Source: an uncultured Pelagibacteraceae bacterium
Lineage (GTDB): Bacteria; Pseudomonadota; Alphaproteobacteria; Pelagibacterales; Pelagibacteraceae
DNA length: 64,000 nt
NCBI GenBank assembly: GCA_902580275.1
Contig: CACHJZ010000002.1
Location: forward strand, 168,334-232,333
Reading direction: 5' to 3'
A program made the position numbers and the translations under genes. Below, one piece after another: positions 1 through 64,000 of this stretch (position 1 is its first letter; each line of letters opens with the position of its first letter). The notes beneath the pieces were generated by a model. It was given only the letters and a program-made list of their open reading frames with translations. It did not search any database and was not told where the DNA came from.

Positions 1-1243
1 AAACAGGTATAGGACTTAATGCCAAAATAAATAAAAAATCAATTTTTGATAGGAAGAATTATTTCTATGCCGATTTACCTCAGGGATATCAAATATCACA
101 ATACAAAAATCCTATTGTGGGGGAAGGAACAGTCACATTAGATTTACCAAATGGTGAAAAAAAAATTGGAATTGAAAGATTACATCTTGAGCAAGATGCT
201 GGTAAAAGCATTCATGATGTAGATCCAAATAATACATTAGTTGACTTAAACAGATCAGGGGTTGCATTGATGGAAATCGTAAGTAAACCCGATTTAAGAT
301 CATTAGATGAGGTAAATTCATATATAAAAAAACTAAGATCTATAATGAGATATTTAGGTACATGTGATGGCAATATGCAAGAGGGATCATTAAGAGCTGA
401 TGTGAATGTTTCAGTAAGAAAAAAGGGTAGTAAGGAACTTGGAACAAGATGTGAAATAAAGAATGTTAACTCAATCAAATTTATGCAAATGGCCATTGAT
501 TATGAAGCAAATAGACAAGTTGATGTTTTGGAAGAGGGTGGATCTATTGATCAAGAAACCAGATTATTTGATACAAAAAAAAATGAAACTAGATCTATGA
601 GATCTAAAGAAGATGCTCACGACTATAGATACTTTCCAGATCCAGATTTGCTTCCTTTGGAATTAGATGAAAATTTTATTAACGATATTAAAAAAATATT
701 CCAGAATTACCAGATGAAAAAAAGAAAAGATTTATAGAAAAGTTTAAGCTATCACCTTATGAGGCTAATATTTTGGTATCTGATATAGATACATCAAAAT
801 ATTTTGAGGAAGTATCAAAAAATTCTGATGTAAAACTCGCTACAAATTGGATTACAGGTGAATTATTTGCATTATTAAATGAAAAAAATTTAGAAATTAC
901 TGAAAGTCCTATTTCATCTAAAAATTTATCAAAATTAATAAATCTCATCAAAAAGGGTACAATTTCAGGAAAAATCGCAAAAACAATTTTTGAATTAATG
1001 TCTGATGGAGATAAGGATCCAGAAAAAATTGTTGAAGAAAAGGGTCTAAAACAACAAAGCGATCCAAAAGAATTAGAAAAAATTATAGATAAAATAATAT
1101 CTGAAAATCCGAAAAATGTTGAGTTGTATAAATCTGGAAAAGATAAATTATTTGGCTTTTTTGTTGGCCAGGTTATGAAAAGCTCTGGTGGAAAAGCAAA
1201 TCCACAATTAGTTAATGAAATACTAAAAAAAAAATTGAACTAA
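1..1243 (+). CDS. gatB: GatB, aspartyl/glutamyl-tRNA amidotransferase subunit B (5' partial, frameshifted)
   Basis: Subunit B of the GatCAB complex, which transamidates misacylated Asp-tRNA(Asn) and Glu-tRNA(Gln). The gene is already open at base 3 ([12 protein letters not shown], then [18 protein letters not shown]), so the N-terminus lies left of the window. The conserved catalytic region ends in [16 protein letters not shown]. The reading frame then breaks near 690-696 in a run of seven A. Frame 3 stops at 737, while the homologous continuation ([20 protein letters not shown]) is in frame 2 and runs through the C-terminal GatB/YqeY tail to 1243. One extra A (A8) restores a full-length GatB. 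GatB is normally essential in bacteria lacking AsnRS or GlnRS, so an assembly error or transcriptional slippage is more likely than a dead gene. Confidence 0.93.
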
Positions 1244-1244
1244 A

Positions 1245-1901
1245 ATGGGTTCAAATCTTCAGTTAAACAGTCAAATTGAAAATTATATTAATAATTATTC
1301 AATAGATTTACATCCAGTTCAAAAAGAGATCATAAAATATAATGAAAAACTTGGTGAAATTAAAAAAATGCAAATATCAGTTAGCCAATGTCATTTCTTA
1401 CACTTTATTATTAAAATTACTAATCCAAAAAATATTTTGGAAATTGGTACATTTACAGGGTTAAGCACTTTAACTATGGCCTTGGCATCAAATGATGATA
1501 CTTCGATCACGACTTTAGATAAGAACAAGGAAACCTCTAAAATAGCAAGATCATTTTTTGACAAAGCTAATCTTAGTAAAAAAATTAATTTATTAGTAAA
1601 TAATGCTAAGAAAAGTTTAGAAGATTTATTAAATTCAAATAAATATTTTGATATGGTATTTATTGATGCTGATAAAGAGAATTATATAGATTATTTTGAA
1701 AAATCTTTAAAAATTACTAATAAGTCGGGAATTATAATTACAGATAATGTATTATGGTATGGGGATGTAGCCAATGAAGACAAGAATGACAGGCTTACGG
1801 TAAAGATAAGGGAATTCAATTCATATATAAAAAAAAATAATAAAGTTGAGTCTCTAATCCTTCCTATTGGTGACGGTTTGTCTATATGTAGGAAATTATA
1901 A
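1245..1901 (+). CDS. Class I SAM-dependent O-methyltransferase
   Basis: Resembles the caffeoyl-CoA/catechol O-methyltransferase family (Methyltransf_3), 218 aa, which is the normal size. The SAM-binding motif I is ILEIGTFTGLST at about residue 65. A later motif FDMVFIDADKENY (about 133) and NVLWYGDV (about 165) match the family's metal and substrate region. The substrate cannot be told from sequence. It begins one base after gatB and overlaps trhO by one base, so it is probably co-transcribed with both. There is no signal peptide or membrane segment, so it should be cytoplasmic. Confidence 0.85.
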   Translation: MGSNLQLNSQIENYINNYSIDLHPVQKEIIKYNEKLGEIKKMQISVSQCHFLHFIIKITNPKNILEIGTFTGLSTLTMALASNDDTSITTLDKNKETSKIARSFFDKANLSKKINLLVNNAKKSLEDLLNSNKYFDMVFIDADKENYIDYFEKSLKITNKSGIIITDNVLWYGDVANEDKNDRLTVKIREFNSYIKKNNKVESLILPIGDGLSICRKL

Positions 1902-2800
1902 TGTATAAGATATTTGGTTTTTATAAGTTTAAGAAGATTAAAAATATAAAATTATTAAAAAAAAATCTCAAAAATTTCATAGAAGAAGAACAGGTAAGGG
2001 GTACCATTATAATTTCTATTGAAGGGATAAACGGTACAATTAGTTTCAAGCCTACTAAATATAAAAAAGTCAAGAATAAGATTTTAAATTTACTAAATAT
2101 CAGAAAGTTAGATAATGAAAATATATCCTATTATAAGTATCAAGTTTTTAAAAAAGGTAAAATTAAAATTAAAAAAGAAGTTGTTCCAATAGGATTGAAA
2201 TTAAATAAAATTGTTACAAAAAACAAAATAGAACCTAAAGATTGGAATAAGTTTATATTAAAAAAAGAAACTGTTCTTATTGATACTAGAAAAAATTTTG
2301 AATTTAAAGTTGGAACATTTAAAGGATCTATTAATCCAGAATTAAATAATTTTAGAGATTTTCCACGATATTTTAAAACCTTAAAAAAAGATCAAAACAT
2401 AGGTATGTTTTGCACGGGTGGTATAAGATGTGAAAAGGCTAGTGCTTATTTAAAAAAAAAAGGTTTTAAAAATGTTTACCAATTAAAAGGTGGAATAATA
2501 AATTATTTAGATAATGTTAAGAAAAAGGATAGTTTATGGAGTGGGGACTGCTTCGTATTTGATAATCGTGTATCAATTAAACATGGATTGAAGCCTGGAA
2601 ATTTAAAAATATGTCCAGGTTGTAGAAATCCAATCAAACTTTCTGAGAGAAAATCTAAATTTTATGAGCAAGGTGTTAGTTGTCCAAATTGTTATAATAA
2701 CTTAACAAATTCACAAAAACAGAGATTTAGAATGAGACAAAAGCAGATATTAACAGCAAAAAAACATGGAAAAAAATACTTTTTCCAAAGAGAAGCTTGA
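1901..2800 (+). CDS. trhO: TrhO, tRNA uridine(34) hydroxylase, rhodanese family
   Basis: 299 aa. An N-terminal ferredoxin-like acylphosphatase-type domain (EGINGTISF near residue 43) is followed by a rhodanese domain. The active-site loop is FCTGGIRCEKAS (about 171), with the catalytic cysteine in CTGG. The C-terminus is Cys-rich (CPGCRNP and CPNC), as in the YceA/TrhO family. Characterised homologues hydroxylate U34 of certain tRNAs in an oxygen-dependent reaction that primes the 5-methoxyuridine or cmo5U modification. The ATG overlaps the stop of the preceding methyltransferase gene. The assignment rests on the domain order and the rhodanese loop. Confidence 0.88.
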   Translation: MYKIFGFYKFKKIKNIKLLKKNLKNFIEEEQVRGTIIISIEGINGTISFKPTKYKKVKNKILNLLNIRKLDNENISYYKYQVFKKGKIKIKKEVVPIGLKLNKIVTKNKIEPKDWNKFILKKETVLIDTRKNFEFKVGTFKGSINPELNNFRDFPRYFKTLKKDQNIGMFCTGGIRCEKASAYLKKKGFKNVYQLKGGIINYLDNVKKKDSLWSGDCFVFDNRVSIKHGLKPGNLKICPGCRNPIKLSERKSKFYEQGVSCPNCYNNLTNSQKQRFRMRQKQILTAKKHGKKYFFQREA

Positions 2801-2801
2801 A

Positions 2802-4163
2802 ATGAATTTACTAAAGGACAACATTCCTCATTTAGTTCGTAAATTAGCACTACCTGCTATGGTGGGGATGTTATTTCAAACCTTGTATAATATTGTTGAT
2901 ACTTTTTATGCTGGAAAAATATCACCCGAGGCATTAGCGGCATTAAGTAAATCATTTCCAATATACTTTATTATTGTAGCAACCTCTATAGGAGTTACTG
3001 TAGCAGGAACCTCCTTGATAGGAAATAGTATTGGTGAAAAGAATAAAGAAAATATATTAAATTATTTCACTCACATCATTTATTTTGGAGTCTTGATATC
3101 AGTTGTAATTACACTAATAGGTTTAAATTTTTCCGATAAAATTTTTTCTTTAATGGTAACAACTAAAGAAGTTACTGAACTAGGTCTTGAATATACAGAT
3201 ATAATTTTTTCGGGATCAATATTATTTATTTTAGTTGTAGCTTTAAATTCATTGTTACACGCTGAAGGAGATACAAAAACCTACAGAAATGTGTTAATTT
3301 TATCATTCTTTATAAATTTAATATTGAATCCAATTTTAATATTTGGTCTATTGTTTTTTCCAGCTTTAGGAGTTAAAGGAATTGCGATATCTACTATATT
3401 TTCTCAGTCAGTAGCTTTTTTTATAATTTTATTTAAAATTTTAAAAAATCCTAGAATTAAAGAAATTACTAATAAATTTCTTATTCCAAAATTATTTTAT
3501 TTTATTAATATTTTCTTTACATCAATGCCCATTGTAGTTTCAATATTTGCATACTCTATAACAGCAGCAATTGTTCTTGCTTATATTGGTCAATCTGGTG
3601 AATATGCAGTAGCCGGTTACGGGGCAGGTACAAGAATTGAGCAAGTAGTATTACTTCCGATATTAGGTATTAATACAGCAATTATTTCTATCATTTCTCA
3701 AAATTTTGGTGCTAAAAATTTCGATAGAGTTAAAGAAACATATTTTACTTCTATAAAATATTCATTTCTTATTATGATTGTATCTGGAATATTTTTGTAC
3801 ATATTGTCAGATCTTATAATAAGTTTTTTTTCTAGTGATCCAGTTGTTATCGATTTTGGTTCTAAATACTTAAAAATTTGTGCATTTATTTTGCCTGCAT
3901 ACCCAATATTTTTTCTCTCAAACGGTTTATTTATGGCAATAAAGAAATCGGAAAATGCAATGATTTCAAATTTATTTAGAAATGGCTTTAATCCAATAAT
4001 GGTATTTCTTTTTGCAAGATATATAAATGCAAGTTTTGAAACCTTTTTTTGGCTCTGGGCAGGAGTAAATTGGATTTTTTCAGGAATTTATTTTAGTATT
4101 TTAATATTATATTTAAAATTTAGATTAGAGAAAACGAGCGCTGTCGTTAATCCACAGCCATAA
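2802..4163 (+). CDS. MATE family efflux transporter
   Basis: Multidrug and toxin extrusion transporter of the inner membrane, driven by an H+ or Na+ gradient. It has about twelve hydrophobic helices, the typical N-terminus of short polar stretch plus LALPAMVGMLFQTLYNIVDTF, and the internal duplication of the family (around residues 230-265). The ORF track starts at 2766 inside trhO. I prefer the ATG at 2802, just after the trhO stop, because it removes a 12-residue charged leader and gives the family-like start MNLLKDNIPHLVRKLALP. The last 39 bp overlap the convergent soxG. Substrate unknown. Confidence 0.88.
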   Translation: MNLLKDNIPHLVRKLALPAMVGMLFQTLYNIVDTFYAGKISPEALAALSKSFPIYFIIVATSIGVTVAGTSLIGNSIGEKNKENILNYFTHIIYFGVLISVVITLIGLNFSDKIFSLMVTTKEVTELGLEYTDIIFSGSILFILVVALNSLLHAEGDTKTYRNVLILSFFINLILNPILIFGLLFFPALGVKGIAISTIFSQSVAFFIILFKILKNPRIKEITNKFLIPKLFYFINIFFTSMPIVVSIFAYSITAAIVLAYIGQSGEYAVAGYGAGTRIEQVVLLPILGINTAIISIISQNFGAKNFDRVKETYFTSIKYSFLIMIVSGIFLYILSDLIISFFSSDPVVIDFGSKYLKICAFILPAYPIFFLSNGLFMAIKKSENAMISNLFRNGFNPIMVFLFARYINASFETFFWLWAGVNWIFSGIYFSILILYLKFRLEKTSAVVNPQP

Positions 4164-4685
4164 ATCTTCAGAAAAAGACCTTCTCACAAATAAATTTAAA
4201 TTATTATCGTCTATGTTATGTAAAATAACATCAGTATGATTTAACAAAGTTTGAGCTACAGAACCTTTTTTCATTTTAAAGTTTTTAAAATCATATGGTG
4301 AAGATTTCGATAATAAATCATAAATTTTAGAACCTTTAAGATTGATCATTACCCAATGATCTGTAACATTAGTGACTGAACCTTGGTTTGTATTAGAAAT
4401 ATTGTTAAACAAATTTTCTTCCAATAGATTTTGTTGTTCATATGAGATTTTGTTATTTGAATAAATTAACCACTCATCAGGGCTCAACCACAAAATAGAA
4501 TAATCCTCATTACTTGATGAGGTATTTGCTTCTATAGGTGGTATTATTGAAAGAAGTTTGCCTATTTTAGTTGAAAATTCTCTTTTGTTACTTCTTAGGT
4601 TAATTTTTAAAATAGGTTCTACCTCAGATAAAGTTAGATCTCCATATGATTTACTATCTTGTACTGTAGTTTCAAAATTAAGCAT
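4125..4685 (-). CDS. soxG: Sarcosine oxidase gamma subunit
   Basis: 186 aa, last gene of the soxBDAG operon. Gamma is the structural subunit of heterotetrameric sarcosine oxidase. It is the least conserved of the four, but the motifs LWLSPDEWLIYS (about 65) and LNHTDVILH, and the ending RSFSEDLWLWI, are typical. Its start overlaps the soxA stop by 8 bp, so the two are translationally coupled. Its 3' end overlaps the convergent MATE gene by 39 bp. The identification leans partly on operon position. Confidence 0.88.
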   Translation of the reverse strand: MLNFETTVQDSKSYGDLTLSEVEPILKINLRSNKREFSTKIGKLLSIIPPIEANTSSSNEDYSILWLSPDEWLIYSNNKISYEQQNLLEENLFNNISNTNQGSVTNVTDHWVMINLKGSKIYDLLSKSSPYDFKNFKMKKGSVAQTLLNHTDVILHNIDDNNLNLFVRRSFSEDLWLWINDSARFL

Positions 4686-7600
4686 TTAATCTTTTATTTT
4701 CCTTATCAAAAAAAACTGTGTCAGTAACAGTTACGTTAATGTTTTTATTTTCCATTGGTACAAAAAATTTTTTACCTTTTAGTTTTTTTCCACTCTTCAT
4801 TACTGCTAAAGCAATTGATTTATTTAAATTTGGGCTAAAATAACTTGATGTTACATGCCCTAACATCTCGACAGGCTTTTGATTTAACTTTTCAACAATT
4901 TGTGCACCTTCCTCTAAAATCTCCTTAGGATCATCAGTTAAAAGACCTACTAATTGTTTTCTATCATCTCTTATTGTATCGCTTCTATAAAGCGATCTTT
5001 TACCAATAAAATCAAATTTTTTCTTACCAATAATCCAATCCATTTGTAAATCTGATGGTGTCATTGTTCCATCCGTATCTTGACCAGTAATTATAAATCC
5101 TTTTTCCGCTCTTAATAGGTGCATAGTTTCAGTACCGTAAGGAGTTATATTATAATTTTTGCCAGCATCCATACACAATTCCCAAACATGTTTAGCGTAA
5201 TTTGATTGAATATTAATTTCATAGCTATGTTCACCTGTGAAACTAATTCGCATTACCCTACATTTAATTCCATTTATTATAGAATTTTTGAAAGACATAT
5301 GAGGAAATTTTTCATCTGATAGATCCAGATCCGGTATGACTTTACTCAATATTTTTTTCGAGTTAGGTCCACAGATACTTATTGTTGAAAAATGATCAGT
5401 AACTGTTGTTAAATAAACATCTAGTTCAGGCCACTCTGTTTGAAGATAATCCTCTAGTTTAGTAAGTACATTTGCTGCACCACCAGTTGTAGTCGTCATT
5501 ATATAGTGATTTTCACCTAATCTTGTAGTTACTCCGTCATCATAAACCATTCCATCCTCATTTAACATTAGACCATATCTACATTTGCCTATTGCTAACT
5601 TTGACCAAGCATTTGTATATACACGATTTAAAAATTCTGATGCATCAGTCCCTTGAATATCAATTTTTCCAAGCGTAGAAGCATCTAGTATACCAACACT
5701 TTCTCTAGCAGCTTTGCTCTCTCTTTGAACTGCTTCAAACATTGTCTCACCATTTTTTGGATAATACCAGGCTCTTTTCCATTGACCTACATTTTCAAAT
5801 TTAGCTTTGTTTTGAACATGCCAATTATGCATTGCAGTTTTTCTTGTATGATCAAAAAATTCTCCAACATTTCTTCCAACAATTGCACCGAAGGTAAGAG
5901 GAGTGTAGGGAGGTCTAAAAGTTGTTGTACCTAGCTCACCCATATTTGTTCCAGTTATTTCAGCAATAATACCTAGAGCATGCATATTAGATAATTTTCC
6001 TTGATCAGTCCCCATTCCAGTTGTTGTATATCTTTTTACATGTTCAATAGATTTAAATCCTTCACGCAATGCAAGTTTTACATCTTTTGCTGTAGAGTCG
6101 TTTTGAAAATCTAAAAAGGGTTTTGTTTTTCCGATCGGTTTATCTGAAGGTAGCAACCAAATATTTCTCTTCATTTCCTCTTTTGATGACTCAACTTTTA
6201 GATTATCAAAGGATGAATTTTCTATACCTAAAAATGTTTTAACATCTTTATTAGAGTTTAAAATTATATCTTTAATATCAAAATCTCCATTACATGATCC
6301 TATACTTATTTGATCCGATGGGGTTTTATTCTTGTCTGGTAAAAAAACATTATCATCTGATCTAAATTTTAATTTCCCACCAGATTGTGTGAATAAATGA
6401 ACCATTGGTGTCCAACCGCCTGAAATCCCCAAACAATCTGTTTTTAATTTAATTTTTTTTCCTATTACATCAGACCCATCATCTGATAGCTGCATAATTT
6501 CTATAAAACTAATTCTTCTATAACCTTCAGTATTTACAATTGTATGTTTCCAATAAATTTTTATATTATGTTTCTCTACTTCTTTAACAATTTTTGATGA
6601 TGATTTATCTCTAATATCAATAATAGATACAATATTTACTCCACTTTTCTTCAATGAAATTGCTGTTTCATAAGCGCTATCATTATTAGTAAATAATGTG
6701 ATTTCTTTTCCTGCTTTTACACCATAAAAATCGATAAATTTCTTAATTGCAGATGAAAGCATAATACCAGGTCTGTCGTTATTATTAAAAATTAATGGCC
6801 TTTCTATAGAACCTGTTGCAATTATAACTTTTTTAGCTCTTATTTTCCAAAGTCTTTGTCTTATTTTACCCTTTCTTTCATCTGGGCTTAAATGATCAGT
6901 TAAATTTTCCTTAGCCAATAAATAATTATATCCATGATAAGCCGCTAAACTTGTTCTTGTTTTAATAGTTAAATTTTTAATATTTTTAATGTTCTTAATT
7001 TCTTTTTCTAACCAATAATTTGTATGAGTGCCGTCAATTTGAAAACAATCATTATTTTGATAAATTGTTGCACCTCCCAAAATATTTTTATCATCAAGTA
7101 GCAATGTCTCATTATTATTTTCAGCTGATAATTTTGCAGCCATTATGCCTGAAATACCTCCACCAACAACTAAGACATCACAGTGATAATACTTATGATC
7201 GTATATATCTGGATCAGGTTTTGTTGGTGATTTACCCAGTCCTGCAGAATGACGAATAAAGAATTCGTATTTTTCCCAAAAACTAGCAGGCCACATAAAA
7301 GTTTTATAATAAAATCCAGCAGGAAGAAGAGGGGACAAAAGATTGTTTATACCACCAATATCAAATTTTACATTAGGCCAACAATTTTGACTGAATGCTT
7401 CTAAACCCTCGTAAAGTTCTATTTCAGTAGCTCTAACGTTTGGGTCTGTAAGTGACGGATCGTTTCCAATTTGAACAATTGCATTTGGCTCTTCAGATCC
7501 ACATGTCATTATACCTCTTGGTCTATGATATTTGAAACTTCTACCTACCAAATGTATATTATTTGCTAATAATGCAGAGGCTAAGGTATCTCCTTTGTAA

Positions 7601-7689
7601 CCATATAATTTTTCACCATTAAATTTAAAAGATAATCTAGTTGTCTGATCAATGAATTTGTTATTATTTATTCTTAACTCTTGGGGCAT
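4678..7689 (-). CDS. soxA: Sarcosine oxidase alpha subunit
   Basis: 1003 aa, the usual length for heterotetrameric SoxA. The N-terminus has the ferredoxin-like fold region (GYKGDTLASALLANN, then RPRGIMTCGSEEPNA). A dinucleotide-binding domain starts near residue 175 (VLVVGGGISGIMAAK). A C-terminal GcvT-like folate domain spans about 620-1003 (LLRAEKGFIITGQDTDGT). The alpha subunit binds NAD+ and passes the methylene group of sarcosine to tetrahydrofolate, giving 5,10-methylene-THF and glycine. The product feeds the same one-carbon pool as glyA at 21 kb. It shares one base with soxD and overlaps soxG. Cytoplasmic. Confidence 0.97.
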   Translation of the reverse strand: MPQELRINNNKFIDQTTRLSFKFNGEKLYGYKGDTLASALLANNIHLVGRSFKYHRPRGIMTCGSEEPNAIVQIGNDPSLTDPNVRATEIELYEGLEAFSQNCWPNVKFDIGGINNLLSPLLPAGFYYKTFMWPASFWEKYEFFIRHSAGLGKSPTKPDPDIYDHKYYHCDVLVVGGGISGIMAAKLSAENNNETLLLDDKNILGGATIYQNNDCFQIDGTHTNYWLEKEIKNIKNIKNLTIKTRTSLAAYHGYNYLLAKENLTDHLSPDERKGKIRQRLWKIRAKKVIIATGSIERPLIFNNNDRPGIMLSSAIKKFIDFYGVKAGKEITLFTNNDSAYETAISLKKSGVNIVSIIDIRDKSSSKIVKEVEKHNIKIYWKHTIVNTEGYRRISFIEIMQLSDDGSDVIGKKIKLKTDCLGISGGWTPMVHLFTQSGGKLKFRSDDNVFLPDKNKTPSDQISIGSCNGDFDIKDIILNSNKDVKTFLGIENSSFDNLKVESSKEEMKRNIWLLPSDKPIGKTKPFLDFQNDSTAKDVKLALREGFKSIEHVKRYTTTGMGTDQGKLSNMHALGIIAEITGTNMGELGTTTFRPPYTPLTFGAIVGRNVGEFFDHTRKTAMHNWHVQNKAKFENVGQWKRAWYYPKNGETMFEAVQRESKAARESVGILDASTLGKIDIQGTDASEFLNRVYTNAWSKLAIGKCRYGLMLNEDGMVYDDGVTTRLGENHYIMTTTTGGAANVLTKLEDYLQTEWPELDVYLTTVTDHFSTISICGPNSKKILSKVIPDLDLSDEKFPHMSFKNSIINGIKCRVMRISFTGEHSYEINIQSNYAKHVWELCMDAGKNYNITPYGTETMHLLRAEKGFIITGQDTDGTMTPSDLQMDWIIGKKKFDFIGKRSLYRSDTIRDDRKQLVGLLTDDPKEILEEGAQIVEKLNQKPVEMLGHVTSSYFSPNLNKSIALAVMKSGKKLKGKKFFVPMENKNINVTVTDTVFFDKENKRLNA

Positions 7690-7967
7690 TATTTATTTAC
7701 CGGAGGTTTTTCACCCATTTTATAAACTGCATGAATTTTATCATTAGAAGTGTCTCTAACAACGTTAAACCACTTTCTACAGCCATGACTGTGGTTCCAT
7801 CTTTCAAATTGAATTCCTTTTATATTTTTTCTCATGAATAAAAACTCGGCCCACTCATCGTCACTTAGTTCAGTTGGCTGTTTTGGTCTTACAATATGTG
7901 CTTCACCACCTGATGAAAATTCTGTTTGATCTCTTTCTCCACAATAAGGGCAATTAATTATAAACAT
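7689..7967 (-). CDS. soxD: Sarcosine oxidase delta subunit
   Basis: 92 aa, the standard size. Delta is the zinc-binding small subunit. The visible metal ligands are CPYCGER near the N-terminus and HSHGCRKWF near residue 60, with the conserved GGEAHIVRP between them. It lies between soxB (2-bp gap) and soxA (1-bp overlap), the canonical B-D-A-G order. Confidence 0.96.
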   Translation of the reverse strand: MFIINCPYCGERDQTEFSSGGEAHIVRPKQPTELSDDEWAEFLFMRKNIKGIQFERWNHSHGCRKWFNVVRDTSNDKIHAVYKMGEKPPVNK

Positions 7968-7969
7968 CT

Positions 7970-9223
7970 TTAGTGTGCAACTGCTGCTGCCCCATGTTCG
8001 TCTACAAGATCGCCACTTACAAATCTATTTATGTTAAATGCTGCATTTAGTTTATGGGGTTCATCATTTGCGATAGTATGAGCAAAAAGATCACCAGAGC
8101 CTGGTGTTGCTTTAAAACCACCGGTACCCCAGCCACAATTGAAATAAAGACCTTTGACTTGTGTTTTACTTATTATTGGACTTGCATCAGGACAAATGTC
8201 AACTATACCTCCCCATTGCCTTAGCATTTTCATTCTACTAAAAATTGGATACAGTTCTAATATTGCTCTTAAAGTCTCCTCCACAATATTATGACTTCCT
8301 TTCTGAGTATAAGATACATATGAGTCTGTTCCAGCACCTATAACTAATTCACCTTTATCAGACTGACTAACATAAGCATGAACTGCATTTGACATCACAA
8401 CTGTATCAATAATTGGTTTAACTGGCTCAGATACTAAGGCTTGAAGCGGTTTACTTTCAAGTGGTAATTTTAAACCAGCCATATTTGCTATTACACTTGA
8501 ATGACCTGCAGCAACTACTCCAATTTTTTTAGATTTGATGTACCCTTTGGATGTTTCTATACCAATGATTTGATCACCATCTCTTTTAATTCCTTTAACT
8601 TCACAATTCTGAATTATATCCACACCAAGTTGATCCGCTCCTCTAGCGTATCCCCAAGCAACTGCATCATGACGTGCTGTGCCAGCTCTTTTTTGTAATG
8701 TACCACCTAAAACTGGATACCTAATATCAGGAGAGGTATTTATAATTGGACAGAATTTTTTTACTTCATCAGTATTTAACCAAACAGCATCTATACCATT
8801 TAATCTATTTGCATGAGTTCTTCTTTTAAGATCACGAACATCTTGGAGGTTATGTGCTAAATTCATAACGCCCCTTTGACTGAACATGATGTTATAATTT
8901 AGTTCTTGAGATAAACCCTCCCAAATTTTAAGTGCGTGGTCGTATAATCCCGCACTAGCATCCCATAAATAATTTGATCTTATAATAGTTGTATTTCTTC
9001 CCGTGTTTCCACCACCAATCCAACCTTTTTCAACAACAGCTATATTTGTCATTTTATGTTTTTTTGCCAAATAATATGCTGTTGCTAATCCATGTCCTCC
9101 ACCACCTACGATTATCGCATCATATTCTTTTTTTGGTTCAGGATCACGCCATGCTCTTTGCCAATTTTCGTGGTTGCTAAAAGCATTTTTAATTAGCGAA
9201 AATATAGAATATTTGTTTTTCAT
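7970..9223 (-). CDS. soxB: Sarcosine oxidase beta subunit
   Basis: 417 aa flavoprotein of the DAO family and the catalytic subunit, which oxidatively demethylates sarcosine. The FAD-binding motif is [18 protein letters not shown] near residue 37. The segment [12 protein letters not shown] (about 178) contains the histidine that carries covalent FMN in characterised enzymes. The start [14 protein letters not shown] and the downstream WRDPEPKK are typical. It is the first gene of the operon, and a 14-bp perfect palindrome lies 25 bp upstream of its start codon. Confidence 0.97.
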
Positions 9224-9247
9224 TTTTGATGAAATTACTTGATTAAT

Positions 9248-9261
9248 ATTGAATATTCAAT
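9248..9261. promoter_or_regulatory. 14-bp palindrome upstream of soxB, candidate operator
   Basis: ATTGAATATTCAAT is a perfect palindrome 25 bp upstream of the soxB start, in the 63-bp space between soxB and tRNA-Ser. On the minus strand it falls between TTGAAA (-35-like) and TATTAA (-10-like), with a tight spacing of about 15 bp. The symmetry is directly visible; a role as a binding site for a regulator of sarcosine use is inference. AT-rich palindromes also arise by chance in such a genome. Confidence 0.4.
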
Positions 9262-9286
9262 GATTTCAAGTTACACAGGGTAATAC

Positions 9287-9381
9287 GGAAGGATGGGTGA
9301 GCTGGTTTAAACCAGCGGTTTGCTAAACCGCCGTACGCTTGAAAAGGTGTACCGAGGGTTCGAATCCCTCTCCTTCCGCCA
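9287..9381 (+). tRNA. tRNA-Ser(GCT)
   Basis: Complete class II tRNA. Acceptor GGAAGGA pairs with TCCTTCC, followed by discriminator G and an encoded CCA. The anticodon stem and loop is GCGGT-TTGCTAA-ACCGC with anticodon GCT, which reads AGC/AGU. There is a long variable arm, and the T loop is in GGGTTCGAATCCC. The CCA end touches the stop codon of the convergent slt gene. About 95 nt including CCA. Confidence 0.97.
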
Positions 9382-11604
9382 TTAATAAAGTGGTTTATTC
9401 TTAAAAAAATCAATAATATCGACTGGTTTCTTCTGAACTATATAATTGTACACATTATAGTTTTCTAGAACTCTCTGGACGTAATTTCTTGTTTCTTTAA
9501 ATTTTATCAATTCTATCCAGTCAACATAATCGATTTGTTTTTTCTGGGGATTTTTATTTATTCTTTTCCAATATTTCACTCTCTTCGGTCCAGCGTTGTA
9601 TGCCGCTATAGCAAATGGATAGGAACCATCATACTCTAGTATGAGACCTGCTATATAATGAGAACCTAAATTAATATTATATTCTGGGTCAGTAGTTAAT
9701 CTTGATTTTGAATAAGGAAGTTTAGCCTGTTTTGCAACTACTTTTGCTGTGTAGGTCATTAATTGCATTAAACCTCTTGCGCCAGCAGAACTGTTAGCTG
9801 ATATATCAAATTCACTTTCTTGTCTAATTATTGATAATATAAATGCACTATCAGGAATTTTTCTTCCATTAATTAGTTTTGGTGTACTTATTATTGGATA
9901 ATTATAATTATTTATAAATCTTTTTTCATATGAGGCGAGTTTAGCAATTTGAATTGCAAAATCATAACGTGAAATATTTGTTGCTAGCTCTGCAGCAAAT
10001 ATTTCACTTCCTTGCTCTATATTATCATTTGCTAGACCACGTAATATAAATTTAGTATATTTTGACTTATTTAATTCATCAAGAAGATATACAATTTTTA
10101 CTAAATCCTTCTCAAAAAATTTTTTTTTATAATCTTTATCAAAATTTTCTTCCATATTAAGTTCATATTTTTTATCTGGATAGACTTTCATAAATGCAAG
10201 TTGTCCATAATAGGTTGTTGGAAATTTTGCAGACTCTTGATACCATTTTTCCATAAGTTTTGTATTTCCAATTTGTTCGAATGATCTACCAAGCCAAAAA
10301 GCTCCTCTGGCAAGACTAATTGGATAACCTACAGAGTTATAAAAATTTTGAAAGTGTTCGATTGCTAAAATTGGATCATTTAAAAAACTAAGTGCAATCC
10401 AACCACTCATCCATTCTGCAGATGCATATTCTGGTCCTTCCGAAAGAGCATGATTGCTAGAAATTTTATATGCTAGTTCGTATTTTTTTTTATAAATTAA
10501 TGATCTGGATATTATTTCTCTTTCAACCCACCATTTATCGGGCCTAACTAAGTAATCTTTATTATTTTTTACTTTTAATAATATTTCTAAAGATGAATCT
10601 ACTCTTCCTCTTTTTCTTCTCCATTTAAGCCTATCGTAATTTAATCCAGGATCATTCTTATATTTTTGTGGTACTTTAGAAATAGCATTATCTACACCAT
10701 AGGATCTGCTCATTAATAATTGTCGTGCTGTATATAATAGTTGCTCGTCTTTAGGAAGATATCTTAACATTCTCTGTAAATCCCAATATTTATTTTCCCA
10801 TGCAAGATAATCAGCTCTCTTAATATAATCCTGTTTATTAAGATATTTTTTGTACTTTTTTCTAAAATATCTTAAATCGCTTTTACTTAGTTTTGCAGTA
10901 ATCCATCCTTTTTTAATTAACTCAACACCATCATCGTATCTACCTTCAGAAATTAAACTTTCTCCATAAATCATTTCACCATATCCACTTAAAGGATCTT
11001 CATTTTCAAATAGTGACATTATTTTTCTTGGTGAAATTTTTTCAGTTGATAATTTATGCTCAGATAAATACTTTATCCTCCCAATTCGTGGATAATCTGG
11101 ATTATTTAAAATAAATTGCTGATAATCATAATAACTTGCCTTATTTCCTCTAGTTAATAAATGTCTCCATTGAACAAAATTATAAATATTTTTATCTTTT
11201 GATTTTTTTGCCAACGATAAAGCTTCTGTCCATCTTCCTTTCTCAAACGCTTCTATTGACTTTTGTGCAAGTCTAAATTTTTTCTTAGAAAAGTATTTTG
11301 ACTTTACTTCAGCTGTTTTGATTTTTTTGGATACAATTTTAGGCTTATTTTTTGGTACAATTATGCCTAATTTAGTTGTTGTTTTTATCTCTTCTACAGT
11401 TTCCTCTTTTTTGCTTTCCTTTTTGTCTTTTTTAGCAGGCTTTTTAATGGGTAATAAAATATTTTTTGATAACTTTTTTTCTTTTATTTCAGGAACTAAA
11501 ATAGGTTTTTTCTTTGGAAATATATTTTTTTCTTCTGAAAAAACTTGTTTTGTTACAATTAAAAATAATACTGATGTGAAAAGTAAAAAATAAAATTTTT
11601 TCAT
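9382..11604 (-). CDS. slt: Soluble lytic murein transglycosylase (Slt70-like)
   Basis: 740 aa periplasmic enzyme that cleaves peptidoglycan to 1,6-anhydromuropeptides. It has an N-terminal signal peptide (KKFYFLLFTSVLFLIVTKQVFS), then about 80 residues rich in Lys and Pro. A long alpha-helical superhelix (about 105-560) follows, then the SLT catalytic domain from about 590. The catalytic glutamate is in IIRQESEFD, with the conserved SSAGARGLMQLM and YNAGPKRVKYW. The Lys/Pro-rich linker after the signal is unusual and could bind anionic wall or DNA surfaces. Convergent with tRNA-Ser; divergent from dapA with a 42-bp gap. Confidence 0.93.
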   Translation of the reverse strand: MKKFYFLLFTSVLFLIVTKQVFSEEKNIFPKKKPILVPEIKEKKLSKNILLPIKKPAKKDKKESKKEETVEEIKTTTKLGIIVPKNKPKIVSKKIKTAEVKSKYFSKKKFRLAQKSIEAFEKGRWTEALSLAKKSKDKNIYNFVQWRHLLTRGNKASYYDYQQFILNNPDYPRIGRIKYLSEHKLSTEKISPRKIMSLFENEDPLSGYGEMIYGESLISEGRYDDGVELIKKGWITAKLSKSDLRYFRKKYKKYLNKQDYIKRADYLAWENKYWDLQRMLRYLPKDEQLLYTARQLLMSRSYGVDNAISKVPQKYKNDPGLNYDRLKWRRKRGRVDSSLEILLKVKNNKDYLVRPDKWWVEREIISRSLIYKKKYELAYKISSNHALSEGPEYASAEWMSGWIALSFLNDPILAIEHFQNFYNSVGYPISLARGAFWLGRSFEQIGNTKLMEKWYQESAKFPTTYYGQLAFMKVYPDKKYELNMEENFDKDYKKKFFEKDLVKIVYLLDELNKSKYTKFILRGLANDNIEQGSEIFAAELATNISRYDFAIQIAKLASYEKRFINNYNYPIISTPKLINGRKIPDSAFILSIIRQESEFDISANSSAGARGLMQLMTYTAKVVAKQAKLPYSKSRLTTDPEYNINLGSHYIAGLILEYDGSYPFAIAAYNAGPKRVKYWKRINKNPQKKQIDYVDWIELIKFKETRNYVQRVLENYNVYNYIVQKKPVDIIDFFKNKPLY

Positions 11605-11646
11605 AATTTCGTATCTATTTATACGATATATATGCTATAAGTATTT

Positions 11647-12531
11647 ATGTTCAAAGGTTCAAATGTTGCATTAATCACACCATTTAAGGATAATAAGCTT
11701 GATAAAGAGGCTTATGTTAAACTTATTCATTTTCATCTTGAAAATGGAACTCATGGACTTGTACCAGCGGGTACCACAGGTGAGTCTCCAACATTAAATC
11801 ATGAAGAACACGAACAAGTAATAGAACTTTGTATAAAAGAAAGTAATGGAAAAATACCTGTTATTGCAGGTACCGGATCTAATTCAACAGAGGAAGCAAT
11901 TTCTCTGACAAAGCATGCAGAAAAAGTTGGAGCTAGTGGCGCTCTAATAGTAACTCCATACTATAATAAACCAACCCAAGAAGGTTTATATCAACACTAC
12001 AAAGCTATAAATGATAATACAAGTTTACCAATTATAATTTACAACATTCCCAGCAGATGCGTCATTGATATGTCGGTTGATACAATGGCTAGGCTATTTG
12101 AATTAAAAAATATTGCTGGTGTTAAGGATGCCACTGGTGACCCAAATAGAATTGACGCAACGCTTAAGAAACTAGGGCCAGATTTTATTCAATTAACCGG
12201 AGAAGATGGATTTGCTCTAGAATTTAACAGAAGAGGAGGGGTCGGTATTATTTCAGTTACAGCAAATATTGCTCCTAAATTATGTTCCGACTTTCAAAAA
12301 TACTCTAAATCTAAAACTGATAATGAAATTAAGGAAGCAGAAAGAATTGACCAAATATTACAGCCAATTCACAAATCTTTATTCATAGAAAGTAATCCTG
12401 CACCGGTTAAATATGCTGCAAAACTTTTAGGTTTATGTGGTGATGAAATAAGACTTCCTTTAGTTAAAATAAAAAAAGAAACTGAAGATCAAGTCAAAAA
12501 GGCACTTTTATCAGCTAAATTATTAAGTTAA
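11647..12531 (+). CDS. dapA: 4-hydroxy-tetrahydrodipicolinate synthase
   Basis: 294 aa, full length. Condenses pyruvate with aspartate semialdehyde in lysine and meso-diaminopimelate synthesis. The motifs GTTGESPTL (about 44), the YNIPSRC tyrosine (about 133) and [10 protein letters not shown] with the Schiff-base lysine (about 161) are all present. It heads a tightly packed + strand run: its stop TAA shares a base with the smpB ATG. Confidence 0.97.
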
Positions 12532-13001
12532 TGAAACAGAAGACCAGCCCTGGTTTAAAAATAATTTCTCTAAATCGTAAAGCAAGTTTTAATTTCTTTT
12601 TTGAAAATATTTATGAAGCTGGATTAGTGTTAAAGGGATCTGAAATTAAATCTATTAGATCCGGAAAAGTTAATATCTCGGATGCTTACGCAATTGAAAG
12701 AGATGGCGAAATAATTTTAATTAATGCTCATATATCTTCGTATAAGCAGGCAAGTTATTCAGACCATAATCCTATGGATGATCGAAAACTTCTTCTTAAC
12801 AAAAGGGAAATTAATAAATTAATCGGTAAAGTTAATAGAGAAGGTTTTACCTTAATTCCTACAAAATTATATCTTAAAAAAGGTAAAGCAAAAATTGAAA
12901 TTGCAGTCGCCAAGGGTAAAAAGCAGTACGATAAAAGACAAGCAAAAAAAACGAGAGACTGGAATAGAGATAGAGCCAGGTATGTTCGAAAAACAAGCTA
13001 A
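12531..13001 (+). CDS. smpB: SsrA-binding protein SmpB
   Basis: 156 aa, full length. Binds tmRNA and positions it in stalled ribosomes for trans-translation. The motifs are [15 protein letters not shown] (about 32), INAHISSY (about 65) and the basic C-terminal tail [16 protein letters not shown]. The tmRNA gene itself was not found in this window. The last 20 bases overlap folK. Confidence 0.97.
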
Positions 13002-13491
13002 AAATATCATATTAGCCATAGGATCAAACCTCGGTAATAGACACCACAATATAGAGAAATCAAAGTATTTGATAAACACAAATGAAAAAATTAAAATTAT
13101 ATCGACCTCTAGTTATTATAGAACAGACTCATGGCCAAATAAAAAAGATCCATATTTTTTAAACATTGTTTTAAAATGCATCACAACCTTTAATCCAAGT
13201 GAATTATTTATATTTGTTAAAAAAATTGAAAAATCTTTAGGAAGATCAAAATCATATAAAAATGCTCCACGAATTTGTGATATTGATATAATAGATTATT
13301 CACAAAAAAATATATTATTGAGCAATATTGATTTAAAAATACCCCACCCAAGGATGCATAATAGGAGTTTTGTTTTATTTCCGTTATTTGAAATTGATAA
13401 AAAATGGAAACACCCAAAAAATAATAAGAAAATTACCCAATTATTAAACAATTTACCCACTACAAGTCTAAGAAGTATTAAAATTTTATAA
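12982..13491 (+). CDS. folK: HPPK, 2-amino-4-hydroxy-6-hydroxymethyldihydropteridine pyrophosphokinase
   Basis: Folate pathway enzyme that transfers pyrophosphate from ATP to the pterin alcohol. The ORF track starts at 12895, deep in smpB. The internal ATG at 12982 gives a 169-aa protein of family-like size that begins just before [12 protein letters not shown], the family's N-terminal signature. The HPPK signature survives as [11 protein letters not shown], followed by [16 protein letters not shown]. Overlaps smpB by 20 bp. Confidence 0.93.
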
Positions 13492-13511
13492 TTTCATGAT
13501 ATAAAAGATTA

Positions 13512-15257
13512 ATGCTTAAATCTGACGACTTAATAAATAAAGTAAAATCCTATAATAAATTTCTTAATCCAGAAACATTAAGTAAAGCATACGATTTTGC
13601 TCTTAAAGCTCATGAAAAACAAAAAAGAGATGAAGGTTCACCTTATATAATTCATCCTGTTGCTGTAGCTAATATATTAACGGACTTAAAACTTGATAGC
13701 GCAACTATCGCAACCGGACTATTGCACGATACTATTGAGGATACACAAGCAACTTACAAGACTATAGAGAAAGAGTTTGGTAAAGAAGTTGCTGATCTAG
13801 TTGATGGTGTTACAAAAATATCAGCTTATGAAAATCAAGCTGCAAGCGATTCAAAAGCAGAAAATTTTAGAAAATTAATCCTAGCTACATCAAAAGATAT
13901 TAGAGTTCTTTTAGTTAAATTGGCTGACAGATTACACAATATGCGAACTATACAGTTTGTATCAAAAAAAGAAAAACAAATTAGAAAAGCAAAAGAAACA
14001 ATGGAAATTTATGCACCATTAGCTGATAGAATGGGAATGAACAGGATAAGAGATGAATTAGAGGATTTATCATTTCAAGTTTTAAATCCAAATGCAAGAA
14101 AGTTAATTAAAGATAGATTAGATCAGATAAAAGTAAATAATCTTAATAATTTCAATACTATATCTGAAGATTTTTCAAATTTATTAAAAGAAAACAAACT
14201 TATTGCTAAAATATATGGAAGGGAAAAAACGCCTTTTTCAATATGGCGCAAGATACAACAAAAAAGGATTTCCTTAGAGCAAATAACAGATATTATTGGT
14301 TTTAGAATTATTTTAGATGATGTTCCATCGTGCTATAGGGCTCTTGGTATTTTCCACAGTAAATGGAATTGCATACCAGGTAGATTTAAAGATTATATAT
14401 CTTCACCTAAAATTAACAAATATGAATCTTTACATACGGCAATTATAGGACCCAACAAAAGACCAATAGAAATACAATTACGAACAATGCAAATGCATGA
14501 ATTTGCTCAAAGAGGGATTGCTTCACACTGGAAATACAAATCATCAGAAAAATTTAACTCACTTACTTGGAAAGAGTATGATTGGTTGGCAGATTTAGTT
14601 GAAATTATAGATAGAAATGAAAATCCAGAAGATTTTTATGAATTTACTAAATTGCAAATGTTTCAAGAAAACGTTTTTTGTTTTACACCTAAAGGATCAG
14701 TTATTAAATTGCCAAAAAATGCCACTCCAATTGATTTTGCTTATGCAGTTCACACCCAAGTTGGTGACACTGCGATTGGATGTGAAATAAATGGTAAAGA
14801 AAGTCCTTTGCAATCTACTTTAGCAAATGGTGATGTGATAAAAATTATTACATCTAAAAAGGTCTCACCATCGTTGCATTGGTTGACTTCTACCAAAACA
14901 GGAAAGGCTAGAGCAGCTATTAGAAGATACTGGCAATACCGTGATGCTGAAAATTTAACAAAAAAGAAAATATACAACACGAGACTTTGGATATCTTTAC
15001 CTGATCAACCAGGAAGACTAGGCGAAGTAACGTCTCTTATTGGAGAAAATAATTTAAATATATCAAGTGTAGAAATGGTGGAAAAAACCAAAGAAAGTAT
15101 AAATTTTCAATTTAATCTTATTATTGGAGATCTCAAAAACTTTACAAAATTAATAAGTGAGTTAAAACAAAAAGAATATAATTTTAAAATTATTAGACAA
15201 AAAGATAAAAAATATGCTTTCTTCCAAAGAATCTTTAAAGGTTTTAAAAAAAACTAA
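13512..15257 (+). CDS. rsh: Bifunctional (p)ppGpp synthetase/hydrolase, compact Rsh
   Basis: Stringent-response enzyme. The HD hydrolase domain carries LLHDTIEDT (about 75). The synthetase domain shows YGREKTPFSIWRK and YESLHTAI (about 235-320). TGS domain: FCFTPKGSVIKLPKNATPIDFAY (about 395). C-terminal ACT: LPDQPGRLGEV (about 497). Both catalytic sites look intact. The protein is 581 aa against roughly 700-750 for typical SpoT/Rsh, because the helical and zinc-finger (RIS/CC) region between TGS and ACT is almost absent. The end overlaps pyrE by 44 bp in another frame. Confidence 0.95.
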   Translation: MLKSDDLINKVKSYNKFLNPETLSKAYDFALKAHEKQKRDEGSPYIIHPVAVANILTDLKLDSATIATGLLHDTIEDTQATYKTIEKEFGKEVADLVDGVTKISAYENQAASDSKAENFRKLILATSKDIRVLLVKLADRLHNMRTIQFVSKKEKQIRKAKETMEIYAPLADRMGMNRIRDELEDLSFQVLNPNARKLIKDRLDQIKVNNLNNFNTISEDFSNLLKENKLIAKIYGREKTPFSIWRKIQQKRISLEQITDIIGFRIILDDVPSCYRALGIFHSKWNCIPGRFKDYISSPKINKYESLHTAIIGPNKRPIEIQLRTMQMHEFAQRGIASHWKYKSSEKFNSLTWKEYDWLADLVEIIDRNENPEDFYEFTKLQMFQENVFCFTPKGSVIKLPKNATPIDFAYAVHTQVGDTAIGCEINGKESPLQSTLANGDVIKIITSKKVSPSLHWLTSTKTGKARAAIRRYWQYRDAENLTKKKIYNTRLWISLPDQPGRLGEVTSLIGENNLNISSVEMVEKTKESINFQFNLIIGDLKNFTKLISELKQKEYNFKIIRQKDKKYAFFQRIFKGFKKN

Positions 15258-15801
15258 AGCACTTTTAGAAGGACATTTTGTTTTATCATCTGGTTTACAT
15301 TCTGATAGATACGTCCAATGTGCAAAATTATTAAGTTTTCCAAAATTGTCTCAAAAAATCTGTCATTCATTAAGCAAAAGGATTAAAAAAAAATTTAAAA
15401 AAATCGATTTAATATTATCCCCAGCAGTTGGTGGAATTGTTATTGGTTATGAGATAGGAAAAATTTTAAATAAAGAAACTATTTTCTGTGAAAGGGTAAA
15501 TAAAAAATTTACTTTAAGAAGGGGATTTGAAATAAAAAAGGCTGCAAAAGTTTTAATTGTAGAGGATGTAATTACAACTGGTAAGTCTAGTTTAGAATGT
15601 GTGAGTTTAATAAAAAAAGCTAAAGCTAGATTAATTGGTTTTGCTTGTATTATTGACCGTTCAAATAAATCAAGTTTAAAAATTAAAAATAAACCGTTAG
15701 TTTCTCAATTAAAAATTGAAGCCAAAACATTCAAAAAAAATAATATTCCAGCATATTTAAAAAAAATACCTATTAGCAGTCCAGGCAGTAGAAGAATATG
15801 A
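15214..15801 (+). CDS. pyrE: Orotate phosphoribosyltransferase
   Basis: 195 aa. Converts orotate plus PRPP to OMP in pyrimidine synthesis. The PRPP-binding signature is VLIVEDVITTGKSS (about 111), with GHFVLSSGLHSDRYVQ near the N-terminus and SPAVGGIVIGYE (about 69). It starts inside the 3' end of rsh (44-bp overlap) and ends overlapping pdxJ by 4 bp. A later start is possible, but the N-terminal helix before EGHFVLSSG favours this one. Confidence 0.95.
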   Translation: MLSSKESLKVLKKTKALLEGHFVLSSGLHSDRYVQCAKLLSFPKLSQKICHSLSKRIKKKFKKIDLILSPAVGGIVIGYEIGKILNKETIFCERVNKKFTLRRGFEIKKAAKVLIVEDVITTGKSSLECVSLIKKAKARLIGFACIIDRSNKSSLKIKNKPLVSQLKIEAKTFKKNNIPAYLKKIPISSPGSRRI

Positions 15802-16517
15802 TGAAAAGACTAGGTATAAATATTGACCATGTAGCCACGATACGTAATGCAAGAGGTGAGGGTCATCCTGACATATTAAATGCAGCTAAATATGTAATGA
15901 AACTTGGTGCAGATTCTATTACAATTCATTTAAGAGAAGATAGAAGACATATTAATGATAAAGACTTAATCAAATTATCTAAGTTTAAAAAAATTCCAAT
16001 AAACCTGGAATTATCTACAAATAAAAAAATCATCAAATTAGCTATAAAGTGTAAACCAAAGTTTGTTTGCCTGGTTCCTGAAAAAAGAAACGAAGTTACT
16101 ACAGAAGGAGGACTTAATTTAAAAAAAAATTCTAAAAAAATTACTAATATAGTTCAATTATTTAATAAAAATAAAATAAGAACTAGCTTATTTATCAACC
16201 CAAGCATTGAAGATATTAAACTTTCAAAAAAAATAGAAACAAAATGTATAGAAATTCATACAGGAAAATTATCAAGATTAGTTAGATCCAAAAGAAATTT
16301 TGAAAATGAATTAAAAAAAATTAAGAAATGTGCTATATATGCAAAATCTTTAGGTATTGAAGTTCACGCCGGTCACGGTCTTGATTACAAAAGTACGCGT
16401 TTATTAGCCAAAATTAGAGAAATATCTGAATTTAATATAGGTCACTTTATAATTGGAGAGTCAATTTTTTTTGGATTAAAAAATGTAATTAAAAGATTTA
16501 AAAAAATTTGTAAATAA
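15798..16517 (+). CDS. pdxJ: Pyridoxine 5'-phosphate synthase
   Basis: 239 aa. Last step of DXP-dependent vitamin B6 synthesis, condensing 1-deoxyxylulose 5-phosphate with 3-amino-2-oxopropyl phosphate. Signature motifs: LGINIDHVATIRNARG near the N-terminus, ITIHLREDRRHI (about 48), EVHAGHGLDY (about 195) and FNIGHFIIGESIFFGL at the end. First gene of the conserved pdxJ-acpS-lepB-rnc-recO order. Confidence 0.97.
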   Translation: MMKRLGINIDHVATIRNARGEGHPDILNAAKYVMKLGADSITIHLREDRRHINDKDLIKLSKFKKIPINLELSTNKKIIKLAIKCKPKFVCLVPEKRNEVTTEGGLNLKKNSKKITNIVQLFNKNKIRTSLFINPSIEDIKLSKKIETKCIEIHTGKLSRLVRSKRNFENELKKIKKCAIYAKSLGIEVHAGHGLDYKSTRLLAKIREISEFNIGHFIIGESIFFGLKNVIKRFKKICK

Positions 16518-16904
16518 ATGGAAATAATAGGCAACGGTGTTGATATAATCAAAAATTCAAGAATTAAGAAGTTAATTAAAAATCCTAAATTTCTTTCTAG
16601 AGTATTTTCGAAAGAAGAGATAAACGATTCAAAAAAAATAAAAAATAAAATCAACTATTTTGCTAAAAGATTTGCAGCAAAGGAAGCTTTTGTTAAATCA
16701 ATTGGTATTGGTTTTAGAAAAGGAATTAATTTTAATGATATTTATATTAAAAAAAATAAGTTGGGAAAACCAAAGATATTTTACAACAGTAAGATTAAAA
16801 AAATTCTACATCAAAAATTTAAATCAAAGAAATACAGTGTTTTTGTCTCATTATCTGACGAAAAGAACTATTCTATTGCATACGTAATAATAAATAAAAT
16901 ATGA
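16518..16904 (+). CDS. acpS: Holo-[acyl-carrier-protein] synthase
   Basis: 128 aa. Transfers 4'-phosphopantetheine from CoA to ACP. The N-terminal GNGVDIIKNSRI carries the metal-binding aspartate, and FAKRFAAKEAFVKSIG carries the glutamate. GKPKI follows as in the family. It starts on the base after the pdxJ stop and overlaps lepB by 4 bp. Confidence 0.95.
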   Translation: MEIIGNGVDIIKNSRIKKLIKNPKFLSRVFSKEEINDSKKIKNKINYFAKRFAAKEAFVKSIGIGFRKGINFNDIYIKKNKLGKPKIFYNSKIKKILHQKFKSKKYSVFVSLSDEKNYSIAYVIINKI

Positions 16905-17626
16905 AGAATGTAATTTATGAAAATATAAAAACTTTGTTATATGCATTAATAATAGCTGTATTTATCAGATCAATATTTATTCAGCCATTTTATATTCCGT
17001 CCTCATCAATGGAACCTAATTTACTTGTAGGAGATAGACTCTTTGTCACTAAGTATAGTTATGGTTATAGCAAACATTCTTTTCCTTTTAGTCCGCCTTT
17101 ATTTAAAAACAGAATCTTAAGTAAAAAACCTAAAATAGGAGATGTTGTAGTATTTAAGACACCAGCGGATAATCGAACTGATTATATAAAAAGATTGATT
17201 GGTGGTCCTGGTGATACGATACAATTTATAGATGGAATAATGTACATTAACAATTTAGAAGTTTTTAAAGATCTGAAGTCGAATAATGATATCATATTTT
17301 GTGGAGATAAAACTATTGATGTTAATACTTTTGAGGAAAATATATCTAATAAAAAATTTAAAACGGTTTATGGTAAATACTATACATTCCAAAATTCACA
17401 AAAATTTATTGTTCCTGATAAACATTATTTCTTTTTAGGAGACAATAGGGATTGCTCAAAAGATAGTAGGTTTCTAAGTAGTGTTGGATATGTTCATGAA
17501 AATAATTTAGTTGGTAAAGCACAATTTATTTTTTTTTCATCAGATACGAGAAAAGGTAGTATATTTGAAATATGGCGATGGAATGAGCTTGTAAGATTTG
17601 ACAGATTCTTTAAGAAAATAATATGA
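16901..17626 (+). CDS. lepB: Signal peptidase I
   Basis: 241 aa inner-membrane serine protease that removes signal peptides. One N-terminal TM helix (ALIIAVFIRSIFIQPF) is followed by the catalytic serine box IPSSSMEPNLLVGDRLFV. The general-base lysine is in DYIKRLIGGPGDTI, and box E is FLGDNRDCSKDSR. Short for the family but all boxes are present. It probably processes the signal peptides of slt, dacC and mltB from this same window. Confidence 0.96.
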   Translation: MKNVIYENIKTLLYALIIAVFIRSIFIQPFYIPSSSMEPNLLVGDRLFVTKYSYGYSKHSFPFSPPLFKNRILSKKPKIGDVVVFKTPADNRTDYIKRLIGGPGDTIQFIDGIMYINNLEVFKDLKSNNDIIFCGDKTIDVNTFEENISNKKFKTVYGKYYTFQNSQKFIVPDKHYFFLGDNRDCSKDSRFLSSVGYVHENNLVGKAQFIFFSSDTRKGSIFEIWRWNELVRFDRFFKKII

Positions 17627-17627
17627 T

Positions 17628-18290
17628 ATGGAAATTGATAAAATTGAAAAAAAATTAAAAGTTAAATTCAAAAATAAAGATTTGTTAATACAATCTATAA
17701 CTCACAAAAGTTATGATAGAGTTAATAATAATGAAAAACTTGAGTTTTTAGGAGATAGAGTTTTAGGATTTGTGATTGCAAAAAAATTGTTAGAATTATA
17801 TCCAGATGAAAAAGAAGGTATTTTAGATAAAAAGCTAGCCTCACTTGTAAATAAAACTAAGTGCTCTGAAGTATGTGAATTTTTGCAATTAAATAAAATA
17901 ATCAAAACTAACAATTTTTCAAAAAAAAATAACATTATTGAAAATAAAATTATTTCAGACACATGTGAAGCGTTGATTGGCGCTATATATTTAGATCAAG
18001 GAATAAAAGTAGCTGAAAAAATAGTTTTGAACTTATGGTCAGATGAATTAAAAAATTCTGTAATTACCAAAATTGATGCAAAAACAAGACTTCAAGAATA
18101 TTCACTAAAAAAATTTAAAACGTTACCTGTATATAAATTAATTGATGCAAAAGGCCCACACCATAAACCAACTTTTAAAATTCAAGTAAAAATCAAAAAG
18201 TGCAAACCAGAATACGGTTTTGGATCTTCCAAAAAGATAGCTGAGCAAGATGCTGCTAATATTTTATTAAAAAAAATTGATAATATATGA
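17628..18290 (+). CDS. rnc: Ribonuclease III
   Basis: 220 aa. N-terminal RNase III domain with the signature LEFLGDRVLGFVIA and the second acidic site DTCEALIGAIYLDQG (about 108). The C-terminal double-stranded RNA binding domain covers about 150-218 (GFGSSKKIAEQDAANILLKKI). Processes rRNA and structured transcripts. In most alphaproteobacteria era follows rnc, but here recO follows directly with a 4-bp overlap. Confidence 0.96.
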   Translation: MEIDKIEKKLKVKFKNKDLLIQSITHKSYDRVNNNEKLEFLGDRVLGFVIAKKLLELYPDEKEGILDKKLASLVNKTKCSEVCEFLQLNKIIKTNNFSKKNNIIENKIISDTCEALIGAIYLDQGIKVAEKIVLNLWSDELKNSVITKIDAKTRLQEYSLKKFKTLPVYKLIDAKGPHHKPTFKIQVKIKKCKPEYGFGSSKKIAEQDAANILLKKIDNI

Positions 18291-18970
18291 TTAAAATTGA
18301 CAGAGGTTTTTTACTAAGCAAATTTAAGTATAATGAAAATTCTGTTATTGCAGACTTTTATACAGAGAATAATGGCAGAACTTCTAGTATTATATTTGGC
18401 GGTACATCTAAAAAAATCAAAGGATATCTTCAAATAGGTAATCTTTTTCACCTTAATTTTAGCTCAAAAAATAATGGAAAAGTTTCATCAATAAAACCTG
18501 AAATAATAAAAGCATTTACGCCCGTTTATTTTAACAGTCAAAAAAAACTTCATTGTATTACATCAGCCATGAGTTTAATTAAAAAATTAACACCTGAAAA
18601 TGAAAATAATTCAAACATATTCAATTTAATTCAAAATCTCTTTTGTATTTTAGAAACTAATAATTGGCTAAAAATGTATATTAATTGGGAACTAGAACTT
18701 TTAAAATTCCTTGGGTATGATCTTAATTTAAAAGATATGGTAAATAAAGAAAATATAAATAATAAAACTGTTTATTACGTAAAATCCTCGACACAAAAGA
18801 AAATAGTGCCTAGTTTTTTAATTAATAATGATATTGAAAATATAGATCATGTAGAATTATTAAAAGGAATTACACTTGTTACAAATTTTATGGAAAAGAA
18901 TATTTTTACTCCAAATAATATGAAAATTCCATATCAGAGAAAATTATTTGAAAATTCGTTAATTAATTAA
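18287..18970 (+). CDS. recO: DNA repair protein RecO
   Basis: 227 aa. RecFOR recombination mediator. An N-terminal OB fold (GFLLSKFKYNENSVIADFYTE) is followed by the helical domain containing WELELLKFLGYDLNL (about 130). No zinc cysteines are visible in the C-terminal part, as in many proteobacterial RecO proteins. It ends one base before the convergent hemB stop. Sequence conservation is weak, but the position after rnc supports the call. Confidence 0.88.
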   Translation: MIKIDRGFLLSKFKYNENSVIADFYTENNGRTSSIIFGGTSKKIKGYLQIGNLFHLNFSSKNNGKVSSIKPEIIKAFTPVYFNSQKKLHCITSAMSLIKKLTPENENNSNIFNLIQNLFCILETNNWLKMYINWELELLKFLGYDLNLKDMVNKENINNKTVYYVKSSTQKKIVPSFLINNDIENIDHVELLKGITLVTNFMEKNIFTPNNMKIPYQRKLFENSLIN

Positions 18971-19987
18971 TTATAAATTTTTAGCTATTTTATCAGCGAA
19001 ATAAGTAATTATTGCATTAGCTCCAGATCTTTTGAAACTTGTCAATGTTTCAATTATTATATCTTTTTTAACTATTTTCTTTTTAATAGAGTCACATATC
19101 ATAGTATATTCACCTGATACTTGATAAGCTATTATTGGAATTTTAAAATTGTTTTTTAATTTTTGAATTATATCTAAATAAGGTAACCCAGGTTTAACTA
19201 TAATCATATCAGCTCCTTCTTTTATATCTAAAGTAACTTCCCTTAAAGATTCATCAGAATTTTTAAAGTCCATTTGATATGTTTTTTTATCTCCCCTTAA
19301 AAGATTTTTTGATCCAACAGCATCTCTGAATGGGCCATAATAGCTTGATGCATATTTGACAGCATAAGATAAAATTTGAACATTTTTAAAATTATTTTTA
19401 TCTAATGCATTTCGTATTTTGCCTACTCGCCCATCCATCATGTCAGATGGCGCCAAAACATCGCAACCTGCAGATGCTTGTATCAATGACTGTTCAATTA
19501 ATAATTTTACAGTTTCATCATTTTCCACATCACCTCTTACAAGTAAACCATCATGACCGTGTGATGTGTAAGGATCTAAAGCTACATCACACATTATTCC
19601 AATATTATTTTTAAATTTTTTCTTAATCTGCTTGCAAGCTCTGCAAACTAGATTATTGGGATTTAAAGACTCACTGCCTAAAGAATTTCTTAAATTATTT
19701 TTGGTATAAGGAAAAAGAGCTATCATGGGTATTCCTAAATCAATTGCTCTTTCAACAACTGAATTCAATTTGTCAAGTGAATACCTATAAATGCCAGGCA
19801 TAGTTTTAACCGGTATTTTTTTATTTTTTCCATCTATAATAAATATTGGTAAAATAAGGTCGTTAACCGATAAATTGTTCTCACTTGTTAATCTTCTAGA
19901 CCACTCTCTCTTACGATTTCTTCTTAAACGTAGCTGAGGATACTTTCCAGTGATAATCATTCTCAATAATTTTTTTATATGCGACAA
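18971..19987 (-). CDS. hemB: Porphobilinogen synthase (delta-aminolevulinic acid dehydratase)
   Basis: 338 aa, full length. Condenses two 5-aminolevulinate to porphobilinogen. The Schiff-base lysines are in IVKPGLPYLD (about 267) and near YAVKYASSYYGPFRDA (about 208-220). The metal site reads DVALDPYTSHGHDGLL: the cysteines of the zinc type are replaced by aspartate and alanine, which is the pattern of magnesium-dependent, zinc-independent enzymes. Convergent with recO with no gap. It may supply heme for the heme A synthase at 33 kb. Confidence 0.96.
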   Translation of the reverse strand: MSHIKKLLRMIITGKYPQLRLRRNRKREWSRRLTSENNLSVNDLILPIFIIDGKNKKIPVKTMPGIYRYSLDKLNSVVERAIDLGIPMIALFPYTKNNLRNSLGSESLNPNNLVCRACKQIKKKFKNNIGIMCDVALDPYTSHGHDGLLVRGDVENDETVKLLIEQSLIQASAGCDVLAPSDMMDGRVGKIRNALDKNNFKNVQILSYAVKYASSYYGPFRDAVGSKNLLRGDKKTYQMDFKNSDESLREVTLDIKEGADMIIVKPGLPYLDIIQKLKNNFKIPIIAYQVSGEYTMICDSIKKKIVKKDIIIETLTSFKRSGANAIITYFADKIAKNL

Positions 19988-20030
19988 TAGTTATATGTAA
20001 TATAAGAGGAAATAAAGTATTAATTTTGAC

Positions 20031-20654
20031 ATGAACAACGTAACTCATTTAAATAAATTTTCTAATTCAAAGCTTCCAAACGATTTCCAAAAACAAAGCA
20101 TAAAATTTGATATCGATAAACTGAGAAATGCTTGTAATGAAGTTTTAAAGATTAAAGGGTTTGATACAAGTTTGGGGATACCACATTTTGCAGGTATCTC
20201 TTTAAACCAGATACCAGGAGATCCAGAGTCGATTAAAGGAAACAAAGTAAGGGGTGTTTATTGGACAAAACCTGACGCAACAGGAGTGGAAGTTTCTAGA
20301 GATGTAAAAATTGATGAGAGCAAATACACAGAATTTGTTAAAGAATTTGAACATACTTATTTTAAAGAAGTTTACGATGAACTATCAAAAAGATATAAGC
20401 TTGGTAGAGTAAGACTTTTATTAAAAGAACCAAGATCAACATTAAGTTGGCACAGAGATCCTGAACCAAGATTACACATACCAATTTATACTAATCCAGG
20501 TGCCATAATGGTAATTGACAAAAGAGCTGAGCATATGCCTGCAGATGGATCAGTCTGGGTTACAAATAACATTAAATATCATAACGCATTTAATGGTGGA
20601 GAAGAAAATAGAGTTCATCTAGTTGCATGTGTTTTGGACTATAAATTTAATTAA
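20031..20654 (+). CDS. Aspartyl/asparaginyl beta-hydroxylase-like cupin protein
   Basis: 207 aa. Resembles 2-oxoglutarate/Fe(II) oxygenases of the aspartyl/asparaginyl beta-hydroxylase type. The HxD metal pair is in LSWHRDPEPRLHIPIY (about 142), a distal histidine is in KYHNAFNGGEENRVHLVA, and the arginine after it could bind 2-oxoglutarate. Between them lies the jelly-roll strand GSVWVTNN. It stands alone between hemB (divergent) and rpiB. The substrate, protein or small molecule, cannot be inferred. There is no signal peptide. Confidence 0.7.
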   Translation: MNNVTHLNKFSNSKLPNDFQKQSIKFDIDKLRNACNEVLKIKGFDTSLGIPHFAGISLNQIPGDPESIKGNKVRGVYWTKPDATGVEVSRDVKIDESKYTEFVKEFEHTYFKEVYDELSKRYKLGRVRLLLKEPRSTLSWHRDPEPRLHIPIYTNPGAIMVIDKRAEHMPADGSVWVTNNIKYHNAFNGGEENRVHLVACVLDYKFN

Positions 20655-20674
20655 ATTTTTTATATAATATTTTA

Positions 20675-21100
20675 TTGAGAAAAATATTTATTTCATCGGA
20701 TCATGCTGGTTTCACATTAAAAAAAAAAATAGTAAATTATTTAGTTAAGAAAAAGCTTTCTTTTAAAGATTTGGGTCCTTTTTCAGTCAAAAGTGTAGAT
20801 TATCCTATTTACGCACACAAATTGGCAAATAATGTAAAAAAAAACAAAAAAAATGTTGGTATTTTGATTTGTGGTTCAGGTACTGGTATGAATATAGCGG
20901 CTAATAAACACAGGAATATTAGAGCTGCCCAATGCTTTAGCGTGAAATCTACGAAATTATCTAGATTGCATAATGATGCAAATGTTATTACATTGGGTGC
21001 AAGATTAATTTCTAAAAATAACGCTTTAAAGTATATTAGTGTTTTTTTGAATACAAAATTTGAGGGTGGAAGACATTTAAGAAGAGTTAAAAAGATATAG
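20675..21100 (+). CDS. rpiB: Ribose-5-phosphate isomerase B
   Basis: 141 aa, full length. Interconverts ribose 5-phosphate and ribulose 5-phosphate. N-terminal [13 protein letters not shown], catalytic cysteine loop [14 protein letters not shown] (about 69), then [12 protein letters not shown]. The start is TTG, fixed by the N-terminal strand [12 protein letters not shown]. It may be co-transcribed with glyA, a pairing common in alphaproteobacteria. Confidence 0.95.
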
Positions 21101-21108
21101 GAGTGATT

Positions 21109-22419
21109 ATGTCAAGTGAAGGAAAATACTTAAACGTAGATTATAAAAATTTTTTTGAAAAAAAACTGTCGGAGACTGATCCTGAGGTTTACAAAGCTGT
21201 TACAGATGAACTTATTAGACAACAAAATCATATTGAACTTATTGCATCAGAAAATATTGTATCACAAGCTGTATTAGAAGCCCAAGGATCTGTATTGACT
21301 AATAAATACGCAGAAGGCTATCCTGGAAAAAGATATTATAATGGATGTGAACATGTAGATGTAGCTGAGTCTTTAGCTAACGAAAGATTAAAAAAATTAT
21401 TTAATTGTAAATTTGCTAATTCCCAACCTCATTCAGGTGCACAAGCAAACGGTGCAGTGTTTTTAGCTTTATTAAAACCTGGGGATACATTTATGGGCAT
21501 GAGTTTGGATTCCGGAGGACACATAACTCATGGCTTAAAAATATCTATGTCTGGAAAATGGTTTAATGCAATTTCCTATGATGTAGATAAAAATACTGAA
21601 CTTCTTGATTATGATCTAATCGAAAAAATGGCACTAGAGCATAAACCTAAATTAATTATTGCTGGAGCTAGTGCTTATTCACGAGTTATTGACTTTAAAA
21701 GATTTAGAGAAATTTGCGATAAGATTGATGCATACTTAATGGTCGATATGGCTCATTTCTCTGGTTTAGTCGCAGGTAAAGGTTATCCTAATCCCGTTGA
21801 TCATGCGCACGTAGTTACATCTACAACACATAAAGTATTTAGAAGTGCGAGAGGGGGAATTATTTTAACAAATCATGAGGATCTTGCTAAAAAATTTAAT
21901 ACAGCTGTCTTTCCTGGATATCAAGGTGGACCATTAATGCATATAATTGCTGCAAAAGCAGTGGGATTTCTTGAGGCATTAAAACCCGAATTTAGAGAAT
22001 ACATAAGTTCAGTTTTAGCAAATGCTAAAATGTTAGCTGAAACTTTAAAAAATAATGGGTTTAAAATTTATTCAGGTGGTACTGATACACATTTAATGTT
22101 AGTTGATCTAAGACCTTTTAAAGTAAAGGGTAATATAGCTGCTGATAGTTTATCAAGGGCAAATATTACATGTAATAAAAATGGAATACCATTTGATACC
22201 GAAAGCCCAATGGTTACATCAGGGATTCGATTAGGATCACAGGCAGCTACTACTAGAGGGTTTGGTCTAAAAGAATTTGAAAAAGTTGGTAATTTGATTA
22301 CTAAAGTCATAAAAGGATTATCAGAAAATCCCGAGGATAATAGTAAAATAGAAGCTGAAGTAAGGAAAGAAGTTGTAGATCTTTGTTCAAACTTCCCTAT
22401 ATATAAGCATTTAAGATAA
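21109..22419 (+). CDS. glyA: Serine hydroxymethyltransferase
   Basis: 436 aa. Interconverts serine and glycine with tetrahydrofolate and 5,10-methylene-THF. The PLP lysine is in [16 protein letters not shown] (about 230). Other motifs are NRYAEGYP-like [15 protein letters not shown] and [13 protein letters not shown]. The track starts at a GTG at 21103, but a clear Shine-Dalgarno AGGAG sits at 21099-21103, five bases before the ATG at 21109, so I take the ATG. It uses the glycine and one-carbon units that sarcosine oxidase makes. Confidence 0.97.
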
Positions 22420-22437
22420 TACTTAAAAATTAAATTT

Positions 22438-22896
22438 ATGATCTGTCCTGTTTGTAAAAAAGGTGAAACTTCTGTTGTTGATTCAAGGCCAACTGAAGAT
22501 GGTACTAGTATTAGACGAAGAAGGCTTTGTATATGTGGAGAAAGATTTACAACATTTGAAAGAGTACAGTTTAGAGAATTAACTGTTGTTAAAAAAAATG
22601 GGAGAAAATCTACATTTGACAGAGAAAAATTATCAAAATCAATTTATATTGCATTAAAAAAAAGGCCAATTGATACTGATACAGTTGAGAAATTTATTAC
22701 AAAGATTTCGAGATCTTTGGAAGAGTTAGGTCAAAATGAAATAGCATCCAACATAATTGGTACTATGGTAATGGAAGGTCTTAAAGATTTAGATCCTGTA
22801 GCTTATGTTAGATTTGCTTCTGTATACAGAAATTTCCGTGAAGAAAAAGATTTTATACAGTTTGTTGACAAAATAGATGTCTTCAAAAAGAAATAA
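22438..22896 (+). CDS. nrdR: Transcriptional repressor NrdR
   Basis: 152 aa. Zinc ribbon plus ATP-cone regulator that represses ribonucleotide reductase genes by binding NrdR boxes. The zinc ribbon is [15 protein letters not shown] with [16 protein letters not shown], followed by the ATP cone ([16 protein letters not shown]). No obvious nrd genes or NrdR boxes are in the window. First in the nrdR-ribD-ribE-ribBA-ribH-nusB-thiL order, which is a standard alphaproteobacterial and gammaproteobacterial arrangement. Confidence 0.97.
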
Positions 22897-23977
22897 TTCA
22901 AACTTAGATGATTATTTCTATATGGAACAAGCCTTAGGCTTGGCTGAAAAAAATTACGGTCTCACAGGTGAAAATCCTTCTGTAGGATGCGTATTAGTCA
23001 AAAATAATCAAATTATTTCATCAGGAGTAACTGGATTAAATGGAAGACCTCACGCAGAGGCTAATGCAATTACAAATTCTTCGGTTAATGTACATGGTTC
23101 AACTTTATATGTTACACTCGAGCCTTGTAATCACTATGGTAAAACACCACCATGCACAAATTTAATTAAAAATAAAAAGATTAAAAATGTTGTTTACGGA
23201 ATTAATGATATTGATCCAAGAACAAGCAAAACAGCAAAAAAATTCTTTAAAAATAAAAAAATTAAGGTGAAAGAGGGTGTTCTTAGCAAAAAACTTAATA
23301 AGTTTTATAAAAGTTATTTTTATATTAAGAAAAATAAATTACCATACGTAATTGGAAAAATAGCATCCTCTAGAGATAACTTCATCAAATCTAAAAAAAA
23401 CAAGATGTTGACTAACAATTTTTCTCAATATTTATCACATTTATTGAGGTATAGATCTCATGCAATTTTAATATCTTATAAAACACTAAATTCGGATAAT
23501 CCCAAATTAAGTTGTCGATTAAATTCACTAGAACAATATTCTCCTGTAAGAGTTATTTTAGATAAAAATTTAAATTTAAAAGTTGATTCATTCATTATTA
23601 AAACTGCTAAAAAAATACCAACTTTTATTTTCTATAATAAAAATAATACAAAAAAAATTAATCTTTTGAAAAGGTTTGGTGCAAAGCTTATATATCTTAA
23701 TTTAAAAAATAATAACTTTTCAGCTTTTGATGTTTTTAAAAAATTATATAACGAGAAACTATTTTATATTTTGGTAGAGGGTGGAGTAAATTTAACTCAA
23801 AATTTTTTAGCTAATAATGCATTCAATGAATTCTTTCATTTTAAATCTTCAAAAAAACTTAAAAAAAATGGAGATATTGAATTGTCCAATTTTGAAAAGA
23901 AAGTAAAAAAAAACTTAAAAAACTATGAAGAAGTCAAAACTTACACTGGAGATGATAAAGTTTTGAGATATTATTAG
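22877..23977 (+). CDS. ribD: Bifunctional riboflavin deaminase/reductase RibD
   Basis: 366 aa. N-terminal CMP/dCMP-type deaminase domain (zinc ligands in [10 protein letters not shown] and [12 protein letters not shown]). C-terminal reductase domain from about 155 ([28 protein letters not shown]-like ending). Steps two and three of riboflavin synthesis. Starts 20 bp inside nrdR. A shorter start at the methionine of [11 protein letters not shown] (22922) would remove the overlap and keeps the whole deaminase domain, so the start is uncertain. Confidence 0.94.
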
Positions 23978-23979
23978 AT

Positions 23980-24573
23980 ATGTTTAATGGAATAATTTTT
24001 AACCAGGGTAAAATTAAAAAAATAATAAATAGAAAAAAAGGGAGTAATCTTTTTTTAAAATCAAATCTTAAATTATCTAAAAAAGATTTAGGAGTATCCA
24101 TATGTTGTGATGGGGTATGCCTGACATTAGTTTCCCTAAAAAATAGTATATTAGAATTCTATCTCTCAAAGGAAACGATAAAACGTTCAAAATTCAACAA
24201 AATTAGATTAAATGACAACATTAACTTAGAATTACCCTTAAAGTATGGTCAAAAAATCTCAGGCCATGTTTGTCAAGGACATGTTGATACAACTGCGAAA
24301 GTAAAAAAGATTTCAATCGTAGATAAATCATTTATTTACGAATTCTTAATTCCTAAAAAATTTCAAAAATACCTTATAGAAAAAGCCTCCATACTTATTA
24401 ATGGAGTATCTTTGACTATTTCAAAAGTTACTAATAGTGGCTTTCAAATATGGGCTATACCCCACACTTTAAAACTTACTAATCTTAAAGATTTAAAAAA
24501 AAATGATATTGTAAATATAGAAGTTGATATTTTATCAAAATACGTAAAAAAATTTATAAATGAGAAAAAATAA
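23980..24573 (+). CDS. ribE: Riboflavin synthase alpha chain
   Basis: 197 aa. Dismutates two 6,7-dimethyl-8-ribityllumazine to riboflavin. Two lumazine-binding repeats are visible: the first from MFNGIIFNQGKI with VSICCDGVCLTL, the second from SGHVCQGHVDTTAKV with SILINGVSLTI. Ends inside ribBA (14-bp overlap). Confidence 0.95.
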   Translation: MFNGIIFNQGKIKKIINRKKGSNLFLKSNLKLSKKDLGVSICCDGVCLTLVSLKNSILEFYLSKETIKRSKFNKIRLNDNINLELPLKYGQKISGHVCQGHVDTTAKVKKISIVDKSFIYEFLIPKKFQKYLIEKASILINGVSLTISKVTNSGFQIWAIPHTLKLTNLKDLKKNDIVNIEVDILSKYVKKFINEKK

Positions 24574-25660
24574 TTTTACAAAAATTGAAAGAGTAATAAG
24601 TGCTGCAAAAAAAGGTGAAATGTATATTTTAGTGGATGATGAAAATAGAGAAAATGAAGGAGATTTAGTTGTGCCAGCATCTAATATTACAGCAAAAAAA
24701 ATAAATTTTATGGCTAAATATGGTAGAGGATTAATATGTTTGTCTCTCACAGATAAACAAGCAAAAAAACTGAATTTATCATTAATGTCACCAGTAAATA
24801 AATCAAGAAATCAAACAGCATTTACAATTTCGATTGAGGCAAGAAAGGGTGTTACAACAGGTATTTCAGCTAAAGATAGATACACAACTATTAAAACTGC
24901 GATCAAAAAAAATGTTAAAAAAAAAGAAATTGTTTCACCAGGACATATCTTTCCAATCATTGCTAAAGAGGGAGGTGTTTTAGTTAGAGCTGGTCACACA
25001 GAGGGCTCAGTAGATATTTCTAAACTTGCAAAAAAAAATCCATCAGGAGTTATTTGTGAAATAATGAATGATAACGGAAAGATGGCTAAAGGCAAAGAAT
25101 TAATTGATTTTGCCAATAATCATAAATTGAAAATTGGTAGAATAGATGATTTAATTTCTTATAGATTAAAAGTTGAAAAACTAGTTAAATTAAAAAAAAC
25201 AGATTCAATAAAAATACAAAATCAAAAATATAAAATTAAAATATTTGAAAATATTCTCGATGGATCAGAAAATTTCGCATTAGTAAAAGGTAAGATCTCA
25301 CCAAATAAAAATATTAGAGTAAGAGTTATTTCATCAAATTTAGTTCAAAATTATTTGATGGGAAAAAAATTTCCAGATTTATTTAATAAAACAATAAAAT
25401 ATTTTAAAAATTTCAATAATTGTGTACTCGTATTTATCAAAGATACTAATTTAAAGTCTGTTACTCAAACTCTGACAGCATATAAAAATAATAAAAGTTT
25501 AAAAAAATCAGATCAGATGATAAGAAACTATGGTATAGGAGCTCAAATAATTAAATCGTTGAATATTAAAAATATGATTTTAGTAACAAGATCTCCAAAA
25601 AAAGTAGTGAGCTTAGAAGGATTTGGACTTAAAATAATAAGGCAAGAAATTATAAAATGA
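24560..25660 (+). CDS. ribB: RibBA-type protein: 3,4-dihydroxy-2-butanone-4-phosphate synthase with degenerate GTP cyclohydrolase II domain
   Basis: 366 aa. The N-terminal DHBP synthase domain (1-205) is complete: DDENRENEGDLVVPA, FTISIEARKGVTTGIS and RAGHTEGSVDISKLA. The C-terminal half keeps the RibA fold (YGIGAQIIKSLNIKNMILVT, GFGLKII) but lacks the zinc-binding cysteines of GTP cyclohydrolase II. The segment where they belong reads RVRVISSNLVQNYLMG and has none. This matches RibBX-type proteins, in which the RibA domain is inactive, so GTP cyclohydrolase II should be encoded elsewhere. Overlaps ribE by 14 bp and ribH by 4 bp. Confidence 0.9.
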   Translation: MRKNNFTKIERVISAAKKGEMYILVDDENRENEGDLVVPASNITAKKINFMAKYGRGLICLSLTDKQAKKLNLSLMSPVNKSRNQTAFTISIEARKGVTTGISAKDRYTTIKTAIKKNVKKKEIVSPGHIFPIIAKEGGVLVRAGHTEGSVDISKLAKKNPSGVICEIMNDNGKMAKGKELIDFANNHKLKIGRIDDLISYRLKVEKLVKLKKTDSIKIQNQKYKIKIFENILDGSENFALVKGKISPNKNIRVRVISSNLVQNYLMGKKFPDLFNKTIKYFKNFNNCVLVFIKDTNLKSVTQTLTAYKNNKSLKKSDQMIRNYGIGAQIIKSLNIKNMILVTRSPKKVVSLEGFGLKIIRQEIIK

Positions 25661-26043
25661 AAAAAAAAATTTTAATAGTTATAGCTGACTACTACAAAGA
25701 TATTTCAAATGGACTTTTAAAATCAGCAAATTCAAGACTTAAAAAATCGTTTTCAATTAATATAATAAAAGTTCCTGGTGTATTTGAAATCCCCGTTACA
25801 GTATCAAAAAATATAAAAAAATTTGATGCATTTATAGCCCTAGGATGTGTAATAAAAGGTCAAACTCCTCATTTCGATTTTATTTCTTATGCATCTACCA
25901 ATGCAATTATGCAATTAGCTGTTAGTAGCAAAAAACCTGTAGGTAATGGAATTATTACGTGTCTTAATATGAGCCAAGCTAAAGCCAGATTGAAAAAAGG
26001 TGCTGAAGCATCTAACGCCGTAATTTCTATATTAAATCAATAA
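25657..26043 (+). CDS. ribH: 6,7-dimethyl-8-ribityllumazine synthase
   Basis: 128 aa, shorter than the usual 150 or so. Joins DHBP with 5-amino-6-ribitylaminouracil. Core motifs: VPGVFEIPVTV (about 37), ALGCVIKGQTPHFDFI (about 60, with the catalytic histidine) and GNGIITCLNMSQA (about 94). The trimmed N- and C-termini fit a streamlined genome; the core fold looks complete. Confidence 0.94.
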   Translation: MKKKILIVIADYYKDISNGLLKSANSRLKKSFSINIIKVPGVFEIPVTVSKNIKKFDAFIALGCVIKGQTPHFDFISYASTNAIMQLAVSSKKPVGNGIITCLNMSQAKARLKKGAEASNAVISILNQ

Positions 26044-26046
26044 TAT

Positions 26047-26448
26047 ATGAAAAATGAAATAAAAAATAATATTAATTCAAGAGTTATAATTATACAAAAG
26101 TTATATGGTAACCTATTTAATAAAGATGAAATAATTTCTTTCCCTAAACATAGATTTAAGAAATATATCAAAGATGTAGTAAATGGCACTATTGAGAGAA
26201 ATGAAGTTATAAATGACGAGCTATTATATATAGAAAAAGATTATAATTTAAATCAATTAGATAAAATATTCACAATAATAATTAAGGCTGCAATTTTTGA
26301 ATTTTTATATAAGTCTAAAACACCAATCAAAATTATAATAAAAGAGTATTTAGAAGCATCAAATTATTTTTTAAATCCTTCTCAAGTGAAATATCTTCAT
26401 TCGATAATAGATAAATTAGGTAAAAATATAAGAAAAAATTATGAATGA
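26047..26448 (+). CDS. nusB: Transcription antitermination protein NusB
   Basis: 133 aa all-helical protein of the rRNA antitermination complex. Conservation is low. The supporting points are length, position between ribH and thiL, the central LNQLDKIFTIIIKAAIFEFLY (about 75) and the following PIKIIIKEYLEASNYF, which match the conserved helices (ILRLGIYEL and IDEYVEIAKRFG in other species). Confidence 0.85.
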   Translation: MKNEIKNNINSRVIIIQKLYGNLFNKDEIISFPKHRFKKYIKDVVNGTIERNEVINDELLYIEKDYNLNQLDKIFTIIIKAAIFEFLYKSKTPIKIIIKEYLEASNYFLNPSQVKYLHSIIDKLGKNIRKNYE

Positions 26449-27400
26449 GTTTAAAATAATAAATAATTATTTTAAAATACTATCAAGAAAAAATCCTGCT
26501 GCTAAAAATCTTAATGATGATGTTTTTTTCGATAAAAAAAGTGGGATAGTAATTTCAATAGATACCTATAATTCAAATGTTCATTTTAAAAATTTTGTGA
26601 GACCACGACTTATAATTAAAAAAATTATAAGGTCGTCGCTTTCAGATCTAATTTGCAAAGGAGTAACTCCGAAATATTATTTTTTATCTGGTGGTGGTAA
26701 TAAAAAAACATTCTCAAAAAAAAATCTTTCCTTAATTTCTAAATCATTAAAAGAAGAGCAGAAAAAGTACTCAATTAAAATTGGTGGTGGTGATACAGTT
26801 TATTCAAAAATTCCATCTTTTAGTGTGACTGTTATTGGTTTTTCAAAGAAAATTGTTTATAGAAATAATGCAAAATATCGAGATGATATTTATGTGACTG
26901 GTAATCTTGGTGATAGTTATTTGGGTCTTAAATTAATAGAAAATAAAATTAATTTAATTAAAAAATCAAAAAAATATTTCGTAAATAAATATTACTGCCC
27001 CGATATTCCATTCTTATTTTCAAAAAAGTTACTAAATTTTGCTAATACTTCAATTGATATTTCTGATGGTTTAATTTCTGATATGGAAAAATTAATAAAT
27101 AATCAGAAAATTTCATACGAAATTAACATTAATAAAATACCTATTTCAAATTCTTTAAATGATTATTTAAAAAAAAATAATAAAGATAAAAAAGACTTTG
27201 TATTCAAAGGTGATGATTATCAAATACTTTTTACATCAGCAAAAAAAAACCGGCGATTAATAAGATCTATTGCGAAAAAAATGAATCAAAAAGTAACAAT
27301 TATTGGTAAAATAAATAATAATTTAAAATCAAATATGTTATTACAGAACGATAAAACATTAAAATTGGCTAAATATAAAGGTTATTCACACATGTTTTAG
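26441..27400 (+). CDS. thiL: Thiamine-monophosphate kinase
   Basis: 319 aa. Phosphorylates thiamine phosphate to thiamine diphosphate. The N-terminal metal-binding NLNDDVFFDKKSGIVISIDTY, SDLICKGVTPKYYF, IGGGDTVYSKIPSFSVTVIG and ISIDISDGLISDMEKL are family motifs. Overlaps nusB by 8 bp. An unexplained 77-bp spacer separates it from hppA, so the riboflavin operon may end here. Confidence 0.93.
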   Translation: MNEFKIINNYFKILSRKNPAAKNLNDDVFFDKKSGIVISIDTYNSNVHFKNFVRPRLIIKKIIRSSLSDLICKGVTPKYYFLSGGGNKKTFSKKNLSLISKSLKEEQKKYSIKIGGGDTVYSKIPSFSVTVIGFSKKIVYRNNAKYRDDIYVTGNLGDSYLGLKLIENKINLIKKSKKYFVNKYYCPDIPFLFSKKLLNFANTSIDISDGLISDMEKLINNQKISYEININKIPISNSLNDYLKKNNKDKKDFVFKGDDYQILFTSAKKNRRLIRSIAKKMNQKVTIIGKINNNLKSNMLLQNDKTLKLAKYKGYSHMF

Positions 27401-27477
27401 CAAGTTAAATATTGCCTTTTGTCTTTTATTTTGTATTGTCCGGTTTTTAACAATTACTAACTATAATTAAAGGATTT

Positions 27478-29583
27478 ATGGAAGATTCGGCGTCAAATAT
27501 TCTCAAACTTATAATTTTATCAGGATTACTATCAATTGTTTATGGTTTCTTAACCGGAAAAAATATTTTAAATTCCAGCTCTGGCAACAGCAAAATGCAG
27601 GAAATCGCTTCTGCAATACAAGTTGGTGCAAGAGCATATCTAAACAGACAATATAAAACAATTGCAATTGTTGGTATTTTTGTATTGGTTATCATAAGTT
27701 ACGCATTTAGCGTTCTTGTTGGTTTGGGCTATCTTATTGGTGCTACGTTATCAGGTTTAGCTGGTTATGTTGGAATGTTAGTGTCTGTTCAAGCAAATGT
27801 AAGAACAGCTGAAGCATCTAGAACAGGTCTTACCCATGGGCTATCAATTGCTTTTAAATCCGGTGCTGTTACTGGAATGCTGGTTGCAGGGCTAGCTCTT
27901 CTATCAATTGCAGTTTATTATTATATATTATTGTCATTTGGCGTTAACGAAAGAGAAATTGTAAATGCACTTGTTGCATTAGGCTTTGGTGCTTCTTTAA
28001 TTTCTATTTTTGCGAGACTTGGTGGAGGTATATTTACTAAAGGTGCAGACGTAGGTGCTGACTTAGTAGGAAAAGTTGAAGCTGGTATTCCTGAAGACGA
28101 TCCGAGAAATCCTGCTGTGATAGCAGATAATGTGGGCGATAACGTTGGTGACTGCGCAGGTATGGCTGCAGACCTGTTTGAGACGTATGCTGTTACAATT
28201 GTAGCTACTATGGTTTTGTCATCAATCTTTTTTCCTGGAGATTTAAATATGATGATATATCCATTATCGATTGGTGGAGCGTGTATAGTTACATCAATTA
28301 TAGGAACTTTTTTTGTTAAATTAGGAACATCTAAAAATATTATGGCAGCTTTATATAAAGGTTTTATAGTTACGGCTATTACATCATTGGCAATCTTATA
28401 TCCTATAACTAATTACGTTTTGGGATTAGAAAATACATATGTAGTATCAGGTAAATCTTTTAGCGGAATGAGTTTATATATTTGTGGTGTTATTGGTTTG
28501 GTAATAACTGGATTAATAATATGGGTTACAGAATATTATACAGGTACAAATTATAGACCAGTAAAAAGTGTTGCTTCATCATCAACGACAGGGCATGGCA
28601 CTAATGTTATTCAAGGATTGGCTGTATCAATGGAAGCTACTGCTATTCCTGCATTGATTATTGTTTCAGGAATTTTATTAACAAATTATATAGCTGGACT
28701 TTTTGGTATTGCGATAGCTGTAACTACAATGCTTGCTTTAGCAGGTATGGTTGTTGCACTTGATGCATATGGACCTGTAACTGACAACGCGGGCGGTATT
28801 GCAGAAATGTCTAATTTACCAAAAAATGTTAGAAAAACTACTGATGCGCTTGATGCTGTAGGAAATACAACAAAAGCTGTTACGAAAGGTTATGCAATTG
28901 GATCAGCTGGATTAGGAGCGTTAGTTTTGTTTGCAGCATATACGGAAGATATTAAACATTTTTCAAAAGTTGCAGGCTCAAACCTTGAAGGAATAGTTGT
29001 GACTTTTGATCTATCAAATCCTTTTGTAGTTGTTGGCTTATTGGTTGGTGGAATGCTTCCGTATTTATTTGGATCAATGGGGATGCAAGCTGTGGGACGA
29101 GCAGGTGGTGCAGTTGTTGTAGAAGTTAGAAGACAATTTAAAAAAATTCCAGGAATAATGAAAAGAAAATCAAAACCTGACTACGGTAAACTTGTAGACC
29201 TATTAACTAAAGCAGCTATAAAAGAAATGATTGTTCCATCATTATTACCTGTGTTGTCTCCAATTGTTCTTTATTTGATTATTTTGCCAATAGGTGGTCA
29301 AGTTGCAGCTTTATCGTCAGTAGGTGCAATGTTGTTAGGTGTTATCATAACAGGATTGTTTGTAGCTATATCAATGACAGCTGGTGGAGGAGCTTGGGAT
29401 AACGCAAAAAAATATATTGAAGATGGAAATTTTGGTGGCAAAGGTTCAGAGGCTCACAAAGCAGCGGTTACAGGCGATACAGTTGGAGATCCCTATAAAG
29501 ATACAGCAGGTCCCGCAGTAAACCCTATGATTAAAATAACAAATATAGTTGCTTTATTATTATTAGCTGTAATAGCTGGCTGA
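27478..29583 (+). CDS. hppA: K+-independent proton-translocating pyrophosphatase
   Basis: 701 aa integral membrane protein with about 16 helices that pumps protons at the cost of pyrophosphate. The substrate site [20 protein letters not shown] (about 197) is followed by [18 protein letters not shown]. The determinant [15 protein letters not shown] has lysine where K+-dependent enzymes have alanine, so this should be the potassium-independent type, as in Rhodospirillum. It recovers energy from pyrophosphate made by tRNA charging and nucleotide metabolism. It stands alone, with short spacers on both sides. Confidence 0.97.
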
Positions 29584-29594
29584 TAAAAGTTTTT

Positions 29595-30056
29595 TTATTT
29601 TAATTTTCTTTTACCCAAAGGATCGTTTATCTTCTGTCTCATACTTGATAGAAAATCATACACAAAAGATCTTTTCCTATATACTGGATCTGTTAAATTT
29701 TCAGAAAATTCTAATTTATTCATATCATTTTTTTTGTACAATTTTTTTGAAGCAAGTAATCCTACCTCATTAAGTTCAAGAACTAGAACATTATTTACTA
29801 ATAATTTTTCTTTACCTAAATAATGTAATTTTCCCGTCGAAATCTTTCTTTCAATATATATCCACACATCATTATCAAATGTACTTTTGGTAGATGGTCT
29901 ACCTAAGAGTTTTAAAACGTCATTTTTGTTTGTTTTATTAATTGTTAGTTTTTGATGTTTTTTCTCTAAAAAATGTACACCATGGTGTTTAACAACTTTA
30001 TTGAATGAACAGTTTAAAATAAATATAAATATGAAGATTAAATAAAAATTTTTCAT
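29595..30056 (-). CDS. bamE: BamE/SmpA/OmlA family outer-membrane assembly lipoprotein
   Basis: 153 aa. The lipoprotein signal IFIFILNCS puts the lipidated cysteine at residue 16. The SmpA/OmlA domain shows NKNDVLKLLGRPST (about 42) and DNDVWIYIERK. Small subunit of the BAM complex that inserts beta-barrel proteins. Its ATG and the ATG of the divergent gene overlap in the tetramer CATG at 30054-30057, so its leader must lie inside that neighbour. Confidence 0.88.
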   Translation of the reverse strand: MKNFYLIFIFIFILNCSFNKVVKHHGVHFLEKKHQKLTINKTNKNDVLKLLGRPSTKSTFDNDVWIYIERKISTGKLHYLGKEKLLVNNVLVLELNEVGLLASKKLYKKNDMNKLEFSENLTDPVYRKRSFVYDFLSSMRQKINDPLGKRKLK

Positions 30057-30531
30057 GACTAATAAAAATTACATAAATATTTATAACAATTTAATTAAAT
30101 ACTCTAGAAATAAATCCATTTTTACTTTTTTTACTGAAAAAGACACTTTTTCAGACAGACTTTTAATATTCTTATTTCATTTTGCTTTTTTTTTAAGAGA
30201 ATATAAAAAAACAGAAAAAAAAGAATTACTACAAGATGTTTTTGATTATATTTTTAGAGAGTTAGAAATTAGCATAAGGGAAATTGGTTATGGCGATGCA
30301 TCGATTAATAAAAGAATGAAGACATATGTAAATTCATTATATTCAATTTTGGAGAAAATTGAATATTGGGAAAAACTCAAATTATCGGAAAAAAATGAAA
30401 TTTTTAAAAGTTTTTTCAATTATGATGGAGATGTTTCAAATTTGATTGAATATTTTGATAAATATGAGCTTTTTCTAAAAAAAAAATCTTTTAATTTATT
30501 CTTAAACGGTGTAATTAATTTAGAAATTTAG
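30055..30531 (+). CDS. Ubiquinol-cytochrome c chaperone (CBP3/UQCC1) family protein
   Basis: 158 aa. Matches the bacterial CBP3 family by the pattern [20 protein letters not shown] (about 33) and [26 protein letters not shown] (about 66; the usual form is FDDMDRSLREMGVGDLGVGKRV). Believed to help assemble the cytochrome bc1 complex. The position between bamE and rpmF is the conserved alphaproteobacterial order, although the usual YceD/DUF177 gene between this and rpmF is missing. Start codon overlaps that of bamE on the other strand. Confidence 0.8.
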
Positions 30532-30533
30532 TT

Positions 30534-30713
30534 ATGGCTGTACCAAAACGTAAAACATCAAAATCTAGAGCTGGCAAAAGAAGATCTCATTTGGGACTCA
30601 CTTCCAAAAATATAGTTGAAGACAAAAAAAGTGGAGAATACCGGTTGTCACATCATTTAGATCTGAAAACTGGTATGTATAAAGGTCGACAAGTTTTAGA
30701 CCCAAAAGAATAA
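30534..30713 (+). CDS. rpmF: 50S ribosomal protein L32
   Basis: 59 aa, absent from the ORF track because it is short. Reads [19 protein letters not shown], then [20 protein letters not shown], which is L32 of the alphaproteobacterial type without zinc cysteines. Two bases follow the previous stop, and plsX follows after 18 bp, as is usual. Confidence 0.96.
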
Positions 30714-30731
30714 ATCACATATAATATTTTA

Positions 30732-31745
30732 ATGGATAAAAATATTACTATTGCTGTAGATGCAATGGGTGGAGATGGAGCACCAAAAAAAATTATTGAT
30801 GGTATTAATGACCATGCAAATAAATCAAATAATGTAAAATACTTAATATTTGGAAATAAGGATATTATAGTCAATCATTTACCAAATTCATTAAATAAAA
30901 ATTGTTTTGAGATTATTGATACAAAAAATAAAGTTGAAGGTAAAGATACACCTCTAGAGGCAGCTAAAAGAGGAAAAGATACTAGTATGTGGCTTTCAAT
31001 TGAAAGTGTAAAAAATAAAAAAGCAGATATAGTTATATCTGCAGGTAATACTGGAGCATTATTAGTTATATCTAAACTAAATCTTAAAATGATTGAAAGT
31101 ATAGATAAGCCTGCATTATCAGCATTGTGGCCTAATAAAATTGGTATGAGTGTTGTTTTAGATCTTGGTGCTAATATAGAGTGTAGTGAAAAAAATTTAA
31201 TAGATTTTTCTATTATGGGTGCATCTATATTTAAATCATTATACCCAAATGAAAAAGCAAAAGTGGCACTGTTAAATATTGGATCTGAGGAGATAAAGGG
31301 TAATGATGTATTAAAAAATACATATCAAAAACTATCAAAAATCAAAAACTCAAATTTTGATTTCGAGGGTTTTATTGAGGGAAATGAACTAATGAATGGA
31401 AATGTTAATGTAATAGTATCAGATGGTTTTACTGGTAATGTGGCACTAAAAACTGCTGAGGGAACGGCAAATTTTATTACAAATGAACTAAAAAAAATAT
31501 TTAAAAAAAATCTTTTAGGTAAATTATCTGGAATAATCAACTATCTAAATCTTAAAGCATTCAAAAAAAGATTAGATCCTAGGCAATATAATGGTGCTAT
31601 ATTTATCGGATTAGATTCACCTGTTGTTAAAAGTCATGGTGCAACAGATTATATAGGCTTTTCAAATTCTTTGAGTGTTTGTGAAAAGATTGTACGAGGA
31701 GATCTTATAAAAAAAATTAAAGATAATATTTATCGTGAGAATTAA
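30732..31745 (+). CDS. plsX: Phosphate acyltransferase PlsX
   Basis: 337 aa. Makes acyl phosphate from acyl-ACP for phospholipid synthesis. N-terminal ITIAVDAMGGDGAPKKI, then VISAGNTGALLVIS (about 98) and FIGLDSPVVKSHGATD near the end. In most proteobacteria fabH follows, but here ihfA starts 11 bp before the plsX stop. Confidence 0.96.
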   Translation: MDKNITIAVDAMGGDGAPKKIIDGINDHANKSNNVKYLIFGNKDIIVNHLPNSLNKNCFEIIDTKNKVEGKDTPLEAAKRGKDTSMWLSIESVKNKKADIVISAGNTGALLVISKLNLKMIESIDKPALSALWPNKIGMSVVLDLGANIECSEKNLIDFSIMGASIFKSLYPNEKAKVALLNIGSEEIKGNDVLKNTYQKLSKIKNSNFDFEGFIEGNELMNGNVNVIVSDGFTGNVALKTAEGTANFITNELKKIFKKNLLGKLSGIINYLNLKAFKKRLDPRQYNGAIFIGLDSPVVKSHGATDYIGFSNSLSVCEKIVRGDLIKKIKDNIYREN

Positions 31746-32037
31746 TCTTACCAAAAAAGAAATAATTAATTCTATTTATATGCAAATTGGATTGCCAAAA
31801 AAGGTATTAGAAAATTTATTCGACGATATTTTCGATGTAATTGTTGAAAATTTAATTAATTACAGAAAGGTCAAAATAAGTAATTTTGGAACCTTTACAA
31901 TACATAATAAAAAAAGCAGACCTGGATTTAATTTCAAAACAAGTGAAAAAAAAGTTATTTCACAGCGTAATGTAGTTTTATTTAAACCATCAAAAGAATT
32001 AAAACATTTTATCAATAGTAACAATGAAATTAAGTAA
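31735..32037 (+). CDS. ihfA: Integration host factor alpha subunit
   Basis: 100 aa nucleoid protein of the HU/IHF family. The DNA-binding signature reads KVKISNFGTFTIHNKKSRPGFNFKT (seen in two parts), and the C-terminal VISQRNVVLFKPSKEL is typical. The GTG start at 31735 overlaps plsX by 11 bp. IHF is also a common cofactor of tyrosine recombinases such as the one at 41.8 kb. Confidence 0.92.
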   Translation: MRINLTKKEIINSIYMQIGLPKKVLENLFDDIFDVIVENLINYRKVKISNFGTFTIHNKKSRPGFNFKTSEKKVISQRNVVLFKPSKELKHFINSNNEIK

Positions 32038-32395
32038 TGCATATAAGACTATTGGTGAAGTAGCAGAATTATTAAATCTCAAAGACAAAAAAAATGGCAA
32101 GTTAAATACTCATGTTATTAGATTTTGGGAAAAAGAATTTAAACAAATAAAGCCAAAAAAAATAAATAATAAAAGAAGATATTATGATAAGAAAAATATT
32201 GATTTACTAATAATGATTAAATTCTTATTAAAAGACAAAGGTATGACTATCAAGGGTGTTAAAAAAGTTCTTAATGATAAAAGATTTAATCTTGACGGTG
32301 AGGAAAATCTGCCTATAAGTATGTTTGAAAATAATTTAAAAATTAAACTAATTAAAATTTCAAATATTTTAAAAGAATTAAAAAATATAAAATAA
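32024..32395 (+). CDS. MerR family transcriptional regulator
   Basis: 123 aa. N-terminal winged helix-turn-helix of the MerR type: YKTIGEVAELLN, THVIRFWEKEF, INNKRRYYDKKNIDLLIMIKFLL and GMTIKGVKKVL. The C-terminal coiled coil is short and has no metal cysteines. In alphaproteobacteria a MerR gene of this kind regularly follows ihfA; its target is not known to me. Overlaps ihfA by 14 bp and rpmG by one base. Confidence 0.87.
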   Translation: MKLSNAYKTIGEVAELLNLKDKKNGKLNTHVIRFWEKEFKQIKPKKINNKRRYYDKKNIDLLIMIKFLLKDKGMTIKGVKKVLNDKRFNLDGEENLPISMFENNLKIKLIKISNILKELKNIK

Positions 32396-32586
32396 TGGCA
32401 AAAAAAACTCATGTAAAAGTTCGTTTAGTTCCTGAAACTAAACCTGATAGCCCTTTTTTCTACTATGTTAAAAAACCTGCTGGTGGAGAGAAAGCGAAAG
32501 TTAAACTTAAAGCAAGAAAGTATAACCCATCTACACGAAAACATGAAATATTTATAGAAAAAAAATTACCACCTCACAGTAAATAA
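32395..32586 (+). CDS. rpmG: 50S ribosomal protein L33
   Basis: 63 aa. MAKKTHVKVRLVPE, FFYYVKKP and LKARKYNPSTRKHEIFIEKKL match L33 of the zinc-free alphaproteobacterial type. Its ATG shares the final A of the merR stop (TAATG). The C-terminal LPPHSK tail is slightly longer than usual. Confidence 0.93.
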   Translation: MAKKTHVKVRLVPETKPDSPFFYYVKKPAGGEKAKVKLKARKYNPSTRKHEIFIEKKLPPHSK

Positions 32587-32587
32587 A

Positions 32588-32878
32588 TTATTTTTTTTTA
32601 AAAATTCTTCTCTCATAATTAATGTAGGACCATATCATATTTTTCCATATTCTGTTTGTTATTTTAGGATCAATATTTTTTGAGATAGATTTTCTTTTAA
32701 TTTTTTTTAAAATTATTGAAATTCTTTTTTTATCTACAATTTCATTTTTATATTGTTTAAGTTTAACTACTTCTTTTACTAGATGTGTCCTTACTTTAAT
32801 AATATCAATTAACTTATTATCTAATTTATCCAGTTTTCTTCTCAAAATATTAAGTTTTTTTTTATTTTTTGGCGACAT
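32588..32878 (-). CDS. Chorismate mutase, AroQ type
   Basis: 96 aa all-helical protein. The three-helix AroQ pattern shows LDKLDNKLIDIIKVRTHLVKEVVKLK, then IVDKKRISIILKKIKRK and a last helix ending WKNMIWSYINYE. Catalytic basic residues (R in KVRTHL, K in VVKLK, R in DKKRIS) are in place. Converts chorismate to prephenate for phenylalanine and tyrosine. It stands alone, on the opposite strand to its neighbours. Confidence 0.88.
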   Translation of the reverse strand: MSPKNKKKLNILRRKLDKLDNKLIDIIKVRTHLVKEVVKLKQYKNEIVDKKRISIILKKIKRKSISKNIDPKITNRIWKNMIWSYINYERRIFKKK

Positions 32879-32921
32879 TTATTCAATTGGTTTTAATAAA
32901 AATTAATATATTTATCTAATT

Positions 32922-33941
32922 ATGTATATAGAGAATCTTGCTCTAAGAAAAAGTATTTCTTCTTGGCTTTTATTTATGTTTTGGATCATTTCTATAATGA
33001 TTGTTGTAGGTGGCCTAACAAGACTCACCGACTCTGGTTTATCTATAACTGAGTGGGAATTATTCGCTGGTTTTCTTCCGCCTTTAAACGATAACTCTTG
33101 GAACAAATATTTCGATTTATATAAAGAAATCCCAGAATTTAAGTTACAAAATTACGATATGACAATGAATGAATTTAAAATAATATTCTGGTGGGAATGG
33201 ATACACCGTTTTCTCGGCAGATTGATTGGTATCACTTTTCTAATCCCTTTAATTTATTTTACCTACCGAACAGGTTTTAAGAAAATGTTAAATTTATATA
33301 TGATTTTTCTATTAATTTGTTTTCAGGGTTTTATTGGCTGGTACATGGTTTCTAGTGGTCTAGTAGATAGAGTTGATGTTAGTCATTTTAGATTAGCAGT
33401 TCATCTAATGATTGCGTTTATTATACTCTCACTAATTTTTTGGAATTATTTAGATCTTAAAGGTTTAATACCAGCAGATAAAAATATTAATTTTAACTTA
33501 TCTCTACTTTTATTAATTGTTGTGTATGCTCAAATAACAATAGGGGCATTTGTATCTGGAATGGATGCTGGCACTATATATAATACCTGGCCTTTGATGG
33601 GTTCAAACTATTTTCCTGACGATAACAAAATTTCTAACTTATTTTCATTATCAGCTTTTAACGATGCATCATTAGTACAATTTTTGCATAGAAATTTAGC
33701 TTATTTAATTATATTTATTTATCTTTATATTTTTTTTAAAATTTATCGTTATGATATTAAAAGATTATACACATCAATTAACCTGATTGGTTTATTCCTT
33801 ATAATTCAAGTAATTCTGGGAATTCTAACTTTGTTACATGGTGCACAGATATATTTAGCATCTATGCACCAAATAAGTTCTATTTTTTTAGTTAGCTCTT
33901 GTATTTATTTTTTGTATTTAAATAAACAAATTTCTAACTAA
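32922..33941 (+). CDS. ctaA: Heme A synthase (COX15/CtaA)
   Basis: 339 aa, eight hydrophobic helices. Hydroxylates the C8 methyl of heme O to a formyl group, making heme A for cytochrome aa3 oxidase. Histidine-bearing motifs: WWEWIHRFLGRLIG (about 90), HFRLAVHLMIAF (about 155), FLHRNLAYLI (about 251) and LLHGAQIYLASMHQ (about 308). GGLTRLTDSGLSITEWE near the N-terminus is characteristic. The last 8 bp overlap the convergent metY. Confidence 0.96.
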   Translation: MYIENLALRKSISSWLLFMFWIISIMIVVGGLTRLTDSGLSITEWELFAGFLPPLNDNSWNKYFDLYKEIPEFKLQNYDMTMNEFKIIFWWEWIHRFLGRLIGITFLIPLIYFTYRTGFKKMLNLYMIFLLICFQGFIGWYMVSSGLVDRVDVSHFRLAVHLMIAFIILSLIFWNYLDLKGLIPADKNINFNLSLLLLIVVYAQITIGAFVSGMDAGTIYNTWPLMGSNYFPDDNKISNLFSLSAFNDASLVQFLHRNLAYLIIFIYLYIFFKIYRYDIKRLYTSINLIGLFLIIQVILGILTLLHGAQIYLASMHQISSIFLVSSCIYFLYLNKQISN

Positions 33942-35262
33942 CAGCCTTTAGACTTGGTTTTCCTGATGCATCTAAAGCTTGCTTTAAATCTGCTATTATA
34001 TCATCTGGATGTTCTATTCCAATTGATAGTCTAACATATCCTGGTGTAACACCAGCAGCTAAAAGTTCTTCAGGCGTCAATTGACTGTGTGTTGTTGTAG
34101 CAGGATGAATAGCAAGACTTCTAGCATCACCAATATTTGCTACATGATAAAACATTTTTAAAGCCTCAATAAATTTCTTACCAGCTTCAACACCACCTTT
34201 AACCTCAATACCCACTAAGGCTCCATTGCCACCAGAAAAGTATTTCTTGGTTCTATCTCCGATCGCACCTTTATGAAGAGTAGGGTAGATTACACGTTCA
34301 ACATTTTTATGTTTTTGAAGAAAATCTACAACTTTTGTGGCATTAGAGCAATGTTGTTGCATTCTTAAAGGAGCTGTTTCAAGACCTTGAATAATTCCCC
34401 AAGCATTATCAGGCGCCAAAGGTGCTCCTAAGTCTCTTAGTAAACATACTCTAGCTCTTACAGCAAATGAAACATTTGCTCCAGTTAATTGAGGAACTAC
34501 TTCACCCCATTTCGCACCTCCATAACTCATATCCGGCTCATTAAACAATGGTTGTCTTTTAGGATCAGCAGTCCAATCGAAATTTCCACCATCAACTAAG
34601 CAGCCACCTATAACTGTTCCATGACCACCAATAAACTTAGTCAATGAGTGAACTACTACTGCAGCACCATGATCAAGAGGTTTGCATATAATTGGTGCAG
34701 CAGTGTTATCCATTATAAGTGGTATATTATGTTTTCTACCTATGTCCGATACTTCTTTGATAGGAAAAACACGCAAAGCTGGATTTGGTAAAGTCTCTGC
34801 ATAAAAGCATCTTGTTTTTTCATCAATTGCTTTTTCAAAGTTTTTAGGATCTGATGGATCTGCATATCTTACTTCTATACCTAATTTCTTTAATGTATGA
34901 GTAAATAAATTTACAGTACCTCCATATAAATCTGTAGAACTTACAAAATTATCACCAGCCTGACACACGTTGACTATTGCAAAGGTAGATGCTGCTTGTC
35001 CAGATCCAACACTAACACAAGCTAGTCCATTTTCTAAAGCTGCAACTCTTTTTTCAAGCACATCATTTGTTGGATTCATTATTCTTGTATATATGTTTCC
35101 AAATTCCTTAAGTGCAAACAAATTTGCTGCATGACCTGTATTATTGAATTGATATGAAGTTGTTCTGTATATTGGAACAGCTACAGCGGTAGTTGCTGGA
35201 TCACTTCTATAATCTCCACCATGTAACGCTATAGTTTCCGGATTTTTTGATTGTTTTGACAT
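33934..35262 (-). CDS. metY: O-acetylhomoserine aminocarboxypropyltransferase (sulfhydrylase)
   Basis: 442 aa PLP enzyme of the Cys/Met metabolism family. Makes homocysteine (or methionine directly) from O-acetylhomoserine and sulfide (or methanethiol). The PLP lysine is in VVHSLTKFIGGHG (about 207). N-terminal IALHGGDYRSDPATTA, ALENGLACVSVGSGQAA and NPTNDVLEKR are typical. The leader carries a strong Shine-Dalgarno GGGAGG seven bases before the ATG. The 149-bp gap to rplM has room for a regulatory leader, but I could not fit a known SAM riboswitch to it. Confidence 0.95.
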   Translation of the reverse strand: MSKQSKNPETIALHGGDYRSDPATTAVAVPIYRTTSYQFNNTGHAANLFALKEFGNIYTRIMNPTNDVLEKRVAALENGLACVSVGSGQAASTFAIVNVCQAGDNFVSSTDLYGGTVNLFTHTLKKLGIEVRYADPSDPKNFEKAIDEKTRCFYAETLPNPALRVFPIKEVSDIGRKHNIPLIMDNTAAPIICKPLDHGAAVVVHSLTKFIGGHGTVIGGCLVDGGNFDWTADPKRQPLFNEPDMSYGGAKWGEVVPQLTGANVSFAVRARVCLLRDLGAPLAPDNAWGIIQGLETAPLRMQQHCSNATKVVDFLQKHKNVERVIYPTLHKGAIGDRTKKYFSGGNGALVGIEVKGGVEAGKKFIEALKMFYHVANIGDARSLAIHPATTTHSQLTPEELLAAGVTPGYVRLSIGIEHPDDIIADLKQALDASGKPSLKAVS

Positions 35263-35373
35263 TAATTTCCTCCCTTTTTAAATTTTTATTTTATTACAGC
35301 TAGCCTCAATGTCCAATTTTTCAAAAAACCTTAACTTATGGGGTATTTTCGACATCAAAATACAACCTATTAA

Positions 35374-35402
35374 TTGACATACTAAATAATTAAAAGTATT
35401 AA
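35374..35402 (+). promoter_or_regulatory. Candidate sigma70 promoter of rplM-rpsI
   Basis: TTGACA at 35374-35379 and TATTAA at 35397-35402 are separated by exactly 17 bp. The predicted transcription start falls within about 2 to 4 bases of the rplM ATG at 35412, with no Shine-Dalgarno between, so the mRNA would be leaderless or nearly so. The motif is seen; its use is inferred. Confidence 0.55.
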
Positions 35403-35411
35403 TCCCAGCGA

Positions 35412-35873
35412 ATGACTAAATTTTTAAAAAAATCCGAAATCAAATCGAATTGGGTAGAAATAGACGCTAAAAATGCTGTAGTTGGTCGATTAGCTACAGT
35501 CATAACAAAAATTCTTAGAGGAAAAAATAAAAATACTTTCTCACCTCATGTAGATCATGGTGATTTCGTTGTTGTAAAAAATGTAGAAAAAATTAGATTT
35601 ACTGGTAGTAAATTCCAAAATAAAAAATATTATAAACATACTGGGTATCCAGGCGGTATTAAAGAAACCACACCACAAAAACTTAGTGAGAAAAATAAAC
35701 CAGAAGAAATATTAAAATTGGCTGTAAAAAGAATGTTACCTGGTGGAGTTTTGTCAAAAAACCAATTAAAAAAATTAAAAATATATTCTGGTGAAGATCA
35801 TCCACATTCAGCACAAAATCCCCAGATAATAGATTTAACTAAAATGAATAGTAAAAACACAATTAGAAACTAA
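35412..35873 (+). CDS. rplM: 50S ribosomal protein L13
   Basis: 153 aa, full length. WVEIDAKNAVVGRLAT near the N-terminus, the signature region VKRMLPGGVLSKNQLKKLKIY (about 110) and GEDHPHSAQNP are diagnostic. Co-transcribed with rpsI one base downstream, the universal pairing. A TTGACA promoter lies directly upstream and no Shine-Dalgarno is visible. Confidence 0.97.
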   Translation: MTKFLKKSEIKSNWVEIDAKNAVVGRLATVITKILRGKNKNTFSPHVDHGDFVVVKNVEKIRFTGSKFQNKKYYKHTGYPGGIKETTPQKLSEKNKPEEILKLAVKRMLPGGVLSKNQLKKLKIYSGEDHPHSAQNPQIIDLTKMNSKNTIRN

Positions 35874-35874
35874 T

Positions 35875-36282
35875 ATGGAAACTGACATAAGTTTTAAAGA
35901 TAGTAAATACGCGACAGGTAAAAGAAAAACTTCTATTGCTAGAATTTGGTTAAAAAAAGGAACAGGTAAAATTGTTGTAAATGGAAAAAATTACGATAGC
36001 TACTTCAAGAGAGCTAGTCATAAAATGCAATTATTAAGACCTTTTGAAATACTAAATCAAGCAACCTCTTATGATGTCAAATGCAAGGTTAAAGGTGGTG
36101 GACTAACAGGTCAAGTTGGTGCAATGGTTCACGGTATCTCAAAAGCTTTAGTTATGATGGACTCAGAAAGCAAATCTACTCTAAAAAAAGAAAAATTAAC
36201 CACGAGAGATTCAAGGGCTGTAGAAAGAAAAAAATACGGCCATAGAAAAGCTAGAAGAAGTTTTCAGTTTTCTAAAAGATAA
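35875..36282 (+). CDS. rpsI: 30S ribosomal protein S9
   Basis: 135 aa. YATGKRKTSIARIWLKKGTG at the N-terminus and VERKKYGHRKARRSFQFSKR at the C-terminus are the S9 signatures. The C-terminal KR contacts P-site tRNA. It follows rplM after a single base. A short T-run follows the stop, but I see no clear terminator hairpin. Confidence 0.97.
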   Translation: METDISFKDSKYATGKRKTSIARIWLKKGTGKIVVNGKNYDSYFKRASHKMQLLRPFEILNQATSYDVKCKVKGGGLTGQVGAMVHGISKALVMMDSESKSTLKKEKLTTRDSRAVERKKYGHRKARRSFQFSKR

Positions 36283-36316
36283 TTTTTTTTTCAATATAAA
36301 CTGTTATAGTTACATA

Positions 36317-37336
36317 ATGTCTAAAATGAATGTTTTAATTGCAGGAGCTACAGGCTATCTTGGTAATGAATTAATTAAAATTTTAGTTAAACATAGAAAA
36401 ATTAAAATTAAATACTTATGTGGAAATAATTCAGTAGGAAAAAAAATTACAGATTTTGACAAATCTATTAAATCTAAACTTCCAAAAATTAGCAGGATTA
36501 CTAAATCTAAGATTAATGAATGTGATATAATTTTTACTGCGCTTCCTAATGGTGAGGCTCAAATTATTTCTAAAAAATTAAATAAACATAATGTTTTAAT
36601 TGATCTGTCCGGAGATTTTAGGTTAAAAAATTCTAATGATTATTTAAAATGGTATAAGCGGAAACATAAAGCCATACATAATATTAAAAATAGTATTTAC
36701 CTCTTACCTGAATTATCCAAATTAAAGCTAAATAAATATCAAATTATATCCTGCCCAGGATGCTATCCTACTTCAATACTATTACCATTAGTACCATTAA
36801 TTAAAAATAAACTTATAAAAACTAATAACGTTATTATTGACTCAAAATCAGGGTATTCTGGTGCGGGTCGAGGTGTACATAAAAAATTTAAAGATAAGAA
36901 TTTATATGAGTCTCTAAGTGCTTATGGAATAAGTTTGCATCGTCATAATTCAGAAATTTTACAAGAGCTGAATGCATATACTAATAGAAATATTAAATTT
37001 ACTTTTACACCACATTTAACACCAATGTTTCGAGGAATATTAAGTACTATTTATATTGATTTGAATAAAAATATTAATCAAAATAACGTGATAAATTCGC
37101 TTAGACAATTTTACAAAGGAAAAACATTTATTAAGATTGCAAATAAAGATGCTCTATTAAGCACTAATGACGTGCTAGGTACAAATAAATGTATTATATC
37201 TGTTTGTAAATCAAAGTATAAAGATAAAATTATTTTATTATCTGCTATAGATAATTTAATTAAAGGTGGATCAGGTCAAGCAATACAAAACATGAATTTA
37301 AGATTTGGTTTTAATGAAAGAGAAGGTATTAAATGA
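36317..37336 (+). CDS. argC: N-acetyl-gamma-glutamyl-phosphate reductase
   Basis: 339 aa. Third step of arginine synthesis. NADP-binding NVLIAGATGYLGNELIKIL, active-site cysteine SCPGCYPTSILLPL (about 150), then GISLHRHNSEIL and FTFTPHLTPMFRGI. Its stop overlaps the start of the small lipoprotein gene as ATGA. A start three codons later (36326) is equally possible. Confidence 0.95.
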   Translation: MSKMNVLIAGATGYLGNELIKILVKHRKIKIKYLCGNNSVGKKITDFDKSIKSKLPKISRITKSKINECDIIFTALPNGEAQIISKKLNKHNVLIDLSGDFRLKNSNDYLKWYKRKHKAIHNIKNSIYLLPELSKLKLNKYQIISCPGCYPTSILLPLVPLIKNKLIKTNNVIIDSKSGYSGAGRGVHKKFKDKNLYESLSAYGISLHRHNSEILQELNAYTNRNIKFTFTPHLTPMFRGILSTIYIDLNKNINQNNVINSLRQFYKGKTFIKIANKDALLSTNDVLGTNKCIISVCKSKYKDKIILLSAIDNLIKGGSGQAIQNMNLRFGFNEREGIK

Positions 37337-37509
37337 TAAGATTTATTATATTGATCTTGTTTTTATTAAACTCATGTTCTCAAAATGATAAGAACATTGT
37401 GTCAAAATCTGTCGATTTTAGTAATTTTTATAATCTAAGTATTGATGAATATAAAAAAAAACTTGAAGATTATAATAAATCAAAAAATTATCCAAATATA
37501 GATAAATGA
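37333..37509 (+). CDS. Small putative lipoprotein, 58 aa
   Basis: Below the size cut of the ORF track. MIRFIILILFLLNSCSQ has a short basic start, a hydrophobic core and a lipobox-like LNSC, so lipidation at Cys15 is likely. The mature part is small, polar and Lys/Asn-rich, with no domain I recognise. It is joined by 4-bp overlaps to argC upstream and hom downstream, which strongly supports translation. Small lipoproteins such as LptM-like proteins are a possibility, but nothing in the sequence proves it. Confidence 0.7.
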   Translation: MIRFIILILFLLNSCSQNDKNIVSKSVDFSNFYNLSIDEYKKKLEDYNKSKNYPNIDK

Positions 37510-38795
37510 AAAAAAAATATAACATAGCAATAATTGGATTGGGTCAGATAGGCTCTTATCTATATAAAGAAATTATATTAAAAAAAAAAGAAATACAAAA
37601 AAAAACCGGTAAGATTGTAAATATAGTTGCAATAAGTGCTAAAAATAAAAATAAAAAAAGAAAATTTAAAATAAATAGAAAAATTTTTTACACAAATCCT
37701 TTAAAAATAATTTCTGATAAAAAAGTAGATATAATTTTTGAGTGTATAGGTTTGTCAGATGGTATATCAAAAAAAGTTGTTGAAAATGCAATTATTAATA
37801 AAATACACGTCATTACTCCTAACAAAGCACTAATAGCAAAACATGGTGAGCATCTTTCTAATTTGGCTGTAAAAAATAAAGTAAATCTTGAATTTGAAGC
37901 CTCTGTGGGTGGAGGAATACCAATTTTAAGAACAATTAAAGAGGGACTTGCTACAAACAAAATTAATAAAATGTATGGCATACTTAATGGTACATGCAAT
38001 TATATTTTAACTGAGATGGAAAAAACAGGTGATGCATTTAAAAATGTACTAAAAAAAGCTCAAGATCTTGGATATGCTGAACCAGGAAATTCAAAATTAG
38101 ATTTAAATGGTTACGATACTTTAGCAAAAGTGAAAATTCTTTCTGCATTAGCCTTTAATAAAAAAATTTCTAAATCAAATTGTTTAATGGAAGGAATTGA
38201 GAATATTGAAAGTAAGGATTTTGATATGGCAGATCAATTAAATTTAAGAGTAAAACTATTAGGGATCACTGAAATTGTGAATAACAGACTATTTGAAAGA
38301 GTACATCCATGCTTAGTGAAGAAAAATACTTATATTGCAAATGTTAGCGGCGTGATGAATGCTGTAATTCTAGAGGGAATGCCCGTAGGAGAGTCTGTTT
38401 TACAAGGGGAGGGTGCTGGCCCTGGACCTACATCATCAGCTTTGATGTCTGATTTTTTATCTATATTACGAGGTAATATAAAATTTCCATTTGGATTACC
38501 TAATAATGCGAGAGAAAATGCTAAAATATATGATGATAACAATTATGAAAATTCTTTATACTTGCGATTTGAGGTTAATGATAAACCAGGAGTTTTATCT
38601 CAGATCACAAAACATTTGGCAAAATATAAAATTTCTATTCAAAGATTAATACAAATACCTGATAATACTAAGAAGAAGGCCTCGATAATAATCATTACTC
38701 ATAGTGTAAAGGAAAATAACTCAAAAAAATGTTTAAGATCAATAAATTCAATTAAGAATATTATCAAAAAACCCGTGCTTATAAGATTATTTTAA
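37506..38795 (+). CDS. hom: Homoserine dehydrogenase
   Basis: 429 aa. Reduces aspartate semialdehyde to homoserine. N-terminal Rossmann motif IAIIGLGQIGSYLYK, catalytic region KMYGILNGTCNYILTEM (about 158), GYAEPGNSKLDLNGYDTLAK (about 194), then QGEGAGPGPTSSALMSD. C-terminal ACT domain LRFEVNDKPGVLSQITKHLA (about 350) suggests feedback by threonine. It supplies homoserine for methionine (metY at 34 kb) and threonine. Confidence 0.96.
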   Translation: MKKKYNIAIIGLGQIGSYLYKEIILKKKEIQKKTGKIVNIVAISAKNKNKKRKFKINRKIFYTNPLKIISDKKVDIIFECIGLSDGISKKVVENAIINKIHVITPNKALIAKHGEHLSNLAVKNKVNLEFEASVGGGIPILRTIKEGLATNKINKMYGILNGTCNYILTEMEKTGDAFKNVLKKAQDLGYAEPGNSKLDLNGYDTLAKVKILSALAFNKKISKSNCLMEGIENIESKDFDMADQLNLRVKLLGITEIVNNRLFERVHPCLVKKNTYIANVSGVMNAVILEGMPVGESVLQGEGAGPGPTSSALMSDFLSILRGNIKFPFGLPNNARENAKIYDDNNYENSLYLRFEVNDKPGVLSQITKHLAKYKISIQRLIQIPDNTKKKASIIIITHSVKENNSKKCLRSINSIKNIIKKPVLIRLF

Positions 38796-39697
38796 TGGAA
38801 ATATACGTTAAACTTTTTGAGGTAATATTTCCTGTTTTTTTTATCATCGGTATTGGATACTTTATTGGTAAGAAAGATAAGAAATTTGATACTAAATTTA
38901 TCACAAATTTTGCCGCTAATGTAGGTTCACCTGCAATGATAATTTACGCATTAAATGTCAAAAATATCACATTTGAAACATTTGTTAATTATTTTTGGTA
39001 TTACTTATTAGCAATAGTTGGTTTTGCTTTTATAGGTATTATTTTCTTATTTTTTGTCAAATCAAAAGATATTATAAGAGAATTACCCCCGTTTATGATG
39101 CCAAATACAGGGAATATGGGATTTCCTATTTGTTTATTTGCATATGGATTTGAAGGTTTAGGCGTTGCCGCGGCAATTACAGCTTTAATAATTCTTTTTC
39201 ATTTTACAGTTGGAGTATTTTTAGCCGATAGAAGGTTTAGTTTTGATGTTATATTAAAAAGTCCAGCATTTTATACTATCATAATATCTGTTTTATTACT
39301 TTATTATGATATTGAACTACCAGTGTTTGTTGAAAACACTACATTTTTGTTGATGTATGCTACAATTTTTTTAATTTTAATGTCTTTAGGTATAGCATTA
39401 ACACGTCTAAAAGTTTTTTCACTTAAAAGATCTTTAATTTCTTCATTTGCTCGTGTTATTCTTGGCCCTGCAGTTGGTTTTGCAATCATTTATTATTTTA
39501 ATTTATCTGGATTTGCTGCTGGAGTGTTATTGATCCAATGTTCTATGCCAAGTGCAATTTTAAATTTCTTGGTTGGTTCTATGTATTCACCAAAAGAAAA
39601 TGTTGATAACGTTGCAAGTATGATTTTTGTATCCACAGTAATTTCATTTATTACCATTCCAATTGTTGTATTTATTTCATTAAATTACTTTCCTTAA
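38795..39697 (+). CDS. AEC (auxin efflux carrier) family transporter
   Basis: 300 aa, about ten hydrophobic helices in the inner membrane. Start VIFPVFFIIGIGYFIGK, conserved NTGNMGFPICLFAYG (about 107) and QCSMPSAILNFLVGSMY near the end fit the AEC/Mem_trans family. Family members export or import organic acids or amino acids; the substrate is not predictable. Its ATG uses the last base of the hom stop and its own stop overlaps the next gene in the same way. Confidence 0.85.
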   Translation: MEIYVKLFEVIFPVFFIIGIGYFIGKKDKKFDTKFITNFAANVGSPAMIIYALNVKNITFETFVNYFWYYLLAIVGFAFIGIIFLFFVKSKDIIRELPPFMMPNTGNMGFPICLFAYGFEGLGVAAAITALIILFHFTVGVFLADRRFSFDVILKSPAFYTIIISVLLLYYDIELPVFVENTTFLLMYATIFLILMSLGIALTRLKVFSLKRSLISSFARVILGPAVGFAIIYYFNLSGFAAGVLLIQCSMPSAILNFLVGSMYSPKENVDNVASMIFVSTVISFITIPIVVFISLNYFP

Positions 39698-40550
39698 TGA
39701 AAGCCATAACATTTAATTTATTAGCTTGGGTAATGCTCCCAATAATGGATGGTATTGCAAAATATTTAAGTTCCGATCTTCCTGTTTTGCAAATTACTTG
39801 GGCAAGATATTTTTTTACAGTTTTTTTTACTTTTCCTATAATGTTTTTTTTTTTAAAAAAGATCTGGTTTGGACTAAAAAGCCTAAATTGCAATTTTTAA
39901 GAGGATTGATACTTTTAATTGCGAATATTTGTTTTTTTTATTCAATATCAATAATTTCACTTGCTAAAGCTTTAACATTAGCATTTATAGCTCCGCTAAT
40001 AGTTACAGCATTTTCACCTTTTTTTTTAGGTGAAAAAGTTGGTTATAGAAGGTGGTTAGCTGTAATAATAGGTTTTGTTGGATCTTTGGTAGTAATTAGA
40101 CCAGGCATTGTAGAGATAAATCTAGCAAGTATAGCAGCGTTAATAACAGGAATTATGTATGGATTTTATTTAATTATAACTCGAAAATTAAGTTCATCAG
40201 ACAATCCACTATTAACTTTATTATTAACAGGTATAGTAGGGGCTATAATTATTTCCTTAACTATGCCAATTGTTTGGGTAGAACCATCATTTACTCAATG
40301 GTCTTTAATGGCTGCCGTTGGAGTATTTGCATGCATAGGACATTTCTTTTTAATTTTATCTCTTAAATATGCTGATGCCTCTAAACTAGCTCCTTTTAGT
40401 TACTTCGAAATAATTACTAATATAATAATTGGTTATTATTTCTTTGAGGACTTTCCTGATAAATGGACTTTTCTTGGCCTTATTATTATTGTGTCCGCTG
40501 GTATTTATATTTCTAGAAGAGAAAGCTTTTATAAAAACAATATTTTATAA
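39697..40550 (+). pseudogene. EamA/DMT family transporter, frameshifted
   Basis: Drug/metabolite transporter with about ten helices. The N-terminal part (FNLLAWVMLPIMDGIAKYLSS) is in frame 1 from 39697 and ends in IMFFFLKK. The continuation (DLVWTKKPKLQFLRGLILLIANICFFYS to 40550) is in frame 3. The break coincides with T11A6 at 39844-39860. One additional base there restores a protein of about 284 aa with two EamA repeats (FLGEKVGYRRWLAVIIGFVGSLVV is intact). It could be a recent pseudogene, a sequencing error, or a gene rescued by slippage. gatB shows the same +1 defect. Confidence 0.85.
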
Positions 40551-41014
40551 AGTACAAAATTGTTTACTATATATTAATTTTTTACTTTAATAACTTATTG
40601 TAAATTATTGTAATTATTGAATACTTTAAATTTTATATAATGGTCTTAAAAGTAAATAATATATCAAATTATAGAAAAATTATAAAATTTTAATTAAAAA
40701 ATTAAATATTTTGAATATTTGTTCTAAAAATAACTGATTTTGTATATATCGAGTAAATACCTAATTCTCAATGCCAATATCCTCTTAAGAAACTGCAAAT
40801 TAAAATATTTATAGGATTTGGAACGTTCTTTTTTTAAAGCAATGCATTATTAGAATATGCCATTTAAACGAGCAGGGAAGGGTCTATTTTTAACAAATCA
40901 ATGTTTACAGTACAACTGAAGGGAGAACTTCAATATCGAGGTGCTTTTGATAAAAAATGATTAAAAATTATTGATTTTATTACCTTTTTGTGTGAAAAAT
41001 ACCCGAAAATTGTC
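40551..41014. other. 464-bp gene-free stretch between eamA and ogt
   Basis: Longest stretch without a gene in the window, lying between two convergent genes. It is very AT-rich up to about 40740, then of mixed composition. Only very short ORFs are present. No tRNA, terminator or known RNA was recognised. One small inverted pair, GAAG-GGAGAA-CTTC, lies near 40918-40931. It may be eroded remains of a former gene at the edge of the accessory region. Confidence 0.5.
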
Positions 41015-41284
41015 TTAAATTTTAACTTTCTCAGATCTTAATAATCTGATCTTTTGCCTGATTCCTCCTGATCCAGAGTAGCCACCAAGGCCTCCATCTG
41101 ATCTAATTACTCTATGGCAAGGGATTTTAGGGGCGTAAGGGTTTTTTGCACACGCATTTGCTACCGCTCGTGCTGCTTTAGGCATTTTAATGGCTTTTGC
41201 CAACTGTTTATAAGTTATGACTTTACCTTTAGGTATTGTTTTGAGGTACTTCCAAACTTTAATTTGAAATTGAGTTCCTTTCAT
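41015..41284 (-). CDS. ogt: Methylated-DNA-[protein]-cysteine S-methyltransferase, catalytic domain only
   Basis: About 89 aa from the ATG at 41284; the track start at 41323 is a TTG within an RNA hairpin. Contains the DNA-binding helix (KVWKYLKTIPKGKVITYKQLAKAI, AARAVANACAKNP) and the active site IPCHRVIRSDGGLGGYSGSG. The methyl-accepting cysteine is present, so this is not an alkyltransferase-like (WHR) protein. It lacks the N-terminal domain of E. coli Ogt and Ada. AGGGG eight bases before the ATG is a good Shine-Dalgarno. It repairs O6-alkylguanine by a suicide reaction. Confidence 0.88.
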   Translation of the reverse strand: MKGTQFQIKVWKYLKTIPKGKVITYKQLAKAIKMPKAARAVANACAKNPYAPKIPCHRVIRSDGGLGGYSGSGGIRQKIRLLRSEKVKI

Positions 41285-41295
41285 AAGAAAAACCC

Positions 41296-41470
41296 CTGTT
41301 TCCTTGCACTTTTTACGGTGCAAAGAACAGTAAGTTTTGGCACGTCGTTGTAGGCGCTACCGCCATGCCTCCCGCTTCACGATTTTAGCGCTACTCCGCG
41401 AAGCTTTCTGCCCCCTGGGCTTGGTCCTCTCGGCCTTTCCCCAGTTGGCCAGTTAAGAGTTGCCTCTTAA
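41296..41470 (-). ncRNA. Candidate structured RNA, GC-rich, upstream of ogt
   Basis: About 175 nt, roughly 55-60% G+C in a genome near 30%. On the minus strand it folds into five visible stems: TTAAGAG-GCAA-CTCTTAA (GNRA loop), CTGGG/CCCAG around 41415-41444, GCTTCGCG/CGTGAAGC (41374-41404), GGCAT/GTGCC enclosing GGCG-GTAG-CGCC (41339-41369), and a 13-bp hairpin CTGTT/AACAG plus CTTTGCAC/GTGCAAGG (41296-41330). Three of the stems contain G-U pairs on the minus strand that would be A-C mismatches on the plus strand. This, with the GNRA loop, fixes the orientation. I could not match it to RNase P, SRP, 6S, tmRNA or a known riboswitch. It could be a free RNA or an ogt leader. Confidence 0.6.
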
Positions 41471-41477
41471 TTAAGCT

Positions 41478-41506
41478 CTTATAACATTCAGAATTAGTTG
41501 TATTAA
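41478..41506 (-). promoter_or_regulatory. Candidate promoter of the structured RNA
   Basis: Read on the minus strand, TTAATA (-35, weak) and TATAAG (-10, 5 of 6 to consensus) are spaced by 17 bp. The predicted start, about 7 nt downstream at 41471, coincides with the first base of the first RNA stem. The coincidence is what makes the site credible; the -35 box alone is poor. Confidence 0.4.
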
Positions 41507-41562
41507 TCACTTTTTGATTGTTTTTTAATTTTTTTTAACAGCAGTGGATAATGGGGATAATT

Positions 41563-41727
41563 TTAGTTCATCAATAAGAAAAGCAGCACGAATATACTAA
41601 TAAAGAATATGCCAAATATTATCATTAAAATTCTATTTTTACTTTGATTAGAAAGTTTTGACCAAAAATGCATGAACAAAAATATTATAATTGGAACACT
41701 CAGGCCTATTAAAACATATTTTGGCAT
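41563..41727 (-). CDS. Small two-helix membrane protein, 54 aa
   Basis: Not in the ORF track. MPKYVLIGLSVPIIIFLFMHF, a polar loop WSKLSNQSKNRI, then LMIIFGIFFISIFVLLFLL and the end MN. Two hydrophobic helices of about 17-20 residues separated by a basic loop suggest a hairpin in the inner membrane. No homologue recognised. It is divergent from the integrase and lies upstream of the structured RNA and ogt on the same strand. Small two-TM proteins can be toxins, holins or regulators, but nothing shows which. Confidence 0.5.
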   Translation of the reverse strand: MPKYVLIGLSVPIIIFLFMHFWSKLSNQSKNRILMIIFGIFFISIFVLLFLLMN

Positions 41728-41749
41728 TTATAACGTTTAACTTATTTGC

Positions 41750-41778
41750 TTGACATTAGAAATGCGTTATATTATATT
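41750..41778 (+). promoter_or_regulatory. Promoter of the integrase gene
   Basis: Consensus TTGACA at 41750-41755, a 17-bp spacer, then TATATT at 41773-41778. The -10 box overlaps the left arm of an 11-bp inverted repeat by three bases, and the ATG of the recombinase is 31 bp past the -10. It is one of the best sigma70-type promoters in the window. Confidence 0.7.
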
Positions 41779-41804
41779 TCCGATAATTAATGGTTATCGG
41801 AAAT
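41776..41804. repeat. 11-bp perfect inverted repeat at the integrase start
   Basis: ATTTCCGATAA, a 7-base spacer TTAATGG, then TTATCGGAAAT. The arms are perfectly complementary over 11 bp and lie between the -10 box and the start codon (41809). The layout, two inverted arms around a 7-bp centre, fits either an autoregulatory operator or a tyrosine-recombinase core site, where crossover regions are typically 6-8 bp. I saw no second full copy in the window. Confidence 0.65.
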
Positions 41805-41808
41805 AATT

Positions 41809-42723
41809 ATGAGTGAATTAGTAACTGACATAAAAAGTTTAGAAATTGAAACATTAAAAAATTTAAAAAATTCTAAAGCTCAAAACACGTTAAGAGCTTA
41901 CCAGGCTGATTTTAAAGACTTTTCAAGTTTTTGTGCTAAGAATGGCTTTAAGTCATTACCAACAGAGCCAAAGATAATAGCTTTATACCTCACCCATTTA
42001 AGCTCATTCTCGAAATTTAGTACTTTAAAAAGAAGAATAGCATCTATCAAAGTAGTTCATAAATTAAAAGGGCATTACATTGACGCTAAACATCCAATTA
42101 TTACTGAAAATATTATGGGTATTAAAAGAAAATTGGGAGTTAAACAAACATCTAAAAAACCTATATTAATCAATGATTTAAAAAATATAATTAATGTAAT
42201 AGATCAAGAAAAGAATGAAATTAAGAAATATCAAAACAAAGCTATGATATTAATTGGCTTCGCTGGAGGCTTTAGAAGATCTGAACTTGTATCGATTGAA
42301 TATGAAGATATAGATTTTGTATCTGAAGGAGTCAAAATAACAGTAACAAAATCAAAAACAGACCAAACAGGTATAGGGTTAACAAAGGCTATCCCCTACT
42401 TTGAAAACAAAACCTACTGCCCTGTAATATCATTAAGAAAATGGATAGAATATTCAAATATAAATATTGGTAAAATATTTAAAGTGTCGGATAAAACAGT
42501 AGCACTTACTATTAAAAAATACGCTTTAATGGCAGGATTAGATAACAGTAAGTACGCAGGTCATAGTTTAAGATCAGGATTTGCAACATCGACTGCGGAA
42601 ATAGGTGCAGATGAAAGAAGTATAATGGCAATGACAGGACATAAATCTACACAAATGGTAAGAAGGTATATTCAGGAAGCAAATTTGTTTAAAAACAATG
42701 CATTAAATAAGTTAAAAATTTAA
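41809..42723 (+). CDS. Tyrosine recombinase/integrase
   Basis: 304 aa phage-integrase-family recombinase. The N-terminal SAM-like core-binding domain spans about 15-110 (NTLRAYQADFKDFSSFC). The catalytic domain follows: first arginine in GFAGGFRRSELVSI (about 154), lysine in VTKSKTDQTG, the HxxR box HSLRSGFATS (about 257), GHKSTQMV and the nucleophile tyrosine in RRYIQEA. All catalytic residues are present, so it should be active. It is shorter than P4-type integrases and has no arm-binding domain, which is closer to XerC/D and plasmid resolvase types. Its stop touches the stop of the convergent GT11 gene. Confidence 0.9.
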   Translation: MSELVTDIKSLEIETLKNLKNSKAQNTLRAYQADFKDFSSFCAKNGFKSLPTEPKIIALYLTHLSSFSKFSTLKRRIASIKVVHKLKGHYIDAKHPIITENIMGIKRKLGVKQTSKKPILINDLKNIINVIDQEKNEIKKYQNKAMILIGFAGGFRRSELVSIEYEDIDFVSEGVKITVTKSKTDQTGIGLTKAIPYFENKTYCPVISLRKWIEYSNINIGKIFKVSDKTVALTIKKYALMAGLDNSKYAGHSLRSGFATSTAEIGADERSIMAMTGHKSTQMVRRYIQEANLFKNNALNKLKI

Positions 42724-43653
42724 TTATATAGACATCCAATCATCTGGCCAAAAATTCTTATTGTTTGAGGGATTGAGATTTGATGGACGGATACAAATTT
42801 TATTTGGATTATTATTTAACCAAGCCCCCCACCAATGAAATGAAGAAGGTCCTACAATAAAATGCTTGCAATATCTAAATAAATTGAAATCATTGATAAC
42901 GTTATTATTAACTATAGTATATTTGTTAATCTTTAACTTGCTCAGTACATTATTAATATCAATGTGATCATTGCACCATATAAAATATTCAGGATTAGAA
43001 ACTTTTGACTCGATGAAATCAATAGAATTATTTATATAATTAATAATATTTTCAACAAATATATCAGATTTTTGAATATTTACGCTTGTTTTTAATTTAT
43101 GTTGATCTGAAAATCTATTTCTTCGAATGTGTAAAGATATTGAATTTGAGTTTTTAATTCTATCAATAAAAGTATTAGATTTCTGGATTAATTCATTTTT
43201 TGGAGTGAATATTTTACATAAATCATCTTTATATTCAAAGAAATATTTATGATTTTCAAAATTACCTTGTATATATAAACTATCAGAAACCTTGGATTTA
43301 TCTAAATTAATAAATTCTTGAACTATTTTCTTATTTTCTATCCTAATTTGTTTTTCAATTAAAAATTTTTTTTTCTTTAAAAAAATATCAAAAAATAATT
43401 TAAATTTTTTTTGGAATAATTTGAATGGAGTATCATAAATCAAATTATCAGGTGCTATATTATTCGTAATATTAAAATTATTAAGCATATAAAACTGATG
43501 ATTTCTTAATAAATTTTTATTTCTTGAATAACCGCTTTTATTATCAATATACAAATTATAGTTTAGTTTCTTTGATAATGAATATGCAAAAGCATACATG
43601 AATAATTGGTTTCCTAAACCTTCAGAAATTTGGATAATTAATTTTTTTTTCAT
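42724..43653 (-). CDS. GT11 family glycosyltransferase (alpha-1,2-fucosyltransferase-like)
   Basis: 309 aa. N-terminal GDP-sugar binding start LIIQISEGLGNQLFMYAFAY, then SISLHIRRNRFSD (the HxRRxD-type motif of GT11, slightly altered) and FIVGPSSFHWWGAWLNNN. Family members add L-fucose in alpha-1,2 linkage to galactose. The donor and acceptor here are not certain. Likely decorates a surface polysaccharide. Its start overlaps the stop of the GT2 gene by 4 bp. Confidence 0.82.
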   Translation of the reverse strand: MKKKLIIQISEGLGNQLFMYAFAYSLSKKLNYNLYIDNKSGYSRNKNLLRNHQFYMLNNFNITNNIAPDNLIYDTPFKLFQKKFKLFFDIFLKKKKFLIEKQIRIENKKIVQEFINLDKSKVSDSLYIQGNFENHKYFFEYKDDLCKIFTPKNELIQKSNTFIDRIKNSNSISLHIRRNRFSDQHKLKTSVNIQKSDIFVENIINYINNSIDFIESKVSNPEYFIWCNDHIDINNVLSKLKINKYTIVNNNVINDFNLFRYCKHFIVGPSSFHWWGAWLNNNPNKICIRPSNLNPSNNKNFWPDDWMSI

Positions 43654-44516
43654 TTAATATACTTAGCAATCAAATATTTGATATTGCTAATAAAATAATC
43701 AAAATAATAACTTAAATTTTTAATAGGTTCTACTAATGGACCGCTATATAACTCCCCTCTTCTTAGAAAATGTGTAGTAAAAAAATCTACCGAAAATTTC
43801 CATTTTAATAAAAAAGTTTTCTTACCATTATTTGGTAAAACACTTGCGTTTTTTCTAGTTGTTACAGATCCAAAATGATAAAGTCTTGATTTTGATACAC
43901 TTTTGAAAATTCTATTCCCTTCGACCCAAAGTTTCATATTAAGATCGGGATCTGATGCAAATCCAGGATTAAATTCCTCACTGAAGCCACCTACCTTTTC
44001 CCATAAATCTTTTGGAATAAGATGTGGCGCCCAATGACTACCTTGAAGATCTTTAAATTCAAAAGTATTATAATTTTTAAGTAATTTTTCTTCATTAAAA
44101 TTTTCAAATGTATCTCCACAATCAAACTGAATATGTTGTATACTGCCATTAACAGGACCCATAGGGGCTAATTGTGTCATTGAAAGGTAAAATTTATTAC
44201 TATTTATTGAAGTCATTTCTTCGACTAAGGCATCATCCCAATTAGGTAAGAAATACATATCATCATGCGAATATAAAATGTAACTTTTAGAGCTTAATTT
44301 ATAGGCAGTGTTGACACCACTGCAAAGACCAATATTTTCATATGATTTAGAATGTATGATACTCTCATTTATAAGATAATTTTCTGTTTCGTTGTCTTCA
44401 CCATTTAAATGAACAATTATTTCATGATTAAATGATGAATTTTTTTTAATAGAATCTATAGTTAATTTACAGTATTTGTAATTATTATGACTTGGTATAA
44501 TGATTGAAAATTCCAT
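43650..44516 (-). CDS. GT2 family glycosyltransferase
   Basis: 288 aa, GT-A fold. Starts FSIIIPSHNNYKYCKLTIDSI. The metal-binding DxD equivalent is LYSHDDMYFLPNW (about 93), and FNPGFASDPDLNMKLWVEG (about 205) holds the ED-like catalytic acids. No membrane helix is evident. Part of the surface-polysaccharide cassette; acceptor unknown. Confidence 0.8.
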   Translation of the reverse strand: MEFSIIIPSHNNYKYCKLTIDSIKKNSSFNHEIIVHLNGEDNETENYLINESIIHSKSYENIGLCSGVNTAYKLSSKSYILYSHDDMYFLPNWDDALVEEMTSINSNKFYLSMTQLAPMGPVNGSIQHIQFDCGDTFENFNEEKLLKNYNTFEFKDLQGSHWAPHLIPKDLWEKVGGFSEEFNPGFASDPDLNMKLWVEGNRIFKSVSKSRLYHFGSVTTRKNASVLPNNGKKTFLLKWKFSVDFFTTHFLRRGELYSGPLVEPIKNLSYYFDYFISNIKYLIAKYIK

Positions 44517-44551
44517 GGAAACAATCCTAAAACAATAAATATTACAATTTT

Positions 44552-45538
44552 ATGTCCAAAAATACTAAAAAAATCGATACTGCTTTAATTGGTTGTGGTT
44601 ATTGGGGTACCAATATAGCAAAATCACTAATTACAATTAAAAAGACTATTTATGTTTTCGATGAGAATCACAATAACTGCAAAATTTTAAAAAAAAGATT
44701 TCCTAATTATATAAATATTGAGAAAAATCTGTCGAATATTCTTGTTAATAAAAAAATTAAAAACATAATTTTAGCTACCCCTCCAAGTAAAAACTTTAAA
44801 TTACTTAAAATATTTATAAATAATGAAAAAAATATATTTATTGAAAAACCAGGTCTTAAAAATTTAAAAGATATTGATTATTTTAAAAAATTAAAAAACA
44901 AAAAAATACTCATGTTTGGATATATTTATATGTTTAATAACTATATTAAATTTATAAAAAAATTTGTTTCAAATAAAAAGAATGGAAAAATATTATATTT
45001 AAAGTTTCAAAGACAAAATTTAGGACCTATAAGAAATGATGTAAGTGTTTCATATGATTTATCTTCTCATGATTTAAGTATATTATATTATTTTATTGGA
45101 GATTTACCAAAAAATCTTTCTGAAAAAAGCTATTCTATTTTAAAAAAAAAACTCCCTGATATATCTAATATTAGTGCTAAGTATAAAAATATTTACATAG
45201 ATATACATAATAGCTGGCTAAACCCGGATAAAGTAAGACGTATTACAGTTGTAACTAAAAAAAAAATGTTACTGTTTGATGAAATGAAAACAGATAATAA
45301 AATCGTTATATATAATAAATACGCAGTGTATCCAAAAATCTCTGAATTTAATAATAAGTTTTTCAACCAGAAAGCAAAAATATATTTTGGAAAAAACTAT
45401 TCACCAAGAATTAAATCTAACAACCCTCTTTTAGATGAGCTTAAATATTTCTTTAAATGTATTAAAAAAAATAATAAACCATTCACAAATATTGATTTTG
45501 CTGAAAAAATTTTAAAAAGTTTAGACAAACTTTATTAA
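44552..45538 (+). CDS. Gfo/Idh/MocA family oxidoreductase
   Basis: 328 aa. NAD(P)-binding TALIGCGYWGTNIAKSL at the N-terminus and the catalytic lysine motif FIEKPGLKNL (about 96). Family members oxidise or reduce sugars; within a glycan cassette a role in making a nucleotide sugar such as a 3-oxo or amino sugar precursor is plausible. It is the only + strand gene in the cassette, and its last bases overlap the convergent double glycosyltransferase. Confidence 0.82.
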   Translation: MSKNTKKIDTALIGCGYWGTNIAKSLITIKKTIYVFDENHNNCKILKKRFPNYINIEKNLSNILVNKKIKNIILATPPSKNFKLLKIFINNEKNIFIEKPGLKNLKDIDYFKKLKNKKILMFGYIYMFNNYIKFIKKFVSNKKNGKILYLKFQRQNLGPIRNDVSVSYDLSSHDLSILYYFIGDLPKNLSEKSYSILKKKLPDISNISAKYKNIYIDIHNSWLNPDKVRRITVVTKKKMLLFDEMKTDNKIVIYNKYAVYPKISEFNNKFFNQKAKIYFGKNYSPRIKSNNPLLDELKYFFKCIKKNNKPFTNIDFAEKILKSLDKLY

Positions 45539-47613
45539 AATGTATTTTCAATTATATTTTTTGTAATTATTTTATTGTTAAAAAGTTTGAAATATTTTAT
45601 TTTGCCATTTTTACCATATTCATTAATTTTTTTTGGATTACTAAGCATGTATTCAATCTTATTTCCTAAATCATTTAAATTTTTATAAAAACCAACTTCA
45701 TTTTCATTAAAATAATACTTAAATTTAGTCTTTTCATCTATAAAAGTATAAATTCCATTTCCGATTAGGGCAGCTATTCTGTTACTTGATGTATACTTAA
45801 GTGGTTTACCCCTGCTTAGATTGAGAGACATTTTACATTTTATTAATTCATTATAAAAATTATAATTCCATTTTGGTAACTCATTTGATATGCCCAAAAT
45901 ATTATATTTAATATTTGGGTATTGAAACATTAATTGGTTTATAAAACTTTCCCTTTCATCACTCTTACCTTTTTTTAGTTTGCCAAAATTTACACCATGA
46001 CTCAGTGCAAAAAATAAATCTTTATATCTGTTTTTATAATTGTAGATTTTTAAATTTTCTATATTAGGATCGACTGGTATTGGTAAATAATTTAATTTTT
46101 TTCTATCTATACTTGTTGATATTTCATCCGGATGTGTTGTTAAATAATATTGATCAATTAATTCTGAGTTTTTTTCAATCAAATTTAGGTTTTTTCTCCA
46201 ATTAGGACCCTCCCCTTTATGTCCTAGAGCGTCTTCGTACCACAATATTATTTTTGAATTATATTTTGATCTAATTTCAGACAATGTATCGTTTTCTAAA
46301 ATATTATTATGCCCTAGAACGATTAAATTAGGACGGTAATTTTCTACAATATTGCTTACTTTATTATTAATTATCTTATTATTTTTAGTTAAAAAATTTT
46401 TAGATAAATAATTACGATAACTGAAATTTATTACATCATGATTGTTTCTGATAAGTCCTTTAGAAATTTTGTTGGCTATAGATATATTGAATAAACGATG
46501 GTCACTCCTTTCATCAAAAGTAGATATGTGTAATACTTTTAAATTTACTCCTCTATTATAATTGAATTTCGGGCTTAGAAAGAAATATTTTAAATTATCA
46601 ATTTTTTTAACATGATCAGAAATGTTATGAATAACATTTTTCCAATTTTTTCTCTGAATTTTTTTTCTTAATAATTCATTTTTGATTAATTTTTCAATAA
46701 TATTTGAAAGTTCATGATGATTTATTTTGTTTATAAATAATGTATTATCGAAAGTTTCAGGTAAACCACCTCTTTTAGAGGTAATAGTTGCACACCCAAA
46801 AGCTGCGGATTCCATTGCTGTTCTACCAAATGGTTCTTGCCATCGCGAAGGAACAACGGAAATTGATGATTTTTTATAATAATTTAATATTTTAGCGTGT
46901 GTAACCCAATCAAGAATTTGAAAACGATTATGTTTAAAATTAAATTTTTCACGTGGTTCATTGCCAATTGCTAACGCCTTCCAGTCAGTAAACTTATCTA
47001 AAATTTTTATTACTGATTTGCCATATGTGTCAAAACCTTTAGAAGAGTTTAATTTACCTGTAAAAATAATTAATTTTTCTTTTTTGGGAAATTTTTTAAT
47101 AGGGCTAATAGCAGGATATAAAATATCACAGTTATTTCTATGCTTATAAGGTAAACCTTCAAAAAATTTGTTTTTAACCCAATTGCTAACAAAATAAATT
47201 TGATCTGTATTTTCAGCAATAAAGATTCTTTCATTTATTGATGATGACGATCTTAAATCTTGAGGATTATTATGATAAATGAATATAAGTTTTGATTTTA
47301 CTTTTTTTTTAATTAAATAAAGCAATGACTCTGGTCTATTATGAATTTCAATTATTTTAAAATTGTACTTTAGATATTCTTTATATAACTTGTCAGTATA
47401 AGAAATATTTTTTTTAACAAAGGAATTACCCAATTTAAGATTTTTAAAATTTTTAAGTAACGGTTTTGAGTTATCACTGAGATACCCATACACAGTAGAT
47501 CTACTTTTTAAACTACTTTTGTTTAAATAATCTTTTACCCAGATAGATGCAGCTCCAGCATTGTTTTCGGTAAAGTTTTCTTTATATGGTAATAAGATTG
47601 CGATATCTTTCAT
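45535..47613 (-). CDS. Large protein with two glycosyltransferase-like domains (GT4 plus CgeB-like)
   Basis: 692 aa. Residues 1-340 look like a GT4 enzyme: IFTGKLNSSKGFDTYG, then RWQEPFGRTAMESAAFGCA and SKRGGLPETF. Residues from about 352 (VLHISTFDERSDHRLFNI) resemble a second GT-B unit ending in a CgeB/Glyco_trans_1_2-like part (LIKCKMSLNLSRG, SNRIAALIGNG). A fusion of two transferases could build two successive linkages. Starts with a 4-bp overlap of the acyltransferase gene. Confidence 0.75.
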   Translation of the reverse strand: MKDIAILLPYKENFTENNAGAASIWVKDYLNKSSLKSRSTVYGYLSDNSKPLLKNFKNLKLGNSFVKKNISYTDKLYKEYLKYNFKIIEIHNRPESLLYLIKKKVKSKLIFIYHNNPQDLRSSSSINERIFIAENTDQIYFVSNWVKNKFFEGLPYKHRNNCDILYPAISPIKKFPKKEKLIIFTGKLNSSKGFDTYGKSVIKILDKFTDWKALAIGNEPREKFNFKHNRFQILDWVTHAKILNYYKKSSISVVPSRWQEPFGRTAMESAAFGCATITSKRGGLPETFDNTLFINKINHHELSNIIEKLIKNELLRKKIQRKNWKNVIHNISDHVKKIDNLKYFFLSPKFNYNRGVNLKVLHISTFDERSDHRLFNISIANKISKGLIRNNHDVINFSYRNYLSKNFLTKNNKIINNKVSNIVENYRPNLIVLGHNNILENDTLSEIRSKYNSKIILWYEDALGHKGEGPNWRKNLNLIEKNSELIDQYYLTTHPDEISTSIDRKKLNYLPIPVDPNIENLKIYNYKNRYKDLFFALSHGVNFGKLKKGKSDERESFINQLMFQYPNIKYNILGISNELPKWNYNFYNELIKCKMSLNLSRGKPLKYTSSNRIAALIGNGIYTFIDEKTKFKYYFNENEVGFYKNLNDLGNKIEYMLSNPKKINEYGKNGKIKYFKLFNNKIITKNIIENTF

Positions 47614-48197
47614 TTTTTTTTAAAAATCTCCTTAAACCTTATGTTTTCTAACATTAATTTTTTATAATTAATTTTATTTCTTTTTAAACTAAATGTGTTT
47701 TTTTTTATTTTTTTAACTGGTTTGCCGTAGTATATATAACCAGGTAAAATTTTAATAGTTTTGGTAATAATTGAACCCATTCCTACCATACTATATGAGC
47801 CAATTATTTGATTTTGATGCACTATTGTTTTTATACCTAAATTAGCATATTTCATTATATAAACATTGCCACCTAATATAACATTACTGCTTAAAACAAT
47901 GTTATCTTCTAAATAACAATCATGATCAATAGTTGTTGAATTCATCACATAATTATCATTACCTATATATGTTTTTTTTTTAAGTGTTGTTGGTAAATGT
48001 ATATTTGTATATTCATTAAAAATATTTCGATTACCAATTATAATTTTTCCTGAATTTTTTTTATTTTTCCATTGAGCTTGATTTCCTATTACAACATATG
48101 GTCCTATAGTATTACCTTTGCCGATAATCAAAGATTTCCAATTAATAACAGCTGTCGTGTGTACGAAGTTGCCTTTTATTTTTTTAAACTTTAACAT
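47610..48197 (-). CDS. Left-handed beta-helix acyltransferase (LpxA-like)
   Basis: 195 aa built from hexapeptide repeats (IIGKGNTIGPYVVIG, TTIDHDCYLEDNIVLSSNVILGG, IIGSYSMVGMGSIIT). The catalytic-type histidine is in TTIDHDC, as in LpxA. It is shorter than LpxA, lacks the C-terminal helical domain and stands outside an lpx operon. It is therefore more likely a sugar O- or N-acyltransferase of the glycan cassette. Confidence 0.75.
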   Translation of the reverse strand: MLKFKKIKGNFVHTTAVINWKSLIIGKGNTIGPYVVIGNQAQWKNKKNSGKIIIGNRNIFNEYTNIHLPTTLKKKTYIGNDNYVMNSTTIDHDCYLEDNIVLSSNVILGGNVYIMKYANLGIKTIVHQNQIIGSYSMVGMGSIITKTIKILPGYIYYGKPVKKIKKNTFSLKRNKINYKKLMLENIRFKEIFKKK

Positions 48198-48438
48198 TTA
48201 TTTTGATTTGATTTCTTAATTTATAGTTTTTTTTCAATTTATATTCTTCAATCATTGCTTTTTTTTTTGAGGGAAACCTTTTTTTATATGCCAAGATCCA
48301 TTTTCTTCCTCTAGTAAATTTAGCCCCTTTTCCGGCATTGTGTAATTTGATTCTATTTTTAATATTATTGGTATAACCTACATAAGAAATTGACTTATTT
48401 TTGACTTTGCTAACAATTAAGTAAATATAATAAGTCAT
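48184..48438 (-). CDS. GIY-YIG family protein
   Basis: 84 aa. YYIYLIVSKVKNKSISYVGYTNNIKNRIKLHN is the GIY-YIG core with altered first motif (YIYL and YVGYT), followed by GAKFTRGRKWILAYKKRFPSKKKAMIEEYKLK. It belongs to the short UPF0213-type single-domain group, whose cellular role is poorly known. It ends 14 bp inside the acyltransferase and begins 3 bp from tRNA-Glu. Confidence 0.85.
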   Translation of the reverse strand: MTYYIYLIVSKVKNKSISYVGYTNNIKNRIKLHNAGKGAKFTRGRKWILAYKKRFPSKKKAMIEEYKLKKNYKLRNQIKINVKV

Positions 48439-48440
48439 TA

Positions 48441-48515
48441 TGGCGGTCCCTAGGGGAATCGAACCCCTCTTTCATGGATGAAAACCATGTGTCCTAACCG
48501 ATAGACGAAGGGACC
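48441..48515 (-). tRNA. tRNA-Glu(TTC)
   Basis: On the minus strand GGTCCCTTCGTCTA and the anticodon loop TTTTCAT with anticodon TTC, T arm GGGGTTCGATTCCCC, and acceptor GGGACC with discriminator G and encoded CCA. 75 nt. It marks the right edge of the accessory region; I found no duplicated 3' end to indicate insertion into it. Confidence 0.97.
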
Positions 48516-48550
48516 AAGTTTGCATCTTTTATTGTAAAAAATAATATTTA

Positions 48551-49501
48551 TCAAGTTTTTATAATGTCTTCACGAACAACAATTTCACTTAAATCACTGC
48601 TTTTATGTGTAACTAAAGTTTCAGTAATATATTTTTTATCTTTAACTTTAATGCCGCTTACTAGATCGCCGTTTGTTATACCTGTCGCACAAAATATAGA
48701 GTCACCTTTAATTATTTCCTCTAATTCATATTTCTTATTAAGATCTTTTATACCCATTTTTTTAGCTCTATCTTTATCTCTATCATTTTCAAATATAAAT
48801 CTTCCTTGGAATTTACATCCCATTGTGTCTATGGCAGAAGCAGCCAAAACACCTTCTGGCCCTCCACCTATACCCAAAAAAATATCAACATCAAATTTTT
48901 TGTTAGTAACCATTAAAGCACCAGAAACATCACCATCAGATATTAGTTTCATTTTAACGTTCATTTTCTCAAGTGTATCCATAATTTTTTTGTGCCTTGG
49001 TCTATTTAACAAACAAGCAGTAATGTCGTTAATATCTTTATTCAATGAGTCTGCAATATTTTTAATGTTTTTTTCTAATGAAAAATCTAAATCAGTTGCA
49101 TCTTTTGGAACATTACTAGTTACTGCAAGCTTATCCATATAAGTTTCTGGTGCATTAAATAAATTTCCCTTTTCAGCGATTGCTATTACTGACAGTGAAC
49201 CAGGTAAATTTTTTGCTACAAAATTAGTACCTTCAAGAGGGTCGACTGCAATATCAAGGTTTAAATTTCCACCTGTACCTAATTTTTCACCAATAAATAA
49301 CATCGGTGCCTCATCAAGTTCACCTTCACCAATAACAACTTCCCCATTAATATGAAGTTTATTAATTTCATTTCTCATGGAGTCTGTAGCTGCTTTATCT
49401 GCTTTTTTTTTATCATTTTTACCAATAAAATCGTAACATGATATTGCGGCCTTAGATGTTACGGTGACAAAATTATTAATTAATTCTTTATTTAATGGCA
49501 C
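48551..49501 (-). CDS. glpX: Fructose-1,6-bisphosphatase class II
   Basis: 316 aa. Key gluconeogenesis enzyme of the GlpX type, lithium-sensitive inositol-phosphatase fold. Metal and substrate motifs: VVIGEGELDEAPM (about 55), DIAVDPLEGTNFVAKNLPGS (about 85) and FLGIGGGPEGVLAAS (about 205). Its ATG overlaps the stop of the SbmA/BacA gene. Confidence 0.95.
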   Translation of the reverse strand: MPLNKELINNFVTVTSKAAISCYDFIGKNDKKKADKAATDSMRNEINKLHINGEVVIGEGELDEAPMLFIGEKLGTGGNLNLDIAVDPLEGTNFVAKNLPGSLSVIAIAEKGNLFNAPETYMDKLAVTSNVPKDATDLDFSLEKNIKNIADSLNKDINDITACLLNRPRHKKIMDTLEKMNVKMKLISDGDVSGALMVTNKKFDVDIFLGIGGGPEGVLAASAIDTMGCKFQGRFIFENDRDKDRAKKMGIKDLNKKYELEEIIKGDSIFCATGITNGDLVSGIKVKDKKYITETLVTHKSSDLSEIVVREDIIKT

Positions 49502-50499
49502 TAAATTTCTTCTTTAGATATTTTTTCTGTATTTATTTTAAGTTTGGTTTCAAATTCATTTAGTCTTTTCCAAACAGAAATTAATTCAACTATAATTGGC
49601 CAACTTCTTACTAGGTATTGAAGCGAAGTCTCTACCCTTCCAAAAGCTCTAATAATTTGTTGCACAAACCCTAGGGTTATTGCTCCCGTCACTATTGTCG
49701 GTGCTAAAGCTAAATAAGGTACTATAACCATTCCTTGTAAATAACTCCATTTTACTGCATTAAAATATAAATAATGAAAATACATTTTATAGTGAATTTT
49801 TCTAACTCCACCGTATAAATCCTCAATCTTAGCCGGTTGTGCACTTTCTTTAAAATCTTCACCGAGAACTAATTCTTTTCTATATGCAGCTTCTTCTTTT
49901 TGAATATCATACTCAATACCTGGCAATTTAATTCCAACTGCAGCTAAAATAAACGTGCCTCCTAAAGCTGAAATAATTGCTACCCAAACTAACGCGTGAT
50001 TAACCTCGCCAACCCATGGAAGGACAGTGATACTTTTAGACAATCCCCATAGTATTGGTGTAAATGCTATTAATGTCATTATACTTCTTAAAAGTTCAGC
50101 GCCCAACCCCTCCATTATTCTTGCAAACTTAAGTGTATCTTCCTGTACTCTTTGTGAAGCGCCTTCAATAGATGAAGCAAAGTTCCATTTATCATGATAG
50201 AAATCTGCCATAGCTGTTCGCCATCTAAACGTCCAATGACTAGTAAAATAGTCACTAAATATTACAACTATAATGTAAATTGCAGCTATTTTTGCAAATG
50301 TAAAAAGGTAAGCAATAAATTCTTTTTCTGTGACCGCACCAGGTTCTGCTAAAGCCTTTTGCAATGTATCGTAAAATTCTCCAAACCATTCATTTATTCT
50401 AACGTCTAATTGTACTTGGTACCAAGTTGCTACAAGTATAAGAATTGTTCCACCTATACTCCATAAATGCCATCTTTTATCTGTAAAAAATTTAAACAT
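49501..50499 (-). CDS. SbmA/BacA-like peptide transporter
   Basis: 332 aa. Resembles the SbmA/BacA membrane family: W-rich start DKRWHLWSIGGTILI, FYDTLQKAL, ASQRVQEDTLKFARIMEGLG (about 125) and the C-terminal PIIVELISVWKRLNEFE. Seven or so helices, no nucleotide-binding domain; characterised members are proton-driven importers of peptides and antibiotics. It shares one base with both neighbours, so it is cotranscribed with the NDUFS4-like gene and glpX. Confidence 0.88.
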   Translation of the reverse strand: MFKFFTDKRWHLWSIGGTILILVATWYQVQLDVRINEWFGEFYDTLQKALAEPGAVTEKEFIAYLFTFAKIAAIYIIVVIFSDYFTSHWTFRWRTAMADFYHDKWNFASSIEGASQRVQEDTLKFARIMEGLGAELLRSIMTLIAFTPILWGLSKSITVLPWVGEVNHALVWVAIISALGGTFILAAVGIKLPGIEYDIQKEEAAYRKELVLGEDFKESAQPAKIEDLYGGVRKIHYKMYFHYLYFNAVKWSYLQGMVIVPYLALAPTIVTGAITLGFVQQIIRAFGRVETSLQYLVRSWPIIVELISVWKRLNEFETKLKINTEKISKEEI

Positions 50500-50780
50500 T
50501 ATTTAATAAAATTATCTGAGTAAGATTTTTTAATTATTTTTCTACCTTTTGGTTCAATCAATTCATAATTAATATTATTCTTTTTAGCATATTTAATAGC
50601 TTCTTCCTTAGAGGAAAACTCAAGATTAAGTTCAGATAATGTGTTTGTAGAGCTTTCCCAACCCATTAAAGGATTAATACCACTTTTGGTATCCTCAAAT
50701 TTCAATAGCCAATTTTTTGTTTTCCCCTTACCAGATTGCATGGATGTTTTTGCAGGTCTATATATAAATGCTTTTTTCAT
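50499..50780 (-). CDS. NDUFS4-like respiratory complex I subunit
   Basis: 93 aa. ETC complex I subunit family: AFIYRPAKTSMQSGKGKTKNWLLKF, then GWESSTNTLSELNLEFSSKEEAI and KKSYSDNF at the end. In alphaproteobacteria this protein is the ancestor of the mitochondrial 18-kDa subunit and docks on NADH:ubiquinone oxidoreductase. The nuo operon is not in this window. Starts 5 bp from tRNA-Pro. Confidence 0.92.
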   Translation of the reverse strand: MKKAFIYRPAKTSMQSGKGKTKNWLLKFEDTKSGINPLMGWESSTNTLSELNLEFSSKEEAIKYAKKNNINYELIEPKGRKIIKKSYSDNFIK

Positions 50781-50785
50781 ACTAA

Positions 50786-50862
<77 letters not shown>

Positions 50863-50956
50863 AATGGGATACTATTACAGTAGATAACGCTATTTTCAAA
50901 GGATAAAGAGGTCAAAATTAAAAGAAATTTGTTAAGAATCTGTTATAAAAGAGAAC

Positions 50957-51406
50957 ATGATAATTAACTGCCTGTGTGGCAAAAAATTTAATGTAGACGC
51001 AAGCCTAATTCCACCTGAAGGTAGGTTATTAAAATGTATTTCATGTGGTCATAAGTGGCATTATAAAATAGATGAAAAAAATTCAGAAAATGTTTTAAAA
51101 AAAAAAGATATCAAAATTAAAAAAATAAATCCTAACGAAAAAATACCTTCTGAAATTGACAAAATTATTCATGAAGCTGAGCAAGATAAAATACAAAAAG
51201 TAATAACCATTGATAAATCTAAATCAAATATTCCTTTTTTTAATATATTAATATTATCTTTTATTACATTTGTCGCATTTATAATTTTTTTAGATACATT
51301 TAAAAATCCCATAAATAACATAATCCCCGGATTTAATTTTTTATTGGAAAACTTTTATGAAAGTATTCAAGATCTATACCTTTTTATCAAAGATTTAATA
51401 AGATAA
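50957..51406 (+). CDS. MJ0042-type zinc-ribbon membrane protein
   Basis: 149 aa. Short zinc ribbon MIINCLCGKKFNVDASLIPP with LKCISCGHKWHY, then a Lys-rich linker and one TM helix (IPFFNILILSFITFVAFIIFL, about 94). Proteins of this type are common in alphaproteobacteria and their role is unknown. Two bases before nhaA. The zinc ribbon could act in the cytoplasm as a sensor domain, but that is inference. Confidence 0.8.
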   Translation: MIINCLCGKKFNVDASLIPPEGRLLKCISCGHKWHYKIDEKNSENVLKKKDIKIKKINPNEKIPSEIDKIIHEAEQDKIQKVITIDKSKSNIPFFNILILSFITFVAFIIFLDTFKNPINNIIPGFNFLLENFYESIQDLYLFIKDLIR

Positions 51407-51407
51407 T

Positions 51408-52580
51408 ATGATCAACTATATTTCAAAACCTTTCAGGTGGTTTTTTAAATTAGAGGCTGCGAGTGGATTAATTCTACTTATAAGCGCCATTTTAGCATTA
51501 ATTATAAGTAATTCTAATTATTCAATTTATTATTTTGGCTATCTTGAAAAATATTTATTTATTGGTTTTAATGAAATCGGTCTTAAGCTGAGCATTCTAC
51601 ATTGGATAAATGATGCATTAATGGCTATTTTCTTTTTTTTCGTAACATTGGAAATCAAAAGAGAATTTTTACAAGGTGAATTGTCAAATATCAAACAAGC
51701 TTTGCTTCCAATGATTGCTGCTGTTGGCGGTATGGTTGTGCCAGCTTTAATCTATGTAGTTGTAAATTTAGGTGACACAGAAACAATGAATGGGTGGGCT
51801 ATTCCATCTGCCACTGATATTGCTTTTTCTTTAGGTGTATTATCTTTACTTGGAAAAAGGGTCCCACTATCGCTTAAAGTTTTTTTAACTGCATTAGCAA
51901 TAATAGATGATTTAGGAGCAATATTAATTATCGCTATATTTTATTCTGGAGACTTAAACATAAAATACCTTTTATTAATGCTTGCCGCATTCATTATTTT
52001 ATTAATTACAAATAAGTTTAATATTAAAAAATTTTTACCATATTTAATTGTTGGAATATTTTTATGGGATTTTACTCATAATTCAGGAATACATGCAACA
52101 ATAGCTGGTGTGTTACTTGCAATAACAATCCCTCACAGAAAAAAAGAAAAAGATTTCTCCTTATTAATTAAAGTAGAACACGCTATTAGCCCGTATGTTG
52201 CATTTGGAATAATGCCTTTATTTGCATTCGCGAATGCTGGTGTTTCGTTAGAGGGTTTATCTTTTTCATCATTGTTAGATAAGGTTCCACTAGGCATTGT
52301 GCTTGGTTTGTTTGTAGGTAAACAATTAGGTGTATTTGTTTTTTCTTATATATCTATAAAATTAAAGATTGCTCAAATGCCAAGTAACACAAGTTGGTAT
52401 AATTTTTATGGAGTCGGTATTCTTACTGGTATTGGTTTTACAATGAGCTTATTTGTTGGGAATTTAGCTTTTGTAGAAAATATGCAATATATGGACGGTG
52501 TTAAAATTGGAGTTTTGACTGGGTCATTATTATCCACCCTAGCTGGTTATTTTTTAATATTACTTACACCTAATAGATAA
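51408..52580 (+). CDS. nhaA: Na+/H+ antiporter NhaA
   Basis: 390 aa, about 12 helices. Sodium export in exchange for protons, useful at marine salinity. The ion-binding aspartates are in LAIIDDLGAILIIAIF (about 165). Other family motifs are WAIPSATDIAFSLGVL (about 127), HNSGIHATIAGVLLA (about 222) and GIGFTMSLFVGNLAF (about 343). Confidence 0.96.
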   Translation: MINYISKPFRWFFKLEAASGLILLISAILALIISNSNYSIYYFGYLEKYLFIGFNEIGLKLSILHWINDALMAIFFFFVTLEIKREFLQGELSNIKQALLPMIAAVGGMVVPALIYVVVNLGDTETMNGWAIPSATDIAFSLGVLSLLGKRVPLSLKVFLTALAIIDDLGAILIIAIFYSGDLNIKYLLLMLAAFIILLITNKFNIKKFLPYLIVGIFLWDFTHNSGIHATIAGVLLAITIPHRKKEKDFSLLIKVEHAISPYVAFGIMPLFAFANAGVSLEGLSFSSLLDKVPLGIVLGLFVGKQLGVFVFSYISIKLKIAQMPSNTSWYNFYGVGILTGIGFTMSLFVGNLAFVENMQYMDGVKIGVLTGSLLSTLAGYFLILLTPNR

Positions 52581-52589
52581 TTTAAAATA

Positions 52590-53141
52590 ATGAAAAGAAT
52601 TTTATTTGCTGTAATACTAATTTGTATGTTTAACTTCAAGATTACAGCTAACGCTAATTATGAACAAACTTTTTTTGATTTTAGTATCAAAAGTAATACT
52701 GGTGAAATAATTAATCTTAATAAATATAAAAATAATGTAATTTTAATTGTTAATACAGCTAGCTATTGTGGTTTTACAAAACAATATGCTGATATGCAAA
52801 AATTATGGGAAAAGTATAAAAAAGATGGACTTGTAGTCATTGGTGTGCCATCAAATTCCTTCAACCAAGAAAAAGATGAAGATTCAGAGGTAAAAATATT
52901 TTGTGAAGTAAATTTTAACATAAATTTTCCAATAACAACAATCACAAAAGTTAAAGGTGATGATGCACATGAAATTTATAAATGGGCAAGAGAAAATCAC
53001 GGTAAATCAGCAATACCTAAATGGAATTTTAGCAAAATATTAATTGATAAAAAAGGAAAAGTCGCTGAAACTTACTCGTCACTTACTAATCCAATGTCCA
53101 AGAAAGTAGTCTCAAAAATCGAGAGTTTGTTAAAAGACTAA
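52590..53141 (+). CDS. Exported glutathione peroxidase
   Basis: 183 aa. A signal peptide (RILFAVILICMFNFKITANA) precedes the thioredoxin-fold peroxidase. Active-site cysteine in TASYCGFTKQY (about 59), VPSNSFNQEK and WNFSKILIDKKGKV complete the tetrad region. Cysteine rather than selenocysteine is used. Probably periplasmic detoxification of peroxides. Its last 12 bp overlap the convergent metallo-hydrolase. Confidence 0.9.
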   Translation: MKRILFAVILICMFNFKITANANYEQTFFDFSIKSNTGEIINLNKYKNNVILIVNTASYCGFTKQYADMQKLWEKYKKDGLVVIGVPSNSFNQEKDEDSEVKIFCEVNFNINFPITTITKVKGDDAHEIYKWARENHGKSAIPKWNFSKILIDKKGKVAETYSSLTNPMSKKVVSKIESLLKD

Positions 53142-53900
53142 ACTTAAACCATCATAAGCAGGGATAATATTTTTTCTTAATTTACTTTTTAATACTTTGT
53201 AATCTAAATCTGAATGTAAATTAGTTAATACAGCTTTTTTGGGCGAAAACACTTTAATTAACTCTAAAGATTTTTCAAGGTTTAAGTGTGATGGATGGTT
53301 TCTGTACCAAAGACAATCTATAACAAGATATTTAAGATTTTTAAAATATTTATAATCTTTTTGAAAAATTTTACTAACATCACTTATGTATGCAAGCTTT
53401 TTATTAAATATATAACAAATACTATTTACACTTCCATGCTTAACTTTAATACACCTTATGTTAATTTTTTCGTCTTTTTTTTTAAAAAAAATTTTTTTTT
53501 TAATAGGTTTCATGTTTAATATAGCAGGATATTCTTTTGAATTTGATTTGAAACAGTAAGAAAAATTTTTATTAAAATATTTTCTGGTCATATTGTCTGC
53601 ATATATATCTAATGGTTTTTTGCTCTTAATAAAAAAAACTCTTAAATCATTAATTCCATGTGTTTGATCTGCATGCATGTGTGAATATAGAACTTTGTCT
53701 ATTGAGTTAATTTTGTTATTAATTAACTGTGATCTTAAATCTGGTGAGGTATCGATTAGTATATTTAAAAAATTAGTTTTCAATAAAGCAGAGCATCTAG
53801 TTCTGATATTTTTTTTATTATTAGGATCGCATTTACCATAAAATCCATCTGCTCTAGGAACACCCATTGAACTTCCACAGCCTAAAATTATAAATTTCAT
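53130..53900 (-). CDS. MBL-fold metallo-hydrolase (PhnP-like)
   Basis: 256 aa from the ATG at 53900; the track start at 53912 is an upstream TTG inside tatD. FIILGCGSSMGVPR at the N-terminus, the metal-binding SHMHADQTHGINDLR (about 76, HxHxDH type) and LTNLHSDLDY near the end fit the phosphodiesterase branch that includes PhnP. The placement after tatD in the rarD-to-tatD operon is conserved in alphaproteobacteria. The substrate is not certain. Confidence 0.87.
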   Translation of the reverse strand: MKFIILGCGSSMGVPRADGFYGKCDPNNKKNIRTRCSALLKTNFLNILIDTSPDLRSQLINNKINSIDKVLYSHMHADQTHGINDLRVFFIKSKKPLDIYADNMTRKYFNKNFSYCFKSNSKEYPAILNMKPIKKKIFFKKKDEKINIRCIKVKHGSVNSICYIFNKKLAYISDVSKIFQKDYKYFKNLKYLVIDCLWYRNHPSHLNLEKSLELIKVFSPKKAVLTNLHSDLDYKVLKSKLRKNIIPAYDGLSLVF

Positions 53901-53901
53901 A

Positions 53902-54666
53902 CTAAGTACCAAAAAATAATTTGTTGAAATTATTTGTTGTATAATTAATTAAATTTTGTGGTTCTGTATTTTTTAAAATAGCAAGTTTTTCTGCGGTATA
54001 TTTGATAAACGAAGGCTCATTCTTTTTTCCCCTCATAGGTTCAGGGGCAAGAAAAGGACTATCTGTTTCAATTAGAAGCCTATCTGTAGGTATGACCTTA
54101 AAGGTATCTTGTAGATCAACAGAATTTTTAAAAGTGATTATTCCACTAGCGGAAAAGAAAGCATTAAGTTCAAATAATTTCTTTGCAAAAGAAGTAGAAC
54201 CTGTAAAACAATGCATTAATATTTTTAAACTGGGTTTAAATTTTTTTTTAAGAATTTCATAAGTTTCATTCTCTGCATTTCTAGAATGAATAATAATCGG
54301 TAAATCAAATTTTATTGCTGCATCAATATGAAGATTGAAGCTTTCAATTTGTGCTTCTTTTTTGCTATTATTATAATAAAAATCTAGACCAGTTTCTCCT
54401 ATACCTATTATCTTATTACTTTTTTTAATATTTAAATATATTTGATCCATTGTAATTGGATTTTTATCAGCCTCGTGAGGATGGATACCAAAGGTTCCGT
54501 AGATAATTTTATCCATTTCTATAATTTTTAAAATATTTGTAAAACTTTCAAGTGATGTACAAATAGTAAGTAATTTTTCTATTCCCTCTTTTTTTGATCT
54601 TTCAATAACTTTATCCAAGTTTGAGAAAATTGGTTCATGATCTAAATGGCAATGAGAATCAATCAT
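53902..54666 (-). CDS. tatD: TatD family metal-dependent hydrolase (DNase)
   Basis: 254 aa TIM barrel. Metal ligands: IDSHCHLDH at the N-terminus, IGIGETGLDFYY (about 92), PIIIHSRNAENE (about 125), LMHCFTGS (about 149) and LIETDSPFLAPEPMRG (about 199). 3'-5' exonuclease activity is known for homologues. Overlaps metG by 8 bp. Confidence 0.95.
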   Translation of the reverse strand: MIDSHCHLDHEPIFSNLDKVIERSKKEGIEKLLTICTSLESFTNILKIIEMDKIIYGTFGIHPHEADKNPITMDQIYLNIKKSNKIIGIGETGLDFYYNNSKKEAQIESFNLHIDAAIKFDLPIIIHSRNAENETYEILKKKFKPSLKILMHCFTGSTSFAKKLFELNAFFSASGIITFKNSVDLQDTFKVIPTDRLLIETDSPFLAPEPMRGKKNEPSFIKYTAEKLAILKNTEPQNLINYTTNNFNKLFFGT

Positions 54667-56194
54667 TTTTTATCTTATTAAATAAAATTTCTATTTTATT
54701 TATCTTAGTTTCTGGTAATAAATATTCGTTATCTAAAATTGATGCAAATTCAATATCTTTTTCTAGAATATTAAAAATTTTTAATGCTTTCAAGGATGAC
54801 TCTGGGATTATAGGATAGAGCATAATTGATATTTTTCTTATAATCTCCAAAGACACATAAACTATAGTATTCATTCTTTTTTTATCATTCTTTTTTTTCC
54901 AAGGTTCTTGATCATTAAAATATTTATTAGCTTTAAAAAGTTGTTCAACGATAAAATTTAAATAAAAATTTATATTTTGTTTGTCGATGTTCAAATTTAA
55001 CGATCTAAAGTTATTTTCAAAATTTTCTAAGATATTTAAATCCTCATTTTTGAATTCAACTAGATTTGGTATTTTTAAACCAATATTTTTTTCGCAAAAT
55101 GAAAGAACTCTTTGACATAAATTTCCATAATTATTAGCTAAATCGCTATTAATGCAACTTTCTAACTTCTCATTAGATATATTACCATCATTTCCAAACG
55201 AAACTTCTTTTAATAAATAATATCTCAATGGATCGAGACCATATTTTTCAATTATTTCAATTGGATCTAAAATATTACCTTTGGATTTTGACATTTTTTC
55301 ATCACCTGACAATATCCAACCATGACCATATATTCTTTTTGGTGGCTTTATACCCGCAGCTAGTAGAAATGCTGGCCAATATACAGCATGGAATCTTAAT
55401 ATATCTTTTCCAATAATATGAATGTCTGCGGGCCAAAATTTTTTATAAAGTTCATTATTTTCATCTGTGTAATTTAAAGCACTAATATAATTAGTTAATG
55501 CATCTAACCATACATAAATAACATGTTTGTCGTTTGATGGAACTTTGACACCCCATGTAAAAGATTTTCTACTTATAGAAAGATCTTTAAGTCCACTTTC
55601 AACAAAACTTATCACCTCATTTTTTCTTGCCTCAGGTAGAATAAATTCTGGATTATCTTTATAAAATTTAAGTAATGGTTCTTGCCATTTAGATAATTTA
55701 AAAAAAAAAGACTCTTCCTCTACCCACTCTACTTTAGAACCAGAGGATTTACTTTTCTTAAAACCATCATCTTCTTCAATTTCATCCTCATTGTAAAACG
55801 CTTCATCAGAAACAGAATACCATCCAGAATATTTCGAAAGATAAATTTCTTTTTTACTCTCTAATATTTTCCATAATTTTTGGACAGATTCTTTATGTCT
55901 GTTCTCAGTAGTTCTTATAAAATCATTGTTTGAGAGATTAAGGATTTTTGATAGATCTTTAAACGTTTTACTTATCTCATCACAAAATTTTAAAGGTTCT
56001 TTATTTTTTTGTAAAGCTGCACGTTGTATTTTTTGACCATGTTCGTCTGTGCCTGTTAGAAAAAAAACTTCATAACCTTGAATTTTTTTTAATCGTGCAA
56101 AAAAATCGGATACTATGCTTGAGTATGCATGACCCATGTGCGGTTTTGCAGATGGATAATAAATTGGAGTGGTTATATAAAATTTCTTATTCAT
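54659..56194 (-). CDS. metG: Methionyl-tRNA synthetase
   Basis: 511 aa class I synthetase. HIGH-type motif YYPSAKPHMGHAYSS near residue 12 and KMSKS motif SGDEKMSKSKGNI (about 300). There is no zinc-knuckle Cys pair and no C-terminal EMAP domain, so it is the compact MetG2-like form. It charges initiator and elongator tRNA-Met. Overlaps holB by 8 bp. Confidence 0.97.
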   Translation of the reverse strand: MNKKFYITTPIYYPSAKPHMGHAYSSIVSDFFARLKKIQGYEVFFLTGTDEHGQKIQRAALQKNKEPLKFCDEISKTFKDLSKILNLSNNDFIRTTENRHKESVQKLWKILESKKEIYLSKYSGWYSVSDEAFYNEDEIEEDDGFKKSKSSGSKVEWVEEESFFFKLSKWQEPLLKFYKDNPEFILPEARKNEVISFVESGLKDLSISRKSFTWGVKVPSNDKHVIYVWLDALTNYISALNYTDENNELYKKFWPADIHIIGKDILRFHAVYWPAFLLAAGIKPPKRIYGHGWILSGDEKMSKSKGNILDPIEIIEKYGLDPLRYYLLKEVSFGNDGNISNEKLESCINSDLANNYGNLCQRVLSFCEKNIGLKIPNLVEFKNEDLNILENFENNFRSLNLNIDKQNINFYLNFIVEQLFKANKYFNDQEPWKKKNDKKRMNTIVYVSLEIIRKISIMLYPIIPESSLKALKIFNILEKDIEFASILDNEYLLPETKINKIEILFNKIKND

Positions 56195-57113
56195 TTAGAC
56201 ATTTACTTTGAAATTCAAAATAAAGATTTTCGATATCCAAATTGAATTTTTTTGCATCTGAAACTTTTTTAAAAAAAGAATTATATGCTGAAAAATCATA
56301 TTCATCAAAATTCTCAAGATTTTTTTTATAAAAATACATCTGAATAAGTTTAAGCAATAAATTAGTATTTTTTTTATCATATTTAACTTTTAAATTACTA
56401 AAATAATATCTAAGTATACTTTCCGCACTTATCTTTTCTTGAAATTTAATTTCATCTGAAAATTCTTTTAACAAAAATAGTTCCCCAACACTAAAAAATT
56501 TTGATAATAAATTATCATCGAAAAAATTATTAAAATTATAATTTGATAATTTATCAAAAATAGAAATACTTTCTTTTTCTGAAAAATTTTTTTTAAACAA
56601 AAGACATCTTGATTTAATCGTATCTAGTATTTTAAAAGAGGAGTTATGAATTAAAATAAAAATAAGTTTTTCATTTGGCTCTTCTAAAATTTTAAGTAAT
56701 GCATTACTTGAATTATTATTTAAATATTCAGTATTATTAATTAAAATAATCCTGCATTTATTGTTAAATGATGATCTATTTATAAAATCAAAAGATTTTC
56801 TAATTTGATCTATGCCAATATTTTTTTTCCCCTCATCAGTGTCTATTGAATAGAAATTTGGATGAGTGTTATTCCTTACTAACTTAAAAGATCTATTTTT
56901 AATATTTATTTCATAATTATTTTTATCGTATTTACTATCCTCATTTTTAGATAGTAAATAATTTATTAGATGATGAGCAAAAGTTAATTTGCCAATACCT
57001 TTTCTTCCTGAAATTATAAATTTATTTGGCACGTTATTATTTAAATCTAAATTGAGAAAAAGTTTAAAAAAATCACTATATCCATATATCTTTGTTTCTA
57101 TATTATTTTTCAT
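56187..57113 (-). CDS. holB: DNA polymerase III delta prime subunit (HolB)
   Basis: 308 aa clamp-loader AAA+ protein. The P-loop-like FIISGRKGIGKLTFAHHLI (about 32) and the sensor region NNTEYLNNNSSNALLKILEEPNEK (about 125) are typical. The zinc-binding cysteines of DnaX/E. coli HolB are not visible, as is usual for alphaproteobacteria. Position between tmk and metG supports the call. Confidence 0.92.
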   Translation of the reverse strand: MKNNIETKIYGYSDFFKLFLNLDLNNNVPNKFIISGRKGIGKLTFAHHLINYLLSKNEDSKYDKNNYEINIKNRSFKLVRNNTHPNFYSIDTDEGKKNIGIDQIRKSFDFINRSSFNNKCRIILINNTEYLNNNSSNALLKILEEPNEKLIFILIHNSSFKILDTIKSRCLLFKKNFSEKESISIFDKLSNYNFNNFFDDNLLSKFFSVGELFLLKEFSDEIKFQEKISAESILRYYFSNLKVKYDKKNTNLLLKLIQMYFYKKNLENFDEYDFSAYNSFFKKVSDAKKFNLDIENLYFEFQSKCLNE

Positions 57114-57729
57114 TTTTAAAAATTAATTTTTTTATTTTTTTTAGAATTATTTCGCTATTAACCTCTATTTTTTTATCAGAATTAATAATTAAATATTTAT
57201 TTTTATTTTTTGCTAAATTAACAAACCCCTTTTGTACTTTATTGTAAAATGCACTATTAAATTTATCGTATTTATTAAGATTTTTTCTTTTTCCAAGCCT
57301 TTTTTTTAAATTACTAGAGCTAACTGTATTTAAAAAGGTAAAATCAACTTTTATATCTTTTAATAGATATTTATTTATTAAATTTATTATTTTTAAATCT
57401 ATGCCCATTCCATAATGCTGATAGGCAATTGTTGAGTCTATAAATCTATCAATTATTATAATTTTTTTTTGGTAATTTTTTTTTATTATTTTATCAATAT
57501 TTTCATTTCTTGCAGCCAGATAAAGAAGTAAATCTGAAAATATGTGAAAATTTGATCTTTTGTTCAAAATAATTTTTCTTAATAATTCAGAATTTTTATT
57601 ACCACCTGGCTCTCTTATATTTATATATTTAATTTTTTTATTTTTTAAATATTTTGTTATATTTTTTATATGAGTTGTTTTACCAGAACCCTCTATACCT
57701 TCGAATACTATTAGAGGTCTTTTAAACAT
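57103..57729 (-). CDS. tmk: Thymidylate kinase
   Basis: 208 aa. P-loop FEGIEGSGKTTHI (about 9), the DRX-type motif IIDRFIDSTIAYQHYG (about 92) and the lid region KKRLGKRKN. Phosphorylates dTMP to dTDP. Overlaps dacC and holB by 8 and 11 bp. Confidence 0.96.
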   Translation of the reverse strand: MFKRPLIVFEGIEGSGKTTHIKNITKYLKNKKIKYINIREPGGNKNSELLRKIILNKRSNFHIFSDLLLYLAARNENIDKIIKKNYQKKIIIIDRFIDSTIAYQHYGMGIDLKIINLINKYLLKDIKVDFTFLNTVSSSNLKKRLGKRKNLNKYDKFNSAFYNKVQKGFVNLAKNKNKYLIINSDKKIEVNSEIILKKIKKLIFKNEK

Positions 57730-58870
57730 CGCCCCATATTAAATAATTTATAGATTTTGCTATTCTTGAAAATAAATTTACTTTTTTAACTTCGCTATTT
57801 GAAAAAATTTTATGTTGGTCAATTAACTCGTTTTTGTAATAAATTTTTAGTAGTCCGATTTCTTGATCTTTTCTTATTGGCGCTTTTAAGGGTCCATCAT
57901 ATTCGACTGTAATTTTGAGTTCTTTTTTTCTACCCTTTTTTATTGTCTTATATATGTCTTGCTTGACATATCCATCAACTTTATTTTTTTTACCAAGCCA
58001 TACATCAAAATCGGTTATTTTTTTATTATCACTTGATATTTTAATTGTGTCAAAATTAGTAAAACCCCACATATGCAGTTTCATAGACTCCCTGGATCTA
58101 TCTTTTTTTGTTTTGAAACCACTAGCTACTGCGATTAATCTTCTTCCGTTTCTTTCAACAGATGATGCTAAAGAATATTTTTCTACTGCGAGATATCCTG
58201 TTTTTATTCCATCAGCACCTATATTTTTATAAAGTAAAGGATTTCTATTACCTTGCGTAATTGGATCGCCACCAGTTCTATCCCACGTAAATTCTTCTTC
58301 ACTAAAATATCTGTAATAATTTGGAAAATTCTTAATAAGATAGTTAGACATTATTAAAATATCTTTCAATGTAGAGTAATTGTCTGGATCATTTATTCCT
58401 GATGAGTTTGAAAAGTTAGTATTATACATGCCTATCTCTTTTGCCTTAGAGGTCATAATGGTTGAAAATTCCTCTTCTGAACCAGCTATGCCCTCTGCTA
58501 GTGCGATGCAAGCATCATTTCCAGATGCAACAATTATCCCCCTTAATAAATCTTCAACGGAGACCTGATCACCAACCATAATAAACATAGAGGAATAACC
58601 AGCTGTTGACAATTTCCAGGCTTTTTCTGAAACTAAAAATTTATCATCTAAACTTATTTCTCCACTCTTAAGCATTTCAAAAGCTATAATACTTGTCATT
58701 ATTTTTGTCATTGAAGCAGGGTAAATTTCTCTGTCAGCATCTTTTTCGTAAAGAATTTCTCCAGATAAATAGTCCTGTAAAATAACAGATGGTGCCTTTA
58801 TATCAAAAGAATAAGATTTGAAATTTACTAATGAAAACAAAATTAAAAATATAATTTTTTTTTTAAACAT
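57722..58870 (-). CDS. dacC: D-alanyl-D-alanine carboxypeptidase (class A low-molecular-weight PBP)
   Basis: 382 aa. Signal peptide, then the three penicillin-binding motifs: SMTKIMTS (SxxK, about 53), VASGNDACIALAEG (SxN, about 116) and GIKTGYLAVEK (KTG, about 220). A C-terminal PBP5-type beta domain follows. Trims pentapeptides in the periplasm. Part of the rarD-mltB-rlpA-dacC-tmk-holB-metG-tatD operon, overlapping both neighbours by 8 bp. The symbol could equally be dacA; the class is certain, the paralogue is not. Confidence 0.93.
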   Translation of the reverse strand: MFKKKIIFLILFSLVNFKSYSFDIKAPSVILQDYLSGEILYEKDADREIYPASMTKIMTSIIAFEMLKSGEISLDDKFLVSEKAWKLSTAGYSSMFIMVGDQVSVEDLLRGIIVASGNDACIALAEGIAGSEEEFSTIMTSKAKEIGMYNTNFSNSSGINDPDNYSTLKDILIMSNYLIKNFPNYYRYFSEEEFTWDRTGGDPITQGNRNPLLYKNIGADGIKTGYLAVEKYSLASSVERNGRRLIAVASGFKTKKDRSRESMKLHMWGFTNFDTIKISSDNKKITDFDVWLGKKNKVDGYVKQDIYKTIKKGRKKELKITVEYDGPLKAPIRKDQEIGLLKIYYKNELIDQHKIFSNSEVKKVNLFSRIAKSINYLIWGDV

Positions 58871-59615
58871 TTTTAATTATTTCTATATTTTCAAAATTAA
58901 ATTTATTTAGTTTATTATATTCTTTTTGAAGAGACTTCAAATCTAAATAAGGGCCTAAAATTACTCTAAATTTATTTTTTGATAATTCTTGTATATCAAT
59001 ATTTTTAACGGATGATTCATCTATAATTTTTTTTTTCATCATTATTGCTGATTCTATGAAGTAAAAATCTGCAATTTTTATAGAATAATTAAACTTGATT
59101 TTTTTTGTAATTTTTTTTTTCTTATTAGTATTATTAAGATCATTAATTGTGATTTCATCAACTGGTGCTTTATTGGCAACTTTCTTTTCTTCGTCAAAAG
59201 TTTTAGTTTTTTTTGCAATAAATGCGCTATTATGTATTATCTCCTCAATAATTATGAAAGGCTCATCTGAGTTTAATTCAAGATCTAAAGCAATTCTTTT
59301 TGATACTACAGAATTATTGAAGTTTGGATAAATCGAATTTTTTCCAACTTGTGCAATTAAACTTTTATTATTAATAGGATTTAATATTTTTACTGCTGTT
59401 CCTCTCTTTAAATTTTTTTGAAATATAATTAAATCTCTTTCGTTCATTTTTTTATTAATTATTTTATCTAAATATAAATTTTCTTCATAAATCAATGTGA
59501 AACCAGAGTTAGAAAATTTTGTTTTTTTCTTTATTGGTTCATTGATGTTATAAACAGTGTTATTAATACAAGAATTTAAAAAAAATAATAAAAGTAAAAT
59601 TATTTTATAATTCAT
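58863..59615 (-). CDS. rlpA: RlpA-like septal lipoprotein with SPOR domain
   Basis: 250 aa. Lipobox LLLFFLNSCINN. The middle shows an eroded double-psi barrel (LKRGTAVKILNPINNKSLI, VVSKRIALDLEL), and a C-terminal SPOR repeat runs from about 178 (YSIKIADFYFIESAIMMKK to FRVILGPYLDLKSLQKEYNKL). SPOR domains bind denuded glycan strands at septa. The catalytic residues of transglycosylase RlpA are hard to align, so enzymatic activity is doubtful. Position between mltB and dacC supports the family call. Confidence 0.8.
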   Translation of the reverse strand: MNYKIILLLLFFLNSCINNTVYNINEPIKKKTKFSNSGFTLIYEENLYLDKIINKKMNERDLIIFQKNLKRGTAVKILNPINNKSLIAQVGKNSIYPNFNNSVVSKRIALDLELNSDEPFIIIEEIIHNSAFIAKKTKTFDEEKKVANKAPVDEITINDLNNTNKKKKITKKIKFNYSIKIADFYFIESAIMMKKKIIDESSVKNIDIQELSKNKFRVILGPYLDLKSLQKEYNKLNKFNFENIEIIKNV

Positions 59616-60597
59616 TTTTAAATTTATCTTTTAATGTACAAACAGCCAGTCCAAATCTCAATGATCTATTCCACTTAAGAATAAGTTCATAGTTACTAAA
59701 TACAATGTAAGCAGGTTCATTTATTTTAGCATTATCCACAATATCAGCATCTGGTGTGATTATGGCGACTTTGATATTTTCGTCAAATTTTAGATCATCA
59801 TAGATATATTTTTTAAAATATTTTAATTTTTTTTTATTTTTAATTTTTCTAGCTGATGTATTAAGAATTTTTTTAGGTACATTTTTTTTAAGTGTTACTT
59901 TTTGAAAACATGGGTCATTTTTGATCCATCCCATTTTGTTTAAATAATTTGCCGCAGAAGCAAATGAATCTGAATTACTTTTTAATTCAATCAAATTATT
60001 TGAGTTAAAATCTAATGCATAATTTTTAATCGTTGATGGCATAAATTGGAAATTACCAAAAGCTCCAGCCCATGATCCATATAAAATTTCCGGATCAATT
60101 ATCTCTTGATCAATTAATTTTAGAATAATTAACAATTCCCTAGTAAAAAATTCACTTCTTCTTTTATCAAAGCTTAATGTAGACAATGAAGAAATTATAT
60201 CCATTTTTCCAAGATATGTTCCAAAATTTGTTTCTATTCCCATTAAAGCTAATAATAGTTCTTTTTCAATTTTGAAATTTTTGTCAACATTGTTAATAAG
60301 TTCAGCATTATTTTTATAATAATTTAAACCTGATCTAACTTTTTTTTTTGAAGTCCTTTTTGATATATATGTTTTAGTATCCTCATAAAATTCTGGTTGA
60401 TATCTGTCATATTCAATAACTTTGGGTAGAAATTTTGCATTTTTCATTATTTTATCAAAAGTATCTTCTGAAATTCCTTCTTTAAGTGCTTTTTTTTTAA
60501 AATCTATTTTCCACTGATCAAAATTGTACGCGAAAGTGCTATTTGTTATTATTAAAAAACATAAAGATATGTAAAAAAATAATTTATTTATTTTCAT
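59605..60597 (-). CDS. mltB: Lytic murein transglycosylase (MltB/GH103)
   Basis: 330 aa. Signal peptide LFFYISLCFLIITNSTFA. Catalytic glutamate in LMGIETNFGTYLGK (about 117), then YGSWAGAFGNFQFMPST (about 170) and NDPCFQKVTL. A second transglycosylase beside slt at 9 kb. Overlaps rlpA by 11 bp and rarD by 14 bp. Confidence 0.93.
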   Translation of the reverse strand: MKINKLFFYISLCFLIITNSTFAYNFDQWKIDFKKKALKEGISEDTFDKIMKNAKFLPKVIEYDRYQPEFYEDTKTYISKRTSKKKVRSGLNYYKNNAELINNVDKNFKIEKELLLALMGIETNFGTYLGKMDIISSLSTLSFDKRRSEFFTRELLIILKLIDQEIIDPEILYGSWAGAFGNFQFMPSTIKNYALDFNSNNLIELKSNSDSFASAANYLNKMGWIKNDPCFQKVTLKKNVPKKILNTSARKIKNKKKLKYFKKYIYDDLKFDENIKVAIITPDADIVDNAKINEPAYIVFSNYELILKWNRSLRFGLAVCTLKDKFKNEL

Positions 60598-61468
60598 AAA
60601 TGTCCTTTAAATAAATAAATACAGCAATCCATATAAAAATAAAACTAATTAACTTCTCTAAATTAAGAGCCTCATTATATATAAAAAAACCAAGTAAAAA
60701 TTGTAATGTAGGTGTAATATAAAAAATCATACCTGTTGGACCAAGACCACATAGCTCTACACCCCTAACATATAAGTATAAAGGAATTACTGTCATTGGA
60801 CCAGCTAACATAAATATGAGCATTAGTTTGGGGTTCGATAAACTGAAATCATTAAAATTATTTTGCACAATAAAATAAAATGCAATCAAAATTACAGGTA
60901 GAATAAATAAACTTTCAATTAAAAGTCCAATATCTGTTTCAACTTCAATTTTTTTTCTTAAAAGATTGTAAAAACTCCAACTAAACGCAACAATTAATCC
61001 TACCCAAGGTATGGAATTAAAATTTGAAACAATGAGGAATAAAATTGAAAAAAATACAATTACTACAGAAATTTTTCCCTTAAAACTTAAATATTCTTTA
61101 AAAAAAAAATAACCTAAAAAGATACTTATTATTGGCATTATGAAATACCCAAAGCTAGCGTCTATTAGACGATCACTACTGACTGCATAAATCCAAACAG
61201 CCCAATTTGTAAAGATTAATATTCCAGAAAAAAAAAGTATTAAAATATTTTTTTTAATTTTTATTAATTTTTTTAATTTGCTAAATCTTGAAAATAATAA
61301 CGTTGTAAAAATTAACATTACTGTAGTCCATAAACTTCTATGTATTACAACTTCTATATGACCTGCAAAAGCTATGTACTTAAAATAAATTACTCCTATT
61401 AGTCCCCACCAAAATGACCCAGCAGCAGTTAAAAATATTCCTTTATTAAAATTATTATTATTTGACAC
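60584..61468 (-). CDS. rarD: RarD/EamA family transporter
   Basis: 294 aa, ten hydrophobic helices. RarD features: KGIFLTAAGSFWWGLIGVIYFKYIA at the N-terminus, HRSLWTTVMLIF, FGYFIMPIISIFLGYFFFKE and YLYVRGVELCGLGPTGMIFYITPTL. Substrate unknown (family name from chloramphenicol sensitivity). It is the first gene of the long minus-strand operon. Confidence 0.9.
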   Translation of the reverse strand: MSNNNNFNKGIFLTAAGSFWWGLIGVIYFKYIAFAGHIEVVIHRSLWTTVMLIFTTLLFSRFSKLKKLIKIKKNILILFFSGILIFTNWAVWIYAVSSDRLIDASFGYFIMPIISIFLGYFFFKEYLSFKGKISVVIVFFSILFLIVSNFNSIPWVGLIVAFSWSFYNLLRKKIEVETDIGLLIESLFILPVILIAFYFIVQNNFNDFSLSNPKLMLIFMLAGPMTVIPLYLYVRGVELCGLGPTGMIFYITPTLQFLLGFFIYNEALNLEKLISFIFIWIAVFIYLKDIYENK

Positions 61469-61533
61469 AATATTAAATGGATTAAACTATTTTGTTCTTG
61501 AAATATATATTAATAATCGTAAAAGATCTCATA

Positions 61534-61572
61534 GGAGAGATGGCTGAGCCGTTGAAAGCACCAGTCTTGAAA
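61534..61572 (+). pseudogene. 5' half of tRNA-Ser(TGA), cut at the anticodon loop
   Basis: GGAGAGATGGCTGAGCCGTT and the following D arm, then CCAGT-CTTGAAA reproduce tRNA-Ser(TGA) through base 38 exactly. The 3' anticodon strand ACTGG, variable arm, T arm and acceptor are missing; the sequence continues TAACAATAATCCCC. Integration inside anticodon loops is a known habit of tyrosine recombinases, so this is probably one end of an inserted element, with the repaired gene at the other end outside the window. Confidence 0.75.
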
Positions 61573-61614
61573 TAACAATAATCCCCTACCCACTCTAAGG
61601 CGATTAACATGCTT

Positions 61615-61637
61615 ATCAAGCCATTGCTTGATTTTTT
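61615..61637 (+). terminator. Rho-independent terminator
   Basis: ATCAAGC-CATT-GCTTGAT is a perfect 7-bp stem with a 4-base loop, followed at once by TTTTT. It reads on the + strand, downstream of the tRNA-Ser half, and would stop transcription from that side before the methylase 3' end. It is one of the few clean terminators in the window. Confidence 0.65.
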
Positions 61638-61688
61638 AAATTTTATTTTTACAAAAAAGCGTCATTCTTGGTTTGCCTAAGCTAGTAA

Positions 61689-61708
61689 ACTTGTACGCCA
61701 CTTGTACG
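61689..61708. repeat. Tandem 9-bp direct repeat ACTTGTACG
   Basis: ACTTGTACG occurs twice with an 11-bp period (61689-61697, 61700-61708), about 120 bp inside the tRNA-Ser breakpoint and just past the methylase stop. Short direct repeats with helical spacing near an att core are typical of integrase arm-binding sites. The repeat is seen; the arm-site role is inferred. Confidence 0.5.
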
Positions 61709-61712
61709 GAAC

Positions 61713-64000
61713 TTAAAGTTTTGTAAGTATGGTATCAATTTTTTTTAAATTATCGGATATTTTTTCTCGGGCTTCTAATCTTATTTTGCCAAGTTTTACA
61801 GGACTTAAATCATCAAATTTTTGTTTATTAATAAACTGTTTTATAATTGACTCACATTCCTTTGATATATCAGCAATATTAATATGACTTTTAATATTTT
61901 CTTTAAATTCTGTTAAAGGTACTTGAAGTATACGTTTATGAATATCACGATGACCAAAATCACCTGTGGTTTGAAAATCCTTAATCATTTTATTTGCATA
62001 ATTTGAATTTAAGAAACCCACTAAAAAATAAGCTTCTTTTAAATTATTTGTAAAATAACAGTAAGCTTTACTCTCAACAATAAAATCTAACTCTTGTTCA
62101 TTCCTCTTAAAAACCGCTGCACTAACATCTTTAGCTGAAGATGTATAAAGAACAACAAATTTATGTTCTAAACTCTGTTTAGTAAGTAAATTTTGATAAT
62201 TAAGTCTTTCATATAAAGTCATAGATTTATTGTTTTTTTTCCATATTACTTCTGCTTTATTAAACCATCGAGAACTGTCTAAGTCTCCATCCATTTCCAT
62301 ATCTTGTGATGAAAATATTTCTAAATTGTTTGGTTTTTTAATTAATGGTAAAACAATTTTATAAAATCTAGTAAAACCAAAAGGTATTAAGCTGTTAGAT
62401 AGACAAGTTATATTGATATATTTACTTGATATTAGTCCTTCAATTTTTTTATCTTTGTAAGGTTTTTTTGCTGTTTTATTTATTTCCTCACTTGTTTTAA
62501 TATTAATTTTTTTATCTTTTAATTGACCTGGATTTTTTTGATTGAAATCAAAAAAATATAAATTTCGCGGGGTTATTGTTGCGCCTTGATAAAACTTATC
62601 TTTATAATAATTTATTTTATGTGTGCTTTTTTTTAATTTTGTTATAGCAGTCTGATCACCAAGATTTGATAAGTAAAATTTACTTTTTTTAGTATCTAAG
62701 TATTTTTGTGCAGATATTAGATTCATATCAGGAGAAGGTAATTTACCTGACAAAATTTTGCCATCCCAAGCTTTTGTATCATTTTTAGGTGAAAAATTAT
62801 CAAAAAATAAAACACAGGATACTGTTTTAAATAATGGTTTAACTTCTTCAAGGTCCCAAATCTCAGTAATTTTCATTTTTTCTAAATGTTCATTCCTTGT
62901 TTTTTCATGTTGCATTCCATTAAAAAAACTTCTTGGAAGAACAAAAGCTAGTTTTGATTTTTTTTTAAAATAATTTTTAAAACAATGAGCAATGAAAAGA
63001 GCGGCAACTTCGTAATGCGTGAGATTTTGTTGGCCTTCGGGTAAATAATCATAAGTTTTACCAATTTTTTTTAAATCTTCTTTGTAGTCTTTGCTATTAA
63101 TGGATTTGTAAGTGAACCATGGAGGATTACCTATAACTATGTCAAATTGGTTTTTAAAAAAATAAGGTCTATATAAATTTGATAAAATAAATTTCCAAAT
63201 CGTATTTCTATCCTGATCTTTTGCATTTTTAAGACCTTTATAAATTTTATGAAATGATTCTGTAATTAATTCATTATAATTCTTACCTTTTAATGATCCT
63301 TTAAAAGATTTTTCAAATTGCTCATAATTGAATGTATTTTTATTTTGATGAAGTTTAGCTAGATCATTACAAAAATTTAAACAATCATTAAAAATATCAA
63401 GATTTTCAAAAATAACTGAATTTAAATTATATTTAACTGTATTAATTCTTAAATTAAAAGTTGAACCCTCTAGGGTTTCTTCGAAAGGTGGTAACAATGT
63501 ATTAGTCATAAAAACATTTAACAAAAGAGGTTTTTTTAATTCTTTTATTTTATTTTTTAATGTTAATAGAATTGTAGTTTTAGAAATTAAAACTGATAAA
63601 GGATGTATGTCTAAACCATAAACTCTACTTGATATTTCCTCAATTGTAAGATTTTTTTTAATAAGTTTATTAATAGAAGCCCTAAGAAAAGAACCGCTTC
63701 CACATGATGGATCAATTATCTTACTATTTTCTTTAATATTAATATTTTCAACAATTAATTCACATAGCCAGTCTGGTGTATAATATTCACCTAGAGCTTT
63801 CTTGCTGTCTATATCCATAAATTCTTGATAGATACCCTTTAAAATATCTTCATTAATTGAGCTGAAATTATAGTTATTAATTTCATTAACAATTAATTGA
63901 GAAAATTTAAAAATTTTATTTATATTTTCACTCGTTGAAGCCCAACTAAAAAAATCCTTTTCTGTAAAATTTTGTACATTAAGACTGTAAAAAATTGTTC
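61713..64000 (-). CDS. N6-adenine DNA methylase, Eco57I/TaqI-like (5' partial)
   Basis: The track gives 701 aa from 63818, but the same frame stays open to the window edge (FFSWASTSENIN, then EDILKGIYQEFMDIDSKKALGEYYTP), so the true start is beyond 64000. SAM motif I is IIDPSCGSGSFLRAS and motif IV is IVIGNPPWFTYKS, giving the N6-adenine (NPPW) class. The long C-terminal part (about 400 residues) resembles the specificity region of type IIG/Eco57I-like enzymes (YYKDKFYQGATITPRNLYFF). No nuclease motif is visible in this portion; one may lie upstream, or the partner may be a separate gene. Lies in the putative island at the tRNA-Ser half. Confidence 0.85.
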   Translation of the reverse strand, partial: TIFYSLNVQNFTEKDFFSWASTSENINKIFKFSQLIVNEINNYNFSSINEDILKGIYQEFMDIDSKKALGEYYTPDWLCELIVENINIKENSKIIDPSCGSGSFLRASINKLIKKNLTIEEISSRVYGLDIHPLSVLISKTTILLTLKNKIKELKKPLLLNVFMTNTLLPPFEETLEGSTFNLRINTVKYNLNSVIFENLDIFNDCLNFCNDLAKLHQNKNTFNYEQFEKSFKGSLKGKNYNELITESFHKIYKGLKNAKDQDRNTIWKFILSNLYRPYFFKNQFDIVIGNPPWFTYKSINSKDYKEDLKKIGKTYDYLPEGQQNLTHYEVAALFIAHCFKNYFKKKSKLAFVLPRSFFNGMQHEKTRNEHLEKMKITEIWDLEEVKPLFKTVSCVLFFDNFSPKNDTKAWDGKILSGKLPSPDMNLISAQKYLDTKKSKFYLSNLGDQTAITKLKKSTHKINYYKDKFYQGATITPRNLYFFDFNQKNPGQLKDKKINIKTSEEINKTAKKPYKDKKIEGLISSKYINITCLSNSLIPFGFTRFYKIVLPLIKKPNNLEIFSSQDMEMDGDLDSSRWFNKAEVIWKKNNKSMTLYERLNYQNLLTKQSLEHKFVVLYTSSAKDVSAAVFKRNEQELDFIVESKAYCYFTNNLKEAYFLVGFLNSNYANKMIKDFQTTGDFGHRDIHKRILQVPLTEFKENIKSHINIADISKECESIIKQFINKQKFDDLSPVKLGKIRLEAREKISDNLKKIDTILTKL

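Follow-up and report, generated by a model that had tools for sequence, protein, structure and literature searches.

The IMES-2 RNA is described as an abundant marine transcript. To our knowledge it is an orphan RNA family of ocean bacteria, recovered from seawater sequence, and we know of no function for it; the motif is said to have been described by Weinberg et al. in 2009 from marine metagenomes. IMES-1 (RF02034) is named alongside it in one marine series. Among other described RNAs, 6S RNA (RF00013) is likewise free-standing, structured and equipped with its own promoter, but has a different fold. The protein-sequestering CsrB/RsmY RNAs would resemble IMES-2, a compact, multi-hairpin and putatively trans-acting RNA, only in their way of working, and IMES-2 has no obvious series of GGA loops.

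The window, that is, the whole stretch of 64,000 nt analysed here, contains on its minus strand a GC-rich block that the first-pass annotation had put forward as a possible undescribed structured RNA. The Rfam scan proposed there identified it instead as a known family: RF02035 (IMES-2) matches 41337-41477(-) at full length, 1-141, with 158.5 bits (E 1.1e-41), all helices being matched and the RNA itself showing no difference from the family. Since this score lies far above the cut-off of 54.7, the block belongs to a described family, and we consider its identity as the IMES-2 gene of a SAR11 genome virtually certain. Besides tRNAs, IMES-2 is the sole Rfam match in the window, and no other covariance model matched within 41200-41560 at E<=1. 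Neither IMES-1 nor 6S RNA emerged as an alternative identity: IMES-1 had no match in 16 SAR11 genomes, in a search in which no control genome matched either, and 6S RNA had none in 101 relatives, with the Caulobacter control matched. Beyond the known family, the present analysis adds the hosts, three loci, the promoter unit, a proposed kissing helix and divergent copies in one genus (g5). A description of the loop-loop helix or of the upstream tandem DnaA-box-like motifs was not found in literature other than the family's original paper.

The GC content peaks at 0.63 at 41350-41449, compared with about 0.2-0.28 for most noncoding flanks. The minus strand of 41288-41477 folds with -73.1 kcal/mol (z = -4.28; 0 of 200 shuffles equally good), whereas the plus strand folds more weakly (z = -2.10). 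The GC-rich block, its bounds and its strand are as first annotated. The successive stems with a GNRA hairpin were also recovered, as four hairpins plus a terminator hairpin, the first two hairpins carrying the GNRA tetraloops GCAA and GAGA. The features of the RNA gene are as follows.

41337-41477, minus strand: IMES-2 RNA (Rfam RF02035), full length 1-141
41453-41470, minus strand: hairpin 1, GCAA tetraloop; pairing holds in 99.6% of cells across 67 distinct sequences
41408-41452, minus strand: hairpin 2, a stem of two parts with an internal loop, capped by a GAGA tetraloop; 9 pairs changed on both sides (helices 2 and 3)
41374-41404, minus strand: hairpin 3; compensatory changes in 8 of 8 pairs
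41386-41391, minus strand: GCGCUA in loop 3, the 5' strand of the putative kissing helix, pairing with 41354-41359
41339-41369, minus strand: hairpin 4; compensatory changes in 5 of 9 pairs
41354-41359, minus strand: UAGCGC in loop 4, the 3' strand of the putative kissing helix, pairing with 41386-41391
41288-41330, minus strand: intrinsic terminator, predicted from sequence and fold; hairpin 41297-41330, then GGGGUUUUU

Homologues of the RNA covary, as the first-pass annotation would have them do. Across 67 distinct sequences from relatives, 94.3% of the cells in the consensus helices are paired, and compensatory changes occur in 28 of 45 pairs, a number that none of 500 shuffles reaches but that, like all such covariation counts, is inflated by relatedness. 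As judged from the alignment, support for the nested helices is very strong. Furthermore, loops 3 and 4 are complementary to each other in the same sequences, with 96.3% of cells paired and compensatory changes in 3 of 6 pairs; when the loop 4 partner is slid by 1-3 columns, pairing drops to <=55%, these measures again being inflated by the relatedness of the sequences. The variants GCGCUA/UAGCGC, GUACUA/UAGUAC, GCACUA/UAGUGC and UCGCUG/UAGCGA illustrate the matching changes. Two further measures do not rise above shuffles: 41 of 500 shuffles reach the count of pairs changed on both sides, and 407 of 500 reach that of further pair types. From its sequence pattern, the loop 3-loop 4 kissing helix thus appears well supported but not proven, and it would draw hairpins 3 and 4 together into a compact fold. 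Homodimerization via loop 3 is disfavoured, because variants such as GCACUA, UCGCUG and GUGCUA break self-pairing yet largely keep the loop 3-loop 4 pairing.

Upstream of the RNA, four elements on the same strand make up its control region.

41478-41486, minus strand: extended -10 element TG-T-TATAAG, its position kept as TGnTAnnnT across an alignment of 68 upstream regions
41500-41520, minus strand: conserved promoter block CAATCAAAAAGTGATTAATAC (consensus CAACnA...AGTGATAC), containing AGTGAT
41543-41551, minus strand: DnaA-box-like motif TTATCCACT; 52 of 68 upstream regions match TTATCCACA within 1 mismatch
41552-41560, minus strand: DnaA-box-like motif TTATCCCCA, in tandem with the motif at 41543-41551; second box in 53 of 68

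The TATAAG promoter already annotated for this RNA stands: the -10 hexamer at 41478-41483 is preceded by TG, and its position is kept in relatives. By analogy, transcription probably begins some 6 nt downstream of the first annotated base. Within the promoter block, GTGAT is near invariant in the 68 sequences and lies 38-41 nt before the modelled start of IMES-2. Matches to TTATCCACA with no, <=1 and <=2 mismatches occur in 12, 52 and 68 of the 68 upstream sequences, compared with 0.1, 2.4 and 25 expected from shuffles of single bases; the counts are not independent, because many of the sequences are related and because the first box at the mnmA site described below seems to overlap the end of mnmA. 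The second box follows about 10 bp on, and the spacing between the boxes and the AGTGAT block is maintained. The conservation of the boxes across different chromosomal addresses is a stronger point than the counts. That DnaA or the replication state tunes IMES-2 transcription is possible on this pattern, with the balance tilting somewhat against it, and the boxes could serve another factor instead. A role of the boxes as replication origin was rejected: in one genome (G108) the RNA is located close to the maximum of cumulative skew, that is, the terminus, and in another (G101) some 170 kb separate it from the minimum. When the promoter block was sought in 13 genomes without the RNA, the one match fell in coding sequence as judged by eye, in a search that missed some true copies.

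All named host records among the matches listed are titled Pelagibacteraceae, Pelagibacterales or Pelagibacter. Within an order-wide sample, the Rfam model matches 80 of 197 genomes, each with a single copy, and 75 of the 149 genomes of good quality; a model rebuilt from 67 sequences matches 77 of these 149, two of them by chance in coding sequence. As about half of the good-quality SAR11 genomes are without it, the lineage does not depend on IMES-2. When 385 genomes were sampled across the class, matches appeared only in the window's own genome and in two SAR11 relatives of another genus (G101, G104), whose divergent copies score 62-69 bits, the range of the divergent g5 copies. The rebuilt model also added five weak matches (17-25 bits) as candidates for divergent copies in genomes taken to lack the RNA. 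These were rejected: four are coding sequence by eye (a rpoA/rplQ-like junction, an efflux-like gene), and the fifth (E 0.032), from a genome in which a true copy is already present, was put down to chance. A sub-threshold match (57.4 versus 67 bits) to another SAR11 RNA, SAR11_0636, was seen at L134:8461-8551.

In the window, IMES-2 lies between two genes.

41015-41284, minus strand: ogt-type gene with a methylated-DNA cysteine methyltransferase domain, 89 aa, outside the RNA gene (PF01035 116.7 bits, TIGR00589 101.5 bits)
41809-42723, plus strand: Xer-like tyrosine recombinase gene, outside the RNA gene (PF00589 74.5 bits; best NCBIfam model TIGR02225 XerD, 76 bits, below cut-off)

The same arrangement, with the RNA between ogt and the divergently transcribed recombinase gene, was found at all 21 loci compared in genus g1. 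In genera g8 and g9 the RNA is located between mnmA and a membrane-protein-like gene, and in genus g5 it follows a nuclease gene (names by eye from translations). Among 120 named loci, the recombinase/ogt arrangement accounts for about 84 and the mnmA arrangement for 35, with 1 odd locus. The three sites are unrelated, and the promoter block accompanies the RNA at each of them. Genomes without IMES-2 retain the recombinase gene and ogt but miss the entire unit of about 275 bp; in an alignment of close relatives, the first DnaA-like box and the terminator mark the two ends of what is missing between a small ORF and ogt. In the RNA-less loci L139-L146, the gap between recombinase gene and ogt holds varying small genes, by eye acetyltransferase-like ones and small membrane proteins. 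At L178:267-408, IMES-2 is fused within hairpin 3 to recombinase coding sequence, which is probably a chimera of single-cell amplification.

Because genomes either have the whole unit or lack it, and because it lies at three chromosomal sites, IMES-2 most likely acts in trans, and we judge it very likely that the gene is autonomous. The three options of the first-pass annotation therefore part ways here: the free sRNA survives, while the ogt attenuator and the mobile-element RNA are not supported. Sequence and comparison show that tandem DnaA-box-like motifs, the AGTGATAC block with the extended -10 element, a four-hairpin RNA of about 140 nt and a terminator form a self-contained unit. We regard as probable an overall explanation in which this unit would encode a trans-acting, protein-binding RNA. 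The rigid, strongly conserved and mostly paired IMES-2 would bind a protein as decoy or scaffold, by analogy with 6S and CsrB, and DnaA or the replication state would tune its transcription, so that expression would run in step with replication. For the mode of action taken by itself, protein binding rather than Hfq-dependent antisense pairing is our first choice, tentatively and at a little under an even chance, because the conserved loop bases seem to be engaged in tertiary pairing and the fold has been held over long evolutionary distances. The complete scheme of a replication-coupled regulator, with DnaA on the tandem boxes and an RNA stabilized by the kissing helix sequestering a protein in a growth or cell-cycle role, is improbable as a whole; if true, IMES-2 would fill that role in SAR11 cells whose genomes yielded neither an Hfq nor a 6S RNA match. 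The analysis places IMES-2, as a single-copy, optional and self-contained gene, in a group that ranks among the most abundant bacteria of the ocean. Its defined promoter, candidate tertiary contact and DnaA-like sites make its function testable, and close relatives with and without the RNA offer a ready natural comparison.

Our second choice, itself unlikely, is an Hfq-independent antisense sRNA that would repress mRNAs via its conserved loops or linkers. A transcription unit that is autonomous and terminated, and in which unpaired stretches are conserved, suits such a role, but the most conserved loop bases are occupied by the proposed loop 3-loop 4 helix, and the copies in genus g8 are without a terminal U-run. 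Moreover, Hfq was detected in none of 24 SAR11 genomes (TIGR02383; the Caulobacter control matched), a search that a very divergent Hfq could escape. Still more doubtful is a functional replacement of 6S RNA that would bind RNA polymerase. The missing 6S matches in the relatives speak for it, whereas the four short hairpins do not resemble a single long hairpin with a central bubble, and neither RNA was detected in about half of the SAR11 genomes.

A cis-acting leader or attenuator, in which transcripts from the RNA promoter read through the terminator and so set ogt expression, is very unlikely. The terminator itself was correctly annotated: the hairpin at 41297-41330 is directly trailed by GGGGTTTTT, and it was found in both ogt-linked and nuclease-linked copies. 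The ogt ATG (41284) begins 3 nt past the T-run, and the Shine-Dalgarno sequence claimed to follow the hairpin does not exist as a separate element, the only AGGA sitting in the 3' arm of the hairpin. Since the T-run stops a few bases short of the ogt start in nearly all loci of genus g1, some ogt mRNA may stem from read-through. However, the association is not constant, as RNA and promoter adjoin mnmA or a nuclease gene without ogt in other SAR11 genera (35 of 120 named loci), and the conservation of IMES-2 far exceeds the needs of a terminator. Genomes without the RNA keep the recombinase gene and ogt and lack the whole unit, so IMES-2 is a free-standing RNA gene and adjoins the repair gene ogt by location only.

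The neighbouring recombinase gene, annotated at first as an integrase, was sought in 25 SAR11 genomes and found in 24 of them, from four genera, with or without IMES-2. Just upstream of its start codon lies a further feature.

41775-41805, no strand assigned: dif-like site, a perfect inverted repeat of 12 bp around a 7-bp spacer

In each of the 17 genomes searched the dif-like core adjoins xer, without mismatch in 16 and with one mismatch in G104, and elsewhere in these genomes only two one-mismatch copies occur. In both of the genomes sampled for cumulative GC skew, from two SAR11 genera, the gene sits at the skew maximum, the expected terminus. Recombinase and site probably constitute a resident, single-recombinase, Xer/dif-like locus for chromosome-dimer resolution. 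XerH/difH and XerS/difSL are single-recombinase systems (PMC3025954), and the SAR11 locus would likewise pair a lone recombinase and a dif-like site, both at the terminus; the likeness concerns the neighbour of IMES-2 only, in a different lineage. An RNA component of a mobile element, favoured by the patchy distribution of IMES-2 and its position between xer and ogt in genus g1, can be practically dismissed, because the 'integrase' looks like the cell's own Xer at a unique dif-like site and the terminus, the RNA lies away from xer in other genera, and IMES-2 had no match in phages or plasmids. A single match in a viral contig was a chance coding match.

A species history could not be read from the recombinase tree, which is poorly resolved and mixes genera, so that gains and losses of IMES-2 are indistinguishable. 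Within this tree, near-identical recombinases occur with and without IMES-2 (G032, G121). From the sequences compared, recent gain, loss or exchange at the recombinase/ogt site is suggested. A sigma-70-like promoter match at 41750-41778 overlaps the dif-like site, an arrangement that would allow self-repression. Beyond the recombinase gene, the region 42724-47613, which adjoins the putative terminus, is rich in glycosyltransferase genes and varies in gene content between relatives.

What the first reader, a model, noticed from the sequence alone, without database searches (positions are those of the whole stretch)
61534..61712. tRNA-Ser(TGA) cut exactly at the anticodon loop marks an island end
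The 5' half matches through base 38 and then stops. It is followed by unrelated sequence, a terminator and a tandem ACTTGTACG repeat of helical period, then a large DNA methylase. This is how one end of an element integrated in an anticodon loop looks. The integrase, the other att site and the complete tRNA-Ser should be to the right of the window.
Basis: partly seen in the sequence, partly recalled or inferred. Interest (0 to 1): 0.6.

Follow-up and report, generated by a model that had tools for sequence, protein, structure and literature searches.

The report
Integrase-less defence cassette in tRNA-Ser
The cut tRNA gene marks one end of a very small mobile element in a SAR11 ocean bacterium: it carries one restriction-type gene and no integrase, and it belongs to a widespread set of gene cassettes, many of them anti-phage defences, that seem to be moved by integrases of other elements and stacked inside tRNA genes.

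Summary
The 5' half of tRNA-Ser(UGA) stops exactly at the end of the anticodon loop (61534-61572). The intact tRNA was found on another contig of the same genome, beyond the other end of the same gene, and relatives give precise empty sites.

It is one of a family. At tRNA-Ser(UGA), 29 left ends were found in 25 of 399 same-genus SAR11 genomes; at tRNA-Leu(UAA), 80 displaced 5' halves in 68 of 321. Elements run from 0.2 to 15 kb, often with one to three genes, many for defence (type I, IIG and III R-M, McrBC, Zorya II, NB-ARC, caspase). Some are stacked in tandem. Both ends of each element carry the same pair of 11-bp direct repeats, and the repeat differs between elements (0 of 20,000 shuffles reach the observed match).

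A ~550-aa tyrosine integrase family occurs in only 6 of 399 genomes, on ~8-10-kb satellite-like elements with the same geometry. For four such elements, the repeats recur in integrase-less cassettes at the same tRNA. Best reading: cassettes mobilised in trans. Movement itself is inferred.

The parts
60584..61468 (-). rarD-like (EamA/DMT family) transporter gene: left chromosomal flank of the insertion site
   Evidence: Next to the tRNA-Ser in empty sites of relatives, e.g. 84% identical protein in L007 and 85% in L008
61534..61572 (+). Displaced 5' half of tRNA-Ser(UGA), ending at the last base of the anticodon loop (left att site)
   Evidence: 37/39 identity to the intact copy on C16; same displaced half in many relatives
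61573..61688 (+). Conserved left-end sequence of the element
   Evidence: Aligns with left ends of other elements; model score 103 bits, E 8.5e-30
61689..61697 (+). Terminal repeat copy 1 (ACTTGTACG), candidate integrase arm site
   Evidence: Same repeat at the right end on C16 (2363-2382); left/right match tested
61700..61708 (+). Terminal repeat copy 2 (ACTTGTACG), 11 bp after copy 1
61713..64000 (-). C-terminal 761 aa of a type IIG-like N6 DNA methyltransferase, the only cargo gene seen; its start (about 209 aa) is on contig C16, L004:2406-3033
   Evidence: PF07669 E 9e-18, PF02384 E 3e-16; PADLOC type IIG model E 9e-54; the N-terminal part on C16 matches no Pfam or PADLOC model and the middle is missing

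Best explanation
It is a minimal integrative element (cassette): two recombination ends around one restriction-methylation gene, without a recombinase. A tyrosine integrase supplied by another element, of the kind carried by ~8-10-kb satellite-like elements in SAR11, binds the 11-bp repeats at both ends and recombines the cassette's copy of the tRNA 5' half with the chromosomal tRNA-Ser(UGA) at the 7-nt anticodon loop. The original 5' half is left stranded at the left; the cassette supplies a new promoter and 5' half, so the tRNA stays whole. A later cassette enters the new intact tRNA, so arrays grow next to the tRNA. Shown here: ends, duplication, empty sites, arrays, repeat matching, scarcity of integrase genes, and identity of repeats between integrase-bearing and integrase-less elements. 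Inferred: integrase binding to the repeats, mobilisation in trans, route of transfer between cells, and defence activity of the cargo.
For: Precise empty sites: the window's left flank joined to the C16 right flank aligns without a break to G026 over 2.4 kb. 29 left ends in 25 of 399 genomes at tRNA-Ser and 80 displaced halves in 68 of 321 at tRNA-Leu, reversed control 0. The integrase family is in 6 of 399 genomes, not in this one; 1 of 66 ORFs in the Ser elements and 0 of 20 Leu loci belong to it. Left and right repeats agree within elements: 131 of 138 variable positions against 73 in shuffles, 0 of 20,000, and 28 of 29 in the Leu set, 0 of 5,000. Repeats of four integrase-bearing elements recur in integrase-less cassettes at the same tRNA. 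The first 48 bp of the left end are shared by integrase-bearing G385 and integrase-less G080. Tandem arrays. Genomes with 94-97% identical flanks are empty, carry MmeI, or carry an HKD-helicase/IIG cassette.
Against: No movement, excised circle or virion form was seen. No integrase element with ACTTGTACG arms was found, so the window's own helper is unknown. The gene is cut by an assembly gap of unknown length. Relatives are incomplete genomes, so absence of integrases is partly uncertain. The window's displaced half has two mismatches, so this insertion is not fresh. L132a has ends with different repeats.
Confidence: 0.75

Rival explanations
1. Remnants of integrase-bearing satellites or prophages that lost the integrase after insertion (like cis-mobilizable elements) and no longer move site-specifically.
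For: Integrase-bearing elements with the same ends exist. The window's half-tRNA shows two mutations.
Against: Almost none of the cassettes keeps integrase, primase or other satellite genes; both ends including repeats are kept matched in tens of elements with different repeat types; cargo is compact and diverse; most displaced halves at tRNA-Leu are perfect.
Confidence: 0.13
2. Cassettes now spread mainly by homologous recombination between the conserved flanking genes (rarD, recG), with integrase action only at rare founding events.
For: The flanks are conserved core genes; close relatives differ at the site while their flanks are 94-97% identical. High recombination in SAR11 is background knowledge, not tested here.
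Against: It does not explain why left and right repeats stay matched, nor tandem stacking with exact tRNA halves.
Confidence: 0.08
3. The lone Xer-like recombinase of the chromosome (41809-42723) moves the cassettes, like the integrase of a chromosomal integron.
For: It is the only PF00589 protein found in the genome and falls below the XerC and XerD equivalog cut-offs.
Against: At 304 aa it appears to lack an N-terminal arm-binding region, while the site has arm-like repeats; the ~550-aa integrases sit at the same kind of site with matching repeats. Its distribution could not be tested (genome budget used).
Confidence: 0.03

Closest known systems
Integron gene cassettes and CALINs (cassette arrays lacking an integrase)
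   Same: Small, mostly promoter-proximal gene units without their own recombinase, stacked at one site, moved by a tyrosine recombinase supplied in trans (as summarised in PMC11389934)
   Different: Double-ended elements with paired arm-like repeats that insert in a tRNA anticodon loop; no attC-like folded site seen; the recombinase belongs to a phage/satellite-type integrase family, not IntI
tRNA-integrated islands with reversed target orientation (Zhao and Williams 2002, J Bacteriol 184:859; not readable here, known from its title and memory)
   Different: Those are integrase-bearing elements; most elements here have no integrase and carry one to three genes
Tycheposons and virion-encapsidated satellites (VEIMEs) of marine bacteria
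   Same: tRNA-linked marine elements with a tyrosine recombinase and exchangeable cargo; the ~8-10-kb integrase/primase elements found here resemble phage satellites
   Different: The window's element is ~3 kb and integrase-less; no virion form was found; the original papers were not held, so details could not be compared
MITEs
   Same: Non-autonomous, defined by end sequences recognised by an enzyme encoded elsewhere; one 212-bp example (L128) has only ends
   Different: Site-specific integration by a tyrosine integrase, usually with cargo genes; not a transposase system
P4/P2 defence hotspots (PMC9122126)
   Same: Exchangeable defence genes at fixed positions of mobile elements
   Different: Here the cassette itself has recombination ends and inserts directly into the host tRNA

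Membership tests
tRNA-integrated genomic island (Islander type) | Regenerated target gene and displaced fragment at the two ends | tested here: met
   Intact tRNA on C16, displaced half at 61534-61572, empty sites in relatives
tRNA-integrated genomic island (Islander type) | Element encodes its own integrase | tested here: not met
   None on either end; integrase family absent from the genome; only a Xer-like protein elsewhere. The gap inside the gene is unread.
Integron cassette / CALIN | Folded attC sites between cassettes | tested here: not met
   Left-end alignment gives no conserved fold: 4 pairs, -0.42 kcal/mol
Integron cassette / CALIN | Cassettes lack a recombinase and stack in arrays | tested here: met
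   Arrays of two or three in L121, L127, L211, L214, L215, L216, L222, L223
Non-autonomous element mobilised in trans | Ends identical in recognition sequence to an integrase-bearing element | tested here: met
   Four repeat types shared; not shown for the window's own ACTTGTACG type
Non-autonomous element mobilised in trans | Demonstrated recombination by a supplied integrase | not testable with these tools
   Needs an experiment
Tyrosine recombinase (helper integrase family) | Sequence and fold of the family | tested here: met
   All five members match phrog_1, three match PF00589; fold matches Tn1549 Int, XerH, lambda Int (mean pLDDT 74)
Phage satellite (VEIME/PICI-like), for the integrase-bearing elements | Packaged by a helper phage | tested here: inconclusive
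   No relatives among viral contigs or phage records
Type IIG restriction enzyme (cargo) | N6-methyltransferase domain of the Eco57I/type IIG kind | tested here: met
   PF07669, PF02384, PADLOC REase_MTase_IIG
Type IIG restriction enzyme (cargo) | Fused nuclease domain | tested here: inconclusive
   The N-terminal 220-aa frame on C16 matches no Pfam or PADLOC model and the middle is missing

The most novel reading that the evidence does not exclude
SAR11 populations share a pool of integrase-less, mostly one-to-three-gene cassettes, rich in anti-phage systems, that insert and stack in the anticodon loops of tRNA-Ser(UGA) and tRNA-Leu(UAA). They are moved by integrases of rare satellite-like elements whose arm repeats define compatibility groups: an integron-like capture system built on tRNA genes.
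Probability: 0.6. Interest if true: 0.85.

Novelty: new variant of a known kind. Interest (0 to 1): 0.72.

Why it matters
SAR11 is among the most abundant groups of cells in the ocean, with small genomes and few recognised mobile elements. A cassette pool that swaps defence genes at two tRNA sites, in about a fifth of sampled genomes at tRNA-Leu alone, would help explain how such small genomes vary their phage resistance. The repeat-to-integrase matching makes a direct, testable prediction of which element mobilises which. It also gives a simple rule (displaced 5' tRNA half plus matched repeats) for finding integrase-less elements that integrase-based searches miss.

Tried and rejected
tRNA-Ser(UGA) genes in marine viral contigs are complete phage tRNA genes, not attP. 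Two left-end patterns in viral contigs hit only chance matches inside phage genes; the Leu attP pattern gave none. Relatives of the integrase were sought in viral contigs and phage records: none. The window's methylase has no homologue in the other 398 genus genomes at E <= 1e-20, nor in viral contigs, so this cassette could not be followed between species. No conserved RNA fold in the left end. L226 (G330) carries a 397-aa protein between atypical ends; Pfam, PHROGs, PADLOC and the integrase profile gave nothing. Literature searches in the open library found no description of such cassettes in SAR11; the main tycheposon paper and Zhao and Williams 2002 are not held.

Full report
1. Observation. 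The window is the end of contig C2 of a 1.18-Mb, 18-contig genome. Its genus is Pelagibacteraceae (SAR11): genomes of the same set are titled 'uncultured Pelagibacteraceae bacterium' in GTDB. At 61534-61572 the first 39 nt of tRNA-Ser(UGA) are present with two mismatches and end after the anticodon loop CTTGAAA. ARAGORN finds three tRNAs in the window, none of them this one.

2. The other end. The only other match in the genome is on contig C16 (3,033 bp). It carries the intact tRNA-Ser(UGA), followed by an sdhE-like gene and recG. On the other side of the tRNA are the repeat pair ACTTGAACA-ACTTGTACG and the start of a gene that runs off the contig. The methylase on C2 runs off the window end in the matching direction. 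The type IIG model that fits it begins at model position 298 for residue 2 of the 761-aa C-terminal part. C16 holds about 209 aa of the start, so the gap is probably short (estimate 0-0.3 kb); the contig ends do not overlap. Joining the window's left flank and the C16 right flank at the anticodon loop gives one uninterrupted 2.4-kb alignment to the empty site of G026 (80.4%) and of G009 (79.4%). This also shows that C2 and C16 flank the same site.

3. Geometry. The half left next to rarD is the chromosome's original 5' half. The intact gene has a 5' half and promoter that came with the element; the 44 bp upstream resemble tRNA-Ser upstream regions of other SAR11 genomes. The crossover region is the 7-nt loop, where identity ends.

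4. A family at tRNA-Ser. Other genomes have different genes at the same site with the same kind of ends. A sequence model of six left ends found 29 left ends with E below 1e-6 in 25 of 399 genus genomes. Nearly all follow a 5' half; three are cut by a contig end, decayed or only partly matched (G228, G399, G227). Sizes run from 212 bp with no gene (L128) to 14.7 kb (L132a). Arrays of two or three units occur. In L121 and L132 the leftmost half has decayed most, as expected if new units enter next to the tRNA; L127 does not fit this simply, since its second half has lost its 5' end. Six genomes with 94-97% identical left flanks show three states: empty, an MmeI cassette, and an HKD-helicase/IIG cassette.

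5. A second site, tRNA-Leu(UAA). An exact pattern for the displaced 5' half found 80 copies in 68 of 321 genomes; the reversed control found none. The same kind of exact search for tRNA-Ser found 13 copies in 12 of 321 genomes; it misses decayed halves such as the window's. Twenty Leu loci were read. In 19 the intact tRNA lay downstream; units were 1.0-5.3 kb, six loci held two units, and none had the integrase family.

6. Repeats. Each element has a pair of 11-bp direct repeats at each end, roughly 115-130 bp inside the left junction and about 75 bp before the intact tRNA. Within an element the two ends agree; between elements they differ (ACTTGTACG, ACTTGAGAC, ACTAGAACG, ACCAGCACA and others). 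Permutation tests: 131 of 138 variable positions match, against a shuffled mean of 73, in 23 Ser elements, 0 of 20,000. In the Leu set 28 of 29 share an 8-mer (shuffled mean 16.8, 0 of 5,000); in Ser 22 of 23 (0 of 5,000). Related elements share repeats, so the elements are not independent samples. One exception is L132a, whose two ends differ (ACTTGTACC-like against ACTTGAAGT).

7. Integrases. G385 has, next to the tRNA and after an integrase-less unit, a 9.0-kb element with a 558-aa integrase, an HTH-like protein and a primase. This integrase has no Pfam match itself, but all five family members match phrog_1, three match PF00589, and the predicted fold matches Tn1549 Int, XerH and lambda Int. 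The family is in 6 of 399 genomes; a scan of GTDB genomes found seven loci, all Pelagibacteraceae or Pelagibacterales. In G179, G227 and AG-909-L14 it sits at tRNA-Leu(UAA) with an exact displaced 5' half, in G261 with a half at two mismatches. Repeats of these elements recur in integrase-less cassettes at the same tRNA: ACTTGAGAC (G385; cassettes L122, L128), ACCAGCACA (G179; L208, L209, L219), ACCAGTACC (AG-909-L14; L222b, L223b), ACTAGAAAC (G227; L215b). No helper with the window's ACTTGTACG was found; cassettes that share it are in G061, G382 and G183.

8. Cargo. Window: type IIG-like. Others: MmeI, HKD/Snf2 helicase plus IIG, type III R-M, NB-ARC proteins, type I R-M subunits, McrBC, Zorya type II, caspase-like proteins. 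Not all cargo is defence: L129 carries a glycosyltransferase-like and a lipid-kinase-like gene.

9. Interpretation. The ends are kept matched while the enzyme is missing, which mobilisation in trans predicts and decay does not. Binding, recombination and transfer between cells are inferred. It works like an integron cassette or a MITE, but is a member of neither: no attC-like fold, no transposon ends. It is filed as a new variant of trans-mobilised ('hitcher') elements.

10. Limits. Most relatives are incomplete genomes; the gene in the window is cut by an assembly gap; no virion or circular form was found; the novelty claim rests on an open-access library only.

Noticed in passing
window 41809-42723: A lone Xer-like tyrosine recombinase (304 aa), the only PF00589 protein in the genome and below the XerC/XerD cut-offs, lies beside sugar and glycosyltransferase-type genes (42724-47613).
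   Followed up: partly
tRNA-Leu(UAA) loci L208-L227: A second and busier hotspot: displaced 5' halves in 68 of 321 genus genomes, one- to five-gene cassettes, none of 20 read loci with the integrase family.
   Followed up: yes
L128:1969-2181 in flipped orientation (G191): A 212-bp element made of two ends and no gene, with the same ACTTGAGAC repeats as the integrase-bearing element of G385.
   Followed up: partly
L223:1041-3833 (G299): A complete-looking Zorya type II set (ZorA2, ZorB2, ZorE2) inside a tRNA-Leu cassette.
   Followed up: partly
L226:891-2084 (G330): tRNA-Leu element with atypical ends (repeats CTAGTGTAGT) and one 397-aa protein without any family match.
   Followed up: partly
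L132 (G385), L134 (G399), also L125, L131, L222: Recurrent secreted-looking proteins with a caspase-like C-terminus (ending near PSLAGDPDKVLISYR), sometimes several in a row in one element.
   Followed up: no
L153:238-2026 (G217): A divergent member of the integrase family directly upstream of a tRNA-Ser(GCT), possibly a third target site.
   Followed up: no
right ends of many Ser and Leu elements, e.g. L117, L118, L209: A conserved motif close to ATAGGATTTTATAGGA just inside the right repeats of elements with unrelated cargo; function unknown.
   Followed up: no
Ser elements compared with Leu elements: Cargo genes mostly read away from the tRNA at the Ser site and towards it at the Leu site.
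   Followed up: no
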